From contig JAJZDN010000014.1 in NCBI GenBank assembly GCA_021805985.1, positions 1-64,000 on the forward strand: a stretch of DNA of 64,000 nucleotides, given 5' to 3'. Each line of letters opens with the position of its first letter. Position 1 is the stretch's first letter. The notes beneath the pieces were generated by a model. It saw nothing but the letters and a program-made list of their open reading frames with translations, had not been told where the DNA came from and did not search any database. A program made the translations under genes and the position numbers. This document shows, piece after piece, positions 1 through 64,000 of this stretch. Source of the stretch: Planctomycetota bacterium. Lineage in GTDB: Bacteria; Planctomycetota; Phycisphaerae; WQYP01.

Positions 1-84
1 CGTAGGGGTGGACGAATCCGCCAGAGACAGGCCAGCGGTCGCCAACACAGCGGCCATGGCCAACAACGTAGTAAATGGTCGCAT
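1..84 (-). CDS. Secreted protein, N-terminal signal peptide only (cut by window start)
   Basis: Only the first 28 codons lie in the window. They read as a Sec signal peptide: MRPF, a hydrophobic core (TTLLAMAAVLATAGLSL) and an Ala-Asp cleavage region. A GGAG ribosome site sits just upstream of the ATG. The leader resembles that of the next gene on the same strand (the bbp2 porin), so a second outer-membrane or periplasmic protein, perhaps a paralogous porin, is a reasonable guess. The mature part is not visible, so function cannot be assigned. Confidence 0.6.
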   Translation of the reverse strand, partial: MRPFTTLLAMAAVLATAGLSLADSSTPT

Positions 85-283
85 TTGTTTCTCCTTCAAA
101 AATGCAAGAACCGGATGTTTTATAAGCAAAGTCTGTGCCAGAAACGTGGTCAGGGATGCCCGATGCCGCGCAGAACCGCATACGGGGGATATTTGTGCGA
201 TATTTGCAGCAGAGAGGGAGGAAAGGATGCTTAGAAAAATGGCGATGCGCGCCGTTGAGCCTGTTATTGAGGCAATAATGAAA

Positions 284-314
284 AAGGGCGGCGAAATATC
301 ATTTCGCCGCCCTT
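284..314 (-). terminator. Rho-independent terminator of the porin gene
   Basis: A near-perfect hairpin with 13-14 bp arms (AAGGGCGGCGAAAT paired with its complement) and a 3-nt loop lies 30 bp past the porin stop. On the minus strand the stem is followed by a T run (a281-a285 on the plus strand). It also insulates the partial gene at the window start. Confidence 0.85.
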
Positions 315-343
315 CGTGTTTATAGAGGAATGAGGTTCCCAGC

Positions 344-1705
344 TTAGAAGCTGTAGACTGCGTCAACTCCGAATGTGGTCTGATAGTGCTTGCCACCGCT
401 AAGTAAGGCGTGGTCAGCAAAATCTTCCCGCAGTTCGGGGCGGATCACAAGTGTGCGGAACATGGCGTTATCCGGGAAGGGCGTCAGGCTGATGCCAACC
501 GTCACTTCGCCAAGATTCAGCGCGCCGGAGGTTTCGCCAAACTGGTCAAAATTGCCAGCGGCATCCGACCCCTGATTGCCGAGGCCTTCTACAACCCCGG
601 TTCCGAAATACGCATATTCTTCACGGAAGTTGTAGCTGATGAAACGGTTGTAACGATAGGTCTGATAAAGGGCTTCATCAAAAGCGCCGTTATCCTGGCC
701 ATTTATCGTATTGCCTGCACCATCATAATATAACACCGTGTCCGACGTGAGGGACAAGGCGTTATTAAGAATTGGCGGCACATAGGTGATCGTCGGCTCA
801 ATGACCAGCCGATTCGGGTTATTGGTGCCGTTGTCCTGCGGGCCAAAGGAAACATTGACTTTGCCATTGAGTTGGTTGTTGTACTTGTAGCCAACACCAG
901 CCAAGACGTCAACCCCGGTGTTATTATCACGGAGAGTCTGATTCCAGCCGCGTGTGACGCCTGCCCAGAAAGACAAATCCTGACCCATCACAACTTTTCC
1001 CAGGAGACCGGTTTGGGTGTACGGGGTCAAATTGCCAAAGGCAAAGGAATGGGAATAAAACGCATTCTTGGTGGGATTAATACGTTCATAGCCCATGGGG
1101 CTGTCAAACTTACCGAAGCGCAACAGCATGGCGCCGTTGTTGCCCAACGCAAAGCCTGCCTCCACATACAACTGCTGAAGATCAAACTGATACAGAGGAT
1201 AAGTCTGGACGTTGGCGTTATTGCCGTGATAAAAATTCAAGCCGTTGGAATGGATGAAATCACCATTGTAGCCATACAGCATGTCAATCTTGCCACCCAG
1301 AACCACACCTTGCTGATGGATCTGCTTGCCATACAGGTTGATGGTCTTGGCGATGTACACGTCAATGGCATTGAGCGTGAGGTTGTTATGGGCCTCACTG
1401 GTAAATGAGCGACCGGGAATAGGATTGGAATTACCAAAATCTTTGGTATAGCCAAGTTCCCCGTAACCGCCGATCTCAATGCCGGCACTTTGCAAATTCT
1501 GCCCAACGGATGAATCACCGGTCTTGACCTGGTCAAGGCCGTACATCAGCGGCGGAGCATTATCGGTGCTCATCGCCGGCGCAGGAGCCTGTGCAGAATC
1601 CTGCATTGGCGCATTTCCTGCGGAAGAGGTGTCGGCCCATGTGAGGCCCGAGGTGGCGAGCATGGCGGCTGCGCCGAGCAAAATTCCCAACGATCGTTTG
1701 TCCAT
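344..1705 (-). CDS. OmpL-like outer-membrane beta-barrel porin (bbp2 family)
   Basis: The product has 453 residues: a signal peptide (MDKRSLGILLGAAAMLATSG..., cleavage near TWADT), a Gly/Asn-rich stretch beginning IEIGGYGELGYTKDFG, then alternating aromatic beta strands ending in ...GVDAVYSF with a C-terminal Phe, as expected for BAM-inserted barrels. This pattern fits the putative beta-barrel porin-2 (OmpL-like) family common in Planctomycetota and Bacteroidota. The ATG at 1705 follows an AAGGAG site; an upstream TTG start would add 61 non-signal residues and is less likely. It likely forms a diffusion channel in the outer membrane; the substrate is unknown. A strong terminator follows. Confidence 0.85.
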   Translation of the reverse strand: MDKRSLGILLGAAAMLATSGLTWADTSSAGNAPMQDSAQAPAPAMSTDNAPPLMYGLDQVKTGDSSVGQNLQSAGIEIGGYGELGYTKDFGNSNPIPGRSFTSEAHNNLTLNAIDVYIAKTINLYGKQIHQQGVVLGGKIDMLYGYNGDFIHSNGLNFYHGNNANVQTYPLYQFDLQQLYVEAGFALGNNGAMLLRFGKFDSPMGYERINPTKNAFYSHSFAFGNLTPYTQTGLLGKVVMGQDLSFWAGVTRGWNQTLRDNNTGVDVLAGVGYKYNNQLNGKVNVSFGPQDNGTNNPNRLVIEPTITYVPPILNNALSLTSDTVLYYDGAGNTINGQDNGAFDEALYQTYRYNRFISYNFREEYAYFGTGVVEGLGNQGSDAAGNFDQFGETSGALNLGEVTVGISLTPFPDNAMFRTLVIRPELREDFADHALLSGGKHYQTTFGVDAVYSF

Positions 1706-2109
1706 AATGTGTCTCCTTAAAAAAGGATACCCTAACCAACGCCACGGTTTCGACCGTTTTCGTCCCCGCCAATTAAGGGACGAAGGAAAGTTCCATCTTC
1801 CAGGCGTTCCTACACAGGTGGTGAGGATAATGTTCGATAACCTCCGTGTCAACTTGATTTTAGCGACGTACTCACTGATTCTTAACAATTCCCTAACATG
1901 CCTAACATGTAAGCAAGTGGTCCCAAAACGGTCATATTGTCCGCACTATTTAAGAGTATGTGCGTGCAAGAGGCAGAAAAAATATAAAAATGCCTTAAAA
2001 TAGCACGTTTCGGTGTAAACAAGCGGCAGATTAAAGAAAATGTGGTACATTTCACGATGAACAGAATTGGATCGTTGTTCGACTCCAACCTGGCTTTGCG
2101 GACGCATTA
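1706..2109. promoter_or_regulatory. Divergent intergenic region between porin and glycosyltransferase genes
   Basis: This roughly 400-bp gap carries the leader of the porin (leftward) and the promoter of the GT4 gene (rightward). The right half is AT-rich. An 8-bp direct repeat CTAACATG occurs at 1893 and 1902, a plausible site for a regulator or a -35/-10 region. No riboswitch consensus was recognised. Confidence 0.35.
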
Positions 2110-3363
2110 ATGATGACCAATAAAAATCCCCCGTCCGCTGGAATTTTTCTGATTTTCAGCCAAACCTTCGCCCCGGACCCGGCTGCCGTCGGGCAACATA
2201 TCACCGATGCCGCTATCGCCATGGCCAAGCGCGGCCACGCAGTTCGCGTGTACGCCTCAAGCCGCGGGTACGAAGATCCCACCCGCCAGTACCCCTTAAA
2301 AGAAAACATGCAGGGGGTGGACGTTCGACGCCTGCGTTTAAGTTCCTTCGGTAAAAAGAACCTCCTTATTCGCATTATCGGAACCGCCAGCTTTCTTATC
2401 CAATGCTTCTTTATTGGGTTATTTACCCCCAAAGTCAAAGGTATTCTCTTTAGCACGTCACCACCCATGATCGGCTTTGCCGCCGCATGGATTAGTTGGC
2501 TGCGGCATGTGCCCATTGCGTACTGGGCCATGGATCTGAATCCTGATCAGCTTATCATGATGGGAAAAATCAAAGAGCACAGTCTTCGCGCCCGCATGTT
2601 GGAACGCGTGAATCGTTTTATTCTCAGCAGATCGGCCGCCATATTTGTCCTGGACCGATTCATGGCTGACCGCTTGGCCAAACGGGGCGACTTTGCAAAA
2701 AAAATCCACATTGATCCGCCCTGGCCGCATGAACATGTTATTGAACCGGTGCCGCTGCAGAACAATCCTTTTCGCATGGAGCACGGCCTGCAAGGCAAAT
2801 TCGTTATTATGTACAGCGGAAATCACAGCCCTGCCAATCCACTGGATACCGTCCTCCATGCCGCCCTAGCATTAAAAAATGATACCGACCTGCGATTTGT
2901 TTTTGTCGGCGGCGGCTTGGGAAAGCGGCAAATTGAGGCCTGCATTTTAGAGCATCAATTAACCAATGTGCTGTCATTACCCTATCAACCGCTGGAATCC
3001 TTGAAATTTTCACTCTCTGCGGCGGATGTGCATTTGGTGAGTCTCGGAGAAAATATGGTGGGAATAATTCATCCCTGCAAAATCTACGGAGCCATGGCTG
3101 CCGGAAAGCCCATACTTTTTCTGGGTCCCAGCCCCAGCCATATTGCGGATATTTTTCATGAGCATGAAATTGGCTGGCACATTCGACATGGCGATACCGA
3201 CGGCACCGTGAAGGCGATTATGCGCATTCGCAGCACGCCGCAGGCCCAGCTTAGCCGCATGGGCCGCAACGCCCAGCATCTGCTGCGCGAACGGCTAAGT
3301 CAGGAAACCCTCTGCAACCGCTTCTGCGAGCGGCTGGAAAACGCCCTTGCCCTCTACGCTTAG
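2110..3363 (+). CDS. Glycosyltransferase family 4 (WbuB-like)
   Basis: A 417-residue GT-B fold glycosyltransferase. The N-terminal domain begins with GIFLIFSQTFAPDPAAVGQH and a Gly-rich acceptor-side loop; the C-terminal nucleotide-sugar domain includes FVIMYSGNHSPANPLDTVL, FVFVGGGLGKRQIE and an E-x7-type region near GIIHPCKIYGAMAAGKPIL. This layout matches family 4 enzymes of the WbuB/capsule type that use nucleotide sugars to build surface polysaccharide on the cytoplasmic face. No other polysaccharide genes lie beside it, so it is a solitary enzyme here. Two adjacent ATGs (2110, 2113) are possible starts. Donor and acceptor are unknown. Confidence 0.88.
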   Translation: MMTNKNPPSAGIFLIFSQTFAPDPAAVGQHITDAAIAMAKRGHAVRVYASSRGYEDPTRQYPLKENMQGVDVRRLRLSSFGKKNLLIRIIGTASFLIQCFFIGLFTPKVKGILFSTSPPMIGFAAAWISWLRHVPIAYWAMDLNPDQLIMMGKIKEHSLRARMLERVNRFILSRSAAIFVLDRFMADRLAKRGDFAKKIHIDPPWPHEHVIEPVPLQNNPFRMEHGLQGKFVIMYSGNHSPANPLDTVLHAALALKNDTDLRFVFVGGGLGKRQIEACILEHQLTNVLSLPYQPLESLKFSLSAADVHLVSLGENMVGIIHPCKIYGAMAAGKPILFLGPSPSHIADIFHEHEIGWHIRHGDTDGTVKAIMRIRSTPQAQLSRMGRNAQHLLRERLSQETLCNRFCERLENALALYA

Positions 3364-3424
3364 GAGTCTGTTCCTTAATAGACGTTTTACATCTCATGAA
3401 CGGGTTTCTATATTACAAGGCTAG

Positions 3425-5707
<2,283 letters not shown>

Positions 5708-5763
5708 GCGATGGGGGCCAAACACCAAAACAAGCGAGGACTTCCAGCATTAAGGTGGCCCCC

Positions 5764-5907
5764 AGGAGCCTTTCCGAGTAATGGTTGGGATTGCGATGGG
5801 TCTGAAATGTCCCGTATGCGCGGCGGAGGATCGAGCAGACTCATTATTAATGTGTCTGCGAGATCCGACAACAAAGCAGGCGGGGCATTTCAGGCCCACC
5901 CGTAGGG
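5764..5907 (+). repeat. Dispersed palindromic repeat, end module E plus module A
   Basis: It begins AGGAGCC, continues through GTAATGGTTGGGATTGCGATGG, split here as GTAATGG and GGGATTGCGATGG, then GGTCTGAAATG ... GGGGCATTTCAGGCC, which form inverted arms. It matches, in opposite orientation, the copy at 36511-36652 over about 145 bp with only scattered differences, and shares its terminus with the copies at 24670, 52400 and 54910. It is noncoding. Confidence 0.85.
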
Positions 5908-5936
5908 CGGTGTGCTTTTTCGGCGCGGCTCCTCGG

Positions 5937-6024
5937 AGTACCATCCGTGTCAGGTACGCCATCCTCACCGGTTCTTGTGAAGCACCGGATGGTAATCCGG
6001 TGGTTGATTCAGTGTCGCGCCCGC
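5937..6024 (+). repeat. Dispersed palindromic repeat, half of module B
   Basis: It begins GGCTCCTCGG, then TACGCCATCCTCACC and GCACCGGATGGTAATCCGG, and stops just after the central GTGTCGCG. Only one arm of the module B palindrome seen at 7390, 11112 and 52208 is present. It directly follows the 5764-5907 copy, so the two modules sit in tandem as a composite. Confidence 0.8.
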
Positions 6025-6043
6025 CCTTCCAAGCGGAATAGCA

Positions 6044-6430
6044 TTAGCGCCGAGCCTGCCAAGGGACCTTGGCCTTGTTCATCTGATCCCGGCGGAAGCG
6101 GACGCCGGATGCTACAAGCACAAGGAGTGACGGAAAAAATGACACCACTGAGCACAAAAAGAATCGTGGATCCATAAACGGCCAGAATGTAAGGAAATCC
6201 GCTACGGTCCGCTTCCAATAACTCGATTCCAGCATGGAAGGCTGCCAATTCGGGGACGAAAAAAGGTAGGCCCCGACCAGCACACCCGTGATGACTAATG
6301 AGGAACAAGCAAGGATCACAAGTGCGGTAATAAATGCGACCTTCCAAATTGTGCTCGAATGCAAGGAAATAATGCAAAATACCAGGATTGCCGAAAGGAG
6401 CCCCAGCAAAGTCAGAATGAAGAGAATCAT
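6044..6430 (-). CDS. Small membrane protein of unknown function
   Basis: A 128-residue, very hydrophobic protein with three or four predicted helices: ILFILTLLGLLSAILVFCII, VAFITALVILACSSLVITGVLV, and FFLCSVVSFFPSLLVLVASG near the C-terminus, which ends in Arg/Lys-rich cytoplasmic residues. No family was recognised. A diverged copy of its residues around SSTIWKVAFITA occurs at 7507-7557, showing that a paralogue once existed nearby. The ribosome site is weak. It lies in a region rich in repeats and pseudogenes, so expression is uncertain. Confidence 0.55.
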   Translation of the reverse strand: MILFILTLLGLLSAILVFCIISLHSSTIWKVAFITALVILACSSLVITGVLVGAYLFSSPNWQPSMLESSYWKRTVADFLTFWPFMDPRFFLCSVVSFFPSLLVLVASGVRFRRDQMNKAKVPWQARR

Positions 6431-6748
6431 GAAATCACCAAGTACGGGGTCAAGGGACGAAGGTTAGGGTTTAGAATAAATTCAAGGCACGCTTGCGGCA
6501 TTGGAAGAGCGAAACGGTGACGCGGTTCGTTTTTTTCATCTTAGGCCTCCGTGTTACGCCTGCCTGGGTTACCCGTTGGAGCGTAGGAAGCGTATTGTAT
6601 GCTCCACCTTTCAAGTTACGTCCCCGTTCCGTTTTCCGAGCTCCCGGTGGCCCGTGCCTGCACGCGTGATTATTCCGGTAGCGCCTGCCGTAAATTCCAC
6701 TTGTCCTTCAGATCTATAAAGCTCTTTTTTCTGTTTCGTTCTTGGTGC
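6431..6748. other. Intergenic stretch without recognised gene
   Basis: No supported reading frame is seen. It separates the small membrane protein from the aldo/keto reductase remnant and has no recognised repeat copy. Confidence 0.4.
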
Positions 6749-7124
6749 TCAACGATCAACCGTCGCCATCAGTTTTTCGTTATAACGGGGCCCCGCCACT
6801 TTTCCTGGCGCCAGTGCGTCGTTGAGCGCCTGCATCTGTGCGGGTGTTTTTATCCTCTTGAATGTCGAACCCAAATTTAGTGGCGATGATAACTTTTTCA
6901 CGCACGCCGGAGAGAGCGCGGCCCAGAAGGTCCTCATTGGCATAGGGACCGTAGACTTCGGCGGTATCGAAAAAATTGCATCCCAAAGCGATGGCGCGAT
7001 GAAGCGTGGCAATAGACTCTTCTTCATCCGCGGCACCATAAGACTGACTCATCCCCATACAACCCAGCCCGATTGCCGAGACCTCCAGCCCTTGACTGCC
7101 GAGTTTACGTCTGCTCAATGTCAT
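6749..7124 (-). pseudogene. Aldo/keto reductase with its middle deleted
   Basis: The first ~90 codons read as an aldo/keto reductase: [20 protein letters not shown], then [19 protein letters not shown] with the catalytic Asp and Tyr, then [13 protein letters not shown]. The next bases shift into another frame that reads [20 protein letters not shown], the usual C-terminal tail of the same family. About 200 residues (most of the TIM barrel) are missing, with a frameshift at the join near 6850. Functional enzymes are near 330 residues, so this copy should be inactive. Confidence 0.85.
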
Positions 7125-7389
7125 AAATGTCTCCTGCTAACGTACAAGCCTGCAGCGACAGGCACCCCTATTATTGCGTGCATGAATTATGGTACCGCCA
7201 CCGCGGCTCTTTAGCTATTGGCGGGTGTCGCGAACGTATTCCTACGAGGGAACGCCAACTAACGCTACCCTCCCGATGGCTTTGGTAATTCCGATAATGA
7301 CCATGGCCGTTCCGAGCACCGTGCCTCCGCCCTTTGCAGCCAGTTTAGCATCCCCGGCCGGCGTGTTTTTTGGCCGTCCTCTGCGGCGC

Positions 7390-7506
7390 GGCTGTGCCAT
7401 TCGTGTCAGGCACGCCATCGTCGCCGCTTCCTGTAGAGCACCGGATGATAATCCGGTGGTTGATCCAGTGTCGCGAGCCAACCACCGGGTTATCACCACG
7501 GTGCTC
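7390..7506 (+). repeat. Dispersed palindromic repeat, module B
   Basis: Carries both arms of module B: GAGCACCGGATGATAATCCGG and, after a spacer GATCCAGTGTCGCGAGC, the inverted partner ending CACCACGGTGCTC. The outer E terminus is absent. Its right edge abuts a fragment of a gene similar to that at 6044-6430. Confidence 0.85.
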
Positions 7507-7557
7507 GCGGTAATAAAGGCGACCTTTTGAATTGTGCTCGAATGTGTGAAAATAATT
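7507..7557 (-). pseudogene. Fragment of a paralogue of the 6044-6430 membrane protein
   Basis: On the minus strand this stretch reads IIFTHSSTIQKVAFITA, matching IISLHSSTIWKVAFITA inside the intact gene at 6044-6430. The match ends exactly where the module B repeat begins, and no stretch resembling the rest of the gene was seen nearby. Confidence 0.75.
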
Positions 7558-7559
7558 AT

Positions 7560-7865
7560 TTATTTCTCCGCCGATTTAATCCATATCGACAACGCCGGGT
7601 GGCCCAAAACATACGCCTCATATTGCGGGTATTTGGGAAGCCAATCCACGGGTGTGCTCTCGTCCGACTGCCTCGACTGATACCATTTTTTACCCACCTT
7701 AGACAGGCGAAGTGTGATGATCTTGCCGCCGCCCACCGGATTGAGGAGCACAAATGCAACATCCTTGCCAATAATGGATGGGAAAGCGCGGAACCCTTCA
7801 GACGCTTCTTCATCCGCCGCATTATAAGACTGACTCACCCCCATACAACTCAGCCCGATTGCCAA
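7560..7865 (-). pseudogene. Chimeric remnant: aldo/keto reductase N-terminus joined to an unknown C-terminus
   Basis: The first ~20 codons (AIGLSCMGVSQSYNAADEE) copy the N-terminus of the aldo/keto reductase remnant at 7020-7100. They are joined to 81 codons of unrelated sequence (EGFRAFPSIIGKDVAFVLLN ... WIKSAEK). The frame is open by chance or through fusion. The second part is not recognised; it may be the tail of another lost gene. No convincing ribosome site was seen. Confidence 0.6.
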
Positions 7866-7916
7866 GACCTCCAGCCAAGAATTAGAGAATTTCCTGGCGA
7901 TTCATGGGAATTTATG

Positions 7917-9671
7917 TCACTTGGTTACAATGATTTTCTTGACGTAGTAGCCCCCTTTATTGGGGCCGTCGGAATTGATGTCAAAGTTATACGCCCACAG
8001 CCCGACAAACTCGGCATCGGAAAGCCTGAATGTGTGCGTGTACCAGCGTCGATTCCCCGGGATAGTCCACCAGCCTCCGGGGCTGTTGTGCTTGAGGCCG
8101 GTAGTGGATTCGTAACCGACGACAAATCCGGCGGGCGTATTACTCTTGTTGCGCCGCGCGGTGACCGTGATATTCACGTGGTGAGGCCGGAACGAAATAA
8201 AATTCGGATCCACTTCAAAGTTCTGGCGAACATGCCCCCTGACATTGTTGCATAGCCGCGCCGTAGTGCCGTAGATGTGAACCGCCACCGAGGTAGCATC
8301 AGGCTTAAGCTGGTGCAGCCCCCGGTCCCGATTGGGACTACCCATGCGGATAGATACCCTGGCGGCGTGACTATAATTACCATCCCACGGAAAGGGCTGG
8401 GATTTATCATGTTGCGCCTGGGCCACCAACTTGGCCGAAACACCTACCGCCACCATAGGGGCGTTCGTCAAGCGCAGCGCGCGACCGGCTGCCAAGTTGT
8501 CGCTCAGGCCGGTGGCCGGGTCAATGATCCGCACACGATGGGAAAATCGTACCCGGTCGATTTTGCCGGGCCTGGCCCAGGTGAACAGGACGTTTCCGTG
8601 CGGGCCTTTGAAAATGAAACCGTAATCGCGGTGATTCAGAAGTACCCAGCCTTGATAGGCGGGGATTGGCCCGATAAATTTGGTCGTGGTCTGCAAGGCC
8701 GTATAGGCTGGGCGTGGCTGCCCCTTTCGCGTCAGTAGCCCCATGCCGGTACTCCCACCGTCCATCGCCTGATACCACTCGATGCGGGCAAAGCCCTCGG
8801 CGATGCCCATGACGTAACCTTTGACGATATCCCGCGTCTGCGACGTGACCGTGGCACCGTAAGCGCCAATCCGCTGACCTTCCTCGGTAATCCAGATGGG
8901 CACGTTGACTTTCGCCGGATCGTATACGGCCAGCATTCTGCGGATCGTGGGAACGATGCTCATATAATCACCCTCCCATCCATGCTGCACCATGCCCAGC
9001 ACCTCATAGGGATGGACACAAATAAAATCAAAATGATTAGCAGCTCCGGCCTGAATTGCTTCCTGCATGTACACCACATCCACGCAATGTACGCTCAAAC
9101 CGATCTGGACGTGGGGGTTGGCTTTCCGGGCGGCGTCGTACGAAACGCGCACAAGCCGGCCGTATTGGGCAGCGGTTCCACCGGCAGCAAAGGATTCCGG
9201 CTCATTCCAGACCTCGTAGTAATCCACTTTTCCCCTGGTATGTGCAACGAGCTTGGAAACATAGTTTGACCAGGCTCCGAAATGGTGCATCGGAAAGGTA
9301 TGGGTCTTGGCGTTGATCCACGGTGCGTTGTAAAGGAGTAAACCGTTAAGATACATTCCGTTGGCCGCGCCGCCTTGAATCATGGAATCCAATGTCTTGA
9401 AGTTCCAAACTCCACGCTGAGGCTCGATACCGCGCCACGACACCCCCAGTCGCGCCCACTTTACCCCCGCTTTGCTCATCCAGGGCATCCACCTGGCGTA
9501 AGCGGCCGAGGCTGGAGCTCCGGTGGCCACGCCAAAAGGATCCATGTTTGCCAAATCGCCACCCTTGGCCAACGTGGTACGGCACCCCAGCACGACGGCT
9601 GCTATGGCGATCACGATTGTGCACGCTTTGCCCAGCAGAGAACAGCTTTTTGTCATTTGCCGTCGAAACAT
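7917..9671 (-). CDS. Secreted clan GH-A glycoside hydrolase (GH39/GH5-like)
   Basis: A 584-residue protein with an N-terminal signal or membrane segment (IVIAIAAVVLGC), then a TIM barrel. The barrel has the clan GH-A acid/base motif YEVWNEPE with Glu157, and a likely nucleophile in PIWITEEG at Glu263. The last ~200 residues look like beta-sandwich accessory sequence. It probably cleaves plant or microbial polysaccharide outside the cytoplasm; the family and substrate are uncertain. The ATG at 9671 follows AGGAGTTCTT. A Cys at residue 30 after LGC could make it a lipoprotein, but the lipobox is imperfect. It is a single-gene unit. Confidence 0.82.
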   Translation of the reverse strand: MFRRQMTKSCSLLGKACTIVIAIAAVVLGCRTTLAKGGDLANMDPFGVATGAPASAAYARWMPWMSKAGVKWARLGVSWRGIEPQRGVWNFKTLDSMIQGGAANGMYLNGLLLYNAPWINAKTHTFPMHHFGAWSNYVSKLVAHTRGKVDYYEVWNEPESFAAGGTAAQYGRLVRVSYDAARKANPHVQIGLSVHCVDVVYMQEAIQAGAANHFDFICVHPYEVLGMVQHGWEGDYMSIVPTIRRMLAVYDPAKVNVPIWITEEGQRIGAYGATVTSQTRDIVKGYVMGIAEGFARIEWYQAMDGGSTGMGLLTRKGQPRPAYTALQTTTKFIGPIPAYQGWVLLNHRDYGFIFKGPHGNVLFTWARPGKIDRVRFSHRVRIIDPATGLSDNLAAGRALRLTNAPMVAVGVSAKLVAQAQHDKSQPFPWDGNYSHAARVSIRMGSPNRDRGLHQLKPDATSVAVHIYGTTARLCNNVRGHVRQNFEVDPNFISFRPHHVNITVTARRNKSNTPAGFVVGYESTTGLKHNSPGGWWTIPGNRRWYTHTFRLSDAEFVGLWAYNFDINSDGPNKGGYYVKKIIVTK

Positions 9672-9841
9672 AAGAACTCCTGAAGTTAGCCAGCGCGGCG
9701 GGAAATTTTAGGGTTGTCCGGCTGATTTCCGTTGCGCCTGCGTGGGCCGCCGCTTGGGATCGTATTGTATATTGCGCGTTTAAGTTTACCACCGTCTCGC
9801 GCGGCCACGTTTTAGATCGACTGAAAAAGCGTATGGTATGG

Positions 9842-9945
9842 GGCGGCCCCGGTTAGGCCTACACGCGCTGCCAACCGCACCCTGCCGGCTTCCCCGCGCC
9901 AGGACACTTCGCAGGGAAGCAGGTGGAGGCGGGGCCGTCGTTTTT
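9842..9945 (+). ncRNA. Candidate structured RNA with three-way junction
   Basis: A GC-rich closing helix pairs CGGCCCCG (9844-9851) with CGGGGCCG (9930-9937), extended by two outer pairs. Inside are two hairpins: GGTT-a-GGC/GCCAACC (9852-9875) and GCTTCCC/GGGAAGC (9888-9920) with a nested GCG/CGC. Five Ts follow at 9941. The gap holds no credible reading frame. A stretch (CCAGG...GGGAAGCAGG) recalls SRP RNA domain IV, but its position and pairing do not fit. It could also be an elaborate terminator. Confidence 0.4.
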
Positions 9946-10017
9946 GAGGGATAATCCGTGATCCGTGGCCGCGCTGACGAGGCCGACCGCCTGCGGGTTT
10001 AATTCTGTTTCTGTTGC

Positions 10018-10884
10018 TTATCCGAACTGGCCAGTGACATACGCCAGAGTTTGCTGGTGCTCGGGGTTGTGGAAGATTTTATCGGGGGCACCGACTTCAA
10101 TCAGGTTGCCCATATAGAAAAATGCGGTCTGGTGGGCCACGCGCACAGCTTGGTGCATATTGTGCGTGACAATCACGATGGTCATGGTTTTGCTTAATTC
10201 ATTAATCAGCGCTTCAATGGTTTTCGTGGCAATGGGATCCAGCGCCGAACAGGGTTCATCCATCAGCAGCACTTCAGGGTCTGCCGCGATGGCCCGCGCA
10301 ATGCAAAGACGCTGCTGCTGGCCCCCTGAAAGAGACAATGCGGAAATATGCAGGCGGTCTTTTACCTCATACCAAAGCCCTGCTGAGCGTAAGGATTTCT
10401 CAACTTTGTCGGCAATCACTGTTTTTCCGCGAATGCCATGAATCCGCAGCGGATAGGCCACATTTTCAAAAATGCTTTTGGGAAATGGATTGGGCTTCTG
10501 AAATACCATGCCTGTGCGTTTGCGCAATTCCATCACATCCTCCCGGCGGTCGTAAATATCGGCACCATGGATTTTGATGCTTCCGCGCACGTGGCAATGT
10601 CGGATCAGATCATTCATGCGATTAAAGCAGCGAAGAATTGTGGACTTGCCGCAGCCTGACGGCCCGATGAACGCGGTCACTTCGCCATGGGCGATGTGCA
10701 GATTCACGCCATGAACTGCCCGGCCTTTTCCATAAAATACTTAGAGGTTGTTAATTTCTATGGCCTGCCGCTTAACGTGCGGATCCCGAGCCACGGGTAT
10801 CAGGCGAGGCGGGTTGGCGGCATGACCGTTATGTTGCGAAGCGTGCGAGCGTGAAGCGGATTCAGTGGTAATTGGCGGTGTCAT
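10018..10884 (-). pseudogene. pstB: Phosphate ABC transporter ATPase PstB, interrupted by an in-frame TAA
   Basis: The reading frame starts at ATG 10884 after a GGAGG site 8 nt away. It reads to AIEINNL, then TAA (10741-10743, codon 48), then continues in the same frame as [19 protein letters not shown] and the whole PstB ATPase: Walker [11 protein letters not shown]-loop [11 protein letters not shown], signature LSGGQQQR, Walker B VLLMDEP. Family members usually have Lys or a similar residue where the stop lies, so a single base change (AAA or AAG to TAA) explains it. Restart at GTG 10707 would leave 229 residues lacking the first beta strands and A-loop Tyr. The permease genes at 28 kb are also broken. 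Confidence 0.85.
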
Positions 10885-11111
10885 GGTAAATACCTCCGCG
10901 ATTTTCAGTCGCCTGCTTTTGGCTTGTCTGCCCGGCATACGCCAAGGCAAAAGTTCATCAAGCCCGTGAGATAACAGTATGACATTGGCAGGGACGGGAG
11001 CAAGGGTTTTCCAGTGAAAAAGCCCGTATTAGCGCAACATTATCCATTGAATGACGCATCGCTAGCGCAATGCTAATATTTTCATAAATACAAATTTGTG
11101 CTCCGGGCCAT

Positions 11112-11314
11112 AGGAGCCTCTCTGAGTAATCACCAGGCTGCGACGGCGTGATTTTTGGCCTCTCGTGGCATCGTCGCGTCAGAGCACCGTGGTGATAACC
11201 CGGTGGTTGGCTCGCGACACTGGATCAACCACCGGATTACCATCCGGTGCTCTACAAGACGCGGCGACGATGGCGTACTTCAACACGATGGCACCGCATA
11301 CTCGGATGGACTCC
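11112..11314 (-). repeat. Dispersed palindromic repeat, module E plus full module B
   Basis: Starts AGGAGCCTCTCTGAGTAAT, passes through GTGATTTTTGGCCTCTCG and both module B arms (AGAGCACCGTGGTGATAACC and the inverted CCGGATTACCATCCGGTGC), and ends in a degraded terminus near GGATGGACTCC. It is the reverse-orientation counterpart of the copy at 52208-52400. It lies between pstB and the phosphate symporter gene. Confidence 0.85.
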
Positions 11315-11328
11315 TTGTAAAGAATGCT

Positions 11329-11382
11329 TTACTAAAGGCCAGCACTGGTAACGTTGTTGTTACCAGCAATGGGCTTTAGTAA
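11329..11382. repeat. Long imperfect hairpin upstream of the phosphate symporter
   Basis: TTACTAAAG (11329-11337) pairs with CTTTAGTAA (11374-11382), and CTGGTAAC (11345) pairs with GTTACCAG (11359). The stem is about 20 bp with a few mismatches and a short loop. It is unrelated in sequence to the neighbouring repeat families. It could end transcription or mark another extragenic repeat. Confidence 0.6.
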
Positions 11383-11638
11383 CGGGGGCCTGACTACGCA
11401 TGGAAAGAAGCACAGGTACGTAACCCCGGATACCCAGTAACGTTAGCTGAGCTATTCTGTTGCCGCGGTCGGTTTTATTGCTCGAACCGACTCCCATGCA
11501 TATTCACTAAAAATTAACACAAAACAACCCGAACCAAAAAACTCATCGCGTAAAACTTATATCGGTTATGGTCCGTTGGCCTTGCGAAAGTCCTTGTGGA
11601 GTTTTTTGGGTCCTGCGGTTTTTTGAGGAGTTATTATC

Positions 11639-13099
11639 ATGGCAGTAAACAATGACCTTCACGCCGCCGAAGTTTCGGAGGCGCTGAATGAAGTGAAATT
11701 CAGCGGCTTTCATCTGCGGGCGATTATCACCGCGGGCATGGGATTTTTTACCTCAGCCTTTGACTTGACCGTCATCGGTACAGCCTTGGCATTGGCCGGG
11801 CCGGAATGGATGAAAGGCTTTCTCGCCGGTGGCGGCAGCAAAGCTGATTTTGCGTGGACCATGGGGTTGGTAGGCTCGGTGTCCCTGGCGGCAACATTTG
11901 TCGGAGCCATTGTATTTGGCATGATTGCCGACAAAATCGGCCGTAAGAGTGTTTACGGTATTGAAGCCATCCTGATGACCGTCGGAGCTATTGGAAGTGC
12001 CTTAGCCGGGGGTCCCATTTCCATGATTGTCTGGCGGACCATTATGGGTTTTGGAATTGGTGGTGATTATCCGTTATCCGCCGTTCTTATGAGTGAATAT
12101 GCTAATCGTGAATCGCGGGGGAAAATGGTGGGCATGGTATTTTCCTGCCAGGCGTTGGGTTTCCTCGCCGGGCCGATTGCGATTTTGACAATGCTGGCCG
12201 CGGGCGTGAGCCACGACCTGACGTGGCGCATCGCCTTGGGTATGGGAGCACTGCCGGCCATGGGCGTCATTATTTTGCGGCGGACGATGCCGGAATCTCC
12301 GCGGTGGCTCGCCCGTGCTAAGGGACAGGCTACAGCGGCGGCGCAGTCTTTACGAGCCTATTCTGAGGGCATCGCCCGGCCCGCTGCCCGCGAAGCCACC
12401 GCCGTAGTACGTGAACCTCTGGCCAAGTACGCCCTGACTCTGCTGGGCACCGCCGGCTGCTGGTTTGTTTTTGACTACGCGTACTATGGCAACACCATCG
12501 GCATGCCAACGATCATTAATTCAGTCGCTCCGCATGCGTCTCTAATGACCACGGTAGCATGGAATGTTCTGATCTTCGGGATATTTGCAGTTCCCGGCTA
12601 TGTATTTGCGTTTATGTTAAGCGATAAACTCGGTCGCAAATTTATTCAGATGATGGGCTTTGCTCTCATGGGGTTAATGTTCCTGGCGCTGGGCCTTATT
12701 CCCGCACTAGCCCAGAACGCAGCCGCGTTCATAACCGTATTCGGGTTAAGCTACTTTTTCGCAGAATTCGGGCCGAATGTCACCACGTTTGTGCTGGCGG
12801 CGGAACTGTACCCCGTAAATCTGCGCACGACCGGCCATGGAATTTCGGCAGGCATCGCCAAGATCGGCGCTTTCCTCGGCGTGCTGTTCCTGAACGGCAT
12901 TCTTGCGAAGCTGGGCTTTGGCGGCGGAATGCTGCTTTCGGCGGGCATGTCCCTGGTGGGCCTCGTGCTGACCGCCGTATGTATCAAAGAACCCGCGGGT
13001 AAATCATTGGAAGAAGCAGGCCAGGAAACCGGATGGGAACCGGAACCTCAGGAAGTTTCCCGCCAAGCCCTGCGCACCCCGGCCGGCGCGTCGGCGTAA
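11639..13099 (+). CDS. MFS phosphate:proton symporter, PHS (Pho84-like) family
   Basis: A 486-residue, 12-helix major facilitator. It carries the PHS-family stretch GFGIGGDYPLSAVLMSEYAN and GKMVGMVF after it, the MFS loop GMIADKIGRKSVYG, and FDLTVIGTAL in helix 1 (matching the F-D-x-x-x-I-G motif of fungal and bacterial Pho84 relatives). PHS proteins import phosphate with protons across the inner membrane. An AGGAG site precedes the ATG. It sits beside a nonsense-mutated pstB and may have taken over phosphate uptake. A metabolite:H+ symporter with another anion cannot be excluded from sequence alone. An intrinsic terminator follows. Confidence 0.85.
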   Translation: MAVNNDLHAAEVSEALNEVKFSGFHLRAIITAGMGFFTSAFDLTVIGTALALAGPEWMKGFLAGGGSKADFAWTMGLVGSVSLAATFVGAIVFGMIADKIGRKSVYGIEAILMTVGAIGSALAGGPISMIVWRTIMGFGIGGDYPLSAVLMSEYANRESRGKMVGMVFSCQALGFLAGPIAILTMLAAGVSHDLTWRIALGMGALPAMGVIILRRTMPESPRWLARAKGQATAAAQSLRAYSEGIARPAAREATAVVREPLAKYALTLLGTAGCWFVFDYAYYGNTIGMPTIINSVAPHASLMTTVAWNVLIFGIFAVPGYVFAFMLSDKLGRKFIQMMGFALMGLMFLALGLIPALAQNAAAFITVFGLSYFFAEFGPNVTTFVLAAELYPVNLRTTGHGISAGIAKIGAFLGVLFLNGILAKLGFGGGMLLSAGMSLVGLVLTAVCIKEPAGKSLEEAGQETGWEPEPQEVSRQALRTPAGASA

Positions 13100-13128
13100 T
13101 CAATTATTGAGAGCCCAGCAGGTGCCCC

Positions 13129-13161
13129 AGGGGCCGGACGTTATGCACGTCTGGCCCCTTT
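13129..13161 (+). terminator. Rho-independent terminator after the phosphate symporter
   Basis: AGGGGCC-g-GACGT pairs with ACGTC-t-GGCCCCT around a 5-nt loop (TATGC), followed by TTTCAT. It lies 30 bp past the stop codon. Confidence 0.8.
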
Positions 13162-13231
13162 CATAGTGTTCATGGGGAAAGCCTTGTGCCCGTGCAATGC
13201 GGCTAATCCAACATATGCCCGCTTGTAGCGC

Positions 13232-13483
13232 TCACAGCTTGCGCAGGGATCGTCGCCTGACGCCCGCGACAAGGGCCAAGCCTGCCGCGCCCGAGCCAAG
13301 CAAGACCAATGATGAAGGAATGGGAGCCAGCGATGGATCATAACCAATGGCTTGGAGTGCGATGCCTTCCGGTAGAACATGAAACGGGGACGTATCTAGG
13401 TTTTGGTTTTTGGCGTGATCGATCGGCCCGGCGGAGTTGGCGGTTGGCTGAAGGGCGGAGGACACTCGCCGGGGTAGGAGCAA
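13232..13483 (-). pseudogene. C-terminal stub of a PEP-CTERM protein
   Basis: The frame ends IPSSLVLLGSGAAGLALVAG followed by VRRRSLRKL: a sorting motif close to Pro-Glu-Pro (here PIPSS), one transmembrane helix and a basic tail, the tripartite PEP-CTERM anchor used for exosortase-dependent surface proteins. The 50 residues before it contain no signal peptide and no recognised domain. Full proteins of this class have an N-terminal signal, so this is most likely what is left of a deleted gene. Confidence 0.6.
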
Positions 13484-13500
13484 GAACTGGCCTTAGTTGT

Positions 13501-14076
13501 TCAAAGCATTCGCACTCGCTCGGCAAAGGCAGCGAAACCTTCCGGGCAGCGGCGTGCGAGGTGGGAAATATCCAGTTCAGCCGCGATCCGGGCGTACATT
13601 TCCGCACCGCCCCAGTGCAGACCCAACTCCGCCAGCAATTTTCCCATGTGCTCTTTGGGGTGGGCTAACTTTTCCGGGTCGGATTGTTTGGGAACAGTTA
13701 CGGCTAAAACCTTACTGATGGCTTGCTCATCGGCTAACATCCACGCGTCAAAAGCTTCAACGGGAACGCCCAATGCCCGGGGGATGAGGCATTGCGCCGT
13801 GTGATTCTGGGCATCCGCGATTTCAGTACATCGCGTTGGCACGCCGTCGCGATCCACCAGTAATATAATGGCATCGTAGCCGCGCTTCCTGGCCTCCAGC
13901 ATCCAGCGAACCGCTTTTTTGAAGTACGCCTTCCCTTTTCCGGGGTGCACGTGGATTTTGGAATTTGCTAACCGGTCGAACGTCAGATCAGTTAAATCAG
14001 GCCTTACCTGCTGAATTAGTGCACGGGCCGCTCCGTCGGACTCGTGCTTACCCTCAACAACCACCAGCACGCGCAT
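13501..14076 (-). CDS. DUF4276 Toprim-like protein of an ATPase/Toprim pair
   Basis: A 191-residue protein starting MRVLVVVEGKHESDGAARAL, with a conserved acidic VEGKHE and a later AIILLVDRDG that resemble the Glu and Asp-x-Asp of Toprim nuclease folds. A further VPVEAFDAWMLADE motif is typical of DUF4276. Its ATG overlaps the stop of the upstream ATPase gene (TAATG), so both are translated together. Pairs of an OLD-like or COG4637-like ATPase with a Toprim protein are recurrent in phage-defence islands (compare PARIS, AbiL), but this pair's activity is inferred only. Confidence 0.72.
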   Translation of the reverse strand: MRVLVVVEGKHESDGAARALIQQVRPDLTDLTFDRLANSKIHVHPGKGKAYFKKAVRWMLEARKRGYDAIILLVDRDGVPTRCTEIADAQNHTAQCLIPRALGVPVEAFDAWMLADEQAISKVLAVTVPKQSDPEKLAHPKEHMGKLLAELGLHWGGAEMYARIAAELDISHLARRCPEGFAAFAERVRML

Positions 14077-15248
14077 TATTTCTTCCCGTCCGTAACTGTT
14101 TTGGCTAGCGCCTCATCACCTTCCGCCGTCCAGATTTCACCGAGGCTGAAGACGTCGAGTTGTTTTTTCACATCAGGCGACGATCCCAGCGGATGCACCG
14201 AGACGCTGCCGTCTGGCTCCTTGCGGCACAACGTCACTTCTTCCGGTTTGAAAAAATCGAGCAGGTACGGCGAATGCGTGGTCATGATAATCTGGGTGCG
14301 TTTCTGCTTCTCGATTAATTGCCGTAAGATGTTAAGAACCTCTTCAAGACGCTTAGGATGAATTCCGTTTTCCGGTTCCTCAACCAGAATGACCCGCGGC
14401 GGATCGGGCAAATGCAAAAGTGTTGTATAAGCCAGGACCAGCAGCGAGCCATCGGAAGCTTGTGCGGCCGGAATACTGCGGCCGTTTCCCAGTTGAAAGT
14501 AAATGCCTTTTCCACTGGCGTTTGCAGCGTGCGGCAAGTCTTCCGCCACTTGGGGTTGCGGCCACTGGTAAGCGTGCACGGAACGCAACTGGATAGCTTT
14601 CATTTCCGGGAAAATCTCGCAAAACCGTGATTCCAGAGCGCGGAACCGATCGCGGTCCAAGCCAAGAACGTCATCCAAGCATTGCGCCAAACCGAAACCG
14701 GAACTGTCCATGGAAAGCCGATGCGCAGCGTCGAGTACAACGGGCAATTTAAGCAACCGTGGATTCCAGCGGAACAGCGCAACGCCGCTAAGTGCGTTGT
14801 GCAACGTTTTCGCCAGTTGGCCGTCCATGGTCGGGTGGCTGACGAGGTGAGCGGAATACAGGCTCGTGCGACTAGGATTATCCAGCGGAAAGGAAAGTGG
14901 CTCCCGATCCTTTTGAGCCCATACCTCATTGCCAAGAAATGGGCCGCCTGCCTGTGGCGGCATGACGCACCCAATGTGGTATTCGCCATCTATGGCATCA
15001 TCCACGATTTCAGCCCCGAACGAGGCGGTGTCATTGCCAAGGGTGTCCCAAAGCAAATTCGACGGGTTGGAAGTCGCGGGGAAGACCTGATTGAGCGGAT
15101 AATCCGCGCTTTTGCACAGCGCCGCGATTGCCTCAAGAATACTGGTTTTCCCGCTATCGTTGGGGCCTATTAGTACGTGAATTGGCGCGAGCGGCAATGT
15201 CACGTCCCGCAGGGCTTTGTAATTTTTCACGTGAAATTGGGTGATCAT
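14076..15248 (-). CDS. AAA (SMC/OLD-like, AAA_21) ATPase of an ATPase/Toprim pair
   Basis: A 390-residue ABC-class ATPase starting MITQFHVKNYKALRDVTLPL. Walker A is GPNDSGKTS, a signature-like region is LGNGRSIPAAQASDGSLLVL, Walker B is RVILVEEPENGIHP, and the switch His is in IIMTTHSPYLLDFF. The coiled insertion is short, as in COG4637/AAA_21 proteins. It is soluble and likely dimerises to gate its partner, the DUF4276 protein encoded immediately downstream and overlapping by one base. The cassette is isolated between a PEP-CTERM stub and an intergenic gap, as expected of a transferred module. Confidence 0.8.
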   Translation of the reverse strand: MITQFHVKNYKALRDVTLPLAPIHVLIGPNDSGKTSILEAIAALCKSADYPLNQVFPATSNPSNLLWDTLGNDTASFGAEIVDDAIDGEYHIGCVMPPQAGGPFLGNEVWAQKDREPLSFPLDNPSRTSLYSAHLVSHPTMDGQLAKTLHNALSGVALFRWNPRLLKLPVVLDAAHRLSMDSSGFGLAQCLDDVLGLDRDRFRALESRFCEIFPEMKAIQLRSVHAYQWPQPQVAEDLPHAANASGKGIYFQLGNGRSIPAAQASDGSLLVLAYTTLLHLPDPPRVILVEEPENGIHPKRLEEVLNILRQLIEKQKRTQIIMTTHSPYLLDFFKPEEVTLCRKEPDGSVSVHPLGSSPDVKKQLDVFSLGEIWTAEGDEALAKTVTDGKK

Positions 15249-15620
15249 TATCCAAGCGCCTTTAGTTTCCCAGCCGCTGTTGCCGCAGTGCGTATATTAC
15301 TAATGTTACCGCACCAACCCGCTGTTGCAACCATACGAAAACGGCTGATCAGCAGGCCAAACAATATAGCCACATATTCAAATACTCTGGCAGATAACAT
15401 TCGGAGTTACAATATTGGTGCTTTGCGCCAGTGCTGATAGGCGTGGCTGAAAAGGCTTACTGCGTTTTACCACCGGCAGAGCCGGCGGCTGTGTGAAGCT
15501 TCGGCTGCCCCTGTAACCTGTCCGCCGTAACCTGTAACCTCCGCGCCCCCGGCGACTGAATGGGAATTAATTGTTATGATACGGCTTGAATTTTGGGTTT
15601 AAGGGTTTGGGCGGTTTCTT
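15249..15620. other. Intergenic region upstream of serS
   Basis: About 370 bp with no supported gene. It holds the divergent promoters of the ATPase/Toprim pair and serS, and one CCGGC-type palindromic repeat at 15464-15500. No T-box antiterminator was recognised ahead of serS. Confidence 0.4.
15464..15500 (+). repeat. REP-like repeat, CCGGC family
   Basis: GCGTTTTACCACCGG followed by CAGAGCCGGCGGCTGTGTGA. The inverted core CCACCGGC/GCCGGCGG recurs at 20201, 34291, 38184 and 47903. Confidence 0.7.
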
Positions 15621-16958
15621 ATGCTGGACATGCGGTTTATCCGGGAAAATCCCGGGGTGGTGCGCGACGGTGCTGCGGCGAAAAATATTTCCGTTGATCT
15701 CGACGGGCTGCTGGAACTGGATGCACGGTCACGCGCGCTACAGCAGCGGCTGCAGGAATTGGCCACGCAACAAAATCGAATTACCAAAGAAATTGGTCCG
15801 TTGATGGGGCGGATTAAAGCGGAGAAAGATCTGGCCAAACGGGCGGAACTGGAAAAGCAGGCAACGGAGTTGCGGCAGCGCCCTACGGAAATCAAGCAGG
15901 AATCGCTGGAGCTTCAGGAACAGATTAAAGCTCTGCAACCGGAAATTGACGCGCGGTTGCTGACCATTCCGCTACCCCCGGACAGTGACGTTCCGCGGGG
16001 AAAATCTTCCGAAGACAACGTGGAATTGCGAACATGGGGCAAGGTGCCAAGCTTTAACTTTCCGGTGCGCAGCCATATAGAACTGGGGGAGAAGCTGGAG
16101 TTGTTTGATGTGCCGCGGGGCGTGCGGCTGGCGGGATCACGGAGTTATTTTCTTACCGGGGCGGGTGCCTTGCTGCATCAGGCGGTGCTGCGGCTGGCCA
16201 TGGACATGATGGTATTTGAAAAAGGCTTTACGCCCATGACCGTTCCGGTGCTGGTGCGTGAGGCGGCCATGCGGGGAACGGGGTTTTTCCCGGCCGGGCG
16301 GGAGCAGGCGTATCGCGTAGGGGAAATCAATGAAACCGGTGAAGATGAGCGTTTTTTAACGGGGACCGGTGAAGTGGGCCTGACGGCGTTTTATCTCGAT
16401 GAGATTCTGGATGAGGCACAGTTGCCGCGAAAGCTGGTTACGCAAAGCACCTGCTTTCGGCGTGAGGCGGGGACGTATGGCAAGGATACCTCGGGCCTGT
16501 ACCGCATTCATCAGTTTGATAAAGTTGAGCAGGTTATTATCTGCAAAAATGACCGCGAGGAATCCATCCGCTGGCATAAAGAAATTCTGGCCAACAGTGA
16601 GCAGTTGCTGCAACGCCTGAATTTGCCATACCGGGTGATGCAATGCTGCACGGGTGATCTTGGCCCGAAGAACGCCTCCATGATTGATATTGAAACCTGG
16701 ATGCCCTCACGCAACGCCTACGGTGAAACGCATAGCGCCAGTCGGCTATATGATTTTCAGGCCCGGCGATGCGAACTACGTTATCGTGATGCGCAGGGAA
16801 AGGTGCAGTACTGCCATACCTTGAACAACACGGTCGCGGCCAGCCCGCGGATATTGATTCCGATTCTGGAGCTGTATCAAACGGCGGATGGTGCGGTTCG
16901 CGTGCCCGAAGCGCTGCGGCCTTATATGAACGGCATGGAGATTATTACAAAGCAATAA
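15621..16958 (+). CDS. serS: Seryl-tRNA synthetase
   Basis: A 445-residue class II aminoacyl-tRNA synthetase that charges tRNA-Ser. Residues 1-110 form the long antiparallel coiled coil (LDMRFIRENPGVVRDG, then heptads to EIDARLLTIPLPPD). The catalytic core has motif 2 in STCFRREAGTYGKDTSGLYR and a motif 3 helix HTLNNTVAASPRILIPILE with the ATP-binding Arg; the common family version is LNGSGLA, so this one is somewhat diverged. Length is normal. The solute-binding gene begins 9 bp after its stop, so serS may head the transporter operon. Confidence 0.95.
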   Translation: MLDMRFIRENPGVVRDGAAAKNISVDLDGLLELDARSRALQQRLQELATQQNRITKEIGPLMGRIKAEKDLAKRAELEKQATELRQRPTEIKQESLELQEQIKALQPEIDARLLTIPLPPDSDVPRGKSSEDNVELRTWGKVPSFNFPVRSHIELGEKLELFDVPRGVRLAGSRSYFLTGAGALLHQAVLRLAMDMMVFEKGFTPMTVPVLVREAAMRGTGFFPAGREQAYRVGEINETGEDERFLTGTGEVGLTAFYLDEILDEAQLPRKLVTQSTCFRREAGTYGKDTSGLYRIHQFDKVEQVIICKNDREESIRWHKEILANSEQLLQRLNLPYRVMQCCTGDLGPKNASMIDIETWMPSRNAYGETHSASRLYDFQARRCELRYRDAQGKVQYCHTLNNTVAASPRILIPILELYQTADGAVRVPEALRPYMNGMEIITKQ

Positions 16959-16967
16959 GGCGCTCGC

Positions 16968-18353
16968 ATGGAAGCACAGGAATCATCGCGGTTTGCGCGG
17001 GCGGCGCATCGGGTTGCCATTGCGATGGTGGCCATTGGTGCCGCAGCGATGTTCGTCTTCGGCGACCGGCCCAGCATGCATATTCTTCCGGACGGCGCAC
17101 CGATTCATCATCGCGTGGTCGTAAGCTATTGGGAAGAATGGACCGGCTTTGAAGGCCGGGCGATGGAACATATTGTCAATAAATTCAATACCTCGCAGCA
17201 CCATATATTTATCAATATGGTGGAAGTCAGCAACGTGAATATAAAAACGTTGATTTCCACAGCCGGGGGAGACCCGCCTGATTTAGTCACGATCTGGTCG
17301 GGGATTATGGGGCAATTTATTTCCTACCATGCCCTTACTTCACTAAATACGCTGGTGCGGCATCATGTGGTAACGGATCACACATTTGTGCCCTTCGCCT
17401 GGAAACTCTGCGCCCCTTACGGCCGGTTGTATGGGCTGCCGGCGACGACGGACCCGAACGCCCTGTATTGGAATAAGCTGCTTTTTGCCAAAGCGGGGCT
17501 GAACCCCGATAAGCCACCGACAACTCTGAAACAACTGGCGGACATGGCGGCGCGATTGACCATTATCAAGCCTGACGGCACGATTCAGCGGGCGGGGTTT
17601 CTGCCCATGGAGCCTAACTGGTACGCCTCAGATTGGGGCATTTATTTTGGCAATCACATTTACAATTTCAAAACTGGTTATTTCAGGATTGATACGCCGC
17701 AGGAACTTGCGGCCTATCGGTGGATGCAGAGTTTTTCCAAGCAGCTGGGATATCAGGAGGTAGACAGTTTTCAAAGCGGATTCGGGCAGTTCAATTCGCC
17801 GCTGAATCCATTTATCGACGGGCAGGTTGCCATGGAACTGCAGGGGCCGTTTCTGGCGAATTTTATTAATCGCAACAATCCCGAACTCGTCGGGCATTAT
17901 GGGGTGGCACCCTTTCCTACAAGTTTCGGTTCCCCGGGCGCAGCGACGTTTGGGGACTGTGATATCTGGGTTATTCCGCGGGGTGCCAAGCATGTGAAGG
18001 CGGCGCTGGAGGTGCTGAAATTTTTTATCCAGCAGAAAAATTTGGAATACCTCAATGACAAGCAGGCCAAGCCCTCCCCGCTGATGAAGACCAGTGCGCA
18101 ATACATAAGGCGGAATCCCAATCCATATATCCGGGTGTTTGACCGCATATCGCGCAATCCTAATGTTCAGTCGCTGCCGCCAAGTCCGATCTGGCCGCGC
18201 GTGAATTTGCAAATGACCGTCATGGCCAATCGTATCTGGATGGGTGCGTCGGTGAATCAACAGCTTAGCCACGCGCAATTTCTGGCGGATCAGTGGGTGC
18301 ACCGCGAAAATCATCTCGCGAAGCTGCGCATCAAGCAGGAGTTGCGACCATGA
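16968..18353 (+). CDS. Carbohydrate ABC transporter, extracellular solute-binding protein (family 1)
   Basis: A 461-residue periplasmic binding protein with an N-terminal hydrophobic leader (VAIAMVAIGAAAMFVFG). It shows typical family 1 stretches: ISTAGGDPPDLVTIWSG, YGLPATTDPNALYWNKLLF, KAGLNPDKPPTTLKQL, GQVAMELQGPFLANFI. It would capture a sugar or oligosaccharide and hand it to the two permeases that follow with 4-base ATGA overlaps. The ligand is unknown. No ATPase gene is present, so a shared MsmK/UgpC-type ATPase encoded elsewhere is expected. Confidence 0.92.
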   Translation: MEAQESSRFARAAHRVAIAMVAIGAAAMFVFGDRPSMHILPDGAPIHHRVVVSYWEEWTGFEGRAMEHIVNKFNTSQHHIFINMVEVSNVNIKTLISTAGGDPPDLVTIWSGIMGQFISYHALTSLNTLVRHHVVTDHTFVPFAWKLCAPYGRLYGLPATTDPNALYWNKLLFAKAGLNPDKPPTTLKQLADMAARLTIIKPDGTIQRAGFLPMEPNWYASDWGIYFGNHIYNFKTGYFRIDTPQELAAYRWMQSFSKQLGYQEVDSFQSGFGQFNSPLNPFIDGQVAMELQGPFLANFINRNNPELVGHYGVAPFPTSFGSPGAATFGDCDIWVIPRGAKHVKAALEVLKFFIQQKNLEYLNDKQAKPSPLMKTSAQYIRRNPNPYIRVFDRISRNPNVQSLPPSPIWPRVNLQMTVMANRIWMGASVNQQLSHAQFLADQWVHRENHLAKLRIKQELRP

Positions 18354-19309
18354 CGGAGCGCATTACCCCACGTGAGCAGTTGGCGGGGATGGCGTTTGCG
18401 GCGCCCTATCTTATTGGTATGGCGGTGTTTCTGGTGTATCCGCTGGCGATGAGTTTGTATTACAGCTTCTGCAATTACAGCATGTTGCAGCCGGCGATAT
18501 GGATCGGGTGGACCAATTACCAGCATCTTTTGACGGACCACGCCTTTCACACAGCGTTGTGGAACACGATTATTTACGCGGCGATTTCCGTGCCCTTTAC
18601 GCTGGTGTTAAGCCTGTTGCTGGCGCTGCTGCTGAATCAACCCACGCGCAGTGCAGGCATTTACCGCACGATTGTATTTATGCCGTCGCTGGTGCCGCTG
18701 GTGGCGTCGGCCCTGATCTGGCAATGGCTGTTTAATGCCGACAAGGGCCTGATTAATGCGGCACTTAGGCCGATATTACACACGCTGGGCCAGCGGATAC
18801 TTGCCCCGCTGGCCGGTGCGCTGGGGGCCAGCCATGCCACAGTTGATTCGCTGCGGCACATTACGGCACCGGTATGGCTGGGCGATCCGCACTGGGCGAT
18901 GGCCGCGATTATTTTTATCAGTTTCTGGGGCGTTGGCCAGACGGTGGTGATATTTCTCGCGGGCCTGCAGGATGTGCCGCGTGAGTTGCATGAAGCGGCC
19001 GAGATGGACGGTGCCGGGGCGATTCACCGTTTTTTCCATATCACGCTGCCGATGCTGTCACCGGTAATATTTTTTAATTTAATTATGGGCATTATCGGGA
19101 GCTGGCAGATATTTGATGTGCCCTATGTGATGACGGGCGGCGGACCGGGGCGTTCCACGCTTTTCTACAGCATGTATATATTTGAGGCGGCGTTTAATCA
19201 GTTGCGGATGGGGCCGGCGTGCGCGATGGCGTGGATTCAGCTGCTGATAATTCTTTTCCTGACGGCGTTGGCGTTTGCCTCGGCTAGAAAGTGGGTCTAC
19301 TACGCATGA
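18350..19309 (+). CDS. Carbohydrate ABC transporter permease (MalF/UgpA-like)
   Basis: A 319-residue inner-membrane permease with six or more helices (GMAFAAPYLIGMAVFLVYPL first). The cytoplasmic EAA loop is visible as ELHEAAEMDGAGAIHRFFHI, which contacts the ATPase. The ATG overlaps the stop of the binding-protein gene (ATGA), which fixes this start over an in-frame one 57 bp upstream. A ~30-residue periplasmic insertion (ALRPILHTLGQRILAPLAG...) between helices is longer than usual for UgpA-like proteins. Confidence 0.93.
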   Translation: MTERITPREQLAGMAFAAPYLIGMAVFLVYPLAMSLYYSFCNYSMLQPAIWIGWTNYQHLLTDHAFHTALWNTIIYAAISVPFTLVLSLLLALLLNQPTRSAGIYRTIVFMPSLVPLVASALIWQWLFNADKGLINAALRPILHTLGQRILAPLAGALGASHATVDSLRHITAPVWLGDPHWAMAAIIFISFWGVGQTVVIFLAGLQDVPRELHEAAEMDGAGAIHRFFHITLPMLSPVIFFNLIMGIIGSWQIFDVPYVMTGGGPGRSTLFYSMYIFEAAFNQLRMGPACAMAWIQLLIILFLTALAFASARKWVYYA

Positions 19310-20133
19310 ATCGTAAGCAACGCCTGCTGACGCATCTTCTTTTACTGCTGGCCGCCGCCGCGTATGCGGCACCGCTGCTTTGGATGATTGATACGAGTTT
19401 GAAGCGGGAAGTGCAGGCGGTGCAGCTTCCCCCGGTAATTATTCCACATCCGCTTCGCTGGCAAAACTACCGACACGTGCTGGGTGATCCGCAATTTGAT
19501 TTTTCCCTTTTTGCGCGCAATACGTTAATTATTGCGTCCTTGAGTGCCCTGGGGGCGATGTTGTCATCTTCGTTGGTGGCGTACAGTTTGGCGAAAATCC
19601 GCTGGCGGGGCCGGGGGCTGGTTTTTGGTATTGTGCTGGCATCGATGATGATTCCGTTTCCGGTGTTTATGGTGCCGCTGTATCGGATTTTCCGGGAACT
19701 GGGCTGGATCGGTACAAATTTGCCGCTGTGGGTTCCGGCGTTTTTCGGCATTCCATTTTTCATTTTCCTTTTGCGGCAGTTCTATTTGACCATTCCCCGT
19801 GAACTTTCCGAGGCGGCGTTGATGGATGGGTGTTCCCACTTTGGAATATGGTGGCGGATAATGCTGCCCCTGACGCGCCCGGCGCTGCTGGTGGTGGGAT
19901 TATTTTCATTTATGGGCGCATGGAATAATTTCCTGGGACCCTTGGTATATTTAACGCATCAGAGCAGTTTTACGCTGTCGGTGGCGTTGCAGGTATATCA
20001 GAGCCGGTCCGGTGGGACAAGTTATAATTTGCTGATGGCGGCATCGGTACTGATTATTGCACCGGTGCTGGTGCTATTTTTCCTGGCACAAAAAACATTT
20101 ATCCGCGGTATCGCTACGACGGGCTTGAAATAG
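19306..20133 (+). CDS. Carbohydrate ABC transporter permease (MalG/UgpE-like)
   Basis: A 275-residue partner permease with six helices and the EAA motif ELSEAALMDGCSHFGIWWRI. Start chosen at the ATG overlapping the previous stop (ATGA). It forms the membrane heterodimer with the product of the gene before it. Typical UgpE landmarks include GALLSSSLVAYSLAKIRWRG-like and MMIPFPVFMVPLYRIFRELG stretches. It ends the operon; a CCGGC-type repeat follows. Confidence 0.93.
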   Translation: MNRKQRLLTHLLLLLAAAAYAAPLLWMIDTSLKREVQAVQLPPVIIPHPLRWQNYRHVLGDPQFDFSLFARNTLIIASLSALGAMLSSSLVAYSLAKIRWRGRGLVFGIVLASMMIPFPVFMVPLYRIFRELGWIGTNLPLWVPAFFGIPFFIFLLRQFYLTIPRELSEAALMDGCSHFGIWWRIMLPLTRPALLVVGLFSFMGAWNNFLGPLVYLTHQSSFTLSVALQVYQSRSGGTSYNLLMAASVLIIAPVLVLFFLAQKTFIRGIATTGLK

Positions 20134-20200
20134 CGACGCATGGGACCGTTAAAAACGGCACCATCATCGCTTCCATATTTGTGCGACACTCTCATGTGCC

Positions 20201-20232
20201 ACCACCGGCGGAGCCGGCGGCTTTGTGACGGG
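20201..20232 (+). repeat. REP-like repeat, CCGGC family
   Basis: CCACCACCGGCGGAGCCGGC continuing GGCTTTGTGA; the arms CCGCC/GGCGG pair around GGAG. A second hairpin of related composition (GGCGGCAGGCCGCG) follows. It lies between the convergent permease and CYTH genes and could end transcription from both sides. Confidence 0.7.
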
Positions 20233-20281
20233 CGGCAGGCCGCGTTCCGGTGAAGCTCGGCGGCCTATTGTTTATCGCGGG

Positions 20282-20869
20282 TTACGGAAAGTGTAATTGA
20301 CCGCCGAGTTCCGGATGTTGCTGTAAATATTTTCGCACCATGGCGAAATAGCTGGTTTCTTCAACGGGTAAATCTTCCAGAGCCAAATCGTGGCGGGCTT
20401 TGAGCACAGAGGCCTCGGTGGGCGCTTCGATTTCCAAAAAAAAGCCGAACACCGGCATTTCATCGAGTTCCACCAGACAGTCGCGAAATTCATAACTGCG
20501 GCGACGCTTTTGAAACTCCATGAACTTCATATAGCCCAGCGTGGTAAATAATAATTCCGCCATTTCCGGCGGCTGGGCGTAAAAATCAACGGACGGCCGG
20601 CTACTGACCTGGGCCATAGTTCGCCGGCCTTTCCACGTGACAACGCTGGGCAGCACCTGACCTTCACGGGTTACCTGATGCCGCAGCCGCAGGGCGGCGC
20701 GGGCAGCGCGCAACTGGCCATCGGCGGTGTCAAGAAATATATTTGTTTCCCGAACCTCTCGAATATAGCGTGCGCCCGCGACACAAAGTCGCTGGGACAT
20801 CTGTTCATAATCCTCAGCAACTCTCAGCTTTATTTCAATTTCATGCGGTGGGGAGGCTGGTGCGGTCAT
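20282..20869 (-). CDS. CYTH-domain protein (CyaB/class IV adenylyl cyclase-like)
   Basis: A 195-residue protein with the defining ExExK motif EIEIKL near residue 10, and further charged strands typical of the triphosphate tunnel (ALRLRHQV, SVVTWKGRR, RRRSYEFRDCLVELDEMP, FFLEIEAP). CYTH proteins bind triphosphorylated substrates in a beta-barrel tunnel; members act as adenylyl cyclase, thiamine triphosphatase or tripolyphosphatase, and the exact substrate cannot be read here. It starts 30 bp downstream of the FIST gene on the same strand and probably shares its transcript. Confidence 0.85.
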   Translation of the reverse strand: MTAPASPPHEIEIKLRVAEDYEQMSQRLCVAGARYIREVRETNIFLDTADGQLRAARAALRLRHQVTREGQVLPSVVTWKGRRTMAQVSSRPSVDFYAQPPEMAELLFTTLGYMKFMEFQKRRRSYEFRDCLVELDEMPVFGFFLEIEAPTEASVLKARHDLALEDLPVEETSYFAMVRKYLQQHPELGGQLHFP

Positions 20870-20899
20870 AGGGTGGGGTATCCTGGAAAAAGTAACTAT

Positions 20900-22072
20900 T
20901 TACCGGAACAGAGCGATAATGGCGGTTTGTCCGTGAATAAAATTGCGCCCCCCCACCGGACCTAATTCGCCGGCACAGAAAAACCCGGCCACCGGAATGG
21001 CCCCCACCACTTCGCGCAAGGCCCGAATATCATGATGCGGCGTACCAAAGAGATTCATGCCCCGGCCATTGCAACTGAACATCAGCGCCCCGTGCGGCAC
21101 TTCCGCAAGCATCAATTCGCCTTGCAACAGCAGCCGCAAGTCATCATCCGCGGATCGGCCGTCCTGCAGATGAAACTGAATAATCTGGTCGGGCTGGACA
21201 AAATCGCCGATGGAAATACTGCCATCGGAGCGATGAATTTCCAGGATATTGCGCACCAGAAAATCTCCCCGGCCGAAATTTCCTTTGCGCTGATCAATGA
21301 CCCGTCCGATCAGCAGGCTTCGCATCTGGATTAATTCGCGGTCTTCCATGGACAGACCGGACATCATATCCCGCACAGCAGCCATGGCGGGCTTGCCATC
21401 GAGCATTTTAATATTATTTTCACTCCCCTCCGTGATGGTAAACGTGGGGCCAACCGGCCGGCACCCCTGCGATACAACGCAATCGACTTCCAGGGGGCCG
21501 GCAAATGATACGCCGATCATACCGCTGTTGAAGATGTGATCATTAATAGCCAGTCGTGTTTCACCGGGCCGTTGCACACCGCTGGCCATTCCCCCCACTA
21601 CAGGGGCATGGGGAAATTCCTTGGAGCACGCATCAAGAAGTTGCACGACCGGCGTGGTAAACGGATCCGCCAGCATGATAAAGAGTCGCAAATTCGGTCC
21701 GGCTTCCAGGCGTGCGCGAAGGGTGCTGTTTTCACCGAGAAGCTCAGACCATTCCTCATCGGCAAAGCGAAAATGATCCACCGTAACGCCCGGCAGAGAA
21801 AAGCTGATCGCTGATACAGCGGGCTTACGCTCAATTTCCCGATCAACTCCCAGAACGCTTTCAGCCGTGCAGGCCAGAAGCGTTCGACAGTGCGTTCGTT
21901 CCGCCAGTCCGCCGGTGATACGTGAAAAATCCGCCTGCAATAATGAGGAAACAAAAACGACCAGCAGGTCCGTAGGCAGATCTCCCATTTCCCTGCTGAG
22001 CTGATCGGCGAGACTTTCCACGATCGTAGTGGGATCAGTCGCGGCGATAATAGCGGAGGATAAGCGCATCAA
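20900..22072 (-). CDS. FIST-domain sensory protein
   Basis: A 390-residue protein with FIST_N (about residues 30-230: DLLVVFVSSLLQADF, LLACTAESVLGVDREIE, FPHAPVVGGMASGVQ, GMIGVSFAGPLEVDCVVSQG) followed by FIST_C (ELIQMRSLLIGRVID, GALMFSCNGRGMNLFG, PVAGFFCAGELGPVGG). FIST domains bind small ligands such as amino acids or serve as sensory modules; this one stands alone without a kinase or cyclase output domain. It lacks a signal peptide. The CYTH gene follows closely. Confidence 0.9.
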   Translation of the reverse strand: MMRLSSAIIAATDPTTIVESLADQLSREMGDLPTDLLVVFVSSLLQADFSRITGGLAERTHCRTLLACTAESVLGVDREIERKPAVSAISFSLPGVTVDHFRFADEEWSELLGENSTLRARLEAGPNLRLFIMLADPFTTPVVQLLDACSKEFPHAPVVGGMASGVQRPGETRLAINDHIFNSGMIGVSFAGPLEVDCVVSQGCRPVGPTFTITEGSENNIKMLDGKPAMAAVRDMMSGLSMEDRELIQMRSLLIGRVIDQRKGNFGRGDFLVRNILEIHRSDGSISIGDFVQPDQIIQFHLQDGRSADDDLRLLLQGELMLAEVPHGALMFSCNGRGMNLFGTPHHDIRALREVVGAIPVAGFFCAGELGPVGGRNFIHGQTAIIALFR

Positions 22073-22197
22073 TAAAAACTCCTGTCACGCAGTTAGTATA
22101 GTTTGCCGCCCCATTGCCAGCCAGCGGGTTTCATAAGATTAGTTGTGAGCGTAACGCGGGGCGAAACGCAGTGGAACCAAATCAGGTCTGTGGCGTC

Positions 22198-22677
22198 TCA
22201 GGAGATCATACGAATGGTCATCGGGTAGCGGTACATTTGGCCTTGGGAAGCTTTAACGGTGGCGATGATGCTGGCGACAAACATGAAAATCACCAATGCA
22301 ATAATCAGAACAAATCCGATTGCGACCAGACACAGAACCGCAGAGATAATAAAATAAATAAGGAGCGTGATATGAAAATTCAGCGCTTCTCGCGCATTGG
22401 CACGGACAAACTCATCCGAGGCTGTAAAGAGCACGACCAGAGGCAGAATAATGAGTCCCAGCCCCAAGAATGCCCCAATATGCGGCAAGGCTGCCAGAAG
22501 ATAATTATTGTTGGACATGGGCGGTGTTGCCAGACTTTGTCCGGCCACGCCGGCGCGAGGCCCGGAGCTTAAAAGGCTATGGCACTGGCCACATACCTGA
22601 TGGTCCTGCCAGAGGTAGGTTGTCTCCAACGCACCAATCCCGCGGCCACAATTGGCACATTGAATTTGATCAGCCAT
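22198..22677 (-). CDS. Zinc-ribbon plus DUF4870 (Tic20-like) membrane protein
   Basis: A 159-residue protein. Residues 1-30 hold a zinc ribbon (CANCGRG ... CGQCH). After a linker come four hydrophobic helices with the DUF4870 pattern: LAALPHIGAFLGLGLIILPL, EFVRANAREALNFHITLLIY (the diagnostic N-A-x-E-A-L-N-F), then two further helices. The start at 22677 is preceded by GGAGATAAT; an upstream frame extension would only add a basic leader. Function of the family is unknown. Confidence 0.85.
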   Translation of the reverse strand: MADQIQCANCGRGIGALETTYLWQDHQVCGQCHSLLSSGPRAGVAGQSLATPPMSNNNYLLAALPHIGAFLGLGLIILPLVVLFTASDEFVRANAREALNFHITLLIYFIISAVLCLVAIGFVLIIALVIFMFVASIIATVKASQGQMYRYPMTIRMIS

Positions 22678-22809
22678 TTTATTATCTCCACGACCGAAAG
22701 CAAATTTTAACACGGTAATCGACGGTCCGCCAATTTCCCTCAGGCGTATGCCTGAATTGCCACTTCTGTGCTACATTATCCGCAGGTTAATTTATATGGG
22801 TATTTGAGA

Positions 22810-23511
22810 ATGATGAATCGGTTGCAACTTGCCCGCTGTGTTGATCATACGGTCCTTAAGTCGGAGGCTGGTGAGCGGGAAATTCGTACCGCCACTGCTG
22901 AGGCGTTGGAATACGGGTTTGCCGCTGTGTGCGTTAATTCCGGATGGATTAAACTGGTAAAAAGTTTACTGGATGCTGCGGGTAACAATGGGTCTGACCA
23001 TGTGGTGGCGGCGTGTGGCGTGGTGGGCTTTCCGTTAGGGGCTGCCGATACAACGGTCAAAGCGTTTGAGGCGCAGAGGTGCGTGAACTCCGGAGCCGAT
23101 GAAATAGATATGGTGATTTGGCTGCCGGCACTATTGTCGGGAGATGTTGATCTTGCCCGAAAGGACGTGGCAGAGGTAGTGAAGGCAGCGAAAGGCGTTT
23201 GCGGAAAAACCCTTGTCAAAGTTATTCTGGAAACGGCGATCCTTAATGAATCGCAGATTGCTATGGGCTGTCAGGCAGCCGGTGAAGGGGGCGCGGATTT
23301 TGTAAAAACCAGTACGGGTTTTCATCCGGCGGGCGGTGCAAGTGTTCAGGCAGTACGGTGGTTAAAACAATATTCCGGGTCATTGCGCGTTAAAGCCTCT
23401 GGTGGAATTCGCGATCTGGTAACAGCCCAGGCCATGCTGGCGGCCGGGGCGGATCGGCTGGGTTGTTCCGCCAGCGTTGCGATTATCAAGAGTCTGCCGC
23501 AAGAAAAATAA
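22810..23511 (+). CDS. deoC: Deoxyribose-phosphate aldolase
   Basis: A 233-residue class I aldolase (from ATG 22810; ATG 22813 is equally possible) that splits 2-deoxyribose 5-phosphate into glyceraldehyde 3-phosphate and acetaldehyde. CVDHTVLKSEA opens the barrel; GADEIDMVIW carries the catalytic Asp; ADFVKTSTGFHPAGGA carries the Schiff-base Lys; LRVKASGGIRD carries the second Lys. No other nucleoside-salvage gene adjoins it. An epimerase gene follows after 12 bp with an AAGGAG site. Confidence 0.95.
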   Translation: MMNRLQLARCVDHTVLKSEAGEREIRTATAEALEYGFAAVCVNSGWIKLVKSLLDAAGNNGSDHVVAACGVVGFPLGAADTTVKAFEAQRCVNSGADEIDMVIWLPALLSGDVDLARKDVAEVVKAAKGVCGKTLVKVILETAILNESQIAMGCQAAGEGGADFVKTSTGFHPAGGASVQAVRWLKQYSGSLRVKASGGIRDLVTAQAMLAAGADRLGCSASVAIIKSLPQEK

Positions 23512-23523
23512 AGGAGTTCACGA

Positions 23524-24477
23524 ATGAAAATTCTGGTAACCGGGGCGGCGGGGTTTATAGCATCGCGGCTTTCAGTGCGCCTGCTGCAACGCGGCGATCA
23601 GGTGGTGGGGCTGGATAATCTAAGTGATTATTATCCGGTGGAACACAAGCGACGGAATTTAGCGGATTTAACAGCGCAGCAGGCATTTACGTTTATCGAA
23701 GGTGATCTGCGCGATGCAGAACTGCTGCTGAAAGTCTGTCAGCAATACCAGCCGGAGGCGATTGCGCATATTGGAGCCATGGCATCGGTGCGTTACAGCG
23801 TGGCCAATCCGCTGATTTACGCGGCGGTCAACGTGCAGGGCACGCTGAACCTGCTGGATGCGGCGCGGCAAATAGGTAAACCGCATTGCCTGCTGGCATC
23901 CACGGGATCCGTTTACGGCCAATCCACTCCGGTGCCATTTCCGGAAACTGCGGCGGCGGATAGACCTTTGGCACCCTATCCGGCCAGCAAGCGGGCCATG
24001 GAGCTTTTCGCCCACAGTCATCATCACGTCTGGAGTCTGCCGGTCACAATTCTCCGATTTTTTAATGTGTATGGCCCGCATGGCCGGCCTGACATGATGC
24101 CATGGCATTGGGCGCGACAGATCATGGCGGGCGAGGAACTCACGCTGTTTGGGGCGGGGCACCTTAAGCGGGACTGGACGTACATTGATGACATTCTGGA
24201 CGGGTTTGTAGCAGCATTGGACAGCGGTAATGGGTACCGCGTTTATAATCTTGGGTGCGGCCACCCGGTAGAAAATTTAGAATTCGTCCAGACTCTGGAA
24301 GAGATTCTGGGGAAAAAGGCAAAAGGCAGGGCGGTGCCGGCACCGTTATCTGAACCTTCTATTACATATGCGGATATCGCCAAAGCTGGCAGGGAATTAG
24401 GCTATGCACCCAAAGTACACGTACGCGAAGGTCTGGACCGATTTATCCGCTGGATGCGTACCAAAGAGTTAATCTAA
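23524..24477 (+). CDS. NAD-dependent sugar-nucleotide epimerase (UDP-glucuronate 4-epimerase-like)
   Basis: A 317-residue extended short-chain dehydrogenase. The NAD-binding glycine motif is TGAAGFIASRL (a classic GxxGFIG with Ala in place of the last Gly), followed by VVGLDNLSDYYPVEHKRRNL, the pattern found in UDP-glucuronate 4-epimerases. The catalytic Ser/Tyr/Lys are in STGSVYGQS and YPASKRAMELF. RFFNVYGPHGRPDMMPW binds the nucleotide sugar. It probably supplies a uronic acid or hexose for surface polysaccharide. It is co-directional with deoC. Confidence 0.9.
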   Translation: MKILVTGAAGFIASRLSVRLLQRGDQVVGLDNLSDYYPVEHKRRNLADLTAQQAFTFIEGDLRDAELLLKVCQQYQPEAIAHIGAMASVRYSVANPLIYAAVNVQGTLNLLDAARQIGKPHCLLASTGSVYGQSTPVPFPETAAADRPLAPYPASKRAMELFAHSHHHVWSLPVTILRFFNVYGPHGRPDMMPWHWARQIMAGEELTLFGAGHLKRDWTYIDDILDGFVAALDSGNGYRVYNLGCGHPVENLEFVQTLEEILGKKAKGRAVPAPLSEPSITYADIAKAGRELGYAPKVHVREGLDRFIRWMRTKELI

Positions 24478-24669
24478 CACTCATGCTTTTCTAAGCGCCG
24501 TGCCGATAATAATGTCAGTCATCAATCGGCTGTTCTCGGAGAACCGATGGCTAATAGATCGCACCGCAGGCGCTGTGCGAGCGTAAAATAATAAGGATAG
24601 GTATTGGAAGCTTGCCAATTGGCGGCCATACGTGGACAATATCTATTCTAAACCGTTTCCCGGCTTCCC
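24478..24669. other. Intergenic region after the epimerase gene
   Basis: No gene is supported. A small hairpin TCGCAC (24559) / GTGCGA (24575) with a 10-nt loop is the only structure seen before the repeat copy at 24670. Confidence 0.35.
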
Positions 24670-24726
24670 AGAGCCTTTCCAGGTAATAGCCGGAATTGCG
24701 ATGGGCAATAACCTGGACAGGCTCCT
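24670..24726 (+). repeat. Short copy of the dispersed repeat, module E palindrome alone
   Basis: GAGCCTTTCCAGGTAATAGC then GGAATTGCGATGGG then AATAACCTGGACAGGCTC. The two ends are inverted copies of the shared terminus, giving a ~57-bp palindromic unit. It shows that the terminus can exist as a minimal two-ended element. Confidence 0.8.
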
Positions 24727-24812
24727 AAGCCGTTCGAATGTAAAGAATTCCCGCCGGTGGCTGTCCTAATTTTTATGAGACCGCCTCCGGATCTGAAATT
24801 GAGCGTATCACT

Positions 24813-26099
24813 ATGGCCAACCCCAATAACGTCGCCAGTAAAACCGAGACCATGCTGGGCAAATTCATTGTTGAACAGGGGTTTTGCACGCAGGAAGAGC
24901 TCGGTGATTGCCGGTCACTGCAGGCGGAACTCGAGCGGCAGGAGAGCCATCGCTCATTAACCGATATTCTTGTAGCCAACGGCTATGTCACGCAAACGCA
25001 ATTGGCGCGCGTTAAGGCGGCGGTAGAAGAGCAAAAAACTTTTCAGCAGATTCCTGGCTACCAGATTATGTCTAAACTGGGTGCCGGCGCGATGGCCACG
25101 GTGTTTAAAGCTCGGCAGCTTTCCTTAGACCGAATTGTCGCAATTAAAGTTCTGCCCAAGCGCATGAGCGAAAATAAAGAATTCGTAGACCGCTTCTACA
25201 TGGAAGGTAAAGCGGCAGCTAAATTAAACCACCCCAATATCGTGGCCGCCTATGATGTAGGCGAAGCGGGCGGATACCACTATTTTGTCATGGAATATGT
25301 GGCAGGAAAAACGGTTTATGATCATTTGATAGACAGTGGAAAACCCTACCCGGAAAAGCAGGCCCTGGACATTATCATTCAAGTGTGTCGAGCACTGGTT
25401 CACGCCCATCTTAACGGCCTGATTCACCGGGATGTTAAACCAAAAAATATCATGATGACGCCGGAAGGAACTGCCAAGCTGGCTGATATGGGTTTAGCGC
25501 GGGAAGCCGATGACAAAGTCGCCGCCGCCGCTGAAGCGGGTAAAGCGTATGGCACACCTTATTACATTTCCCCCGAACAGATTCGCGGCCAGCTGAACAT
25601 TGACTTTCGGGCGGACATTTATTCCCTGGGTGCCACGATGTACCACATGGTGACCGGTCGCGTACCATTTGAAGCGCCCTCCCCCGCGGCAGTGATGCAC
25701 AAGCATTTGAAAGAGGATCTGGTACCACCGGATCACGTCAATACCAACCTGAGTGCGGGTATATCGGAAATTATAGAAGTGGCCATGGCCAAAGACCCGG
25801 CCAAGCGATATTCCTCCACGTCGGATATGCTTTCCGACTTGGAATCTGTGGCGCATGGCGATCCACCCAAGTTGGCGCGGCGCGCTTATGATTTGACCAC
25901 CTTGGCCAAAATTGAAAAAGCCGCCGCCGATTCCAATCCATCGGATCAGGTAGACTTGGTAGAAGCGGACGAAGAACCCACCATTGATCTGGGTTCTCGC
26001 ACGCTGATTCAAAAATTTAAGGATCCGCTGGTATTGCTGCTGCTGGGCTGTCTGATCTTTGCCATTGTGATTATTGTGCTGCTGGAACTCAAGGCGTAG
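24813..26099 (+). CDS. Hanks-type serine/threonine protein kinase with C-terminal membrane anchor
   Basis: A 428-residue protein. Residues 1-80 (GKFIVEQGFCTQEELGDC ... ANGYVTQTQLARV) form two short helical repeats like the N-terminal region of type II secretion ATPases. The kinase domain spans about residues 84-350: P-loop LGAGAMATVFKA, ATP Lys in VAIKVLPKR, catalytic loop HRDVKPKN, metal loop DMGLA (Met in place of the usual Phe of DFG), GTPYYISPEQ. A single helix LLLLGCLIFAIVIIVLLEL ends the protein, so the kinase faces the cytoplasm. There is no extracellular sensor. Phosphorylation targets are unknown. Confidence 0.93.
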   Translation: MANPNNVASKTETMLGKFIVEQGFCTQEELGDCRSLQAELERQESHRSLTDILVANGYVTQTQLARVKAAVEEQKTFQQIPGYQIMSKLGAGAMATVFKARQLSLDRIVAIKVLPKRMSENKEFVDRFYMEGKAAAKLNHPNIVAAYDVGEAGGYHYFVMEYVAGKTVYDHLIDSGKPYPEKQALDIIIQVCRALVHAHLNGLIHRDVKPKNIMMTPEGTAKLADMGLAREADDKVAAAAEAGKAYGTPYYISPEQIRGQLNIDFRADIYSLGATMYHMVTGRVPFEAPSPAAVMHKHLKEDLVPPDHVNTNLSAGISEIIEVAMAKDPAKRYSSTSDMLSDLESVAHGDPPKLARRAYDLTTLAKIEKAAADSNPSDQVDLVEADEEPTIDLGSRTLIQKFKDPLVLLLLGCLIFAIVIIVLLELKA

Positions 26100-26143
26100 T
26101 TAACGCGATCCTGCCCGCTGCCGTCGAACGGAAACTTCACCTG

Positions 26144-27076
26144 TTAAAACCCGAACCAATTCCCGGGAACATACGACCGCACCCGCGTGACCACGCCATG
26201 GTCCAAATCTACCAGCACCGGCAGAAATGGCGGACGCCAGATATGTGTATTTTCAAATGCCAGTCGTAGCATATTAGGATTCGCCAGACCCCTGGGCAGC
26301 GGACCATAAGGCGGTAACTGGATCAGCGCCACGTTGTGATCGGGATTATTTTTCAAATGCCGCGAGATACCGGCTATGGCATGTTGGCAAACTGGGCAGG
26401 TATGAAAATAAATAACCGCCAGCCACTTTCCGTGCATGATGGCATGACTGCCGGGAATATAATCCGCAGCCGGGAAGCGCTTGGCATCCCATGCCGGCGG
26501 CTGCATGAATATCACACCGTGTCCGCCCGTGATTGTTCCGTTGCTGTGCAGCATTCCTGGCTGCAGATAAGATTTTCCCCCGATCATGCCCACTAAAATT
26601 CCCAAAGCCACGATCCCTGAAAATATCTTTCGCCACCTGCTGGCGGGATATTTTTCCGGATACACAAATATTGCGCTTCCCAGCAAAAGCAGTATGACCG
26701 CATCCATGGTGGCGGTTATCCATGGGTTCATTGGCACAGGCCCAAAGCAGCCGCAGTTCACCTGCCCCTGCCAGGCATCGTGCAGCGAAATGGCCAAAAA
26801 GAGCGTAAATAATAGCGCACCGGCCCGCAGGGCATAATAACCCGCGACCGAACTGACAAACCAGACCCCAGCCGCTAATTCCATGAGCACTTCAGCCGTA
26901 TGGAAGAAATAATTTTTAGTGACCGCGCCCCGCAGCAGGTCATATCCTTTAAGCGCCCCGGCGGTGACCAGCACGACGCCGGCCAGAAAAAGTATCCATT
27001 GCAGCAGGGGGCGTTTGATCGACTCGGGACCAAGCGGTGCGGAAGAGCTCTGAACTGTTGGATTTTCAACCATCAT
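26144..27076 (-). CDS. MauE/DoxX-type membrane domain fused to a thioredoxin-like domain
   Basis: A 310-residue protein with four helices in the first half (WILFLAGVVLVTAGALKGYD, VLMELAAGVWFVSSVAGYYA, ALLFTLFLAISLHDAWQ, AVILLLLGSAIFVY). The motif VNCGCFGPVP is that of MauE-like redox membrane proteins. The second half, after another helix, has a thioredoxin-type CPVC in VIYFHTCPVCQHAIAGI, placed outside the membrane. It likely moves thiol reducing power to the periplasm or makes or breaks disulfides. Its ATG overlaps the recO stop (ATGA), so they share a transcript. Confidence 0.82.
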   Translation of the reverse strand: MMVENPTVQSSSAPLGPESIKRPLLQWILFLAGVVLVTAGALKGYDLLRGAVTKNYFFHTAEVLMELAAGVWFVSSVAGYYALRAGALLFTLFLAISLHDAWQGQVNCGCFGPVPMNPWITATMDAVILLLLGSAIFVYPEKYPASRWRKIFSGIVALGILVGMIGGKSYLQPGMLHSNGTITGGHGVIFMQPPAWDAKRFPAADYIPGSHAIMHGKWLAVIYFHTCPVCQHAIAGISRHLKNNPDHNVALIQLPPYGPLPRGLANPNMLRLAFENTHIWRPPFLPVLVDLDHGVVTRVRSYVPGNWFGF

Positions 27077-27861
27077 AGTGCCTTGGTTTTACCAAAAAGT
27101 GAGTCCAGTGCCCAGCGCGTTTTAAGCCCACGATCCGACGCCGCCTGAATAGCCGCAATGAGTACCGTGGCGGCGGCCCGCATTGCAGGGGCATCCGCGG
27201 GTTTGGATGGGGGAGCGTTTAACAAGGCATTGGGCATGGGTAACCGGGCCAGTGCCAGCAGCACGCCGCCGTCGACACGTATGGTTTTAGGTTCCACGGG
27301 GCAGTCGATGCAGCATACACCGCCCCGCTGCGGACAAAACTGGGCTGGTATGCCGGGGCGGACAGGCGATTGGCACACCAGGCAATTCTCTAATTGGGGT
27401 TGATACCCGGTGGCAATCAGAATGCACTTGGCGATACTTAAAAAAAGCCGTTGGGTTTGGCTGCCTCCCAGCGCCGCGAGCCCCGGGGCAAGTTCATCAT
27501 ACAACTGCGTGTGCGGTTCCTGGCCGGAAAGCAGCGCCATGATAATTTCACAAATAATTTGTCCCGCATAAAACGCCGGCAAGGATTTGCGCATGGCAGC
27601 TTGATAATCCATTAAATCCCAGGCCGTCAAAGTGCCTAGCTCTGCCGTTCCGCGCGGCGGAATATAGACCACCTCGCCGCGGGCCAACTGATCAATTGGC
27701 GCACCCAGGGAAAAGGTGCCCGCTTTTGCCATCTTGCGACTTCCCTTGGCCAGCAAGGCCAACAATCCGGCCTGCCGGGCAAACAATGTTACCACTTGAC
27801 TGCTCTCAGAAAAGTTGATGACCCGCAGACAGATCGCTTCATCTTTTTCATAATTTGCCAT
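27073..27861 (-). CDS. recO: DNA repair protein RecO
   Basis: A 262-residue RecO: an N-terminal OB fold (DEAICLRVINFSESSQVVTL, KGSRKMAKAGTFSLGAPIDQ), a helical bundle (YAGQIICEIIMALLSGQEPH), and a four-Cys zinc site (CLVCQ ... CCIDC). RecO loads RecA onto SSB-coated ssDNA in the RecFOR pathway. The start MANYEKDEAI is chosen; the frame extends 7 codons further upstream. It precedes the MauE/thioredoxin gene with a 4-base overlap. Confidence 0.92.
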   Translation of the reverse strand: MANYEKDEAICLRVINFSESSQVVTLFARQAGLLALLAKGSRKMAKAGTFSLGAPIDQLARGEVVYIPPRGTAELGTLTAWDLMDYQAAMRKSLPAFYAGQIICEIIMALLSGQEPHTQLYDELAPGLAALGGSQTQRLFLSIAKCILIATGYQPQLENCLVCQSPVRPGIPAQFCPQRGGVCCIDCPVEPKTIRVDGGVLLALARLPMPNALLNAPPSKPADAPAMRAAATVLIAAIQAASDRGLKTRWALDSLFGKTKAL

Positions 27862-27964
27862 CAAAAGATTGTAACCGTTCATTAACGCCTTAACGAATTA
27901 CATTGCAACTCTAACCAAACATTACTACCGCCTTAACACGCACTTAGCGCGGAGGCGGTCTGAT

Positions 27965-28102
27965 ATGTTCCGTCACTGGGTGCTCACCAAAGGACAAAAG
28001 TACGCCAAGGGCATGCAGTACATCAAACTCGGCAGCGTGATGCGTAAGAAAGTGCTCGCTGAGTTGTCCAACGTAACCTGGAAAGGTCAGCCGTTGAACT
28101 AA
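27965..28102 (+). pseudogene. pstS: C-terminal remnant of phosphate-binding protein PstS
   Basis: Forty-five codons read FRHWVLTKGQKYAKGMQYIK then LGSVMRKKVLAELSNVTWKG and stop. The phrase W-V-L-T-x-G-Q-x-Y-A is typical of the last 50 residues of PstS. The rest of the ~300-residue protein, including its signal peptide, is absent. It sits directly before a pstC fragment, in the usual pstS-pstC-pstA order. Confidence 0.7.
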
Positions 28103-28130
28103 GCGCTCATATTTAATTATTGTTTTTGGG

Positions 28131-28765
28131 GAGCTCATTCACGGCTCCTGGATGGCCCTGCGGCAAATCGGCTGGCACTTTTTTACCACGCAGGCCTGGA
28201 ATCCTGTACCGGGGCGCGATCAGTACGGCGTCCTGTCCTTCCTTTACCGCACGGGCATTACGACATTTCTGGCACTGTTAATCGGTGTGCCGTTAAGTAT
28301 TGGAACGGCAATATTTATTACCCGCATCGCACCACGCTGGCTGGCGGGTTGATTCTGCCCATTATTACCGCTATTACCCGTGATGTTCTACAGCAGTTTC
28401 CCCAGGACATTGAACATGGCGCTTATGGACTGGGCGCAAGCTGGTGGCAAACTACGCGATTGGCCCTGGCGTATTGCCGGGCGGGAATTTTCGGAGCTGT
28501 GATGCTGGGCATGGCCCGGGCTATTGGGGAAACCATGGCCGTTATTATGGTCATCGGCAACACGGACCATATCAGCGCCAGCCTATTTGCCGGCGGCCAG
28601 ACCATGTCCGGGGTGCTGGCCAATGAATTTATGGAAGCAGATCATCCCATTTACTTAAGCGCCATGTTTTATGTGGCCCTGGTACTGATGTTAAGTTCGC
28701 TGGTAACCAATGTCATTGCCCGAGCTCTGTTGGCGCGCATTGACCGGGAACGTCAAACGGCGTGA
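28131..28765 (+). pseudogene. pstC: Phosphate permease PstC, N-terminally truncated with an internal deletion and frameshift
   Basis: The first piece reads ELIHGSWMALRQIGWHFFTT ... GVPLSIGTAIFITRIAPRWL and stops at 28352. A second piece, overlapping in another frame from 28349, reads ILPIITAITRDVLQQFPQDI, the EAA-loop region HGAYGLGASWWQTTRLALAY, and the final helices AVMLGMARAIGETMAVIMVI to RALLARIDRERQ. About 80-100 residues between APRWLAG and ILPIIT are lost and the frame is broken at the join, so no complete permease can be made. Confidence 0.85.
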
Positions 28766-28782
28766 CCGTAGACGTGTGAAGT

Positions 28783-29163
28783 GAGGAAATGCTGCGATTA
28801 GTGCCGCACCCGCATCGGGAAGCCTCCGCGGGCCTCGGTGCCTCCAAAGCCCAGACACTTTTTATGGTCATTCTGCCCGCCGCAAAAGCCGGAATTACCA
28901 CGGGAATCATGCTGGCGATCGCCCGTGTTGCCGGGGAAACAGCGCCCCTGCTGTTTACCGCGTTGGGCAATGATCAGGCAGTGTATAACCCCAGTCAGCC
29001 CTATCCGTCGTTGACGTTAAAAATATGGCAGTACTCACAATCCGCCGAGCCGGCCTGGCGTCATCAGGCTTGGACCGCCGTCCTGGTGCTGGTAACCATG
29101 GTGCTGCTATTTACCGCAGCTGTGCGCTTCACCGTCCGCGGGCGAAAAGTCCGTTCCATCTAA
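28783..29163 (+). pseudogene. pstA: Phosphate permease PstA, C-terminal third only
   Basis: Reads EEMLRLVPHPHREASAGLGA, then SKAQTLFMVILPAAKAGITT, AIARVAGETAPLLFTALGN and a final helix LVLVTMVLLFTAAVRF. This is the end of PstA including its EAA loop. The first ~160 residues are missing; an in-frame TGA lies six bases before the homology starts. Together with the pstS and pstC pieces it forms a collapsed pst operon. Confidence 0.85.
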
Positions 29164-29238
29164 TCCAACCGGTGTGGTAAGTTTGCGCCGCGCAGGCCAA
29201 CTATTAGCCCGACGCGGAAGCGTCGCGGTTGGATGCGG

Positions 29239-29661
29239 TTACGGCAACTGCCGGATTGTGCAGTCGAAATTGGCGGCCGCCGTCAGGCTTGTGAAGTGAA
29301 TCTGGGCCATGGAATTGGTAGGCACGCGTAAGGTATTCCAGCCCGAAGTTGCTTCCACCTGCGCGCCTTGGGCGTTAAGAAAGCTGTACTGAAATTCCAG
29401 ATACAATTCACTAGCCGTAACATTGCGCACCGGTATGACCACATCAAGCTGCCCGTCCCCCACGCGGCTGACAATCGGTTCATTAAGCAGTATTTTGCTT
29501 TGTAAATTAGAGCTCGTCAGATGCACCTGCGGGAATGGATTAAGCGTATTTTGGCCAGGAATTATCGGCCCCTGACAGCCGGATATGCCCAGCAGACACA
29601 TCAGGCAAAATGCCGCCAATATGCCAATAAATGATACGCTTGTGCTACGTTTGGATAACAT
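29239..29661 (-). CDS. YcfL-like (DUF1425) lipoprotein
   Basis: A 140-residue protein with a signal sequence ending in LLGISGC, a lipobox-like Cys at residue 29. The mature part (LQSKILLNEPIVSRVGDGQL, DVVIPVRNVTASELYLEFQY, FLNAQGAQV, WNTLRVPTNSMAQIHFTS) fits DUF1425/YcfL, a small beta-sandwich. It follows the LpoB-like gene on the same strand by 28 bp, the same pairing as ycfL and lpoB in enterobacteria, which suggests a role at the outer membrane near peptidoglycan synthesis. Confidence 0.78.
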   Translation of the reverse strand: MLSKRSTSVSFIGILAAFCLMCLLGISGCQGPIIPGQNTLNPFPQVHLTSSNLQSKILLNEPIVSRVGDGQLDVVIPVRNVTASELYLEFQYSFLNAQGAQVEATSGWNTLRVPTNSMAQIHFTSLTAAANFDCTIRQLP

Positions 29662-29689
29662 CGCAATTGCTCCTTAATATCAACGGCGC

Positions 29690-30796
29690 TTACTGCGGCG
29701 CCGGTTGAATCGGGGTTTCGTTTACGGTCTTTACCTGGGTTTGGGTGGTTTGCGTCTGCACGCGTGTGGTGGTTTTAATGCGCGTGGTGCGCAGCACCAT
29801 CGGCCCGGTAATCTGCAAATCCACCGTGTTGTTCTGTAAATCTACCGCTTTAAGGCCCCGGGATACGCCAATTTCCTGTTTCAGGGCGGAATAAAAATCA
29901 TCCGGTGCGCCATTGTATTCAATGGCCAATCGGCCGTACGCAGTAGAGGTTGAACCAGTCATGCCCCGGTCAATGACCAGCCGCACGCCGGGAACTTTCT
30001 GCACGAAATGCTTAATGGCCAGCACATCATCAATACTGGCGGCATTATAAATTCGCACAATCAGCGGGTTGTACGCCGTGGCCCCGCCGCCCCAGATCGC
30101 CGCCAGCTTCTGCATGACCTTGTCGGCCAAATAACCTGTGTACATATTAATATTAGTCTTGCTGGCGGGCAGTGGCATATCGACATACGTCGCCGCCAGC
30201 ACGCGCGCGTCCGTAGTGCTGACCGCCTGCGCTAAAAGCCGCACGCCATTTCCAAAAGAGGCTTGCTGCGTGGGGGCCGCCTGAATTTCAACCAGTACAT
30301 CAGTCTTAAGCTGGTGCTTTAACAGCGGCAGCACTTTAGCATCCCCATTTTGCAACCGCAGGAAGCTTTCCCGGGCCAGCACTTTTTGGGCCATCGAAGG
30401 ATCTTGAATATCTACCTGCCCATTGGCATTAAGATATTCAATCATGGATATTTCAATGGCGTCAAAATCTTCACTGCCCAGATGAAATGTCCCAGCAGAG
30501 GCTCCGCCCTGGCCTAAAAGCACTTCCACCATAATGCGCGGATCACGCTGGGCCTGATACGCCTGCACATACGCCGCCTCATCAGGCAGCGCCACATGCG
30601 TGCCATAAGGATTTCCCGTTACCGGCGCACCGTAGGCGTCCGGCGGCAACGGCTTGGCGAAAGGTTGCGGTTGATACGCCGCCTGATCTTGGGGAGAGGG
30701 AATTACAACATTTTGCAGCGGAGTCTGGCAACCCGCCAATAATGCCGCCAGGGCCAACGATGTTACGGTCGCGCCAAGAATCTTAAAGTTTTTCAT
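29690..30796 (-). CDS. LpoB-like outer-membrane lipoprotein
   Basis: A 368-residue lipoprotein: signal MKNFKILGATVTSLALAALL with lipobox LLAGC. A Pro-rich spacer precedes a domain about residues 90-230 (EAAYVQAYQAQRDPRIMVEV, FDAIEISMIEYLNANGQVDI, VLVEIQAAPTQ, DARVLAATYVDMPLPA) like LpoB/CsgG-type folds. A second domain and a Thr/Gln-rich tail follow. LpoB activates a class A penicillin-binding protein; that role here is inferred. The start at 30796 avoids overlap with the divergent acyl-CoA ligase gene and puts the lipobox at residue 23. Confidence 0.72.
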   Translation of the reverse strand: MKNFKILGATVTSLALAALLAGCQTPLQNVVIPSPQDQAAYQPQPFAKPLPPDAYGAPVTGNPYGTHVALPDEAAYVQAYQAQRDPRIMVEVLLGQGGASAGTFHLGSEDFDAIEISMIEYLNANGQVDIQDPSMAQKVLARESFLRLQNGDAKVLPLLKHQLKTDVLVEIQAAPTQQASFGNGVRLLAQAVSTTDARVLAATYVDMPLPASKTNINMYTGYLADKVMQKLAAIWGGGATAYNPLIVRIYNAASIDDVLAIKHFVQKVPGVRLVIDRGMTGSTSTAYGRLAIEYNGAPDDFYSALKQEIGVSRGLKAVDLQNNTVDLQITGPMVLRTTRIKTTTRVQTQTTQTQVKTVNETPIQPAPQ

Positions 30797-30915
30797 ATTC
30801 CATGACCTCCAAAAGTTTTCCCGGCAGCCCGCAGCAGCGGCAAGCCAGGGCATCCGTGGTATTTTAGCAGTTAGAACGCACAGAGCCACCTGTTTGTTGC
30901 CGGGCGTTGTATCGG

Positions 30916-32478
30916 ATGGCAAATAAGACTAAACTCAAGTTATCAGACCCCCGGCTTGAGTTGTGTGGTTCAGGGTGCAGAATGCTGCTGGAAAACGTCA
31001 TCGAACAAGGTAAGTCCCGCTCCAGGGAAATCGCCATTATTGATGATCGGCGAACACTGAGCTTCGGGCAATTGCGCCACGGCAGCAATCTCATGGCCGG
31101 TCATCTGGATATGCTGGCAGACAATCAGGAACGTATCGGCCTGCTTTTACCGCAAAGTAGCGCCTTTGCCGTAGCCTTTGGCGGAGTGCGATGGTCTTCA
31201 CGCGTGGCGGTGCCATTAAATTATCTTTTGCGTCCGCCCGAGCTGATTGATATTTGCCGGGACGCTGGGGTGAAAACGGTTCTCACGATTCATTATTTTG
31301 ATGAACTCGCTCAGGCACTGCAGGCCGCGGGAATGCAGGTGGTGTTCATGGAGGAACTGTCGTTCAAGAAAATTCCCTGGCCGCGACGCCTGCCGCAGCG
31401 CAAGGCGGAGGATCTGGCGGTGATTTTATATACCAGTGGCACCAGCAGTTCGCCCAAAGGCGTGATGCTGACCAGCGGCAACCTCGATTCCAATGCCGCC
31501 AACGCCATCGCCCATGCCCAATTCAATCGGCAGATGACATTTCTTGGCGTATTGCCGATGTTTCACGCCCTTGGGTTGATGGCCGGGTTTTTAGTGCCAC
31601 TTAGCCTGGGCTGCCGGGTGATTTACCAGGCCCGCTTCAGCCCGGCTGCGACGTTAGATCTGATTATAAAAAATAATATTCAGGTGCTGGTGGCTGTTCC
31701 CACGATGTACGCGCTGCTGGCCAATTGTAAAAGCGTTTCCCGCGAAAGTATGGCCAGTGTCATGTACGCCATAAGCGGTGGCGAGCCGCTGCCGCTGGCC
31801 CTGCTGGAAAAATATAAATCTGATTTCGGCATCGATATGCTGGAAGGCTTCGGTTTAACGGAAACCTCTCCCATGGTCAGCTTTTGCGTGCCTTGGGCGC
31901 TCAAGCCCGGCAGCGTGGGCAAGCCGTTGCCGAATGTGGAACTGCGAATCGTTGATGAAATGGACAAGCCGCTGGGACCGAATCAGGATGGAGAACTTTG
32001 GATTCGCGGGCAAAATGTCATGAAAGGCTATTTGAACAAGCCCGACGAAACCGCCGCCGTTCTCACCGCCGATGGATGGTTTAAAACCGGTGATATCGCC
32101 CGTGTTGATGATGACGGATTTTTATTTATCACGGGGCGAAAAAAAGAATTAATCATCATGGCCGGCGAAAAAATCGCGCCGAATGAAATTGAGGAAGTCA
32201 TCCGCCAGCACCCCGCAGTGCTGCTGGCGGCGGTCATCGGCGTGAAAGACCCTCAGCGCGGCGAAGTGCCGGTAGCATTTATTCAACTTGAGGCAGACAT
32301 CACCGAAAAGCCCACCGCACAAGAAATCCGCATATTCGTCCGCCAGCGCGTGGCCCCCTACAAAACGCCCCGCGATATCTATTTCCTGGAAGAAATGCCC
32401 TGCTCCCCCACCGGAAAAATTCTAAAAAGAGCGCTTCAGGTACCGGAAGAATTAGAAGTCAAAAGACGCCCCTATTAA
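30916..32478 (+). CDS. AMP-forming acyl-CoA synthetase / fatty acid ligase
   Basis: A 520-residue member of the ANL superfamily. P-loop-like motif VILYTSGTSSSPKGVMLTSG; adenylate motif DMLEGFGLTETSPMV; hinge and C-terminal motifs GWFKTGDIARVDDDGFLFIT and GRKKELIIMAGEKIAPNEIE; catalytic Lys region PCSPTGKILKRAL. It activates a carboxylic acid, probably a fatty acid, to the CoA thioester through an acyl-AMP. The C-terminus ends soon after that Lys. ATG 30916 is preferred over a TTG 9 bp upstream. It is divergent from the LpoB-like gene. Confidence 0.92.
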   Translation: MANKTKLKLSDPRLELCGSGCRMLLENVIEQGKSRSREIAIIDDRRTLSFGQLRHGSNLMAGHLDMLADNQERIGLLLPQSSAFAVAFGGVRWSSRVAVPLNYLLRPPELIDICRDAGVKTVLTIHYFDELAQALQAAGMQVVFMEELSFKKIPWPRRLPQRKAEDLAVILYTSGTSSSPKGVMLTSGNLDSNAANAIAHAQFNRQMTFLGVLPMFHALGLMAGFLVPLSLGCRVIYQARFSPAATLDLIIKNNIQVLVAVPTMYALLANCKSVSRESMASVMYAISGGEPLPLALLEKYKSDFGIDMLEGFGLTETSPMVSFCVPWALKPGSVGKPLPNVELRIVDEMDKPLGPNQDGELWIRGQNVMKGYLNKPDETAAVLTADGWFKTGDIARVDDDGFLFITGRKKELIIMAGEKIAPNEIEEVIRQHPAVLLAAVIGVKDPQRGEVPVAFIQLEADITEKPTAQEIRIFVRQRVAPYKTPRDIYFLEEMPCSPTGKILKRALQVPEELEVKRRPY

Positions 32479-32667
32479 GTTCAGCGCGCGAGGCAGCCGC
32501 GCCGCGATGCCTGCATCACAACCCATTATTCATTATTCATTGCGCGGCAACGCCGTGCCCGCCCTTCCGGAAGATCCGAGAGGCCAGATGCTGCGCTCCC
32601 GCCGCAATCGGTTATCCATTTTTTTCCTACTCCGGTATCATGCCGTGCGGTTCTGAAGGAGTATATT

Positions 32668-33087
32668 ATGGCTGGTTCAGGTTCTTCCAGTGTTCCGGGA
32701 CAATTATCATTAAGTTTTGCCGCGGGGGTCGCGGGGGCCGTAGTCAATATGGTGGCGGCCTGGATGTTATCACGCATGGGCGTATTTCACATGCTGGGCT
32801 GCAGCCTGTCGGTTAGTGCTGGCAAGCCGTGGATTTACTCGCGCCTTGTATGGGGCGGAATATTTGGATTATTTTTGGTTCTGCCCGTGCTGACCAACTC
32901 TGTATTGAAACGCGGCCTGCTGCTGGGACTACTGCCCGCGGCGTTTCAGCTTTTCGTGGTGTTCCCGATTTTTCTTAACCAGCGCTTTATGGGATTAAAC
33001 CACGGCCTAACCACCCCTCTATTTGTCCTGTTTCTGAATCTGCTTTGGGGTGTTTCTGCCGCCGGCTGGCTGAAAATGACCGAATGA
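32668..33087 (+). CDS. Four-helix membrane protein of unknown function
   Basis: A 139-residue hydrophobic protein with four helices (LSFAAGVAGAVVNMVAAWML, LVWGGIFGLFLVLPVL, LLLGLLPAAFQLFVVFPIFL, TPLFVLFLNLLWGVSAAGWL). A GAAGGAG site precedes the ATG. It is between the acyl-CoA ligase and thiS and shows no diagnostic motif. Confidence 0.65.
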   Translation: MAGSGSSSVPGQLSLSFAAGVAGAVVNMVAAWMLSRMGVFHMLGCSLSVSAGKPWIYSRLVWGGIFGLFLVLPVLTNSVLKRGLLLGLLPAAFQLFVVFPIFLNQRFMGLNHGLTTPLFVLFLNLLWGVSAAGWLKMTE

Positions 33088-33170
33088 CGCCGGCGCACGC
33101 GTTCGCATGTTCTAAAAATATTACATCCAATAATATTACACTTCACGCCCAAAGCGGGTAAAATCATAGT

Positions 33171-33371
33171 ATGGAACTTTCTGTGAATGGTGAAAAACTT
33201 CAACTGCCCGACGGAGCCACCATTCAGGCCCTGCTGGATCATTATAAGCTCCAGAGCGTGCGCGTGGCGGTGGAGTTGAATCGTGATATTGTGGCCAAAA
33301 AAGCCTATTTAAATACCAGCCTGAAATCCGGCGATACGGTCGAAATTGTAACTTTTGTCGGTGGGGGCTAA
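33171..33371 (+). CDS. thiS: Sulfur-carrier protein ThiS
   Basis: A 66-residue beta-grasp protein: MELSVNGEKLQLPDGATIQA, VRVAVELNRDIVAKKAYLNT, and the C-terminus VEIVTFVGGG. The Gly-Gly tail is adenylated by ThiF and turned into a thiocarboxylate that gives sulfur to thiazole synthase. The gene ends 12 bp before thiG. Confidence 0.95.
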   Translation: MELSVNGEKLQLPDGATIQALLDHYKLQSVRVAVELNRDIVAKKAYLNTSLKSGDTVEIVTFVGGG

Positions 33372-33383
33372 ACAGGAAAACAA

Positions 33384-34199
33384 ATGACATCCACACCTCT
33401 GAAGATCGGACCTTACGAATTGCAATCCCGGCTGATTGTCGGTACGGGCAAATACAGTTCCCTGGAACTTATGCAGCAGTGCCACCACGAAAGCGGGGCA
33501 CAAGTTGTTACTGTCGCCGTGCGGCGCGAGCGGCTGCTTGATAAAAATTCCGGTCGCAATATTCTGGATTTTATTGATCCGCAAAAATATATTCTCCTGC
33601 CCAACACCGCCGGCTGTTTTAACGCCGAGGAAGTGGTGCGCGTCGCGAAATTAGGCCGCGAAATGTTAACCGGATCAGGCTACCGCGGTGCCGACTGGGT
33701 AAAACTAGAATGCCTGGGAGATACTAAAACGCTTCTCCCCGAACCCGTTGGTACTTTGGAAGCCTTGAAGATACTAGTTAAGGACGGCTTTCAGGTTCTG
33801 GTTTACTGCTCCGATGATGTCATGCTGTGCAAACGCATTAAAGAAGCCGGGGCCGCCGCGGTTATGCCCGCGGGTTCACCCATCGGTTCCGGACTGGGCG
33901 TGCTGAATCCCAACGCCATTCGCATTATTCTCGAGCAGGTAAAGGAAAATGATCCGAGTTATCCGGTTATTGTGGATGCTGGCGTAGGCACCGCCAGCGA
34001 TGTAGCGGCAGCGATGGAATTGGGCGTGGATGGAGTATTATTAAATACAGCCGTGGCCGGGGCAACCGAACCCGCCAAAATGGCCCGCGCCATGATGCTG
34101 GCCACTGAATCCGGCCGCTTGGCCTACGAAGCCGGCCGCATTCCCCGCAAACTCTACGCCACCGCCAGCAGCCCCTGGGAAGGCCGCATCAATGCATAA
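33384..34199 (+). CDS. thiG: Thiazole synthase ThiG
   Basis: A 271-residue TIM barrel that makes the thiazole phosphate of thiamine from 1-deoxyxylulose 5-phosphate, dehydroglycine and ThiS thiocarboxylate. The Schiff-base Lys107 lies in [19 protein letters not shown]; the phosphate-binding stretch is [20 protein letters not shown] with [12 protein letters not shown]. Start ATG follows AGGAAAACAA. No THI-box riboswitch was found ahead of thiS. Other thiamine genes are not in the window. Confidence 0.97.
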
Positions 34200-34290
34200 A
34201 GCGTGCGGTTTCCCGGAAACCGCATTGCAACCCCGCCGATCGCGATCCGAAACGGCGACACCCGATATTCCAGATTGCAACAAAAAAAAT

Positions 34291-34322
34291 CACAAAGCCG
34301 CCGGCTCTGCCGGTGGTGGGTC
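34291..34322 (-). repeat. REP-like repeat, CCGGC family (reverse orientation)
   Basis: Reverse complement reads CCCACCACCGGCAGAGCCGG CGGCTTTGTG in two blocks; it matches the 15464 and 20201 copies. It lies just past thiG within an otherwise open frame, where it would be translated as an artefact. Confidence 0.7.
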
Positions 34323-34548
34323 GCACCCAATTGTCCCGGCATCCCACAAAGCATTTTTGCCCCCGCCCGGGAAAACTGCCGCCCTCTGGGCCACCCCGCG
34401 GCCCGAAATAGCTGGCCCAAAATCGCTTGGCACCCCCCAGTTGGAGGAGTATGATTCAAACACCCGAACAAGATGGGCCTTTTCCAAGGGCGTTATGGTC
34501 GCACTGAACAAACAATTTCACCACAACGGCACAAGGGCACGAAGCAAC

Positions 34549-34866
34549 CGTCAGATCGGTCGCTGGCTGCAACATAACCCGATCGGGTATGCGGGTGGAA
34601 TTAATTTGTACGAGTATGTCGGTGGCAGGGCGATGGTAGCGAAGGATCCGGAGGGCCGCCAGTACACGCCGCGAACTGGCGATTGGATTGCGTGTGCCGG
34701 TGGTCGTCAGGTCTATCTGGACGCCGGATGCGATGTCATTATTCCGACGACAAAGAGCCGCCCGCAGGCGGCGATTGCGTGGACCACTGCCGCCAAATGC
34801 ATCCGCCTGCAGTTCACCTGTGTGCCGGACTGCCCTCCGGCACGGCCATTTGGAGGTTTGGCGTGA
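34549..34866 (+). pseudogene. RHS-repeat protein tip: core end plus variable C-terminus
   Basis: The frame shows RQIGRWLQHNPIGYAGGINL and YEYVGGRAMVAKDPEG, the hallmark end of the RHS/YD-repeat core. This is followed by a ~65-residue variable tail with four cysteines (DWIACAGGRQVYLDAGCDVI ... FTCVPDCPPARPF) in place of the usual toxin domain. The repeats and N-terminus are absent and the upstream frame reads through a REP element, so this is an orphan tip. It overlaps the next gene by four bases (GTGA). Confidence 0.72.
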
Positions 34867-35591
34867 ACACGGACCGGATCAATCCGGCGTTGCTCCTTGA
34901 GGCGCTCGGCGGCTTCTCGGAGTCCCATTATCTGGGCCTGTTCCGCGCGGTGGACCGAGCTGAGGTCGCGGGCGTGCTGCGGGGGCTGAACGCCACGGAA
35001 ATCGCGTTTGAAGGGGACGCGGCCCTGGCCCTCGACGTGATTCTTGCGCCGCTTGACACAGGCATTTTCCCGAGTGTTGCGTTGCGGCAGGTGGCCGCTA
35101 ACACGAACGCCATAGACGATTTGCTAGGCGAACTGGGTGAAAGCGGAATGGCACCGCTTACGTTGGCCTACTGCGCGAGCCTCTCGCTTTATGCCGACAT
35201 GGTGTCAGAAGGAAACGAACCCTGCGCCGCCGAGCGCGCCGCAATATCGTTGCTCTCGGCGTCGAAGAAGCTGGGGACGCTATGGAATGTTGAGCTGCTG
35301 AAATTCTACCTTTGGTGTTTCACTTTGCGCTCCGCCGTGGATGGTGAGTTTCCCAGGGCAGTGTGCCTGGCGTTTTCCTTTCTTCTTTTCTGCGACCTGC
35401 TTGAGTCCGTAGCCTCGCAGTTGGTGCATCAAGTTTCGATTGGTGCCGCTGGGGGCCTTGACTCAAGCCTCGCCGAGCAGACGGTGTACGAGCGATTCGT
35501 GCGGGTGCTCAGGCAGGAGTTCCAGTCCGCCCGGGGCAGAGTGTCGGTTGCGACCCAGCAGGCGGTCGCTGCAGTTCTGGGGAAGGATTGA
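34863..35591 (+). CDS. Hypothetical helical protein coupled to the RHS tip (possible immunity protein)
   Basis: A 242-residue soluble protein from GTG 34863 (VNTDRINPALLLEALGGFSE). It is rich in amphipathic helices (AVDRAEVAGVLRGLNATEIA, LDVILAPLDTG, LIGELGESGMAPLTLAYC-like helices, FSFLLFCDLLESVASQLV). No family was recognised. The GTGA overlap with an RHS tip is the usual arrangement of a polymorphic-toxin immunity gene, so that role is plausible but unproved. Local GC is above that of the neighbours, which hints at transfer. Confidence 0.6.
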   Translation: MNTDRINPALLLEALGGFSESHYLGLFRAVDRAEVAGVLRGLNATEIAFEGDAALALDVILAPLDTGIFPSVALRQVAANTNAIDDLLGELGESGMAPLTLAYCASLSLYADMVSEGNEPCAAERAAISLLSASKKLGTLWNVELLKFYLWCFTLRSAVDGEFPRAVCLAFSFLLFCDLLESVASQLVHQVSIGAAGGLDSSLAEQTVYERFVRVLRQEFQSARGRVSVATQQAVAAVLGKD

Positions 35592-35847
35592 ACCGGTGGC
35601 GCAGGTACCGTCCCGCGGGCCACCGTAGACTGTTGTGGGTGCCGGCGGCGGAGTTAGAATGTTTGGAAGCGCTGGCGCTTCTGAATGCGGGGTGCTGAAT
35701 GCTAAAAGTGATAGGCTAAGCGGCGGGTTGTTGTGACGAGACGAGGCAGGCGAAACAACTAGCTGCGTCCCCGTTTCTGTTCTGCCACGTGTGCCGGAGG
35801 TGTCCCATTTTCTTTCATCAGATGGAGTTGTACATGGAGCCTGTGAC
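35592..35847. other. Intergenic region
   Basis: No gene is supported. It leads to a membrane-protein gene; no repeat of the two dispersed families occurs here. Confidence 0.3.
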
Positions 35848-36447
35848 ATGCCCGCAACGCCTGTAACAAATCGTCGCGGTGCTCGCAACCGCCGGCAGCA
35901 AACCCTGCTCTGGTGCGTTGGAGCGTTTGCGACCGCCTTTCCATTGGTGATCGGCGCAATGGCATGGGGGACCTCAGGTGGCGATCCATTGGCTTGGGTG
36001 CCAGCTCATCCTTCCATGCTGCTGACCATCCTACTGTTGCCGATCATGGCCTGTTTTTCCATACTGTACGGCTTTGGCTACATCGTTGGTACCGGCATCT
36101 TAGCATGGAATGTGCGCACGTTGATGCTGCGCGACCGGAAGTTGGTTAACCCGGCAGCGATCTTCATTCCTTTGCTTTGTGATGTTTACGTATTTGCACA
36201 GGCTCTGCCGTTCTTTGAAGTTCCACGTGGAGAAAGCATCCGCCCGATGGGCTGGTCCGCAATTACATTTTTATTGGCCGTTGCCATGACCATCTATGGC
36301 GTTTCGTACGCTGCGATGCAACTGCGGGCAAAAGAAAACAAGATCATCTGCACCATCGGAATACTGGTTGGCTTATTGCCCTACCCAATTATGCTATTTT
36401 CGCTAAACTTAGTTGCGGCCATTAAGGGCTTCAGATTGGAGCCATAA
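35848..36447 (+). CDS. Membrane protein of unknown function
   Basis: About 199 residues with five helices (TLLWCVGAFATAFPLVIGAM, MLLTILLLPIMACFSILYGF, AAIFIPLLCDVYVFAQALPF, AITFLLAVAMTIYGVSYAAM, IICTIGILVGLLPYPIMLFS). The start MPATPVTNRRGARNR gives a basic cytoplasmic N-terminus; an upstream in-frame ATG at 35791 adds 19 non-hydrophobic residues. No family was recognised. A dispersed repeat follows. Confidence 0.55.
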   Translation: MPATPVTNRRGARNRRQQTLLWCVGAFATAFPLVIGAMAWGTSGGDPLAWVPAHPSMLLTILLLPIMACFSILYGFGYIVGTGILAWNVRTLMLRDRKLVNPAAIFIPLLCDVYVFAQALPFFEVPRGESIRPMGWSAITFLLAVAMTIYGVSYAAMQLRAKENKIICTIGILVGLLPYPIMLFSLNLVAAIKGFRLEP

Positions 36448-36510
36448 CGTCGTTATGTGAGGAATAGCCGTGGTTGCGCTGGATAATAATTTCACCACGA
36501 CGGCACGACG

Positions 36511-36652
36511 CCATGCGGGTAGGTCTGAAATGCCCCGCCTGCTTTGTTGTCGGATCTCGCAGACTCATTATTGAGAGTCGGCTCGATCCTCCGCCGCGCA
36601 TACGGGACGTTTCAGACCCATCGCAATCCCGGCCATTACCCGGACAGGCTCC
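36511..36652 (-). repeat. Dispersed palindromic repeat, module E plus module A (reverse orientation)
   Basis: Reverse complement starts GGAGCCTGTCCGGGTAATGG, then GGGATTGCGATGGGTCTGAA, and ends with the inverted arm GGGGCATTTCAGACC. It agrees closely with 5764-5907 throughout, including the internal GACAACAAAGCAGGCGGGG. Just outside its left edge is TTTCACCACGACGGCACGAC, similar to a motif at 34517. Confidence 0.88.
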
Positions 36653-36711
36653 CAGGGAATTCCTGCGTATATTTCGGGGCATAGAAATAGCGATAGTGGA
36701 TTTCGGATGAC

Positions 36712-37254
36712 TTACAATGTTCGGGTTGCGGGCAACTGAGCGATCACCCAACCGCGCAGTAATTGTCGCTGGGTTGCGGACATAGATCCGTCACTGGGCA
36801 GCGCTGTTGTGGGTTGGGCGGCGTGGCTGTCGGTTGAAAGTGCGGCGCGGGCTTTTGGTCTTCGTGAAGCTTTTACAAGGGGGGTCGGCGGGCTGGTAAT
36901 ATTTTCTGCGTAGTCGGCAGGAGAAGCGGTTGGAGAAGCGGCTGCCCCTGGCGGTTCCATGGGCCATTGGAACACCACACGGTAGAGCCGCTTGCCGGGG
37001 GGTACCTCCGGGTAATTCCGCTTAAGTTCAGCCAGTAGCTCTTCAAGCGTAGCAAAACCATCATCGCGGGCATCATTCAGGGTTAAGGATTCATACCCTG
37101 CCAATTCATCAACGCGCAAAATTTTCATTTTGCCCAGCCCCGGCGTAAAGCTGATCTGCCCGGGAAATACGATGGGCCGCGTCCAGTAGCGGATCGTCTG
37201 GCGCTTTTTACCGGCCCGGACTAGTTCCACGAGATGTTTTTTCAATAAGAGCAT
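36712..37254 (-). CDS. ASCH-domain (PUA-like) protein
   Basis: About 180 residues from ATG 37254. The first 90 form an ASCH domain: LLLKKHLVELVRAGKKRQTI, the RYWTRP motif, VFPGQISFTPGLGKMKILRV, then LTLNDARDDGFATLEELLAE and a final strand RLYRVVFQW. ASCH domains are PUA-like beta barrels that bind RNA or modified nucleosides. A low-complexity Ala/Pro/Ser tail of ~80 residues follows. It is third in a leftward operon with the PIN gene and the 108-aa gene, 21 bp after the PIN stop. Confidence 0.78.
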   Translation of the reverse strand: MLLLKKHLVELVRAGKKRQTIRYWTRPIVFPGQISFTPGLGKMKILRVDELAGYESLTLNDARDDGFATLEELLAELKRNYPEVPPGKRLYRVVFQWPMEPPGAAASPTASPADYAENITSPPTPLVKASRRPKARAALSTDSHAAQPTTALPSDGSMSATQRQLLRGWVIAQLPATRTL

Positions 37255-37275
37255 AAGGCGTACCAAATCACACGA

Positions 37276-37740
37276 TCAAGGCACCACGGGGCGCAGGGGA
37301 ATTCCCCTGCTGCGGCAAACATCAGAAAAGTCCCCGGGATTGAAGGTAACAAGCTCATAAATCCGGTGCCGCGGGTCACTGAGGACCAGACGCACGACCA
37401 TATCGACCACACTGATATGGCGTTTATTGTTACGCGCCAAATCCATTGCTGATTGTAACGCCTGCTCACGGTATGGCGCGTCGTCAATTGTCCGAATGCG
37501 TTGCTGCTTAATAACACCCAGGAAAGACTCAACCCATCCGGCATTCTTGACAAAGCGCGTCCGAAGTAGTTCGTAGTGCAGCGGCCAAGGAAATGCGAAC
37601 GTGCCCAATGCCGATTGCTCCATGATGTCCGCGGCGTCGCCGTGGTATTGGTCGCTTTTATCGTAGAGCGCAATCCAAAAACCGGTATCAGCCAAGACTA
37701 AACGATTCGTCTTAACCCTCGTCAACGGCGGACTCCCCAC
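37276..37740 (-). CDS. PIN-domain ribonuclease (toxin-like)
   Basis: A 154-residue PIN protein. Acidic positions appear in LVLADTGFWIALYDKSDQYH (first Asp), HYELLRTRFV (Glu), and SVVDMVVRLVLSDPRHR (Asp), with LVTFNPGDFSDV before the C-terminus. PIN toxins cut RNA in a metal-dependent way. It overlaps the upstream 108-aa gene by 29 bp, the tight coupling seen in toxin-antitoxin pairs. The upstream partner is not of a common antitoxin family. Confidence 0.8.
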   Translation of the reverse strand: MGSPPLTRVKTNRLVLADTGFWIALYDKSDQYHGDAADIMEQSALGTFAFPWPLHYELLRTRFVKNAGWVESFLGVIKQQRIRTIDDAPYREQALQSAMDLARNNKRHISVVDMVVRLVLSDPRHRIYELVTFNPGDFSDVCRSRGIPLRPVVP

Positions 37741-38038
37741 TCATTGCGTAGCCACTCCAGGGCGCTGACTTTTTCCGGCCGCCAATTATGAACTTGCCCT
37801 TGGACTTATTTTGCGAATCTTGGAAAATCAGGTAAATGCGATCTCGGTTGCGCAGCTTCACGAACTTTTTCAAATCCAGTTTGACGGAATGCTCAATTCC
37901 TCCGGCTGCCTTACTCCAAAGCAATGACGCGCAACTGTCGCAGCACTCAACCGCCTCGTGCGTGTCCAGCCACCGATAAAGGCCCTCGTAATCACCGTCT
38001 ACCCCCAGATCATAGGAAATCCAAATACGGTTCGCCAT
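37712..38038 (-). CDS. 108-aa protein coupled to the PIN gene (possible antitoxin)
   Basis: A 108-residue protein, MANRIWISYDLGVDGDYEGL then YRWLDTHEAVECCDSCASLL, ending GKFIIGGRKKSAPWSGYAMS. I recall similar sequences described only as hypothetical. It has no helix-turn-helix or ribbon-helix-helix. The fold looks like a small alpha/beta protein. Position before the PIN gene, with overlapping ends, suggests it modulates that protein. An AAGGAGCTTCACC site sits before its ATG. Confidence 0.65.
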   Translation of the reverse strand: MANRIWISYDLGVDGDYEGLYRWLDTHEAVECCDSCASLLWSKAAGGIEHSVKLDLKKFVKLRNRDRIYLIFQDSQNKSKGKFIIGGRKKSAPWSGYAMSGESAVDEG

Positions 38039-38183
38039 GGTGAAGCTCCTTTTTTCAACGCGATGGCATTATATCCATTTCATTATTTGAAGTCGCGGCA
38101 ATTTTTCCGGGCGGGACCTAAATAACGCTAAATTAGAAACAAATTGCACTGTTTGGTCCAGCGGCAACGGGGTGCGGTCAAGG

Positions 38184-38280
38184 TGCGTTCCACCACCGGC
38201 AAAGCTGGCGGCTATTTGAAGTTTATCCACACGGCCCTGTGGTGCGGGAATATTGCCGCGCCGCAGCATATACGAATGCC
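38184..38280 (+). repeat. Compound REP-like repeat upstream of ubiE
   Basis: TGCGTTCCACCACCGGCAAA then GCTGGCGGCT, followed after ~35 bp by a second palindrome TGGTGCGGGAATATTGCCGC GCCGCA (two blocks). The same two-part arrangement occurs at 47903-48015 before rsmD, including the flanking ACGxATGCC/GAACGCC end. Confidence 0.75.
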
Positions 38281-38336
38281 ATTTCTGCGTGATTCAGGCT
38301 ATAATCGATGATATATTGTTCGGAAATGGACTCGCA

Positions 38337-39110
38337 ATGGCTGATACTTCGACAACTTCCGCCCCCCCACCGGCATGGGATCAGGGGAATCTGAAAAATC
38401 CGCATGAGGCCGTAGACAAGGCCGGGCGGGTGCAACGCATGTTTTCGGCCATTGCACCGTCTTATGATCTGAACAATCATCTGCATTCGCTTTGGATGGA
38501 TCATTACTGGCGTCGCAAGGCCGTACAGATTGCGGGGGTAAAGGCTGCGGATGTTGTGGCGGACATTGCGTGTGGTACGGGGGATCTGTCGACGGCGTTT
38601 GATCGAGCGGGTCCGAAGCGGGTTATTGGAATTGATTTTTGCCACGCCATGTTGCAGGGTGCCTGCGGAAAAAATGCCGCTGCTGGGAGACAGACCATTT
38701 CCTTTTATGAGGGCGATGCGCTGCGGCTGCCCTTGCAAAGTCAGAGCGTTGATATTGTTTCGATCGCCTTTGGCATTCGCAATGTATCGGACTGGGGCAA
38801 GGCGGTTGATGAATTTTATCGGGTGCTGCGGCCGGGCGGGCGACTGATTATTCTGGAGTTTTCTCTGCCGACAAATTCGGTGCTGCGAGCCGGGTACAAT
38901 TTTTACTTTCGGCGTATTTTACCGCGCACGGCCACGCTGATCAGCGGGGATAAAACCGGTGCCTATAAATACCTCCCCGAGAGCGTGAACACCTTTATCT
39001 CTCCACAGCAACTGACGCAACGCATGAAAGACACCGGCTTTGCCGATGTAACGGCTACATCACTGACCGCTGGAGTCTGCTTCTGCTACAGGGGAATGCG
39101 CCATGCGTAA
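38337..39110 (+). CDS. ubiE: Ubiquinone/menaquinone C-methyltransferase
   Basis: A 257-residue SAM methyltransferase of the UbiE/MenG family. Motif I is VADIACGTGDLSTAFDRAG; the family phrases VQRMFSAIAPSYDLNNHLHS, VDIVSIAFGIRNVSDWGKAV and FYRVLRPGGRLIILEFSLP are clear. It methylates the quinone ring in menaquinone or ubiquinone synthesis. Start is ATG 38337; the open frame upstream runs into a repeat. The next gene starts inside its last codons. ubiX and a ubiA-type gene lie downstream on the same strand. Confidence 0.93.
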   Translation: MADTSTTSAPPPAWDQGNLKNPHEAVDKAGRVQRMFSAIAPSYDLNNHLHSLWMDHYWRRKAVQIAGVKAADVVADIACGTGDLSTAFDRAGPKRVIGIDFCHAMLQGACGKNAAAGRQTISFYEGDALRLPLQSQSVDIVSIAFGIRNVSDWGKAVDEFYRVLRPGGRLIILEFSLPTNSVLRAGYNFYFRRILPRTATLISGDKTGAYKYLPESVNTFISPQQLTQRMKDTGFADVTATSLTAGVCFCYRGMRHA

Positions 39111-39429
39111 GGTCGCGGAAAGTGAAAAAATAATGCGCCGGACGGTCCGCTGCGACTGGTGGTGCCGATATTGCAAGCAACCGTTCGGGTCAGAAAATAT
39201 TTCGCTGTATTGCGCCAAACTGCCGGAAGTGATTAAACCGAGCTGGTTTTTCGCGTCTATGGCACTTCTGGATCATCTGCGTGATTGCCGGAAGGAAGAC
39301 TATACGGACCGTTTGACCTGTCGTTATGGCGAAGATTTTTTATCCCATATTGAAATCTACAACTGGTTTAATGACCACGCGGTGGTCCATAAAACTCTAA
39401 TCGATGAAGAGGAGCTTGAGGACCAGTAA
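39103..39429 (+). CDS. Small Cys-rich hypothetical protein
   Basis: A 108-residue soluble protein overlapping the end of ubiE by 8 bp. Cysteines in CDWWCRYC, YCAKLP, DCRKED and TCRYGED could bind zinc. The C-terminal half is acidic. No family was recognised. Co-translation with ubiE suggests it is made with the quinone enzymes. Confidence 0.62.
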   Translation: MRKVAESEKIMRRTVRCDWWCRYCKQPFGSENISLYCAKLPEVIKPSWFFASMALLDHLRDCRKEDYTDRLTCRYGEDFLSHIEIYNWFNDHAVVHKTLIDEEELEDQ

Positions 39430-39494
39430 AACTAGCCTGACCGCGGGTAATCCGGCCGAGCTAATGCCGGCGCTATATAAATAGAGATGTGTTG

Positions 39495-40121
39495 ATGCAA
39501 AATAAAACGTTTATTCTCGCTATCACCGGAGCTTCCGGGGCCATTTATGCACGGAAAATTCTGCAGGGGCTTTCCAGCGCGGGTTGCCGGGTGTATCTGG
39601 TTATTTCCCCGGCAGGCCGCAGGCTTTTACATGATGAGCTGGGCGTAGAACATCCTGATCCGGAAGAAATTCTGGCCATGGGCATTGGCCATGACATCAT
39701 CCCGCTGCCCTATCAAGACATTGGTGCGTGTATTGCATCCGGATCATATAAAACGCATGGCATGGTGGTGGCACCATGTTCCAGCAATAAACTGGCGGAA
39801 ATTTCCCGGGGCCTGGGCGATAACCTGATTGGGCGGGCGGCGCAAGTGACGCTGAAGGAGCGGAGACCGTTGATTTTGCTGCACCGTGAAATGCCCGTTG
39901 GGTTAATTGAGCTTCGGAATATGTGTCAACTGGCTGAAGCAGGCGCAATAATTTGTCCGGCCAGCCCCGGATTTTATAAAACCCCGCAGACCATTGATGA
40001 TCTGGTGACCATGGTCGCCGGACGGGTGCTGGATTTACTGGACGTGCCGCACGACTGGAATACGCGCTGGGCCGGAGCCGGGGCGCGGCGCGACCCAGGA
40101 GACCGCTCCCCAAACGTTTAA
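39495..40121 (+). CDS. ubiX: Flavin prenyltransferase UbiX
   Basis: A 208-residue flavoprotein: ILAITGASGAIYARKILQGL at the N-terminus, KTHGMVVAPCSSNKLAEISR, LIGRAAQVTLKERRPLILLH REMPVGLIELRNM (in two blocks), and PASPGFYKTPQTIDDLVTMV. It adds a dimethylallyl group to FMN to make the prenylated cofactor of UbiD-type decarboxylases. ATG 39495 is preferred; a TTG lies 6 bp upstream. No ubiD is in the window. A TIGR04255 cassette separates it from ubiA. Confidence 0.95.
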   Translation: MQNKTFILAITGASGAIYARKILQGLSSAGCRVYLVISPAGRRLLHDELGVEHPDPEEILAMGIGHDIIPLPYQDIGACIASGSYKTHGMVVAPCSSNKLAEISRGLGDNLIGRAAQVTLKERRPLILLHREMPVGLIELRNMCQLAEAGAIICPASPGFYKTPQTIDDLVTMVAGRVLDLLDVPHDWNTRWAGAGARRDPGDRSPNV

Positions 40122-40245
40122 TTCCCTGTCTCGAAAGTTCCGCGGGGAAGCCTCTCGGCGTCATGGCTGCAAGTGTCAACAGTTTGCGATATGCTGATTA
40201 GTGGCGGGGCGTCCGAAGAGCCGCTGATTTGTGATGGAGTTGCCC

Positions 40246-41010
40246 ATGAAATATAAAAATCCGAGCATCATTGAGGCGTTGTGTGAATTCACTTTCGCCC
40301 CTGAAACTCCCTGGGACTCCACGATCTTTGGACGCTTCTATGAACAGGTAAAAAACGATTTTCCGCAAAGGGATGAAGGCGAAGTGGTCACCGCCTCACT
40401 AACCTTGAACCTCCAGCCCGCACACAACCCAGCGGCTCCGCAATTAACCCGCTCGCCGCGCATGGCCTTCTCATGCGAAGGCCGGACGCGATTGATACAG
40501 GTTTCGGAGCGTTTGCTAAGTGTTCATGTGCTTGCGCCCTATCCCGGATGGGACGAACAGTTCCGTAAAATGATTCTCAATGCGATGGGCGTATATCGGC
40601 GCGTAACTGGAATTTCGGAGGTGGCCCAGATCGTGCTGCGGTATCTTGATCGGTTCGATTTTGAGGATCCGTCCTTCCGCCTTGGCGATTGGCTTAACTG
40701 CGATGGCGGCCTCTTTGCAAGGGAACTCGCCGAGCAGTCTTTGATGGCCTACCAAATAAGGCATCCGCTATCTGACGGTGAACATTTCGCTATGACCGCT
40801 GTGTCGGGAACTATCGAAAATAATCTCGTCGCCTGCAATGTTACTCTTGATACGCAGATCATCCGGGCGCAACCGATAGAAATGGATGCTGCTTCCACTC
40901 CGCTCGACTCTATGCACAGCCGGATCATCCATGCATTTGAACGGTCGATTACGGAGAAAATGCGGGAGCGGCTTGGGCCGATCCTGCAGAAGCATGGAGA
41001 TGAGAAATGA
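40246..41010 (+). CDS. TIGR04255 family protein
   Basis: About 254 residues from ATG 40246 (MKYKNPSIIEALCEFTFAPE). The N-terminal P-x-I-x-E-A-x-C-E-F motif and later LIQVSERLLSVHVLAPYPGW, RVTGISEVAQIVLRYLDRFD fit TIGR04255, a sporadic family of unknown role that is typically found beside a small partner gene. It overlaps the next ORF by 4 bp (ATGA). The cassette sits between ubiX and ubiA, a likely insertion. Confidence 0.78.
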   Translation: MKYKNPSIIEALCEFTFAPETPWDSTIFGRFYEQVKNDFPQRDEGEVVTASLTLNLQPAHNPAAPQLTRSPRMAFSCEGRTRLIQVSERLLSVHVLAPYPGWDEQFRKMILNAMGVYRRVTGISEVAQIVLRYLDRFDFEDPSFRLGDWLNCDGGLFARELAEQSLMAYQIRHPLSDGEHFAMTAVSGTIENNLVACNVTLDTQIIRAQPIEMDAASTPLDSMHSRIIHAFERSITEKMRERLGPILQKHGDEK

Positions 41011-41396
41011 TTGAGTACTCCTACGCAACAATAAACCCAATTCGCTATCCGCAGGCAGGCACCTTGCCGGGAAATCAACCGGAAACCGCCAGCCGGTCTG
41101 TGTGGTCAACTGGTAATACGTTTCCCGCGGCCATCTATCGTACAACCGCAATCAGCGACAGCGCCACGCGCGGAATAATGATTGGCAGCCTGCTTTTGCG
41201 GCAAAGTGCGTTAACGCCGTTGTATATGGAATTGGGGTATTCGCTTGTGACACACGCAGCACCTCCAAGGCCCGACGCTCTGGAGTTGTTAGAGCGATGG
41301 TACGCTACCGACAGCCACCAGCCCAGCCAGTACTGGGATGAACTTCAGGCAGAAGTGGCGGCTAATCGGTTTACGGCGCGAAAAAATGGGGGATGA
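41007..41396 (+). CDS. Hypothetical partner of the TIGR04255 protein
   Basis: A 129-residue protein (MIEYSYATINPIRYPQAGTL, then TASRSVWSTGNTFPAAIYRT, RPDALELLERWYATDSHQPS, QYWDELQAEVAANRFTARKN). It begins with the ATGA overlap after the TIGR04255 gene and ends 6 bp before the VapC gene. The C-terminal helix region WDELQAEVAANRF resembles antitoxin tails that dock on PIN toxins, which is inference only. Confidence 0.65.
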   Translation: MIEYSYATINPIRYPQAGTLPGNQPETASRSVWSTGNTFPAAIYRTTAISDSATRGIMIGSLLLRQSALTPLYMELGYSLVTHAAPPRPDALELLERWYATDSHQPSQYWDELQAEVAANRFTARKNGG

Positions 41397-41402
41397 CGGA
41401 CG

Positions 41403-41807
41403 ATGCGATATGTCATCGATACAAACATCTGGATACGTGTGCTCCGCAAAGAAAATAAAGTGAGAGGTCCGTTGCAGGCCGCACTGGCCCGAAGCGATGA
41501 AATATTTATCGCGTCGATCGTTTATTTTGAGCTATTGCGCGGCCTGGAGGCTCGCGGTGACACCGAGAGCATCCGGTTTATCGAGCATTTTCTTGCCAGC
41601 CAGTCCCATATCTACCAAGAGTGCTCAAAGCCTGTATGGGATACGGCTATTGGCTTATGGACGACAGCCCTAAGAAACAACAAGGCCCGCGGCGATGCCG
41701 ATATTCTGATCGCGGCCTTTGCGACCCAACTGAAAGCGACTGTGGTAACGGACAATGAAAAACACTTTAGCCACCTCGACGTCCCGATTGAAAATTGGAA
41801 CCAATGA
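41403..41807 (+). CDS. VapC-type PIN-domain toxin
   Basis: A 134-residue PIN ribonuclease with all acidic positions: Asp in MRYVIDTNIWIRVLRKE, Glu in IASIVYFELLRGLE, Asp in GDADILIAAFA, and the terminal TDNEKHFSHL. VapC toxins cut tRNA or rRNA. No standard VapB precedes it; the 129-aa upstream ORF takes that position. The ubiA gene starts 10 bp later. Confidence 0.88.
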   Translation: MRYVIDTNIWIRVLRKENKVRGPLQAALARSDEIFIASIVYFELLRGLEARGDTESIRFIEHFLASQSHIYQECSKPVWDTAIGLWTTALRNNKARGDADILIAAFATQLKATVVTDNEKHFSHLDVPIENWNQ

Positions 41808-41817
41808 GGGGTAATAC

Positions 41818-42771
41818 ATGATGACTGATTTGAACGCTGTAGTGCCCCAGAACAAACCCGGTGTGGTTAAACGCTTGGGCACTTTTCTGGAGATGATCAA
41901 GTTTTCCCACAGTATTTTTGCCATGCCATTTGCGCTGATAGCGGCATTCCTGGCAGCACGGGTCATTGATTTGGTGTGGCCGGGATGGATTCGTCTGGGA
42001 TTAATTGTAGTGTGCATGGTTCTGGCCCGGACATTTGCCATGACGTTTAATCGCCTGGTAGACCGTAATTTTGATAGCCGCAACCCGCGCGCCATGCGCC
42101 GGCCCAGTGTGACGGGAGAAGTATCCGTAGCGTTTATGATCGGGACGCTAGTGATCTGCGGGTTATTGTTTATTGGCGCGACGCTGTTATTTGATCTGAT
42201 TCTGGGCAATATATATCCCGTGGTTCTGGCGGTGCCGGTACTGGGGTGGATTGCGTTATACAGTATGACCAAACGCTTCACCTGGTTGTGCCATTTTTTT
42301 CTGGGCAGCTCGCTGTGTCTGGCCCCGATTAGCGCCTGGATTGCTATTGTGCCACCCCATGGTCCGGTGCTGGGCGTGCAGGTTCTTCTGCTGGCGGGCG
42401 CGGTACTGTTCTGGCTGCCGGGATTTGATATTTTGTATGCTTTGCAGGATGTGGAAATCGACCGCAAGGAGAAGCTCTTTTCCCTGCCGGCGAGATTCGG
42501 CATTGCCGAAAGCCTGTGGATTTCCCGCGCTTGCCATTTTCTGGTGATTGTCCTGCTGCTGGCCTTTGGCTTGGGCGTCGGTGGAGGTTTGCCCCTGGGC
42601 CCGGTTTACTGGTTGGGATTTGTAGCTGTGGTGCTGCTTTTGACTATTGAACAATCGTTGGTGAAACCAAATGATATTTCCAAGGTTAATCTGGCATTTA
42701 TGACCATGAACGGATTGGTAGGACTGATTTTCGGATTGACCACCATCGCAGCGATTCTGTTACATCAGTAA
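41818..42771 (+). CDS. ubiA: UbiA-family polyprenyltransferase (4-hydroxybenzoate type)
   Basis: A 317-residue, 8-9 helix prenyltransferase. First Asp-rich motif FNRLVDRNFDSRNPRAMRRP (N-x-x-x-D-x-x-x-D); second motif FDILYALQDVEIDRKEKLFS (D-x-x-x-D). It attaches a polyprenyl chain to the aromatic quinone precursor in the membrane. With ubiE and ubiX nearby it belongs to a quinone pathway; whether ubiquinone or menaquinone by the futalosine route (MqnP is UbiA-like) is not settled. ATG at 41818 follows GAGGGGTAATAC. Confidence 0.9.
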   Translation: MMTDLNAVVPQNKPGVVKRLGTFLEMIKFSHSIFAMPFALIAAFLAARVIDLVWPGWIRLGLIVVCMVLARTFAMTFNRLVDRNFDSRNPRAMRRPSVTGEVSVAFMIGTLVICGLLFIGATLLFDLILGNIYPVVLAVPVLGWIALYSMTKRFTWLCHFFLGSSLCLAPISAWIAIVPPHGPVLGVQVLLLAGAVLFWLPGFDILYALQDVEIDRKEKLFSLPARFGIAESLWISRACHFLVIVLLLAFGLGVGGGLPLGPVYWLGFVAVVLLLTIEQSLVKPNDISKVNLAFMTMNGLVGLIFGLTTIAAILLHQ

Positions 42772-42785
42772 AGGAGTTGCCGGAA

Positions 42786-43262
42786 GTGAAGGGCTTTTCC
42801 GAACGAAATTTGAAATTGATGACGCAATTCTGTCGCGAATATCCCCATCTTCTACCAATTGGGCAACAGCCTGTTGCCCAATTGCCATGGGGGCATAATG
42901 TGCTGCTTATGCAGCGAGTGAAATCCCCCACCATTCGTCTGTGGTATATGCGTGAGACGCTCCAGCATGGGTGGAGCCGCAATAATGATAAATTGCGCCA
43001 CCCGGTGGACAATCCATCCATCGGTCTGATTCTATGTCAGGATCGCAATCGGGTGGTCGCCGAGTATGCTCTGCGCGGCCTGCAGAAACCCATCGGTATT
43101 TCTGAGTATGAAATTACCCGCGCGTTGCCGAAAGATCTCAAATCCAGCCTGCCGTCAATAAAAGAAATTGAGGCGGAACTGACGCAGTCCGAAAAATCGA
43201 CGGCAAAGCCGCCCGCCACGCGTAAAACGCGCAATCGATCAAATACCACCAATCGTTCATGA
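42786..43262 (+). pseudogene. DUF1016 (YhcG-type) nuclease, N-terminus and catalytic centre deleted
   Basis: Reads EVKGFSERNLKLMTQFCREY, IGQQPVAQLPWGHNVLLMQR, LWYMRETLQHGWSRN, then jumps to NDKLRHPVDNPSIGLILCQD RNRVVAEYALRGLQKPIGIS (in blocks) and a basic tail. Full DUF1016 proteins are ~340-375 residues with a PD-(D/E)XK core between these parts. About 160 residues are absent without a frameshift, and ~60 N-terminal residues are lost. AAGGAG precedes GTG 42786, so a stunted product may still be made. Confidence 0.8.
42856..42884. repeat. Perfect palindrome inside the DUF1016 remnant
   Basis: CAATTGGGCAACAG, one central C, and its exact inverse. It encodes part of IGQQPVAQL. An almost identical palindrome lies at 43316-43350. 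Confidence 0.7.
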
Positions 43263-43315
43263 ATGCCGGATACATGATATGCATAAACACATTATTATAA
43301 CACATATACATGCAT

Positions 43316-43350
43316 GGCCAATGGGGCAACAGCCTGTTGCCCAATTGGCC
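43316..43350. repeat. Second palindrome, similar to that in the DUF1016 remnant
   Basis: GGCCAAT-g-GGGCAACAG, central C, CTGTTGCCC-a-ATTGGCC. It differs from the coding copy at only a few bases but is outside the remnant, 40-75 bp upstream of the zinc-ribbon gene's start. Confidence 0.65.
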
Positions 43351-43388
43351 CACGTGTGGGTTACAGCACTTTTCCGGAGGACGGGCAC

Positions 43389-43640
43389 GTGACATACCAG
43401 GATGATGACAGCAACGACGATGAACAGTGGAAAATTCAAAACCATATTCATACGGCAGCCTGTCCGAATTGCAGAAAAACGATTTATGACGACACGCCGC
43501 GCTGCCCATACTGTGGCCAATATATTACCAGTCGGCAGTTGCTCGGCGGTGGCGGTGCAGTGAAGTTTATAGGCATTGCGCTGTTATTCCTGGCATTGGC
43601 GATGTTTATTATCAGTTGGCTGTTTTCGCCGCCGTGGTGA
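43389..43640 (+). CDS. Zinc-ribbon single-helix membrane protein
   Basis: An 83-residue protein from GTG 43389, chosen because a TCCGGAGGACGG site lies 9 bp upstream and earlier codons read through a palindrome. It has an acidic N-terminus (VTYQDDDSNDDEQWK), a zinc ribbon CPNCRKTIYDDTPRCPYCGQ, and a C-terminal helix VKFIGIALLFLALAMFIISW. Function unknown; such ribbons often sense or bind nucleic acid or partner proteins at the membrane. Confidence 0.7.
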   Translation: MTYQDDDSNDDEQWKIQNHIHTAACPNCRKTIYDDTPRCPYCGQYITSRQLLGGGGAVKFIGIALLFLALAMFIISWLFSPPW

Positions 43641-43807
43641 AGGGTTATTGCAGGGGCCTGATGCGCGGGCCGGCTTCGGGACAGCGCCTGGTGTACCTAT
43701 CGCGACGAACTGAAGCGCGTCGTGTAATCAAATCCCATTTCCGCCGTCCACTCAACGCTTCCGTATTGAGCTACGGACCGCCGTGGGGTGGAATACGAAC
43801 TATCGGA

Positions 43808-45223
43808 TTACTGAAATTCTGAGCCCGGATGATAAGTTTCAAACCGGGTGTGCGACGCGACAAATGTCAGGCGGACTGTGTCGCAGGGGCCGTTGCGCTG
43901 TTTAGCGATAATCAGTTGTGCCTCATTGAGTTTATCGGGGTTGGCTTGGGCCCATTCCTGATCGCCGCGGTGCATGACGGCTTCACGATGCAGGAGCATA
44001 ACGACATCAGCATCCTGTTCAATGCTGCCGGACTCGCGGAGGTCACTGGTGCGGGGGAGACGATTTTCACTTTCCGAGGCGCGATTCAACTGGGACAGGC
44101 ATACCACGGGGCATTTTAATTCACGCGCCAAAGCCTTGACGCCGCGGCTGATGGAGCTAATTTGTTGCTGCCGGTTTTCCTCCCGCGGAGCTTCCATGAG
44201 TTGCAGGTAGTCAATGACGACCAGCTCAATGCCATGCTGACTTAACAGGCGGCGTGCTTTGGTCCGCAGGTCCAGAATGGATAACGCGGGTGTATCATCA
44301 ATAAAGATTTTTCCTTCCGATAGCTCCCCCACCGCCATACTCAAGCGGTTGCGGTCTTCCCGTGAAAGCATGTTGCGCCGGAGATTTTGAGAATCCACGC
44401 CGCTGCGCGAGCAGAGCATACGCTGGGCCAATTGCTGCTTGGACATTTCCAGTGAAAACACAGCAACGGGTTTTTTCAGATCCACGCCGACATGCTCAAC
44501 GATATTCATAACCAGTGCGGTTTTTCCGACACTGGGCCGGGCGGCCAGCACAATCATTTCTTCGCGCTGCAGGCCGCTGGTAAGGTTATCCAGTTCCACG
44601 TATCCACTTGGCACGCCGGTAATGGTGTTGCCGGTATTGCGGTCCAGCATTTCAAACGTTTCATGCAGGACATCGGTCAGTGACACGGGCTGGCCGGTAA
44701 CTTTTAATTGGGCCACTTCAAATATTGTGCGCTCGCTACGGTCTAAGATGACCGCGGCCTCTTCGGAATTGTCATAGCATGATTCCAATGTCTGGGCACA
44801 GGCCGTGATAAGCCGCCGTAACAGGGCCTTATCCCGCACAATCTGGGCGTAGGCGATAGCGTTGGCAGCACTGGGCACACAGTTGACGAGTTGCTCGAGA
44901 TAATCATATCCGCCGGCGGCATCGTAAAGATTTTTCTGCTTGAGTTTGTGCGTAAGGGTAATGCCGTCCACGGCGGAGCTGGCCTGGAAAAGTTCCAGAA
45001 CGCCTTCAAAAATAATTTCATTCTGTCGACTGAAAAAGGCGTTGCCCGATTCAATAATCGCACAAACCGGTCCAATGACTTCCGGATCCAGCAGCATGGA
45101 ACCCAGGAGTGCCATTTCAGATGCGGAATCATGCGGAGGTGTGCGCTCGGTTACATTCTGCCCCTGAGATATTGCGAGCAATTCACGCGGACGGGGCCGG
45201 GCCGTTGTTAGAGCTTGATCCAT
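43808..45223 (-). CDS. dnaB: Replicative DNA helicase DnaB
   Basis: A 471-residue RecA-fold hexameric helicase. The N-terminal collar domain (DSASEMALLGSMLLDPEVIG) is followed by a linker and Walker A ARPSVGKTALVMN, the switch region FSLEMSKQQLAQRML, Walker B LVVIDYLQLM, and LSQLNRASESE with the DnaB motif 4 Gln-Leu-Asn-Arg. It unwinds DNA at the fork. Start ATG 45223 is chosen; upstream codons are basic and unlikely. The gene for its likely loader, DciA, is at 52.8 kb. No intein is present. Confidence 0.96.
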   Translation of the reverse strand: MDQALTTARPRPRELLAISQGQNVTERTPPHDSASEMALLGSMLLDPEVIGPVCAIIESGNAFFSRQNEIIFEGVLELFQASSAVDGITLTHKLKQKNLYDAAGGYDYLEQLVNCVPSAANAIAYAQIVRDKALLRRLITACAQTLESCYDNSEEAAVILDRSERTIFEVAQLKVTGQPVSLTDVLHETFEMLDRNTGNTITGVPSGYVELDNLTSGLQREEMIVLAARPSVGKTALVMNIVEHVGVDLKKPVAVFSLEMSKQQLAQRMLCSRSGVDSQNLRRNMLSREDRNRLSMAVGELSEGKIFIDDTPALSILDLRTKARRLLSQHGIELVVIDYLQLMEAPREENRQQQISSISRGVKALARELKCPVVCLSQLNRASESENRLPRTSDLRESGSIEQDADVVMLLHREAVMHRGDQEWAQANPDKLNEAQLIIAKQRNGPCDTVRLTFVASHTRFETYHPGSEFQ

Positions 45224-45766
45224 AAATCTTATTCTCGCGTTAAAGCTACGGTTTCGCATTGCAAAACCAGATCGCGGCAACATCCTTTTTGCCGCGCCTA
45301 ATGTAACCCGGTTGATCCGATTTTGCACGGCCTGCAAGTAAGATTATGCCGACAGGTTTTCCACATAACGCAGATGTGCAGAACATTTGTTATCAAATCC
45401 AGCGGGGAATTTATCAGCTGCGGGAAGCTTGGCGGGGAGAGTGCATCGACACTCCACAGCTTGGTCTGGCCGTTGACCCCTTCTACCGCCGTGCGGCCCT
45501 TGCAGAGCTTTTCAAATTGTTGCGTGGGCCCGGGGCACGGGCCAACCTCCGTGCCAAGGTGCCGGCAAAAGTGGCCCTCAACGTGACCTGGGTTATTCAC
45601 CACAACTAATACCCGTGTCAAGCCCCCGCGGGGTAAAATTATGAGAAAAAAGCCAAATCGTCGTAGCGGAAGAGGATTTCAGGCAACGGCTTTTACCCAC
45701 ACGGCCGGACACCGCGTCGATTTGGGGTTGCTCCCATCGCAACCGGCTTCAAGAACTGATTTTATG
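45224..45766. other. Intergenic region upstream of dnaB
   Basis: About 540 bp with no recognised gene. Short open frames exist on both strands (45346-45609 plus; 45298-45621 minus), but neither has a recognisable family or good ribosome site. A DnaA-box-like TTTTCCACA lies at about 45356. The usual rplI/rpsF/ssb neighbours of dnaB are absent. Confidence 0.35.
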
Positions 45767-45795
45767 TTGACATACGCATTGCGTATAGCGATAAT
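45767..45795 (+). promoter_or_regulatory. Near-consensus sigma70 promoter with palindromic spacer
   Basis: TTGACA (45767-45772), 17 bp, then GATAAT (45790-45795). The spacer contains the inverted repeat ATACGC-att-GCGTAT, which fits an operator. No clear gene follows on the plus strand before the convergent DUF3800 operon; a small RNA or a lost gene is possible. Confidence 0.55.
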
Positions 45796-45833
45796 AACTT
45801 ATAGCTCATCCACCATGTGTGGAAGGAGTATTC

Positions 45834-45861
45834 GACGCCGCTCCCTAAAAAGGGCGGCGTC
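45834..45861 (-). terminator. Hairpin at the end of the DUF3800 operon
   Basis: GACGCCG pairs with CGGCGTC, and CCCT with AGGG, around AAAA. It begins at the stop of the partner gene. No long T run follows, so termination may be weak or serve both strands. Confidence 0.55.
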
Positions 45862-46342
45862 AGCTGTTTATAGGGTTGTCGTGTTCCGCGCTGAGGCGGC
45901 GTTTGGTATGTTCTCTGTTGGTGCGATAAGCTGTTTTGAGCAACAGGTAGTTTTGTCGTTGGGCCAAAACTATCAGATATTCTTCATTGAACCATAGCAG
46001 GTGGCAGATTTCACCATTCCGCCGATTGCTCCAGTTTTTCACCCAGCGGTCGTCGGGGTGTTCGATGATCGCACGGATCCAGCCTATGCGTTTACATCGT
46101 TCAAGATCGGGCAGGCGGTTTTCCTCTTTTGCTTTCAACCCGGCTTCGGAAACGCAATGCCAAAAGCCAAATCCCTTGCCATCGCTTGGCGGATGATATC
46201 TTGTTTTCACCACAAGCCCCTTGTAGGTGACCTTGTGGTGGACAACATCATCCACGAAGCGCTTGTAGATGTCTTCCACATACGTATTCCAGTCGCCTGT
46301 AAATTCTATTAGTTCGGGCAGCCAGTCCGGATATGCGATCAT
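45860..46342 (-). CDS. Small partner of the DUF3800 protein (RelE/Barnase-EndoU-like candidate)
   Basis: A 160-residue protein (MIAYPDWLPELIEFTGDWNT, RFVDDVVHHKVTYKGLVVKT, FGFWHCVSEAGLKAKEENRL, PDLERCKRIGWIRAIIEHPD, ENRR-like NWSNRRNGEICHLLWFNEEY, LIVLAQRQNYLLLKTAY, HTKRR). It shares the pattern of short proteins with conserved His, Glu and Arg/Lys found in phage-borne and toxin-like nucleases, but the assignment is tentative. Its ATG overlaps the DUF3800 stop (ATGA). Confidence 0.65.
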   Translation of the reverse strand: MIAYPDWLPELIEFTGDWNTYVEDIYKRFVDDVVHHKVTYKGLVVKTRYHPPSDGKGFGFWHCVSEAGLKAKEENRLPDLERCKRIGWIRAIIEHPDDRWVKNWSNRRNGEICHLLWFNEEYLIVLAQRQNYLLLKTAYRTNREHTKRRLSAEHDNPINS

Positions 46343-47100
46343 GGCCCTATCTCCCGCGGCTGCCAGCGCAGGATGTTAAATTTGGATTCGCGGAGCCAGG
46401 TCGTTGCCTCAAGGCTTTTGTGGGATCGCTGCTGAATACGCGCCACTAATTCGAGTTTGCCGCTACGCTGCAAACTCGGCGATGGAAGGTTTCGTGCTTT
46501 CATGCGGTTGTGGTATGTCAAGGCTCCAAGGAGTAAATCCGCAATCTGCATAAGCTCTGATTCATTGGACCTGATTTGTTGTATACGCTGTAAGATTGTT
46601 CGCGTTTGATCATGCCTGTCAATGCGGATTACCTGCTCTAGTTTTTTGCGCATTGTTTCACTCTGGGTATCCTTGATGTCGAGGTATACACTATATGCTT
46701 TTTCTGGATCGATAATTGGTTCAAGTACGCGGAACAGCATCTTGTAATACCAGTCATCGTGCGTCTGCGAATGGGCATGGTGGCGCAGTTGTTGCTTGTC
46801 TATCAGAGCGGCGCGAAAGTGTAGATCGTCATTATCGAAGAAATAATCGATTATCTCTTTGTAAAAGCCAATCTTTCCCGGGGACACCTTGGTCCACTTC
46901 ATTTCGAAAGTACGAGCACCGCTGCCTGGGGACTCGCCGGTCTTCAGAAGTCCATGTTTCCCTTTAATCTCACGAATTCGGCGTGAGATTTCCGGCGTCT
47001 TGGCAGCGCTACACCAGACGCATCCCAGCGACATGAATCGGATTCCGTCATCTTGCAGATGGCAGCTCTCGTCGCAATAGATATTAAATAATTCAGCCAT
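46339..47100 (-). CDS. DUF3800 domain protein
   Basis: A 253-residue protein with the DUF3800 start FNIYCDESCHLQDDGIRFMS (acidic Asp-Glu-Ser motif), later KMLFRVLEPIIDPEKAYSVY LDIKD (in blocks) and MQIADLLLGALTYH (the Q-x-A-D-x-x-x-G motif). DUF3800 proteins are predicted RNase H-fold nucleases that are frequent in mobile and defence islands. Together with its coupled partner it forms a compact two-gene cassette bordered by hsdM and transposase debris. Confidence 0.82.
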   Translation of the reverse strand: MAELFNIYCDESCHLQDDGIRFMSLGCVWCSAAKTPEISRRIREIKGKHGLLKTGESPGSGARTFEMKWTKVSPGKIGFYKEIIDYFFDNDDLHFRAALIDKQQLRHHAHSQTHDDWYYKMLFRVLEPIIDPEKAYSVYLDIKDTQSETMRKKLEQVIRIDRHDQTRTILQRIQQIRSNESELMQIADLLLGALTYHNRMKARNLPSPSLQRSGKLELVARIQQRSHKSLEATTWLRESKFNILRWQPREIGP

Positions 47101-47237
47101 CCATAATTCTCCAGATAGATTTTATCTGATAATCCCGGCATGGGAAGGACTTGCGGGTGGGGACACCTGCGGTCCCAATAGGGCGCACGGCGGCGTCCGC
47201 GTTCCCAGGGATACTCCCAGTTCTTTGTTCATGGATT

Positions 47238-47444
47238 TTACTCCATGGGGAAGCCGAGGGACGCCAGGTTTTTGCGGATTTCTTTTTCCAGCTTTGCCGA
47301 TTCGGCGAATTGCTGCGAAAGCGTAGCGGTGAGGCGTTTGATTTTCTCATCGAAGAACTCGCCATCTCCGGATACATCGGCGGTGCCGACATAGCGGCCG
47401 GGCGTGAGGATGTAGCCATTGGATTCATGCGTTGTAATCGACAT
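47238..47444 (-). pseudogene. hsdM: C-terminal remnant of type I restriction-modification methylase HsdM
   Basis: Reads THESNGYILTPGRYVGTADV then GEFFDEKIKRLTATLSQQFA ESAKLEKEIRKNLASLGF (in blocks). LTPGRYVG followed by a Glu-rich helix and EKMxRLTxxL...F-A-E-S-x-x-L-E is the standard end of N6-adenine methylases of type I systems. The catalytic NPPF domain and the rest of the operon (hsdS, hsdR) are missing. Confidence 0.85.
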
Positions 47445-47445
47445 T

Positions 47446-47627
47446 TTGGGTATCGCGGGCCATCACCGGGCATCTTCCGTCATTGACTGGAAGATGCACA
47501 TCAATCATCTGAATCCCAGCAAGTTGCTCCAGCACCGCGCGAGGCGTCAGGCCCGTCGCGACGCACCGCTTCTCCATCACACGATGATAGGTGTATGTTT
47601 TACCGTTCTTCTCGCGATTACTGGCAC
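47446..47627 (-). pseudogene. C-terminal fragment of a transposase
   Basis: Reads NGKTYTYHRVMEKRCVATGL TPRAVLEQLAGIQMIDVHLP (in blocks) and VNDGRCPVMARDTQ. The phrase L-x-x-L-A-x-I-Q-x-I-D-V-x-x-P-T-x-D-G-R is typical of the end of IS1634/IS4-type transposases. It abuts the hsdM remnant with no gap, suggesting deletion between the two. No terminal inverted repeats were seen. Confidence 0.65.
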
Positions 47628-47902
47628 TGATGAACACGTGTAATAATATCGCAAAATGCGGCAAAAATTGATAGAGCCGGCCCCCAAAATAGGTCTGTAC
47701 CAGAACGGTTTTGCAAAAAAATACCACCTGGCGGTATCGCCGAAGCCATTTTATTATTTTTTCCCCACCAAAAACCAAGCAAAGTGCGAAGGTTAAGCTA
47801 ACACGAGACGCCGCAGCCAGAAAGGTCAGTATATCAGGGTCTGTATTTGCGGCATGTACCGCGATTACTGCATGTGCTACCAATATTGATAAGCCTAACC
47901 GT

Positions 47903-48015
47903 AAACGCCTACTGCGTTCCACCGCCGGCAAAGCCGGCGGCTTTGTAGAGCTTTGTGAGGTTTGCCCCCATAGCGGTGTGGCGCGGAAATATTGCCACGC
48001 CGCCATAACGGGTAT
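47903..48015 (+). repeat. Compound REP-like repeat upstream of rsmD
   Basis: ACTGCGTTCCACCGCCGGCA then AAGCCGGCGGCTTTGTAGAG, and a second palindrome TGTGGCGCGGAAATATTGCC ACGCCGCCATA (two blocks). It matches the two-part element at 38184-38280 before ubiE. Confidence 0.78.
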
Positions 48016-48067
48016 GAACGCCAGCATGCGGTGATAACCGCATTTTGCGGTTATACTCCCCCACGAT

Positions 48068-48661
48068 ATGCGAATCATTGCTGGAACATTTAGAACACGA
48101 CGGCTTATCGGGCCGGACTCTATGACTACCCGCCCTATTACAGATCGGGCCAAACAATCTCTTTTCGACGCGTTAACCTGCGCTGTAACGATTCCCGATT
48201 CTGTCGTGTTGGATTGCTTCTCCGGCACTGGCAGTCTGGGGCTGGAATGTCTGTCGCGGGGAGCAAAGCGGGCGATTTTTGTGGAGCGAGATCGCAATGC
48301 GCTGGATGGTCTTCGCAACAATATAGGGGCCTTGCGCGTTGAACAGGAGTGTGATGTGCTTTCCGCGGATGCCTATCACATGGGGCTGTTACTTTCCGGC
48401 AAACTGCGCGGGCAGCAACTGGGATTGGCCTTTATAGATCCGCCTTATGCCCACATGGAAACGCCGGAAGGCCGCAAGCGTGTGGATGAGCTTATCGGTG
48501 CGCTGTTGACATCCCTGGCTCCAGAGGCCTTGATCATCCTGCGGCATCCCACGGTCGTAACCCTTAATGACATGGCGATTTACCCACGGGTGGTTCGGGA
48601 GTTACAGTATGGGGCGATGGCAATAACCTGGCTGGTGGCCGGCACAGTTCCGGCACAATGA
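48068..48661 (+). CDS. rsmD: 16S rRNA (guanine966-N2)-methyltransferase
   Basis: A 197-residue SAM methyltransferase. MRIIAGTFRTRRL opens the protein; PITDRAKQSLFDAL is the RsmD-specific stretch; motif I is VLDCFSGTGSLGLECLSRGA; the catalytic motif IV is LAFIDPPYAHM. It modifies G966 of 16S rRNA during 30S assembly. It is followed after 12 bp by the DUF58 gene and may be co-transcribed with it. Confidence 0.95.
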   Translation: MRIIAGTFRTRRLIGPDSMTTRPITDRAKQSLFDALTCAVTIPDSVVLDCFSGTGSLGLECLSRGAKRAIFVERDRNALDGLRNNIGALRVEQECDVLSADAYHMGLLLSGKLRGQQLGLAFIDPPYAHMETPEGRKRVDELIGALLTSLAPEALIILRHPTVVTLNDMAIYPRVVRELQYGAMAITWLVAGTVPAQ

Positions 48662-48673
48662 CGGATTTTGTTT

Positions 48674-49600
48674 ATGCCGACATATCAATACCGATTTTTT
48701 AAGCCCGCCCAGGCGGCCCAACTGCGGCGTTTGGAACTGATGGTGCGCGGCGTGGTGGAGGGCGTGTACGCGGGCATGCACAAAAGCCCGCACAAGGGTT
48801 TTTCCATTGAGTTTGCGGAACACCGGGAATATGTGCCCGGCGATGAAATTAAACATCTGGATTGGACCGTTCTGGCGAAAACCGACCGGTACTACATCAA
48901 GCAATATGAGCAGGAAACCAACCTTCGGGCGACCATCTGCCTGGACGCGTCGGCGTCGATGAATTTTGGCGCTGCAACCTTGACTGATCCACAGGGCAAA
49001 ACACTCCAGGGCGTCACCAAGTTTGAATACGGGGCCGTTCTGGCGGCATCACTCGCGTATATGCTGTCTAATCAGCAGGATATGGTAGGCCTAATCGCGT
49101 TTGATAAAACCATCCGGCTGGAAATTCCCCAAGGCAACGGCCCCTCCCATCTGGATCAGATTTTTGTGAGTCTGGAAAAACTTTCGCCCAGTCGTGAGAC
49201 CGATATTTCCGGCACGCTGCATCTGCTGGCCAATAAAATTCCACGCCGCGGACTGGTTATTGTCATCAGCGACCTGTTTGATGATCCGGATAAAATCACC
49301 AGCGCCCTGCAACATTTGCGCCACGCCCGGCATCAACTGGTACTCATGCAGGTACTGGATCGCGGAGAAATGGAATTGGCTTATAACCGGCCCATCACAT
49401 TTGAAGATATGGAAGATGGATCGCGCCTGCAGATTGATCCTAAGCTTATTCGCGATGATTATCGCCGGGAAGTACAGGCATTCCTCGATTTAATTAAAAA
49501 ACGGTGCGGCCAATCCCGCATCGATTATGTTACCGCCTTCACGGATGTGCCATGGGACGCGCAGATTCGTGAATTGCTGCGCCGCACATCGCGGCGCTGA
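48674..49600 (+). CDS. DUF58 domain protein
   Basis: A 308-residue protein typical of the MoxR-DUF58-BatA gene group: GVYAGMHKSPHKGFSIEFAE, HREYVPGDEIKHLDWTVLAK, TDRYYIKQYEQETNLRATIC, then a von Willebrand A-like core LDASASMNFG ... LVIVISDLFDD. The Asp-Ala-Ser-Ala-Ser is a MIDAS-like metal site. The MoxR ATPase gene that usually precedes it is not adjacent. ATG 48674 is preferred to a TTG 6 bp upstream. The BatA-like gene follows. Confidence 0.93.
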   Translation: MPTYQYRFFKPAQAAQLRRLELMVRGVVEGVYAGMHKSPHKGFSIEFAEHREYVPGDEIKHLDWTVLAKTDRYYIKQYEQETNLRATICLDASASMNFGAATLTDPQGKTLQGVTKFEYGAVLAASLAYMLSNQQDMVGLIAFDKTIRLEIPQGNGPSHLDQIFVSLEKLSPSRETDISGTLHLLANKIPRRGLVIVISDLFDDPDKITSALQHLRHARHQLVLMQVLDRGEMELAYNRPITFEDMEDGSRLQIDPKLIRDDYRREVQAFLDLIKKRCGQSRIDYVTAFTDVPWDAQIRELLRRTSRR

Positions 49601-49631
49601 TGGTGCATAACAGCGCTTGGAAAGGATGCGC

Positions 49632-52172
49632 ATGAATGATTTGCCGCTGGCGGCTATGAATTTTTCAGATCCAGTCATGCTGCTGGGCCTTCTGGCGGCT
49701 GGCATTCCCGTGCTGCTGCATCTGTTGAACCGCGTGCGATCGCCCATTGTACGCTTTCCGACGCTGCGCTTTTTGCGCGTCACAGCCCAGAAAACATCAC
49801 GCAAACGGCAGGTCCAGCAATTTGTGCTGCTGCTTTTGCGCATGGCGGTTTTTGCCATGATCGCCATGGCCATTGCCGGCCCCCTGGTCCATGGCGGATC
49901 GCCCTTCGCGGCGTATGGCATGGTGTTATTATTGCTGGGCGGTATTGCCGTGCTGGCGGTGATGACCGTCATATTCAGCAATGCTTTGGATCAACGCAAA
50001 ACCGCTGGTGCTGCGGCTGCACCGACCGCTGGTATAAAAGATCCTCCGGCTCCGGCGGAACGCAGGCCCAGCCTGTTGTGGCCGGTGATTTTTATGCTTC
50101 TGGGCCTGGTTGCGGCCGTCGCTGCCATCTTGGGTCTGGGGACTGACAGCCTTTTTCCCAATGTCGGTACCCATTTCAACGGGCAATCCACCGCGTGTGT
50201 GATAATTTTGGATAATTCGCAGTCCATGCTGGTTCAGGATGGCACACACACTCGTCTGCAAACCGCGATTGATCAAACCCGTGATCTTCTTGGACAAAGC
50301 CTCACGCCATCGCGTATGGCTGTGCTGCTGACGAATCCGGGCAGCAGTCCCGTTCCGGATCATCTGGGCAGCGATCGTGTGGCGCAGATCGCCCCATTGA
50401 ACGCGGTCAAAAGCACCGGCCGAGCATTACCCCTGCGGCAGTTGATCGCCCAAGCGGTAAACTTGCTGAAAAATTCTATCCGGCCCAACCGCATGCTGAT
50501 TATTATTTCAGATTTCGCGGGGCCAGCGGCATCCGATACTGGCATGTTTGCCCCACTGAAAAAAGTGCCGGGAATTCAGTTGGTCCTTATGCCGCAGGCA
50601 ACCGGCACGCCGGATGATGTGGCCATCGCGCAATGGGGTATTAAGCATGGTGCGGCAGTCGTGGGGGCTACGGTCCGTTTCCGCGGAACCGTCATTAACA
50701 ATGGTGCCACAGCCGTAGCACCGCGGTTCGGGCTGAATGTGGATGGAAAAAAAGCCGCCAATACCGAGGCCCGCGCTACATTAGGGCCGGTCGGCACCGA
50801 TTCCAGCCGCGCCAATATTACCGTGACGTATCAGCTAAGAGAGCCGGGCCTTCACCGCTTTACTCTTACCGAATCAGACAGCAGCCATGCCATGGCTTGG
50901 GGTGATCGCCGCAGCTTAATATTGCCGGTAAAAAATAAGATACGCGTGCTGGTGGCCGGAAATCAGCCGCAGCTTGCGGGTGCATCCACAGCTTTTTATG
51001 TGGATGCGGCGCTGGCACCGTTTTCCACGGTCGGCCCCGCGGGTGCCAAGCCGACATTATGGAGCATTCAACCGACGTACCGTTCCTACACCGCCGTGCC
51101 GGCGATGAGTTTGTCCTCTTATGCGGCTGTGTTTATTTGCGACGTACCGCGGATTTCACCCCAACTGGCACAAAAGTTACACCGATTTGTGGTAGGTGGC
51201 GGACGGTTATGCTGGCTTTTAGGCCCCGCGGTTGATGCCCACAACTACAACGCCGTGGCCGCGGGAAGTCTCCAATTATTGCCGGGAGAAATTTCCGGAC
51301 CCGTGAGCAGTCAAACGGGGGCGGCGGTGAACTGGGTGGATGTGAAAAGCCACATTTTTGCCGGTTTATTTCAAACCCAGGAGCCATTCCAGCGCATTGT
51401 GGTTGTGGGGCGGTGGAGTTTGCCGGGAAATTCGCCGGTCATTGGCAAGGTGCTGTCACGTCTGCGTGATGATTCGCTGTTGCTGGTGCAGCATTCGTTG
51501 GGGCATGGGCGGGTCTACACGTTCTTAACCGCCCCCGGCGGCGGCTGGAGCAACATCGCGTCCACCAATGCATTTTTACCGATGATGGTGCGTATTGCCT
51601 TGGGCAATGCGGCGGCCAGTGCGGGCATTACGTCCTACTCACCGGGAAGGGCTGTGCCAATTCATGTACCAACCAGGAACTCTCGTCTGTCGATTAACGT
51701 TACAGCGCCGAAGTCTCATACGCCGGTAAATGTTTCGGCCTCGCGCACGCCCGACGGCCGCCTGGTGTGGCGATTTACCGGTGCCCAACGTGCCGGCGTG
51801 TATCACTGGCAGAGCTTTAATGGCAAATATTCTGGTGAATTTATCGTCAACGTACCATCGGGTGAGGCGGATTTACACCCGGTCGGTGCGACGGTGTTGG
51901 CCAAAGAGGCCCCGAAAAAACAGACAGTTTTTATCGCCGCCACTGCCAAAAAATTAGTAGCGGAACTGGCAAAAACCAGCGAAGGAAATTCCCTGATGCC
52001 GGGAATTCTTGCCCTGGTGATGATTTTAGCAATTGTTGAAGCTCTTCTGGCCAACCGTTATAAGCCGGTCAAAATCACGCCGGAGCAACAATTTTCCCAA
52101 AATGGTCGCCCGGATGCCGACGTTGAAGATGACCGCACCAGCAGCGCGGCCCTTGAAGCTTTAGCCCAGTAG
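49632..52172 (+). CDS. BatA-like membrane protein with von Willebrand A domain
   Basis: About 846 residues. The N-terminus (FSDPVMLLGLLAAGIPVLLH LLNR) is the conserved aerotolerance BatA/N-terminal double-helix domain; further helices at VLLLLRMAVFAMIAMAIAGP and GGIAVLAVMTVIFSN. A vWA domain starts VIILDNSQSMLVQDGTHTRL (MIDAS Asp-x-Ser-x-Ser). The long extracytoplasmic middle contains Ig-like strands and a ThuA/amidotransferase-like stretch (YAAVFICDVPRISPQLAQKL). A helix MPGILALVMILAIVEALLAN closes it. Start after GGAAAGG at 49632. Role in envelope stress is inferred. Confidence 0.88.
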   Translation: MNDLPLAAMNFSDPVMLLGLLAAGIPVLLHLLNRVRSPIVRFPTLRFLRVTAQKTSRKRQVQQFVLLLLRMAVFAMIAMAIAGPLVHGGSPFAAYGMVLLLLGGIAVLAVMTVIFSNALDQRKTAGAAAAPTAGIKDPPAPAERRPSLLWPVIFMLLGLVAAVAAILGLGTDSLFPNVGTHFNGQSTACVIILDNSQSMLVQDGTHTRLQTAIDQTRDLLGQSLTPSRMAVLLTNPGSSPVPDHLGSDRVAQIAPLNAVKSTGRALPLRQLIAQAVNLLKNSIRPNRMLIIISDFAGPAASDTGMFAPLKKVPGIQLVLMPQATGTPDDVAIAQWGIKHGAAVVGATVRFRGTVINNGATAVAPRFGLNVDGKKAANTEARATLGPVGTDSSRANITVTYQLREPGLHRFTLTESDSSHAMAWGDRRSLILPVKNKIRVLVAGNQPQLAGASTAFYVDAALAPFSTVGPAGAKPTLWSIQPTYRSYTAVPAMSLSSYAAVFICDVPRISPQLAQKLHRFVVGGGRLCWLLGPAVDAHNYNAVAAGSLQLLPGEISGPVSSQTGAAVNWVDVKSHIFAGLFQTQEPFQRIVVVGRWSLPGNSPVIGKVLSRLRDDSLLLVQHSLGHGRVYTFLTAPGGGWSNIASTNAFLPMMVRIALGNAAASAGITSYSPGRAVPIHVPTRNSRLSINVTAPKSHTPVNVSASRTPDGRLVWRFTGAQRAGVYHWQSFNGKYSGEFIVNVPSGEADLHPVGATVLAKEAPKKQTVFIAATAKKLVAELAKTSEGNSLMPGILALVMILAIVEALLANRYKPVKITPEQQFSQNGRPDADVEDDRTSSAALEALAQ

Positions 52173-52207
52173 CAAGGCATTGAACTGGGGAATTAAAGCC
52201 TGCGCAC

Positions 52208-52400
52208 GGCTCCTCGGCGTGCCATCCGTGTCAGGTACGCCATCGTCGCCACTACCTGTAGAGCACCGGATGGTAATCCGGTGGTTGATCCAGTGTCGCC
52301 AACCAACCACCGGGTTATCACCACGGTGCTCTACGCGACGATACCCCGAGAGGCCAAAAATCACGCCGTCGCAACCCGGCCATTACTCGCACAGGCTCCT
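52208..52400 (+). repeat. Dispersed palindromic repeat, full module B plus module E
   Basis: The best complete copy: GGCTCCTCGGCGTGCCATCC at the left, ATCGTCGC and TAGAGCACCGGATGGTAATC in the left arm, GATCCAGTGTCGCC at the centre, GGGTTATCACCACGGTGCTC and GCGACGAT in the right arm, and CATTACTCGCACAGGCTCCT at the right end. The arms pair over about 40 bp with small gaps. Confidence 0.9.
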
Positions 52401-52479
52401 TGCATATACCGACCAAGAGCATCCAATGCCTTGGCATGGCCAAGCTTTTCCGGTGCCTGCGGCGACCGTCTTGGGGTGT

Positions 52480-52830
52480 TGGTAGTTTTCTGGGTAACCG
52501 GTGGAAAAATTATCAGTGCCCGTAAAACGGGAGCGATAAATAGGGCTTTCTTATTGTTTTATAAACGCGTTCTTAGCAATTTTCTAACAGGTTCAGAGAA
52601 TCTGACAAGGTTTGCTGACATTCAACCGACGGCTTTTACACGGTAAAAACATACTGTGTATAAATTTGTAAGTATCTATAAAATAATAACTTACATAAAA
52701 TCAACGCACCATTTCCCACAATCTGACAGGGCTTATAACGATGATGATGTTCTTATAGTTTAATTATTAATACGGCCGCCGCCGCCCAGACGTATGGACA
52801 TACCGCTATAAATTGTGGATAACCTGTTAA
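52480..52830. other. Candidate replication-origin region: AT-rich gap with DnaA boxes
   Basis: A gene-free AT-rich stretch between the convergent BatA-like and dciA genes. It holds a perfect DnaA box TTATCCACA on the minus strand (52814-52822), TTATACACA on the minus strand (52655-52663), and a weaker TTTCCCACA (52712). Inverted repeats TTTTAC/GTAAAA (52634) and GTAAGT/ACTTAC (52669-52692) flank an A/T tract that could unwind. Neighbouring dciA, parB and parS support an origin-proximal location. dnaA and dnaN are not in the window. Confidence 0.4.
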
Positions 52831-52831
52831 T

Positions 52832-53356
52832 TCAACCCGTGGTTCTGGCACGATCAACAACTGTTTTTACTTTGAAAATCAGGCCTTTGGTAGCAATTTG
52901 CAGGTGGCGAAGTCCGGGGGTTCCAGGGCGTAGGAGCATATCCACTTCGATCTTTGCGGTGCTGCATGAGCAATAGAGCGTCAGAAGTCCGCGTTGCAAC
53001 GGGCCAAAGGCGATGCTGCGCCAGAGCTTTTCCGGCAGGGTAGATTGAAGAGTTTCACTGGCGGTGGCCAGTACGTCGCCGGTTTTGGTCACATGCGTTT
53101 GGAACCATTGCGGCAGAAAATCTCCCAATTTTTCCGGCGGCCGGCGATCAGACCGCGGTGAGAGTGAAATTTTCCTTTGCAGAGTTTTAAGTTGCATGCG
53201 TTCGCGACTGTTACGCAAATCTTCCAATGTGACGCGCTGACGGGAAAGGGCGGATTTCGATGAGGATTTCTTAAATCCAGCCCGGGCCGTACGCAGAGGT
53301 TTGATGGCCGCTGCCGCCGATATCGGATGTTGATGGTTGGATTTATTCGCGGCCAT
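52832..53356 (-). CDS. dciA: DUF721 protein, DciA-type DnaB helicase operator
   Basis: A 174-residue protein. The first ~90 residues are basic and disordered (SNHQHPISAAAAIKPLRTAR). The DUF721 domain follows: LGDFLPQWFQTHVTKTGDVL ATASETLQSTLPEKLWRSIA, then LLTLYCSCSTAKIEVDMLLR with the W-x-x-I-V-x-x-x-x-L-x-x-H-T-x-P-x-x-L-x-x-G-x-L-type order in degenerate form. DciA proteins load DnaB in bacteria lacking DnaC/DnaI; DnaB is present here. GGAGAACTCCTG precedes the ATG. DUF721 genes often adjoin recF/gyrB at origins. Confidence 0.72.
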   Translation of the reverse strand: MAANKSNHQHPISAAAAIKPLRTARAGFKKSSSKSALSRQRVTLEDLRNSRERMQLKTLQRKISLSPRSDRRPPEKLGDFLPQWFQTHVTKTGDVLATASETLQSTLPEKLWRSIAFGPLQRGLLTLYCSCSTAKIEVDMLLRPGTPGLRHLQIATKGLIFKVKTVVDRARTTG

Positions 53357-53396
53357 CAGGAGTTCTCCGTCAATATCCAGAGAGCTTAACGCCTCA

Positions 53397-53684
53397 CTAC
53401 GGGTACTTCAAGATTTCTTGGCTATCCTGAATATTATAATAAATGGATGATTGGGCGTCAGGCTGTGGCCAAACACATCCTTTGCAATGGCCAGCCAGCT
53501 TCACACATTCCTGCCAGTGAGTCCAGGCTTTCTGGATTGGCCGTTGCCATGGGCCGGGGATTGCCTGGAACTTCTCGTGCCAGGCGTTCAGCCAGCCGCC
53601 GGCCAGCAGCATTTCGGATTTTCGTTGCGGCGTTGTTGCGGTTCTGTCGGCTGCGCCCGGCGCATCGACCATGCGGTAAAACAC
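53397..53684 (-). CDS. Possible small protein upstream of dciA
   Basis: A 95-codon open frame on the same strand, 40 bp before dciA. It reads EMLLAGGWLNAWHEKFQAIP GPWQRPIQKAWTHWQECVKL (in blocks) and AGHCKGCVW; Trp-rich and with a C-x-x-C. No family was recognised and the ribosome site is poor. Confidence 0.3.
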   Translation of the reverse strand: MFYRMVDAPGAADRTATTPQRKSEMLLAGGWLNAWHEKFQAIPGPWQRPIQKAWTHWQECVKLAGHCKGCVWPQPDAQSSIYYNIQDSQEILKYP

Positions 53685-53798
53685 TCCCGCGGAATGCGGG
53701 CCGCCGGCCCTGCTCCCTCCGAGATTACATTGCGCAAGCCGTGAAGGCGGTTTCCGCGATTTTTCATTCCGGGCTGGTTCCGTTACGAGCGCCTTTTG

Positions 53799-54416
53799 TC
53801 AATGCGTGGCGGTGGGGATTTCGGCGAGTGCCGCGGTCAGGTTGCTTTTTTCAATCGCAGTCGGGGCCTCCGAAATCGCCCGCTTTAGCCGGAACCGTGC
53901 GACCGGCCGCCCTTCCACGTTTTCCAATATTGCTACCATCGTATGCCTGTACCGAAATTGGGTTCCGTGCTGTAATGCCGCGATGATTGGTTTCACGCTT
54001 GGCATTCCGATTCGCGTGAGTGCGTTGGCAGCCGGGCTGGCCCCTATAATTACGAGCGGCAGGCCCTTAATAATTCCTTGGGGATAAGGAAAGCTGATGT
54101 CCTTGATCAACCGCGGAACCGCACCCGCGATCCTGTACATTCCCAAGAGGTAGATGGCCGATGCCTTCACGTCTGGTTTGGATGACTTGGCCATTGACAG
54201 AAGAAACATTTCCAATTTACGCCGCCGCAACGTAAGGGGGTAGAGGCACCGCTGTAGGGAATGCTTGCCAGTGGCATTGAGGTGTGCAAGTACATTCTGT
54301 GCAGAAACTGGCGATGCGCCGTTTTTCGCCGGCACCGCACCGCTGGCTGTCGCCACGACGCAAAATAGAAGGCCTATTGCGGCCGGCGACCACAACATCA
54401 ATTTAGAGCTTCTCAT
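53799..54416 (-). CDS. Secreted HEAT-repeat-like protein
   Basis: A 205-residue protein with a signal peptide (MLWSPAAIGLLFCVVATASG, cleavage after AVPA). Mature sequence forms helical pairs like HEAT/PBS-lyase repeats (VKASAIYLLGMYRIAGAVPR, NALTRIGMPSVKPIIAALQH, TMVAILENVEGRPVARFRLK). Such repeats usually bind other proteins. An AGGAGTTCTA site precedes the start. A short fragmentary frame lies upstream on the same strand. Confidence 0.65.
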   Translation of the reverse strand: MRSSKLMLWSPAAIGLLFCVVATASGAVPAKNGASPVSAQNVLAHLNATGKHSLQRCLYPLTLRRRKLEMFLLSMAKSSKPDVKASAIYLLGMYRIAGAVPRLIKDISFPYPQGIIKGLPLVIIGASPAANALTRIGMPSVKPIIAALQHGTQFRYRHTMVAILENVEGRPVARFRLKRAISEAPTAIEKSNLTAALAEIPTATH

Positions 54417-54488
54417 ATTAGAACTCCTTTCGTTAAAGAAAAATCGACGACCGAACTAACGCCCAAACCCTTTCTGCTCTCCGGCAGG

Positions 54489-54641
54489 CTAATTAGCCGG
54501 TCCCGCCGGATCTTTAGCAGGAAGGCTAATCTGGCCCGTCCCACCCGACGCAAAATAGATTTGCGGTTTCTTTTTGACATTCCAGCCGACTTGGAAATCC
54601 CAATGGGCGTGGCTCGAGCATACCATGCCGCCCCATTCCAT
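54489..54641 (-). CDS. Short open frame upstream of the HEAT-repeat gene
   Basis: Fifty codons reading MEWGGMVCSSHAHWDFQVGW then NVKKKPQIYFASGGTGQISL and PAKDPAGPAN. The composition is protein-like, but no family was recognised and there is no clear start signal. It may be the end of a longer lost gene: the frame stays open upstream through two copies of GCTTTCCGCG. Confidence 0.3.
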   Translation of the reverse strand: MEWGGMVCSSHAHWDFQVGWNVKKKPQIYFASGGTGQISLPAKDPAGPAN

Positions 54642-54851
54642 CCAATCGCGGAAAGCACGCGGAAAGCACCGGTCGGGTCATGGCCCGGCAATAGCTCTGC
54701 GGCAATGGATATACTTCAACAAGCCAATCCCGCTGGCGGTTGTATAGAGTGTGGCCATCTTTATTAAACAGACTACAGACTTAAGCGATAAATACCGGGA
54801 TTGTTAAGGTGACACCTGTCCTGTAATCCGTGGAACCCGAGCTGCCTCCGT

Positions 54852-54910
54852 TGCGCCTACGGGACATTTCAGACCCATCGCAATCCCGGCCATTGCTTGG
54901 ACCGGCTCCC
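54852..54910 (-). repeat. Dispersed palindromic repeat, module E with part of module A
   Basis: ACGGGACATTTCAGACCCAT CGCAATCCCGGCCATTGCTT (two blocks) ending GGACCGGCTCC. It matches one arm and the terminus of the 5764 and 36511 copies. It lies just past the RNase HII-like gene. Confidence 0.82.
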
Positions 54911-54922
54911 GGCGGAATCGCG

Positions 54923-55915
54923 TTACTTTAGTCGCACAATGTCCTGCCGTTGCAGGCCCAGGCGGGAAAATTCAGGCTCGGTTTGCCCCAGCCAGCGCAT
55001 GGCGTCGGTGTAATAACCGGCCGTGGGGGCAAGATCAGGAATTTGCAATTTCCACCACTGATTGAACATGAGCATATATAATTCGCGTATATATTTACAT
55101 ATCATACTGGCCAGGGCTACCGGCAGAGAGTGTTGCTCCGCTTTTTCCCGGAATATGATCAGTGTGTTTCCCGGAGGGGCGGGGGTTGTAATTAAATACT
55201 GGCTTTCCTGAGGGGATTCCAGCAGGACTTTCAGTGAACAATCGGGAAAGGTGTTCATCAGCAGGCGGGTGTAATGATCGCGACCCCCCTGCTTATCTAT
55301 AAACAACAGCAAGTCTGATTTATGGAACCGATCATGCAGATTTCGCGCGTGCATCATGGTGATGCTGGTTAGCACGGAGGCTTTATTATTAGTAGCCGAG
55401 ACCAGGCGATTAAATTCAGGCACATCCAAAACACGGGTCCATAGACCCGCGGGGGGCGTGCTGGCTAAATGGATAGTGTTTTTAAGCATATTGGTGGCAA
55501 TCGCGATCGAACCAGAATCGCCAAACGCGGGCAGCGCCACATTGCTTTGCCAGGGGAGTGCTACGGGAGCCGGGGTACTTATTGCCGGCAGGGAAAGGCT
55601 GTTAAGAAGATTGTTGTAGTCTTCCAGGGGTGCAGAAGTTGCTGAAGTCATCCGCTGAGTTGCCAGCACAGCTCGTTCGAGGTGTTTATTACCGCCAGAA
55701 AGCCGGTGTACCACTTTACTATCGGCAATAATTAATTTTCCAGATTTTACCGGCGGCTTGGCCACCACCGTGGGAGAAAGTCTGTTCCATAATTTCTGCG
55801 CAGCAGTGGTGTCGTTAATATCCAGCGGTTCGGGAAATGTAAACGCCGCCGCCGACACAACCAGCGGCCCCAGCAAAGGCCCGTATCCCGCTTCATCAAT
55901 TCCGGCAATCAGCAT
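54923..55915 (-). CDS. RNase HII-like protein with long insertion
   Basis: A 330-residue protein. It begins LIAGIDEAGYGPLLGPLVVS, the RNase HII active-site strand (G-I-D-E-A-G-R-G-P-x-x-G-P) with Tyr replacing Arg, contains LIIADSKVVHRL (Asp-Ser-Lys), DLLLFIDKQGGRDHYTRLL with a further Asp, and ALASMICKYIRELYM (S-x-x-A-K-x-x-R-D-like). RNase HII is usually ~200 residues; an insertion of about 130 residues lies between the second and third motifs. It may cleave RNA/DNA hybrids, or act on another substrate. Confidence 0.75.
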   Translation of the reverse strand: MLIAGIDEAGYGPLLGPLVVSAAAFTFPEPLDINDTTAAQKLWNRLSPTVVAKPPVKSGKLIIADSKVVHRLSGGNKHLERAVLATQRMTSATSAPLEDYNNLLNSLSLPAISTPAPVALPWQSNVALPAFGDSGSIAIATNMLKNTIHLASTPPAGLWTRVLDVPEFNRLVSATNNKASVLTSITMMHARNLHDRFHKSDLLLFIDKQGGRDHYTRLLMNTFPDCSLKVLLESPQESQYLITTPAPPGNTLIIFREKAEQHSLPVALASMICKYIRELYMLMFNQWWKLQIPDLAPTAGYYTDAMRWLGQTEPEFSRLGLQRQDIVRLK

Positions 55916-56060
55916 AGCAGGCTTATAATCAGCGGGGCCGCAGAAGGCAAATATCATGAGCTATGATGAGGAAAAATTCTGTGTAGAAAACTTACGCACG
56001 GTGCTCACCTCTGTTTCATTCAAGTCTTTTGGGAAATCACCGGGGCGGATTCCGCTGCCT

Positions 56061-56999
56061 TCACTTTGCAGGTAAGAATCGCTCTTTTTTAAGCCACGCG
56101 GCGCAGGCTTTGGGCCAGCCAGTGGAATCTGTTCCTTTTAATCCCAGGCCAAAGCCGTGGCCGCCGTGTTTGAACTCGATGAGTTTAGCGGGAATGCCGT
56201 TGCGTTTCAGAGCGGCGTAAAAGCGTTTCTCATTCTGATGATTCACAGAATGATCATCATGGGCGTAAAATATAAATGCAGGCGGCGTCAGGGCGCTGAC
56301 ATTTAATTCGCTGGAAAAGTATTGGTCCACCTGTAAGGGAGCGTTTTTCCACAGCAAAGAGGCGTGGGAAAGAGGATGAGTAATTCCCGGCATCATGGAA
56401 ATGACTGGATACCCCAGCACCAGAAAATCCGGCCGGGTGCTGATACGATTGAGCTGATTTTTGGCATTCGGGTTTCCGGGTAACCAATGCACGCCGGATA
56501 ACGAAGCGACCGATCCGCCGGCAGAAAACCCCATGACGCCCACATCATGTGAATTAATATGCCATGGCTTGGCGTGGGCACGGACAATCTGCACGGCGCG
56601 GCGTACATCCTGCAGGGGCCAGGGAATGCCGCTGGGCGGAAGTTGGCCTTGAGGCAGGCGATATTTTAGTACAAAGCAAGTCACGCCAAGTTTATTAAAC
56701 CACCGTGCTACGCGATAGCCCTCTAAACCGATGGCTTCTTCCACATACGCCCCGCCGGGGCAGATCACTACGGCACAGCCGCTGGCCTTGCCGGCCGGGG
56801 GAAGATAACTCCGCAGCGTCGGCCAGGGGATTGGACCGCGAATATGTCGGCCCCTGCCCGCGGGATAAAAGGATTTATCCGCACGCTGATTTTTCGGCAC
56901 ATTCAAGTGTGGCCAGACGGCAATAACCGGGCGCGTGTTCGCCGAAATAGTGGCGGGTAGAAGCAGCAGGGCCACGACAATTAAGACATATTTGGTCAT
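56061..56999 (-). CDS. Secreted alpha/beta-hydrolase esterase, copy 1
   Basis: A 312-residue protein: signal peptide MTKYVLIVVALLLLPATISA, then an alpha/beta hydrolase with oxyanion region CAVVICPGGAYVEEAIGLEG, nucleophile GVMGFSAGGSVAS, Asp in FIFYAHDDHSVN and His in FKHGGHGFGLG. It resembles acetyl-xylan-esterase-like carbohydrate esterases of the BD-FAE type. GGAG before ATG 56999 sets the start. It follows a close paralogue with 40-50 bp between. The pair acts on extracytoplasmic esters; substrate unknown. Confidence 0.88.
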   Translation of the reverse strand: MTKYVLIVVALLLLPATISANTRPVIAVWPHLNVPKNQRADKSFYPAGRGRHIRGPIPWPTLRSYLPPAGKASGCAVVICPGGAYVEEAIGLEGYRVARWFNKLGVTCFVLKYRLPQGQLPPSGIPWPLQDVRRAVQIVRAHAKPWHINSHDVGVMGFSAGGSVASLSGVHWLPGNPNAKNQLNRISTRPDFLVLGYPVISMMPGITHPLSHASLLWKNAPLQVDQYFSSELNVSALTPPAFIFYAHDDHSVNHQNEKRFYAALKRNGIPAKLIEFKHGGHGFGLGLKGTDSTGWPKACAAWLKKERFLPAK

Positions 57000-57052
57000 A
57001 AGGTTCTCCATTGAAGGTGTCAGTGGGCTTCATTGGCGATTAACGAATTTTA

Positions 57053-58009
57053 TTATTTCACGGGTGGTAAAAAGTGCATCTGTTGTAACCAGCGGGCGCA
57101 GTCCTTGGGCCATTGCATGGAATCCGTATTTTTTTCCCCCAACCCAAAGCCATGACGTCCGCGCTGGAATTCTACGAGTTTAGCCCCGATGCCGTGGCGT
57201 TTCAGCGCGGCATAAAAGCGTTTTTCGTTTTGATGATTGACGGTTGTATCGTCATGGGCAAAAAATATAAATGCAGGTGGCGTCAGGGCGGTGACATTCA
57301 ATTCGCTGGAAAAATACTTTTCGATGTCTCGCGTTGGATTTTGGCCCAGCAGACGAAGAAATGTTCCCCGGTTGGTAATGGACGGCATCATGGAAATGAC
57401 CGGATACCCCAGAACCAGAAAATCTGGACGGGTGCTGAAACGATTCAGTGGATTTCCGGCGTTGGGATTTCCGGGCAACCAATGCACGCCGGCCAAAGAA
57501 GCCACCGACCCCCCCGCCGAGAATCCCATCACCCCAACGCGATGCGGATTAATATGCCACTGCGTCGCGTGAGCGCGGACAATCTGCACGGCGCGGCGTA
57601 CATCCTGCAAGGGCCAGGGCACGCCGCTGGGCGGAAGCTTGCCGTTTGGCAGGCGATATTTAAGCACAAAGCAACTCGCGCCGCGTTTATTGAACCAACG
57701 CGCCACGCGATAGCCCTCCAGTGACATGGCTTCCACAGCATAGCCTCCACCGGGACAAATCACGATGGCGCAGCCGTTGGCCACGGTTTTTGGCGCGGGA
57801 AATAGCGTTAACGTGGGCCAGCGCACCGGGTGTATAACGACATCGCCAATGACTTTTCTTATGGTGCGGTCATGCCGCTGGGCTGCGGAAATATGAAGCT
57901 GTGGCCACACGGGAATAATCTGTGGTGCCGCTTCCAGCACATTGTGCGACGGCAGCATGCCCAATAGAAGAAGACCTAAAACCCGCATAATATGTTTTTT
58001 TAAGGCCAT
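57053..58009 (-). CDS. Secreted alpha/beta-hydrolase esterase, copy 2
   Basis: A 318-residue paralogue of the gene that follows it. Leader MALKKHIMRVLGLLLLGML; same catalytic plan: CAIVICPGGGYAVEAMSLEG, GVMGFSAGGSVAS, FIFFAHDDTTVN, FQRGRHGFGLG. Long stretches such as GYRVARWFNKxGxxCFVLKY and HWLPGNPNA are shared with copy 1, while the N-terminal third and parts of the cap differ, so the duplication is old. GGAGG precedes ATG 58009. Confidence 0.88.
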   Translation of the reverse strand: MALKKHIMRVLGLLLLGMLPSHNVLEAAPQIIPVWPQLHISAAQRHDRTIRKVIGDVVIHPVRWPTLTLFPAPKTVANGCAIVICPGGGYAVEAMSLEGYRVARWFNKRGASCFVLKYRLPNGKLPPSGVPWPLQDVRRAVQIVRAHATQWHINPHRVGVMGFSAGGSVASLAGVHWLPGNPNAGNPLNRFSTRPDFLVLGYPVISMMPSITNRGTFLRLLGQNPTRDIEKYFSSELNVTALTPPAFIFFAHDDTTVNHQNEKRFYAALKRHGIGAKLVEFQRGRHGFGLGEKNTDSMQWPKDCARWLQQMHFLPPVK

Positions 58010-58046
58010 CGAATCCTCCAAAAAAGGGTTAAAAATAAGGGTATTC

Positions 58047-58964
58047 TTACTTCTTTTTGGCTTTCCGTTCCGATGCGGTTTGCATCCATCGCAGGATGCT
58101 TTCGGGCAGTGGCGATTGAAAATCCAGTATTTTTCCCGTGCGGGGATGTTTCAATTGCACGTGCACCGCATGAAGGCATAATCTGCTTTCGCCGCCCCGC
58201 CGCGCGGCTGCTGTACCATAGAATACATCCCCTACCACTGGATGACCAATAGCCGCGAACTGCACGCGAATCTGATGCTTGCGACCCGTATGCAACCGAC
58301 AACGAATCAGACTAAATGCGCGATTGGAACGTAAAAGCTGGTAATCAAGAATCGCGGGTTTACCCGCGCTGGCACCGGCAATTTGAGGATTCGGCGGACA
58401 AACGCGCACCATTCCGGATTCCGTTTCAAGCAGCCGGTGTTCCAGCCGCCCCGCCGGGGCTTTGGGTGTTCCATGCACCACCAATTCATACTCTCGCGTG
58501 ATGCTATGGGTTCGGAACTGCCGCTTCAAATCCGCTAACGCGCGCACCGATCGGGCCAGTACCAGCAAGCCCGAGGCGTCCTTATCCAGGCGATGCACCA
58601 GATGGGTTTTGAGTTTCTGGTTGTCTCGGCTTAGCACCCGATTGACCCCCGCCAGCAATGTGGGGCGTTTCTCTTCGGCATGGGTTGCGGTCAGCAGTCC
58701 GGCGGGTTTAACAACGACCAGCAGATCGGCGTCGGCGTGGACGGTTCGCACCGCATCATCGAGGCGCGGCGATTCCGCCGCCGTATTTTGCGGCGTATCA
58801 CATAAGTGGGGTACGACACCGGCTGGAACGAGTTGTTTCAGGGATCGCACGGGTTTGCCATGGAGCATCACGCGGGCGTCCTGCACCATTTGGCGCAACG
58901 TCGTGGTTTTAGCCTGGGGATAGGTTTGCTGCAGAAATTCCAAAATGGTGATGGTGTCAGTCAT
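58047..58964 (-). CDS. RluA-family pseudouridine synthase
   Basis: A 305-residue enzyme with an N-terminal S4-like segment (TLRQMVQDARVMLHGKPVRS) and the catalytic domain: VVKPAGLLTATHAE, the active-site motif HRLDKDASGLLVLAR with the nucleophilic Asp, and GRKHQIRVQFAAIGHPVVGD. It isomerises uridines in rRNA or tRNA; the RluA/C/D subtype is not clear. ATG 58964 is chosen. The tail is Lys/Arg-rich. Confidence 0.92.
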   Translation of the reverse strand: MTDTITILEFLQQTYPQAKTTTLRQMVQDARVMLHGKPVRSLKQLVPAGVVPHLCDTPQNTAAESPRLDDAVRTVHADADLLVVVKPAGLLTATHAEEKRPTLLAGVNRVLSRDNQKLKTHLVHRLDKDASGLLVLARSVRALADLKRQFRTHSITREYELVVHGTPKAPAGRLEHRLLETESGMVRVCPPNPQIAGASAGKPAILDYQLLRSNRAFSLIRCRLHTGRKHQIRVQFAAIGHPVVGDVFYGTAAARRGGESRLCLHAVHVQLKHPRTGKILDFQSPLPESILRWMQTASERKAKKK

Positions 58965-58986
58965 AAGATATACACATGTACATAAA

Positions 58987-59931
58987 TTATATTGCGCTAG
59001 GGGTAAACTGACCGAAAATGCGGTCAAAGTCATCCACGGAAAAATACTGGATCACAACTTTACCGGCCCCTTTTTTGCGGCTGGGGATAATGCGCAGTTT
59101 GGTGCCCAGTTGCCGGGAGATGCGTTGTTCCATATCCAGCACATTGGGCGTGCGAACGGAGCCAGGCTTGGCTACGCGAGGGGCTGCCGCCCCGCTTTCA
59201 CGGGCCAGCGCCTCCAGACGCCGTACGCTTAGACCTTGTTGCGCAGCCAAGGCGGCCAGGGCAGTCTGGCGCTCTGCGTCATCAATACCGGCGAGCACTT
59301 TGGCATGACCCGTTGAAAGCGCTCCAGAGATGAGCAAATCCTGAATATCGCCTGGAAGATCCAGCAGGCGTAGAAAATTGGTGATGGTGGTGCGGTCTTC
59401 GCCGAGGCGTTCCGCTGCTTGCGAATGGGTCATTGAAAACCGCTGAATATAGTCACTATAGGCTTTGGCTCTTTCGATGGCGTTAAGGTCTTGCCGCTGA
59501 ATATTTTCTATGAGCGCCCACTCAATTTGTTGCTCCGGTGTGGTATCGGCGCGGATAATGGCGGATATAGTCAGCAGGCCAGCTAACTTAGCGGCCGCCG
59601 TGCGGCGGTGTCCGGCAACAAGCTGGTAGCGTTGGCCGACCTGCTTGAGTAAAACTGGCTGCAAAATCCCGTGGGTTCGAATAGATTGAGCCAATTCAGA
59701 AAGCGCGGCGCTGTCCATATTCTGCCGCGGCTGGGATGGATTATCATCAATCTGATCAATTGATATTTCGTAAATGCGTATGTGCTTGTCAGATGTGCCT
59801 GACGAATCTTGTGGATTATCTGACTGAGAACTACCATGGGTGGTGTTTATCCGGTCTTCAGATGTAGTGTGTTTTGCTCGTTGCGTGATCAGAGCATTTA
59901 GTCCCCTACCGAGTCGTGCCTGCGCTGCCAT
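58987..59931 (-). CDS. parB: Chromosome-partitioning protein ParB
   Basis: A 314-residue ParB. N-terminal RLGRGLNALI (ParA-contacting region), a disordered linker, the CTP-binding domain with DDNPSQPRQNMD, ALSELAQSIRTHGILQPVLL and LVAGHRRTAAAKLAG (box II, G-x-R-R variant), EQQIEWALIENIQRQDLNAI, the helix-turn-helix MTHSQAAERLGEDRTTITNF LRLL (two blocks), and a C-terminal dimerisation segment. GGAGAA sits 6 bp before ATG 59931. No parA is adjacent. Two parS sites lie just upstream. Confidence 0.95.
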   Translation of the reverse strand: MAAQARLGRGLNALITQRAKHTTSEDRINTTHGSSQSDNPQDSSGTSDKHIRIYEISIDQIDDNPSQPRQNMDSAALSELAQSIRTHGILQPVLLKQVGQRYQLVAGHRRTAAAKLAGLLTISAIIRADTTPEQQIEWALIENIQRQDLNAIERAKAYSDYIQRFSMTHSQAAERLGEDRTTITNFLRLLDLPGDIQDLLISGALSTGHAKVLAGIDDAERQTALAALAAQQGLSVRRLEALARESGAAAPRVAKPGSVRTPNVLDMEQRISRQLGTKLRIIPSRKKGAGKVVIQYFSVDDFDRIFGQFTPSAI

Positions 59932-59956
59932 GGGAGATTCTCCGTACATTTGCAAT

Positions 59957-59978
59957 CAATGTTCTACGTGGAACATTG
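59957..59978. other. parS site 1
   Basis: The 16-mer TGTTCTACGTGGAACA, flanked by CAA/TTG, close to the consensus TGTTTCACGTGAAACA. It lies 26 bp upstream of the parB start and could also autoregulate parB. Confidence 0.88.
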
Positions 59979-60054
59979 TCTAACATAGTAGCGGTTACGT
60001 CAAGTAGCAAAAAGTCTTCTATTCGGTTGGCCGCCTCTCCTCGAAGGAACGTCT

Positions 60055-60076
60055 CAATGTTCCACGTAGAACATTG
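60055..60076. other. parS site 2
   Basis: TGTTCCACGTAGAACA with the same CAA/TTG flanks; the exact reverse complement of site 1, 98 bp away. Confidence 0.88.
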
Positions 60077-60094
60077 CGTCTGGGTCACCATGAT

Positions 60095-61078
60095 TCATGA
60101 GGCGGAATTCAACCAAACTCTCGCGAGCCGGCCTAACTCTATCCAGTTCATTTTTTGATATAACGTTAAGGCGGGGTCGTTTTCAGCATCCACCTGCAAC
60201 ACAGGAGTCTTTCCCATTTGTCTAATTCGGCCCACCATGTCGTGCACGAGTTCCCCTCCAAAGCCCTGCTTACGGTATTCCGGAAATGTAAATACGCCAC
60301 CAATCTCGATAGTCGTAGTCAAAGCTAAATCAAATTTCGCCAGGGCGACAATCTCGCCATTAGGCTCGTGCACGCAGACATTCCGTGACTCGATCCAAGC
60401 ATTGACATCTGCATCAAATAAGATCCCGCGTTCCTGATTATAGAGTTTCCGCCAGCGGTGAAGCGCCGGCTCATCCCCGGCTCGCGCCAGCCGAACCTTG
60501 GGGCACAGTGCCGCCGGCTGCTCAGGCGGCAACGTCATCCTAATGTTCACATTCTTTTTTGCGGGAGCCTTGCGATTTACCAGGTTGAGAAGTCGCGGGG
60601 TCATCGCCGCTACTCCTGCCGCCAAGCCGGTTACGTAATTAATAGGCAGGGGCGGGTTCGCCGTTTCAGCGGTCACTGCCGAGGTCTTTTGTAAAGGATT
60701 ACCATCCCACCAAGTTTGCAGATAATCGCACAAAGCCCCGGCGGCCTCATCGGTGGATGCCAGTACATCAGCCCGATGGGCCTTAGGGACATAAAGCATT
60801 GCGCCGCAAGCACTTGTGAAATTTATACTGCCGGGTGCAGCGGGTTTCTTAGCGACCACAACCAGGTGCAGGTCGTCGCGCGCCAGCGGGGGGGTTAAGG
60901 ACAGTCGTTCCCAGAAATGCGCCAATGTATCCATGACGCCCCCGCCGGCGGATCTTAAATAATCCGCCGCCTGTTTGGAGCGATCCAGCGGAACGCGCAC
61001 GGCCGTTGGGTTTATATCTGATTGTTCCGTGGCGTTCAAAACAGGCCGACTCCACAGTCCCCGAATTTCCGCAACCAC
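60095..61078 (-). CDS. GNAT-family N-acetyltransferase with N-terminal extension
   Basis: A 327-residue protein. The C-terminal ~140 residues form a GNAT domain: CPKVRLARAGDEPALHRW, GEIVALAKFDLAL, and the acetyl-CoA loop GGVFTFPEYRKQGFGGELV, then VLQVDAENDPALTLYQKMNW. The N-terminal part (LHLVVVAKKPAAPGSINFTS) is a second, diverged GNAT-like or regulatory domain. Acetyl acceptor unknown. It begins with GTG and is expressed toward parB. Confidence 0.82.
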   Translation of the reverse strand: MVAEIRGLWSRPVLNATEQSDINPTAVRVPLDRSKQAADYLRSAGGGVMDTLAHFWERLSLTPPLARDDLHLVVVAKKPAAPGSINFTSACGAMLYVPKAHRADVLASTDEAAGALCDYLQTWWDGNPLQKTSAVTAETANPPLPINYVTGLAAGVAAMTPRLLNLVNRKAPAKKNVNIRMTLPPEQPAALCPKVRLARAGDEPALHRWRKLYNQERGILFDADVNAWIESRNVCVHEPNGEIVALAKFDLALTTTIEIGGVFTFPEYRKQGFGGELVHDMVGRIRQMGKTPVLQVDAENDPALTLYQKMNWIELGRLARVWLNSAS

Positions 61079-61424
61079 AATGATGTATAATATATATGAC
61101 TACATGTGAACATATATCGATGTATTCTCCACTATGGCTACCCCGGTGCGTGCCCACGTACCGGGGCCTCCGCAAAAGCCCGCGACTTATCCGAAGCGGG
61201 CGAAAGTTGACGGTCCGCCTGGATCCGTCTACCGGAGTCCGCAGCTTTTCTTCCTGCCATGAAAAGCTGCCACCTCCGATACTGCGCTATTATTCTAACG
61301 TCTTGCGCCAAGGATAAAAGCCGGGTGGGATCTTTCATTGTGATCTTTTATGGCCGCAGTCCCCAGGGCATCGCCTGCAGTCGGCGGTATGGCACCGATC
61401 AGGAAGTGGGGGAGCAATTGTGGG
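61079..61424. other. Intergenic region with two hairpins
   Basis: No gene is firmly supported. CCCCGGT (61143) pairs with ACCGGGG (61159) and GCAGCTTTTC (61241) pairs perfectly with GAAAAGCTGC (61261). A 40-codon minus-strand frame (MAGRKAADSGRRIQADRQLS) after GGAGGTGG overlaps them and might encode a small basic protein, but the hairpins may instead belong to a leader of the GNAT gene. Confidence 0.4.
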
Positions 61425-62189
61425 TTACAAAAGTCCGTTGTCCTTGAGTTGCCGCACCTTACCTATCGCTGCCCAACTCACCGGCGTTGCCGGCGGCCCT
61501 GCCGTCAGGATGTCAGCCATGGGCAAGGCCAGAATGGTGTCATGTTCCTGCGCGTTCAAGGCATCCGTGCACTGGGCGAGCGGCTGTTTTAATTCCCCGT
61601 GCCACACCAGCTCGGGCTGGGCCAGTACCGGATCACGCATCAATGCCAGGACGGTCGGTGGGGCGGCAAGATTATCCGAGGCAAGCCCCAATTCTTCCTC
61701 AAGCTCTTTATACAAATGTTCCAACAGTATCTCTGCCCCATTGCTCCAACGCATCGGCCAATCCATCACGCCGCCAAAAAGATGGGCCCAATGGGGATAG
61801 GCCGCCACTTGTTTGCTGCGCACTCCCAGATAAGCGGTGTCGCCGTGCGTAAGCAGGATACTGTTGCCCAAAGCCGGAGTTATAGCGGTGGGGGAGTTGA
61901 CTTCAAACCACGCCCGGTCCCGCAAGGTTGTAACCAGAAACGTTTTGTAATCCGTGGCTGCGAGTTCCAGATGCAGTATTCCATTGGAAACTGCGGCACT
62001 TTTCAAACTGGCGACGGTACTGTTAAAAAGCATCCTGCCATCGCGGCTTGCCGCCAGCATATAGTCGTCCCATAGCGCCTCAATTCGGTGCAGAATTTCC
62101 GGTGGGGGAGGTAAATGTCCGGTGATCGCCACGGTAATCTGTTCGACCGTAAATGGCCCCGTCGCCAAAATTTCCAAGCTCTTTTTCAC
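61425..62189 (-). CDS. Nudix-type hydrolase-like protein
   Basis: A 254-residue protein. A Nudix box lies in its middle: GGVMDWPMRWSNGAEILLEH then LYKELEEELGL, matching G-x5-E-x7-R-E-U-x-E-E-x-G-U with Lys for Arg and a longer first spacing. An N-terminal domain of ~110 residues resembles that of eukaryotic and bacterial NUDT-like proteins (WDDYMLAASRDGRMLFNSTV). It would cleave a nucleoside diphosphate derivative; substrate unknown. Confidence 0.72.
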   Translation of the reverse strand: MKKSLEILATGPFTVEQITVAITGHLPPPPEILHRIEALWDDYMLAASRDGRMLFNSTVASLKSAAVSNGILHLELAATDYKTFLVTTLRDRAWFEVNSPTAITPALGNSILLTHGDTAYLGVRSKQVAAYPHWAHLFGGVMDWPMRWSNGAEILLEHLYKELEEELGLASDNLAAPPTVLALMRDPVLAQPELVWHGELKQPLAQCTDALNAQEHDTILALPMADILTAGPPATPVSWAAIGKVRQLKDNGLL

Positions 62190-62229
62190 AGCGGAATATT
62201 AACCGATGCTGTCACTTGAGTACTGTTAC

Positions 62230-62751
62230 TTAGCGGCGTGATCGCTGGGAATTAAGATTTTCAAGCGCCTTGAGTGGATCCTTATCATCGCCTTCGTCAT
62301 CCAGACTTACTGCATCATCAATGGGCTGGGCGATGATAATATCTCCATCCGGTGCGACATCCACCGTTTCGCCGGCTTCTGTAATAGAGTGGTCCTGAAC
62401 AGGCTCCATGGCCATATCACCCAGGATGCTGCGGATAGGTTTAATCTGGTGCGGTTCGCCATCAATAACGACCGTGAAAGTCACAGGCCCCACGCGAATA
62501 TGATCACCGGCGACCAATGTTTGAGAGTCGGCGATGCGCTGGTTGTTATGGTACGTGCCATTGGAGCTATCAATGTCTTTGAGAACCGGTGCGTTGTCCT
62601 GAATCACAACTTCACAGTGGTTACGGGAGACTGTGGGAAGAGGGATCTGCAGGTCAGACTCATCAGATCTTCCAATGGAGGTCCGCTCCTTGAGCAGAGA
62701 AAATTCGCGCCTCTGTCCGTCCTCTTTGAAAATGACAAGAACTAAATCCAT
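62230..62751 (-). CDS. FHA-domain protein
   Basis: A 173-residue protein with a forkhead-associated domain in the first 90 residues: RREFSLLKERTSIGRSDESD, the phosphothreonine-binding VSRNHCEVVI, DIDSSNGTYHNNQRI, HIRVGPVTFTVV. The rest is acidic and disordered. It would bind phosphothreonine peptides, plausibly products of a Hanks kinase such as that at 24.8 kb. It starts at MDLVLVIFKEDG and is divergent from hemW. Confidence 0.9.
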   Translation of the reverse strand: MDLVLVIFKEDGQRREFSLLKERTSIGRSDESDLQIPLPTVSRNHCEVVIQDNAPVLKDIDSSNGTYHNNQRIADSQTLVAGDHIRVGPVTFTVVIDGEPHQIKPIRSILGDMAMEPVQDHSITEAGETVDVAPDGDIIIAQPIDDAVSLDDEGDDKDPLKALENLNSQRSRR

Positions 62752-62826
62752 CAGCGGCCTCCGTCTGTGCATATCCCTTCAATCGGGATTTATGCTAAAC
62801 TAAGAGAATTTATCGGCCACAACGCC

Positions 62827-64000
62827 ATGCAGCATGACAAAATTATAGCCGAAGCGAGAAGTAAAGACGATAGCCCACGTCCTAAAATTTCTGAATTCCC
62901 GTTGCCGCAGGCAGGGCAGCGAACGGAGAAAGGCTTTTTTGACTTACCGCCAAATGTCGAATTTGATGCAAATTCAGTTATTGACGCCCTTTATGTGCAT
63001 ATTCCCTTTTGTACCAGTAAGTGTCATTATTGCGATTTTTTCTCCTTAGCAGGGCATTTAGACCAAGCCGACGCATTTCTGGACGCCTTGGGGCGGGAAT
63101 TGGAATTGCAGGTTAACCACTTTGGCAGCCCGGCACCGAAAACCATTTTTATCGGCGGCGGCACGCCTACCCTGCTACCGCCGGGGGCGCTAGCGCGACT
63201 GATGGCCCAGATAAACAGCGCCATAAACTTTGACCGCCTCATCGAATTTACCGTGGAAGCAAACCCCAATACCTTCGACGCCCAGCGCGCCAAAATCTTG
63301 CGCGATGGGGGCGTGAATCGTATCAGCTTTGGTGCCCAGAGTTTTTCCGCAACGGAATTGGCCGTTTTGCAGCGGGACCATAATCCAGAAAGTGTCCCCG
63401 TGGCCATGGAAATCGCGCGACATGCCGGAATAGATAATTTGAACCTGGATTTGATTTTCGGTATTCCCGGGCAGAGTCTTGCGGATTGGGATAAAAATCT
63501 GGCCCGCGCCATTGAATTAGATTCCACGCATCTTTCCTGCTATGGCCTGATGTATGAGCCTAACACTCCCATGACCGCTCGAATGAAGCACGGGGAATTT
63601 ACGCCCGCCTCCGATGATCTGGAAATAGCGATGCTGCAACACACCCGAGATTGCCTGGCGGCGGCGGGATTTGCGCGTTATGAAATTTCAAATTATGCAC
63701 AAGCCGGCAAAGCGTGTGAACATAATATCAATTACTGGAAAGCTCGAAATCATCTGGCGGTTGGTCCTTCGGCAGCGGGTTATCATTCCGGGTTTCGGTG
63801 GAAAAATGTGCAAAGTTTAACGCGTTATATCGATGCCCTGAATTCCGCGGCACCCGTTGTACCGATTACGGAAATTGAACGCCTCACAGGTTTTGCGCGC
63901 TGGGGGGAACTGGCGATTCTGAATTTGCGGCTTACTGAAGGCATCGTGCTGCAGGAATTCCTGCAGCGCACCGGCGTGGATGCCCTGGCCATTTTGAACA
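62827..64000 (+). CDS. hemW: HemW-like radical SAM protein (3' end outside window)
   Basis: The first 391 codons of a radical SAM protein. The 4Fe-4S motif is HIPFCTSKCHYCDFFSLAG (C-x3-C-x2-C), followed by TIFIGGGTPTLLPPGALARL, FTVEANPNTFDAQRAKILRD, GVNRISFGAQSFSATELAVL, LNLDLIFGIPGQSLADW, and the HemW segment AGFARYEISNYAQAGKACEHN. HemW is a haem chaperone related to HemN. It lacks the extra Cys (C-x3-C-x2-C-x-C) of true HemN: the residue is Phe. The N-terminal ~50 residues form a non-conserved extension. Confidence 0.92.
   Translation, partial: MQHDKIIAEARSKDDSPRPKISEFPLPQAGQRTEKGFFDLPPNVEFDANSVIDALYVHIPFCTSKCHYCDFFSLAGHLDQADAFLDALGRELELQVNHFGSPAPKTIFIGGGTPTLLPPGALARLMAQINSAINFDRLIEFTVEANPNTFDAQRAKILRDGGVNRISFGAQSFSATELAVLQRDHNPESVPVAMEIARHAGIDNLNLDLIFGIPGQSLADWDKNLARAIELDSTHLSCYGLMYEPNTPMTARMKHGEFTPASDDLEIAMLQHTRDCLAAAGFARYEISNYAQAGKACEHNINYWKARNHLAVGPSAAGYHSGFRWKNVQSLTRYIDALNSAAPVVPITEIERLTGFARWGELAILNLRLTEGIVLQEFLQRTGVDALAILN

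Follow-up and report, generated by a model that had tools for sequence, protein, structure and literature searches.

A divergent HEC-01-type ATPase-DUF4276 gene pair beside serS in a planctomycete: a candidate anti-parasite module

What is the role of two overlapping genes, one for an OLD-like ATPase and one for a DUF4276 protein, that lie between unrelated neighbours in an uncultured planctomycete? An earlier note, made from the sequence alone, had proposed them as a candidate defence module. We have followed this up in the window (the whole 64,000-nt stretch of DNA analysed) and in related genomes.

The gene pair and its relatives

The two ORFs occupy exactly positions 13501-15248 on the minus strand, as had been claimed, with the ATPase gene first and the DUF4276 gene second (Table 1). 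The overlap described between them is also there, read as TAATG at 14078-14074; relatives mostly have this or an ATGA geometry (1- or 4-nt overlap). The nearest neighbours are an MFS transporter gene (11639-13099, plus strand) and serS, both on the opposite strand, and as an operon the pair does stand alone. Scanning the cassette region for promoters, terminators and Rfam families gave nothing above chance or threshold. Beside the cassette is an 83-aa ORF (13232-13483, minus strand) with a PEP-CTERM-like tail (PSSLVLLGSGAAGLALVAGVRRRSLRKL); it matches no family and could be what is left of a gene.

Table 1. Coordinates of the gene pair, its motifs and the adjoining site (window positions).
Feature	Position	Strand	Remarks
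ATPase gene	14076..15248	-	390 aa; OLD/RecF-type ABC ATPase (AAA_21/AAA_15), putative sensor and regulator
Walker A, GPNDSGKT (ATPase residues 28-35)	15144..15167	-	S32 at least 90%, other positions invariant, 29 homologues
Fast-evolving ATPase region (residues 70-158)	14775..15041	-	dN/dS 0.76 vs 0.12 elsewhere; proposed trigger-contact surface
ABC signature-like SDG (ATPase residues 265-267)	14448..14456	-	G267 invariant; S265 and D266 at least 90%; 29 homologues
Walker B and D-loop, LVEEPENG (ATPase residues 288-295)	14364..14387	-	catalytic Glu; 29 homologues
H-loop, THSP (ATPase residues 324-327)	14268..14279	-	switch His325; 29 homologues
GEIW motif, ATPase C-terminal (residues 370-373)	14130..14141	-	invariant, 29 homologues
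TAATG stop-start overlap	14074..14078	-	ATPase stop/DUF4276 ATG; translational coupling
DUF4276 gene	13501..14076	-	191 aa; Toprim-like putative nuclease effector
Toprim motif 1, EGKHE (DUF4276 residues 8-12)	14041..14055	-	E12 invariant, E8 nearly so, 34 homologues
Toprim DxD (DUF4276 Asp75, Asp77)	13846..13854	-	invariant; in register with OLD DxD
FDAW motif (DUF4276 residues 109-112)	13741..13752	-	family hallmark
Variable spacer, cassette to serS (serS-5' exchange site)	15249..15550	.	from comparison with sister genomes
serS	15621..16958	+	conserved anchor of exchange site; outside module

A scan of genome contigs found 36 loci with relatives, mainly in Planctomycetota and nearly all from MAGs; the other labels are Hydrogenedentota (two), Chthoniobacterales, Poribacteria, Sumerlaeota, and Binatia. 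The ATPase gene is directly upstream of the DUF4276 gene in nearly all of them. Exceptions are contig ends, copies whose frame is disrupted (G003 and G027; in L066 it is the ATPase), and a few where a small gap separates the genes or the start is in doubt; in addition, G009 (L048) has kept the ATPase and has no DUF4276 gene, and G011 (L020) has an orphan DUF4276 remnant, truncated at the N-terminus. Because the relatives are nearly all MAGs, the frameshifts may be assembly errors. The pairing is not due to chance, since the unit is conserved at most of the 36 other loci and each gene has a dN/dS near 0.25 against G006. Conserved synteny with housekeeping genes, which would have spoken against a defence role, was looked for over the related loci and none is conserved: flanking genes are common only to near relatives, bar a few weak matches, and the pair is therefore not a housekeeping operon.

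Domain assignments and the Toprim question

The first protein matches Pfam AAA_21 (E 2e-32) and AAA_15. Its AF2 model (pLDDT 89) has the T. scotoductus OLD nuclease (6p74) as top PDB fold, at E 3e-16; the nearest folds are OLD, PtuA, and Rad50. The ABC motif set is complete, as the earlier note had it, and is conserved across 29 homologues, with the Walker A, Walker B, signature, and H-loop elements of the OLD family all present. Over the Walker B/D-loop stretch, L288, E291, P292, E293, and N294 are invariant in these homologues and E290 and G295 at least 90% conserved; in the H-loop, H325, S326, and P327 are invariant and T324 is at least 90% conserved. The GEIW end is a possible contact with the Toprim partner.

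The second protein is assigned to DUF4276 by Pfam (E 4e-9, above the gathering score). Its AF2 model (pLDDT 88) has an alternating beta-alpha order that fits a Toprim domain. The ExxxE and DxD elements of OLD-family Toprims are there: E8-x-x-x-E12 follows the first beta strand, and D75-x-D77 a strand further on. A Foldseek search with this model against PDB and BFVD (viral models) gave no significant fold match. The fold match was replaced by a profile comparison with decoys, for which OLD-like Toprim domains were collected from related genomes. In hhalign, the DUF4276 family aligned with these at probabilities of 93 (alignment A1) and 76 (A3), with decoys below 1; the profile scores were 50.5 and 39.6, while 120 column-shuffled decoys all fell below 18 and a reversed alignment also scored far lower. 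The alignment puts E8/E12 and D75/D77 in register with the OLD Toprims, EGKHE aligning with their VEGxxE.

The DUF4276 protein is thus likely to be homologous to Toprim, as had been suggested, and nuclease activity is predicted on the basis of this homology. It could instead have a Toprim-like shell but no nuclease function, and bind nucleotides or DNA as a non-catalytic partner. The empty structure search would suit such a protein, as would the replacement of the motif-1 Glu8 by Asp at three loci (L084, L086, and L088). Against this, the acidic residues E12, D75, D77, and D116 are invariant among the homologues, so that the loss of Toprim acidic residues that might have been feared is not seen, and this conservation, together with the profile match to OLD Toprims, makes the non-catalytic reading improbable.

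Relation to known defence systems

A PADLOC search, also proposed earlier, matched both genes to HEC-01 models. For the ATPase, HEC-01A (E 5e-40) is the best of 153 PADLOC families; the DUF4276 gene matches 11 HEC-01B models, the best at 5e-9 and covering about half of the model. (Among the other window ORFs, PD-T4-6 matches probably come from a Ser/Thr protein kinase gene at 24813-26099, plus strand, an ordinary kinase by Pfam.) HEC-01, with a HEC-01A ATPase and a HEC-01B DUF4276 protein, has the same two-gene organisation as the window pair, which differs in being divergent, as the partial HEC-01B match indicates, and in standing alone between the MFS transporter gene and serS with no Hma genes beside it. 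HEC-01 is a Hma-embedded candidate, embedding being, from the name, its route of discovery and probably a property that not every member need have. HECs are candidates obtained through guilt-by-embedding, and activity has been reported for several, including HEC-06 (PMC12988326). No experiment on HEC-01 or any member of it was found in the literature searched, in which subscription and bioRxiv coverage was thin; one may exist. Judged by these matches, the window pair is a new, divergent HEC-01-type member, of a combination already in PADLOC as a defence candidate. What it adds to that combination is a fast-changing ATPase region and an exchange site at the 5' side of serS, both described below.

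Several other systems combine related parts. PARIS (AriA and AriB; OLD class 4) likewise has separate genes for an OLD-type ATPase and a Toprim protein. AriA is reported to hold AriB until a phage protein is sensed, after which AriB, a two-metal Toprim nuclease inactivated by E26A, cuts tRNA (PMC12409363). AriA models match the window ATPase at 3e-32, ranking below HEC-01A and themselves resembling general AAA_21 models. Neither Pfam nor PADLOC gave an AriB/DUF4435 match to the DUF4276 protein at E<=1, and hhalign against DUF4435, a weak comparison with three sequences of which one is doubtful, gave a probability below 1; by its partner gene the pair is not PARIS. AbiL (AbiLi and AbiLii) is similar in this respect: the ATPase matches AbiLi (8e-22), the partner has no AbiLii match in PADLOC at E<=1, and by partner gene the pair is not AbiL either. 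The parallel that the earlier note drew with PARIS and AbiL therefore holds for the architecture and fails for the identity of the partner. In OLD class 1 nucleases and Gabija GajA, the ATPase and Toprim are fused, whereas the window domains are in separate genes; class 1 nevertheless provides the best fold for the ATPase (6p74) and Toprim motifs in register with DUF4276. No GajB-like helicase gene lies beside the window pair. TOPRIM-linked OLD-ABC conflict systems form a wider class that is already known (PMC12839542; PMC10568477).

Turnover at serS, rates of change and proposed function

The distribution of the pair is patchy: in a sample across the phylum, DUF4276 of the cassette family was found in 8 of 293 other genomes (E<=1e-10). 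Within the genus it has two sites, adjoining serS in G000, G003, and G006, and thuA in G002 and G004, with a fragment at the latter site in G005 at a contig end. Sequence common to all sister genomes resumes at about 15511-15550, on the serS-5' side of the spacer, and what lies at this site differs from genome to genome. G007 (L037:1972-3227) has a 99-bp cassette remnant (3129-3227) that spans the ATPase-DUF4276 junction and is joined directly to serS-5' sequence; this is a deletion scar of the pair, and a PIN-domain toxin gene lies beside it. G004 (L039:868-2257) has a type VI retron-like RT and an HTH gene (RT_VI 1e-34, HTH_VI 1e-16); G002 has a DUF1828/PDC-M24B-like gene and a TIGR04255 gene, in an insert of about 4.15 kb (L038:1192-5530) flanked by a 185-bp direct repeat (92%), within which lies the 5' end of serS; and G001 has what appear by eye to be metabolic genes. 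In this small sample, serS-5' looks like an exchange site for defence-type genes. Among immediate neighbours at the 36 loci, defence-gene enrichment relative to window ORFs was not clear. No relative was found in IMG/VR, and on this search carriage by phages was rejected.

Between the window and G006, of the same genus, dS is 0.35-0.39 for the cassette genes and 0.39 for serS; because these are equal, the pair has been inherited in place since the two lineages split. Amino-acid change is another matter, with dN/dS (simple pairwise counts, Nei-Gojobori style) of 0.25-0.26 for the cassette genes, 0.03 for serS, and 0.05-0.17 for the other neighbours. Within the ATPase it is concentrated in residues 70-158 (0.76, as against 0.12 in the remainder; Fisher 8e-7). 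These limits were picked after viewing the window-G006 pair, and two independent pairs repeat the concentration: G018-G027 gave 0.64 in this region vs 0.16 (4e-5), and G002-G004 gave 0.31 vs 0.11 (2e-4). Relaxed constraint is a possible alternative cause, since dN/dS in the region stays below 1 overall. A fast stretch beside a frozen catalytic core is nonetheless the pattern to be expected of a sensor engaged in an arms race, and this part of the ATPase would most likely mark where an invader is recognised.

A second copy of the pair is present in the G000 MAG (L013, on G000:C78), where it lies at the end of a contig next to an AraC-type regulator gene, and could be a paralogue or MAG contamination. 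It is 97% identical to the window copy at the ATPase end and 76% in DUF4276. Recombination between the two was considered and dismissed, since the two parts have much the same dS (0.45 and 0.53) and the difference therefore lies in constraint.

We propose, with a probability of roughly 0.7, that the pair is a two-gene anti-parasite module, most likely anti-phage, with the ATPase as sensor and regulator and the DUF4276 protein as a Toprim nuclease. The OLD-type ABC ATPase would sense infection, and would hold or license the co-translated DUF4276 protein, a Toprim-type metal-dependent nuclease. A foreign trigger would contact the rapidly changing face of the ATPase, altering its ATP-dependent state, and the nuclease would then be set to work; its substrate would probably be nucleic acid of the host or the phage, and the outcome abortive. 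The division of labour, sensing by one protein and nucleic-acid cleavage by the other, is somewhat less assured, being proposed because of the analogy with PARIS and TOPRIM-linked OLD-ABC systems. A defence or other anti-parasite role, taken broadly, is highly probable. A role in conflict gains evidence from the patchiness, the two sites within the genus, the other defence-type genes at serS-5', and the fast amino-acid change, and to that extent the original suggestion of a defence module is supported; phage defence itself, like complex formation, trigger sensing, nuclease activity, its target, and the abortive outcome, is what we infer. On the other side stand the IMG/VR search without a relative, the fold search without a significant match for DUF4276, the unclear enrichment of defence genes among the neighbours, and relaxed constraint as a possible cause of the fast change.

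The pair might alternatively serve its own maintenance, as a toxin-antitoxin or addiction-like unit in which the ATPase restrains a DUF4276 toxin with no dedicated phage sensing. Two coupled genes at two alternative sites would be in keeping with this, and DUF4276 is broken or absent beside an intact ATPase in G003, G027, and G009, as one would expect of an effector that is costly when unrestrained. However, rapid change concentrated in one ATPase region beside a frozen catalytic core better fits a conflict sensor, and the pair is rare on plasmids: among 72,556 records there are 9 matches to the ATPase, none reaching 60% identity; we consider this explanation unlikely. Least probable is a lineage-specific role in DNA repair, with the two proteins as counterparts of RecF (ABC ATPase) and RecR (Toprim). 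The RecF/SMC-type ATPase with its Rad50-like fold and the Toprim-like partner could be cited for it, but it is at odds with the patchy distribution, the recurrent loss, and a dN/dS about eight times that of the adjacent serS.

Returning to the anti-parasite module, a more specific version of it can be put forward tentatively. In a planctomycete-centred ATPase-DUF4276 clade, the fast-evolving residues 70-158 may serve as a variable receptor that recognises phage triggers. Systems of this clade would trade places with retrons and PIN toxins at a serS-5' defence hotspot, and the clade may constitute a distinct class of split OLD systems beside PARIS.

Among the split OLD/Toprim systems in the literature examined, only PARIS has a worked-out mechanism. 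The present pair yields a prediction of where in such a system the trigger would be sensed, in ATPase residues 70-158, and the profile comparison links the DUF4276 family with Toprim nucleases of the OLD type. In uncultured planctomycetes, more defence genes could be sought at the serS-5' site.
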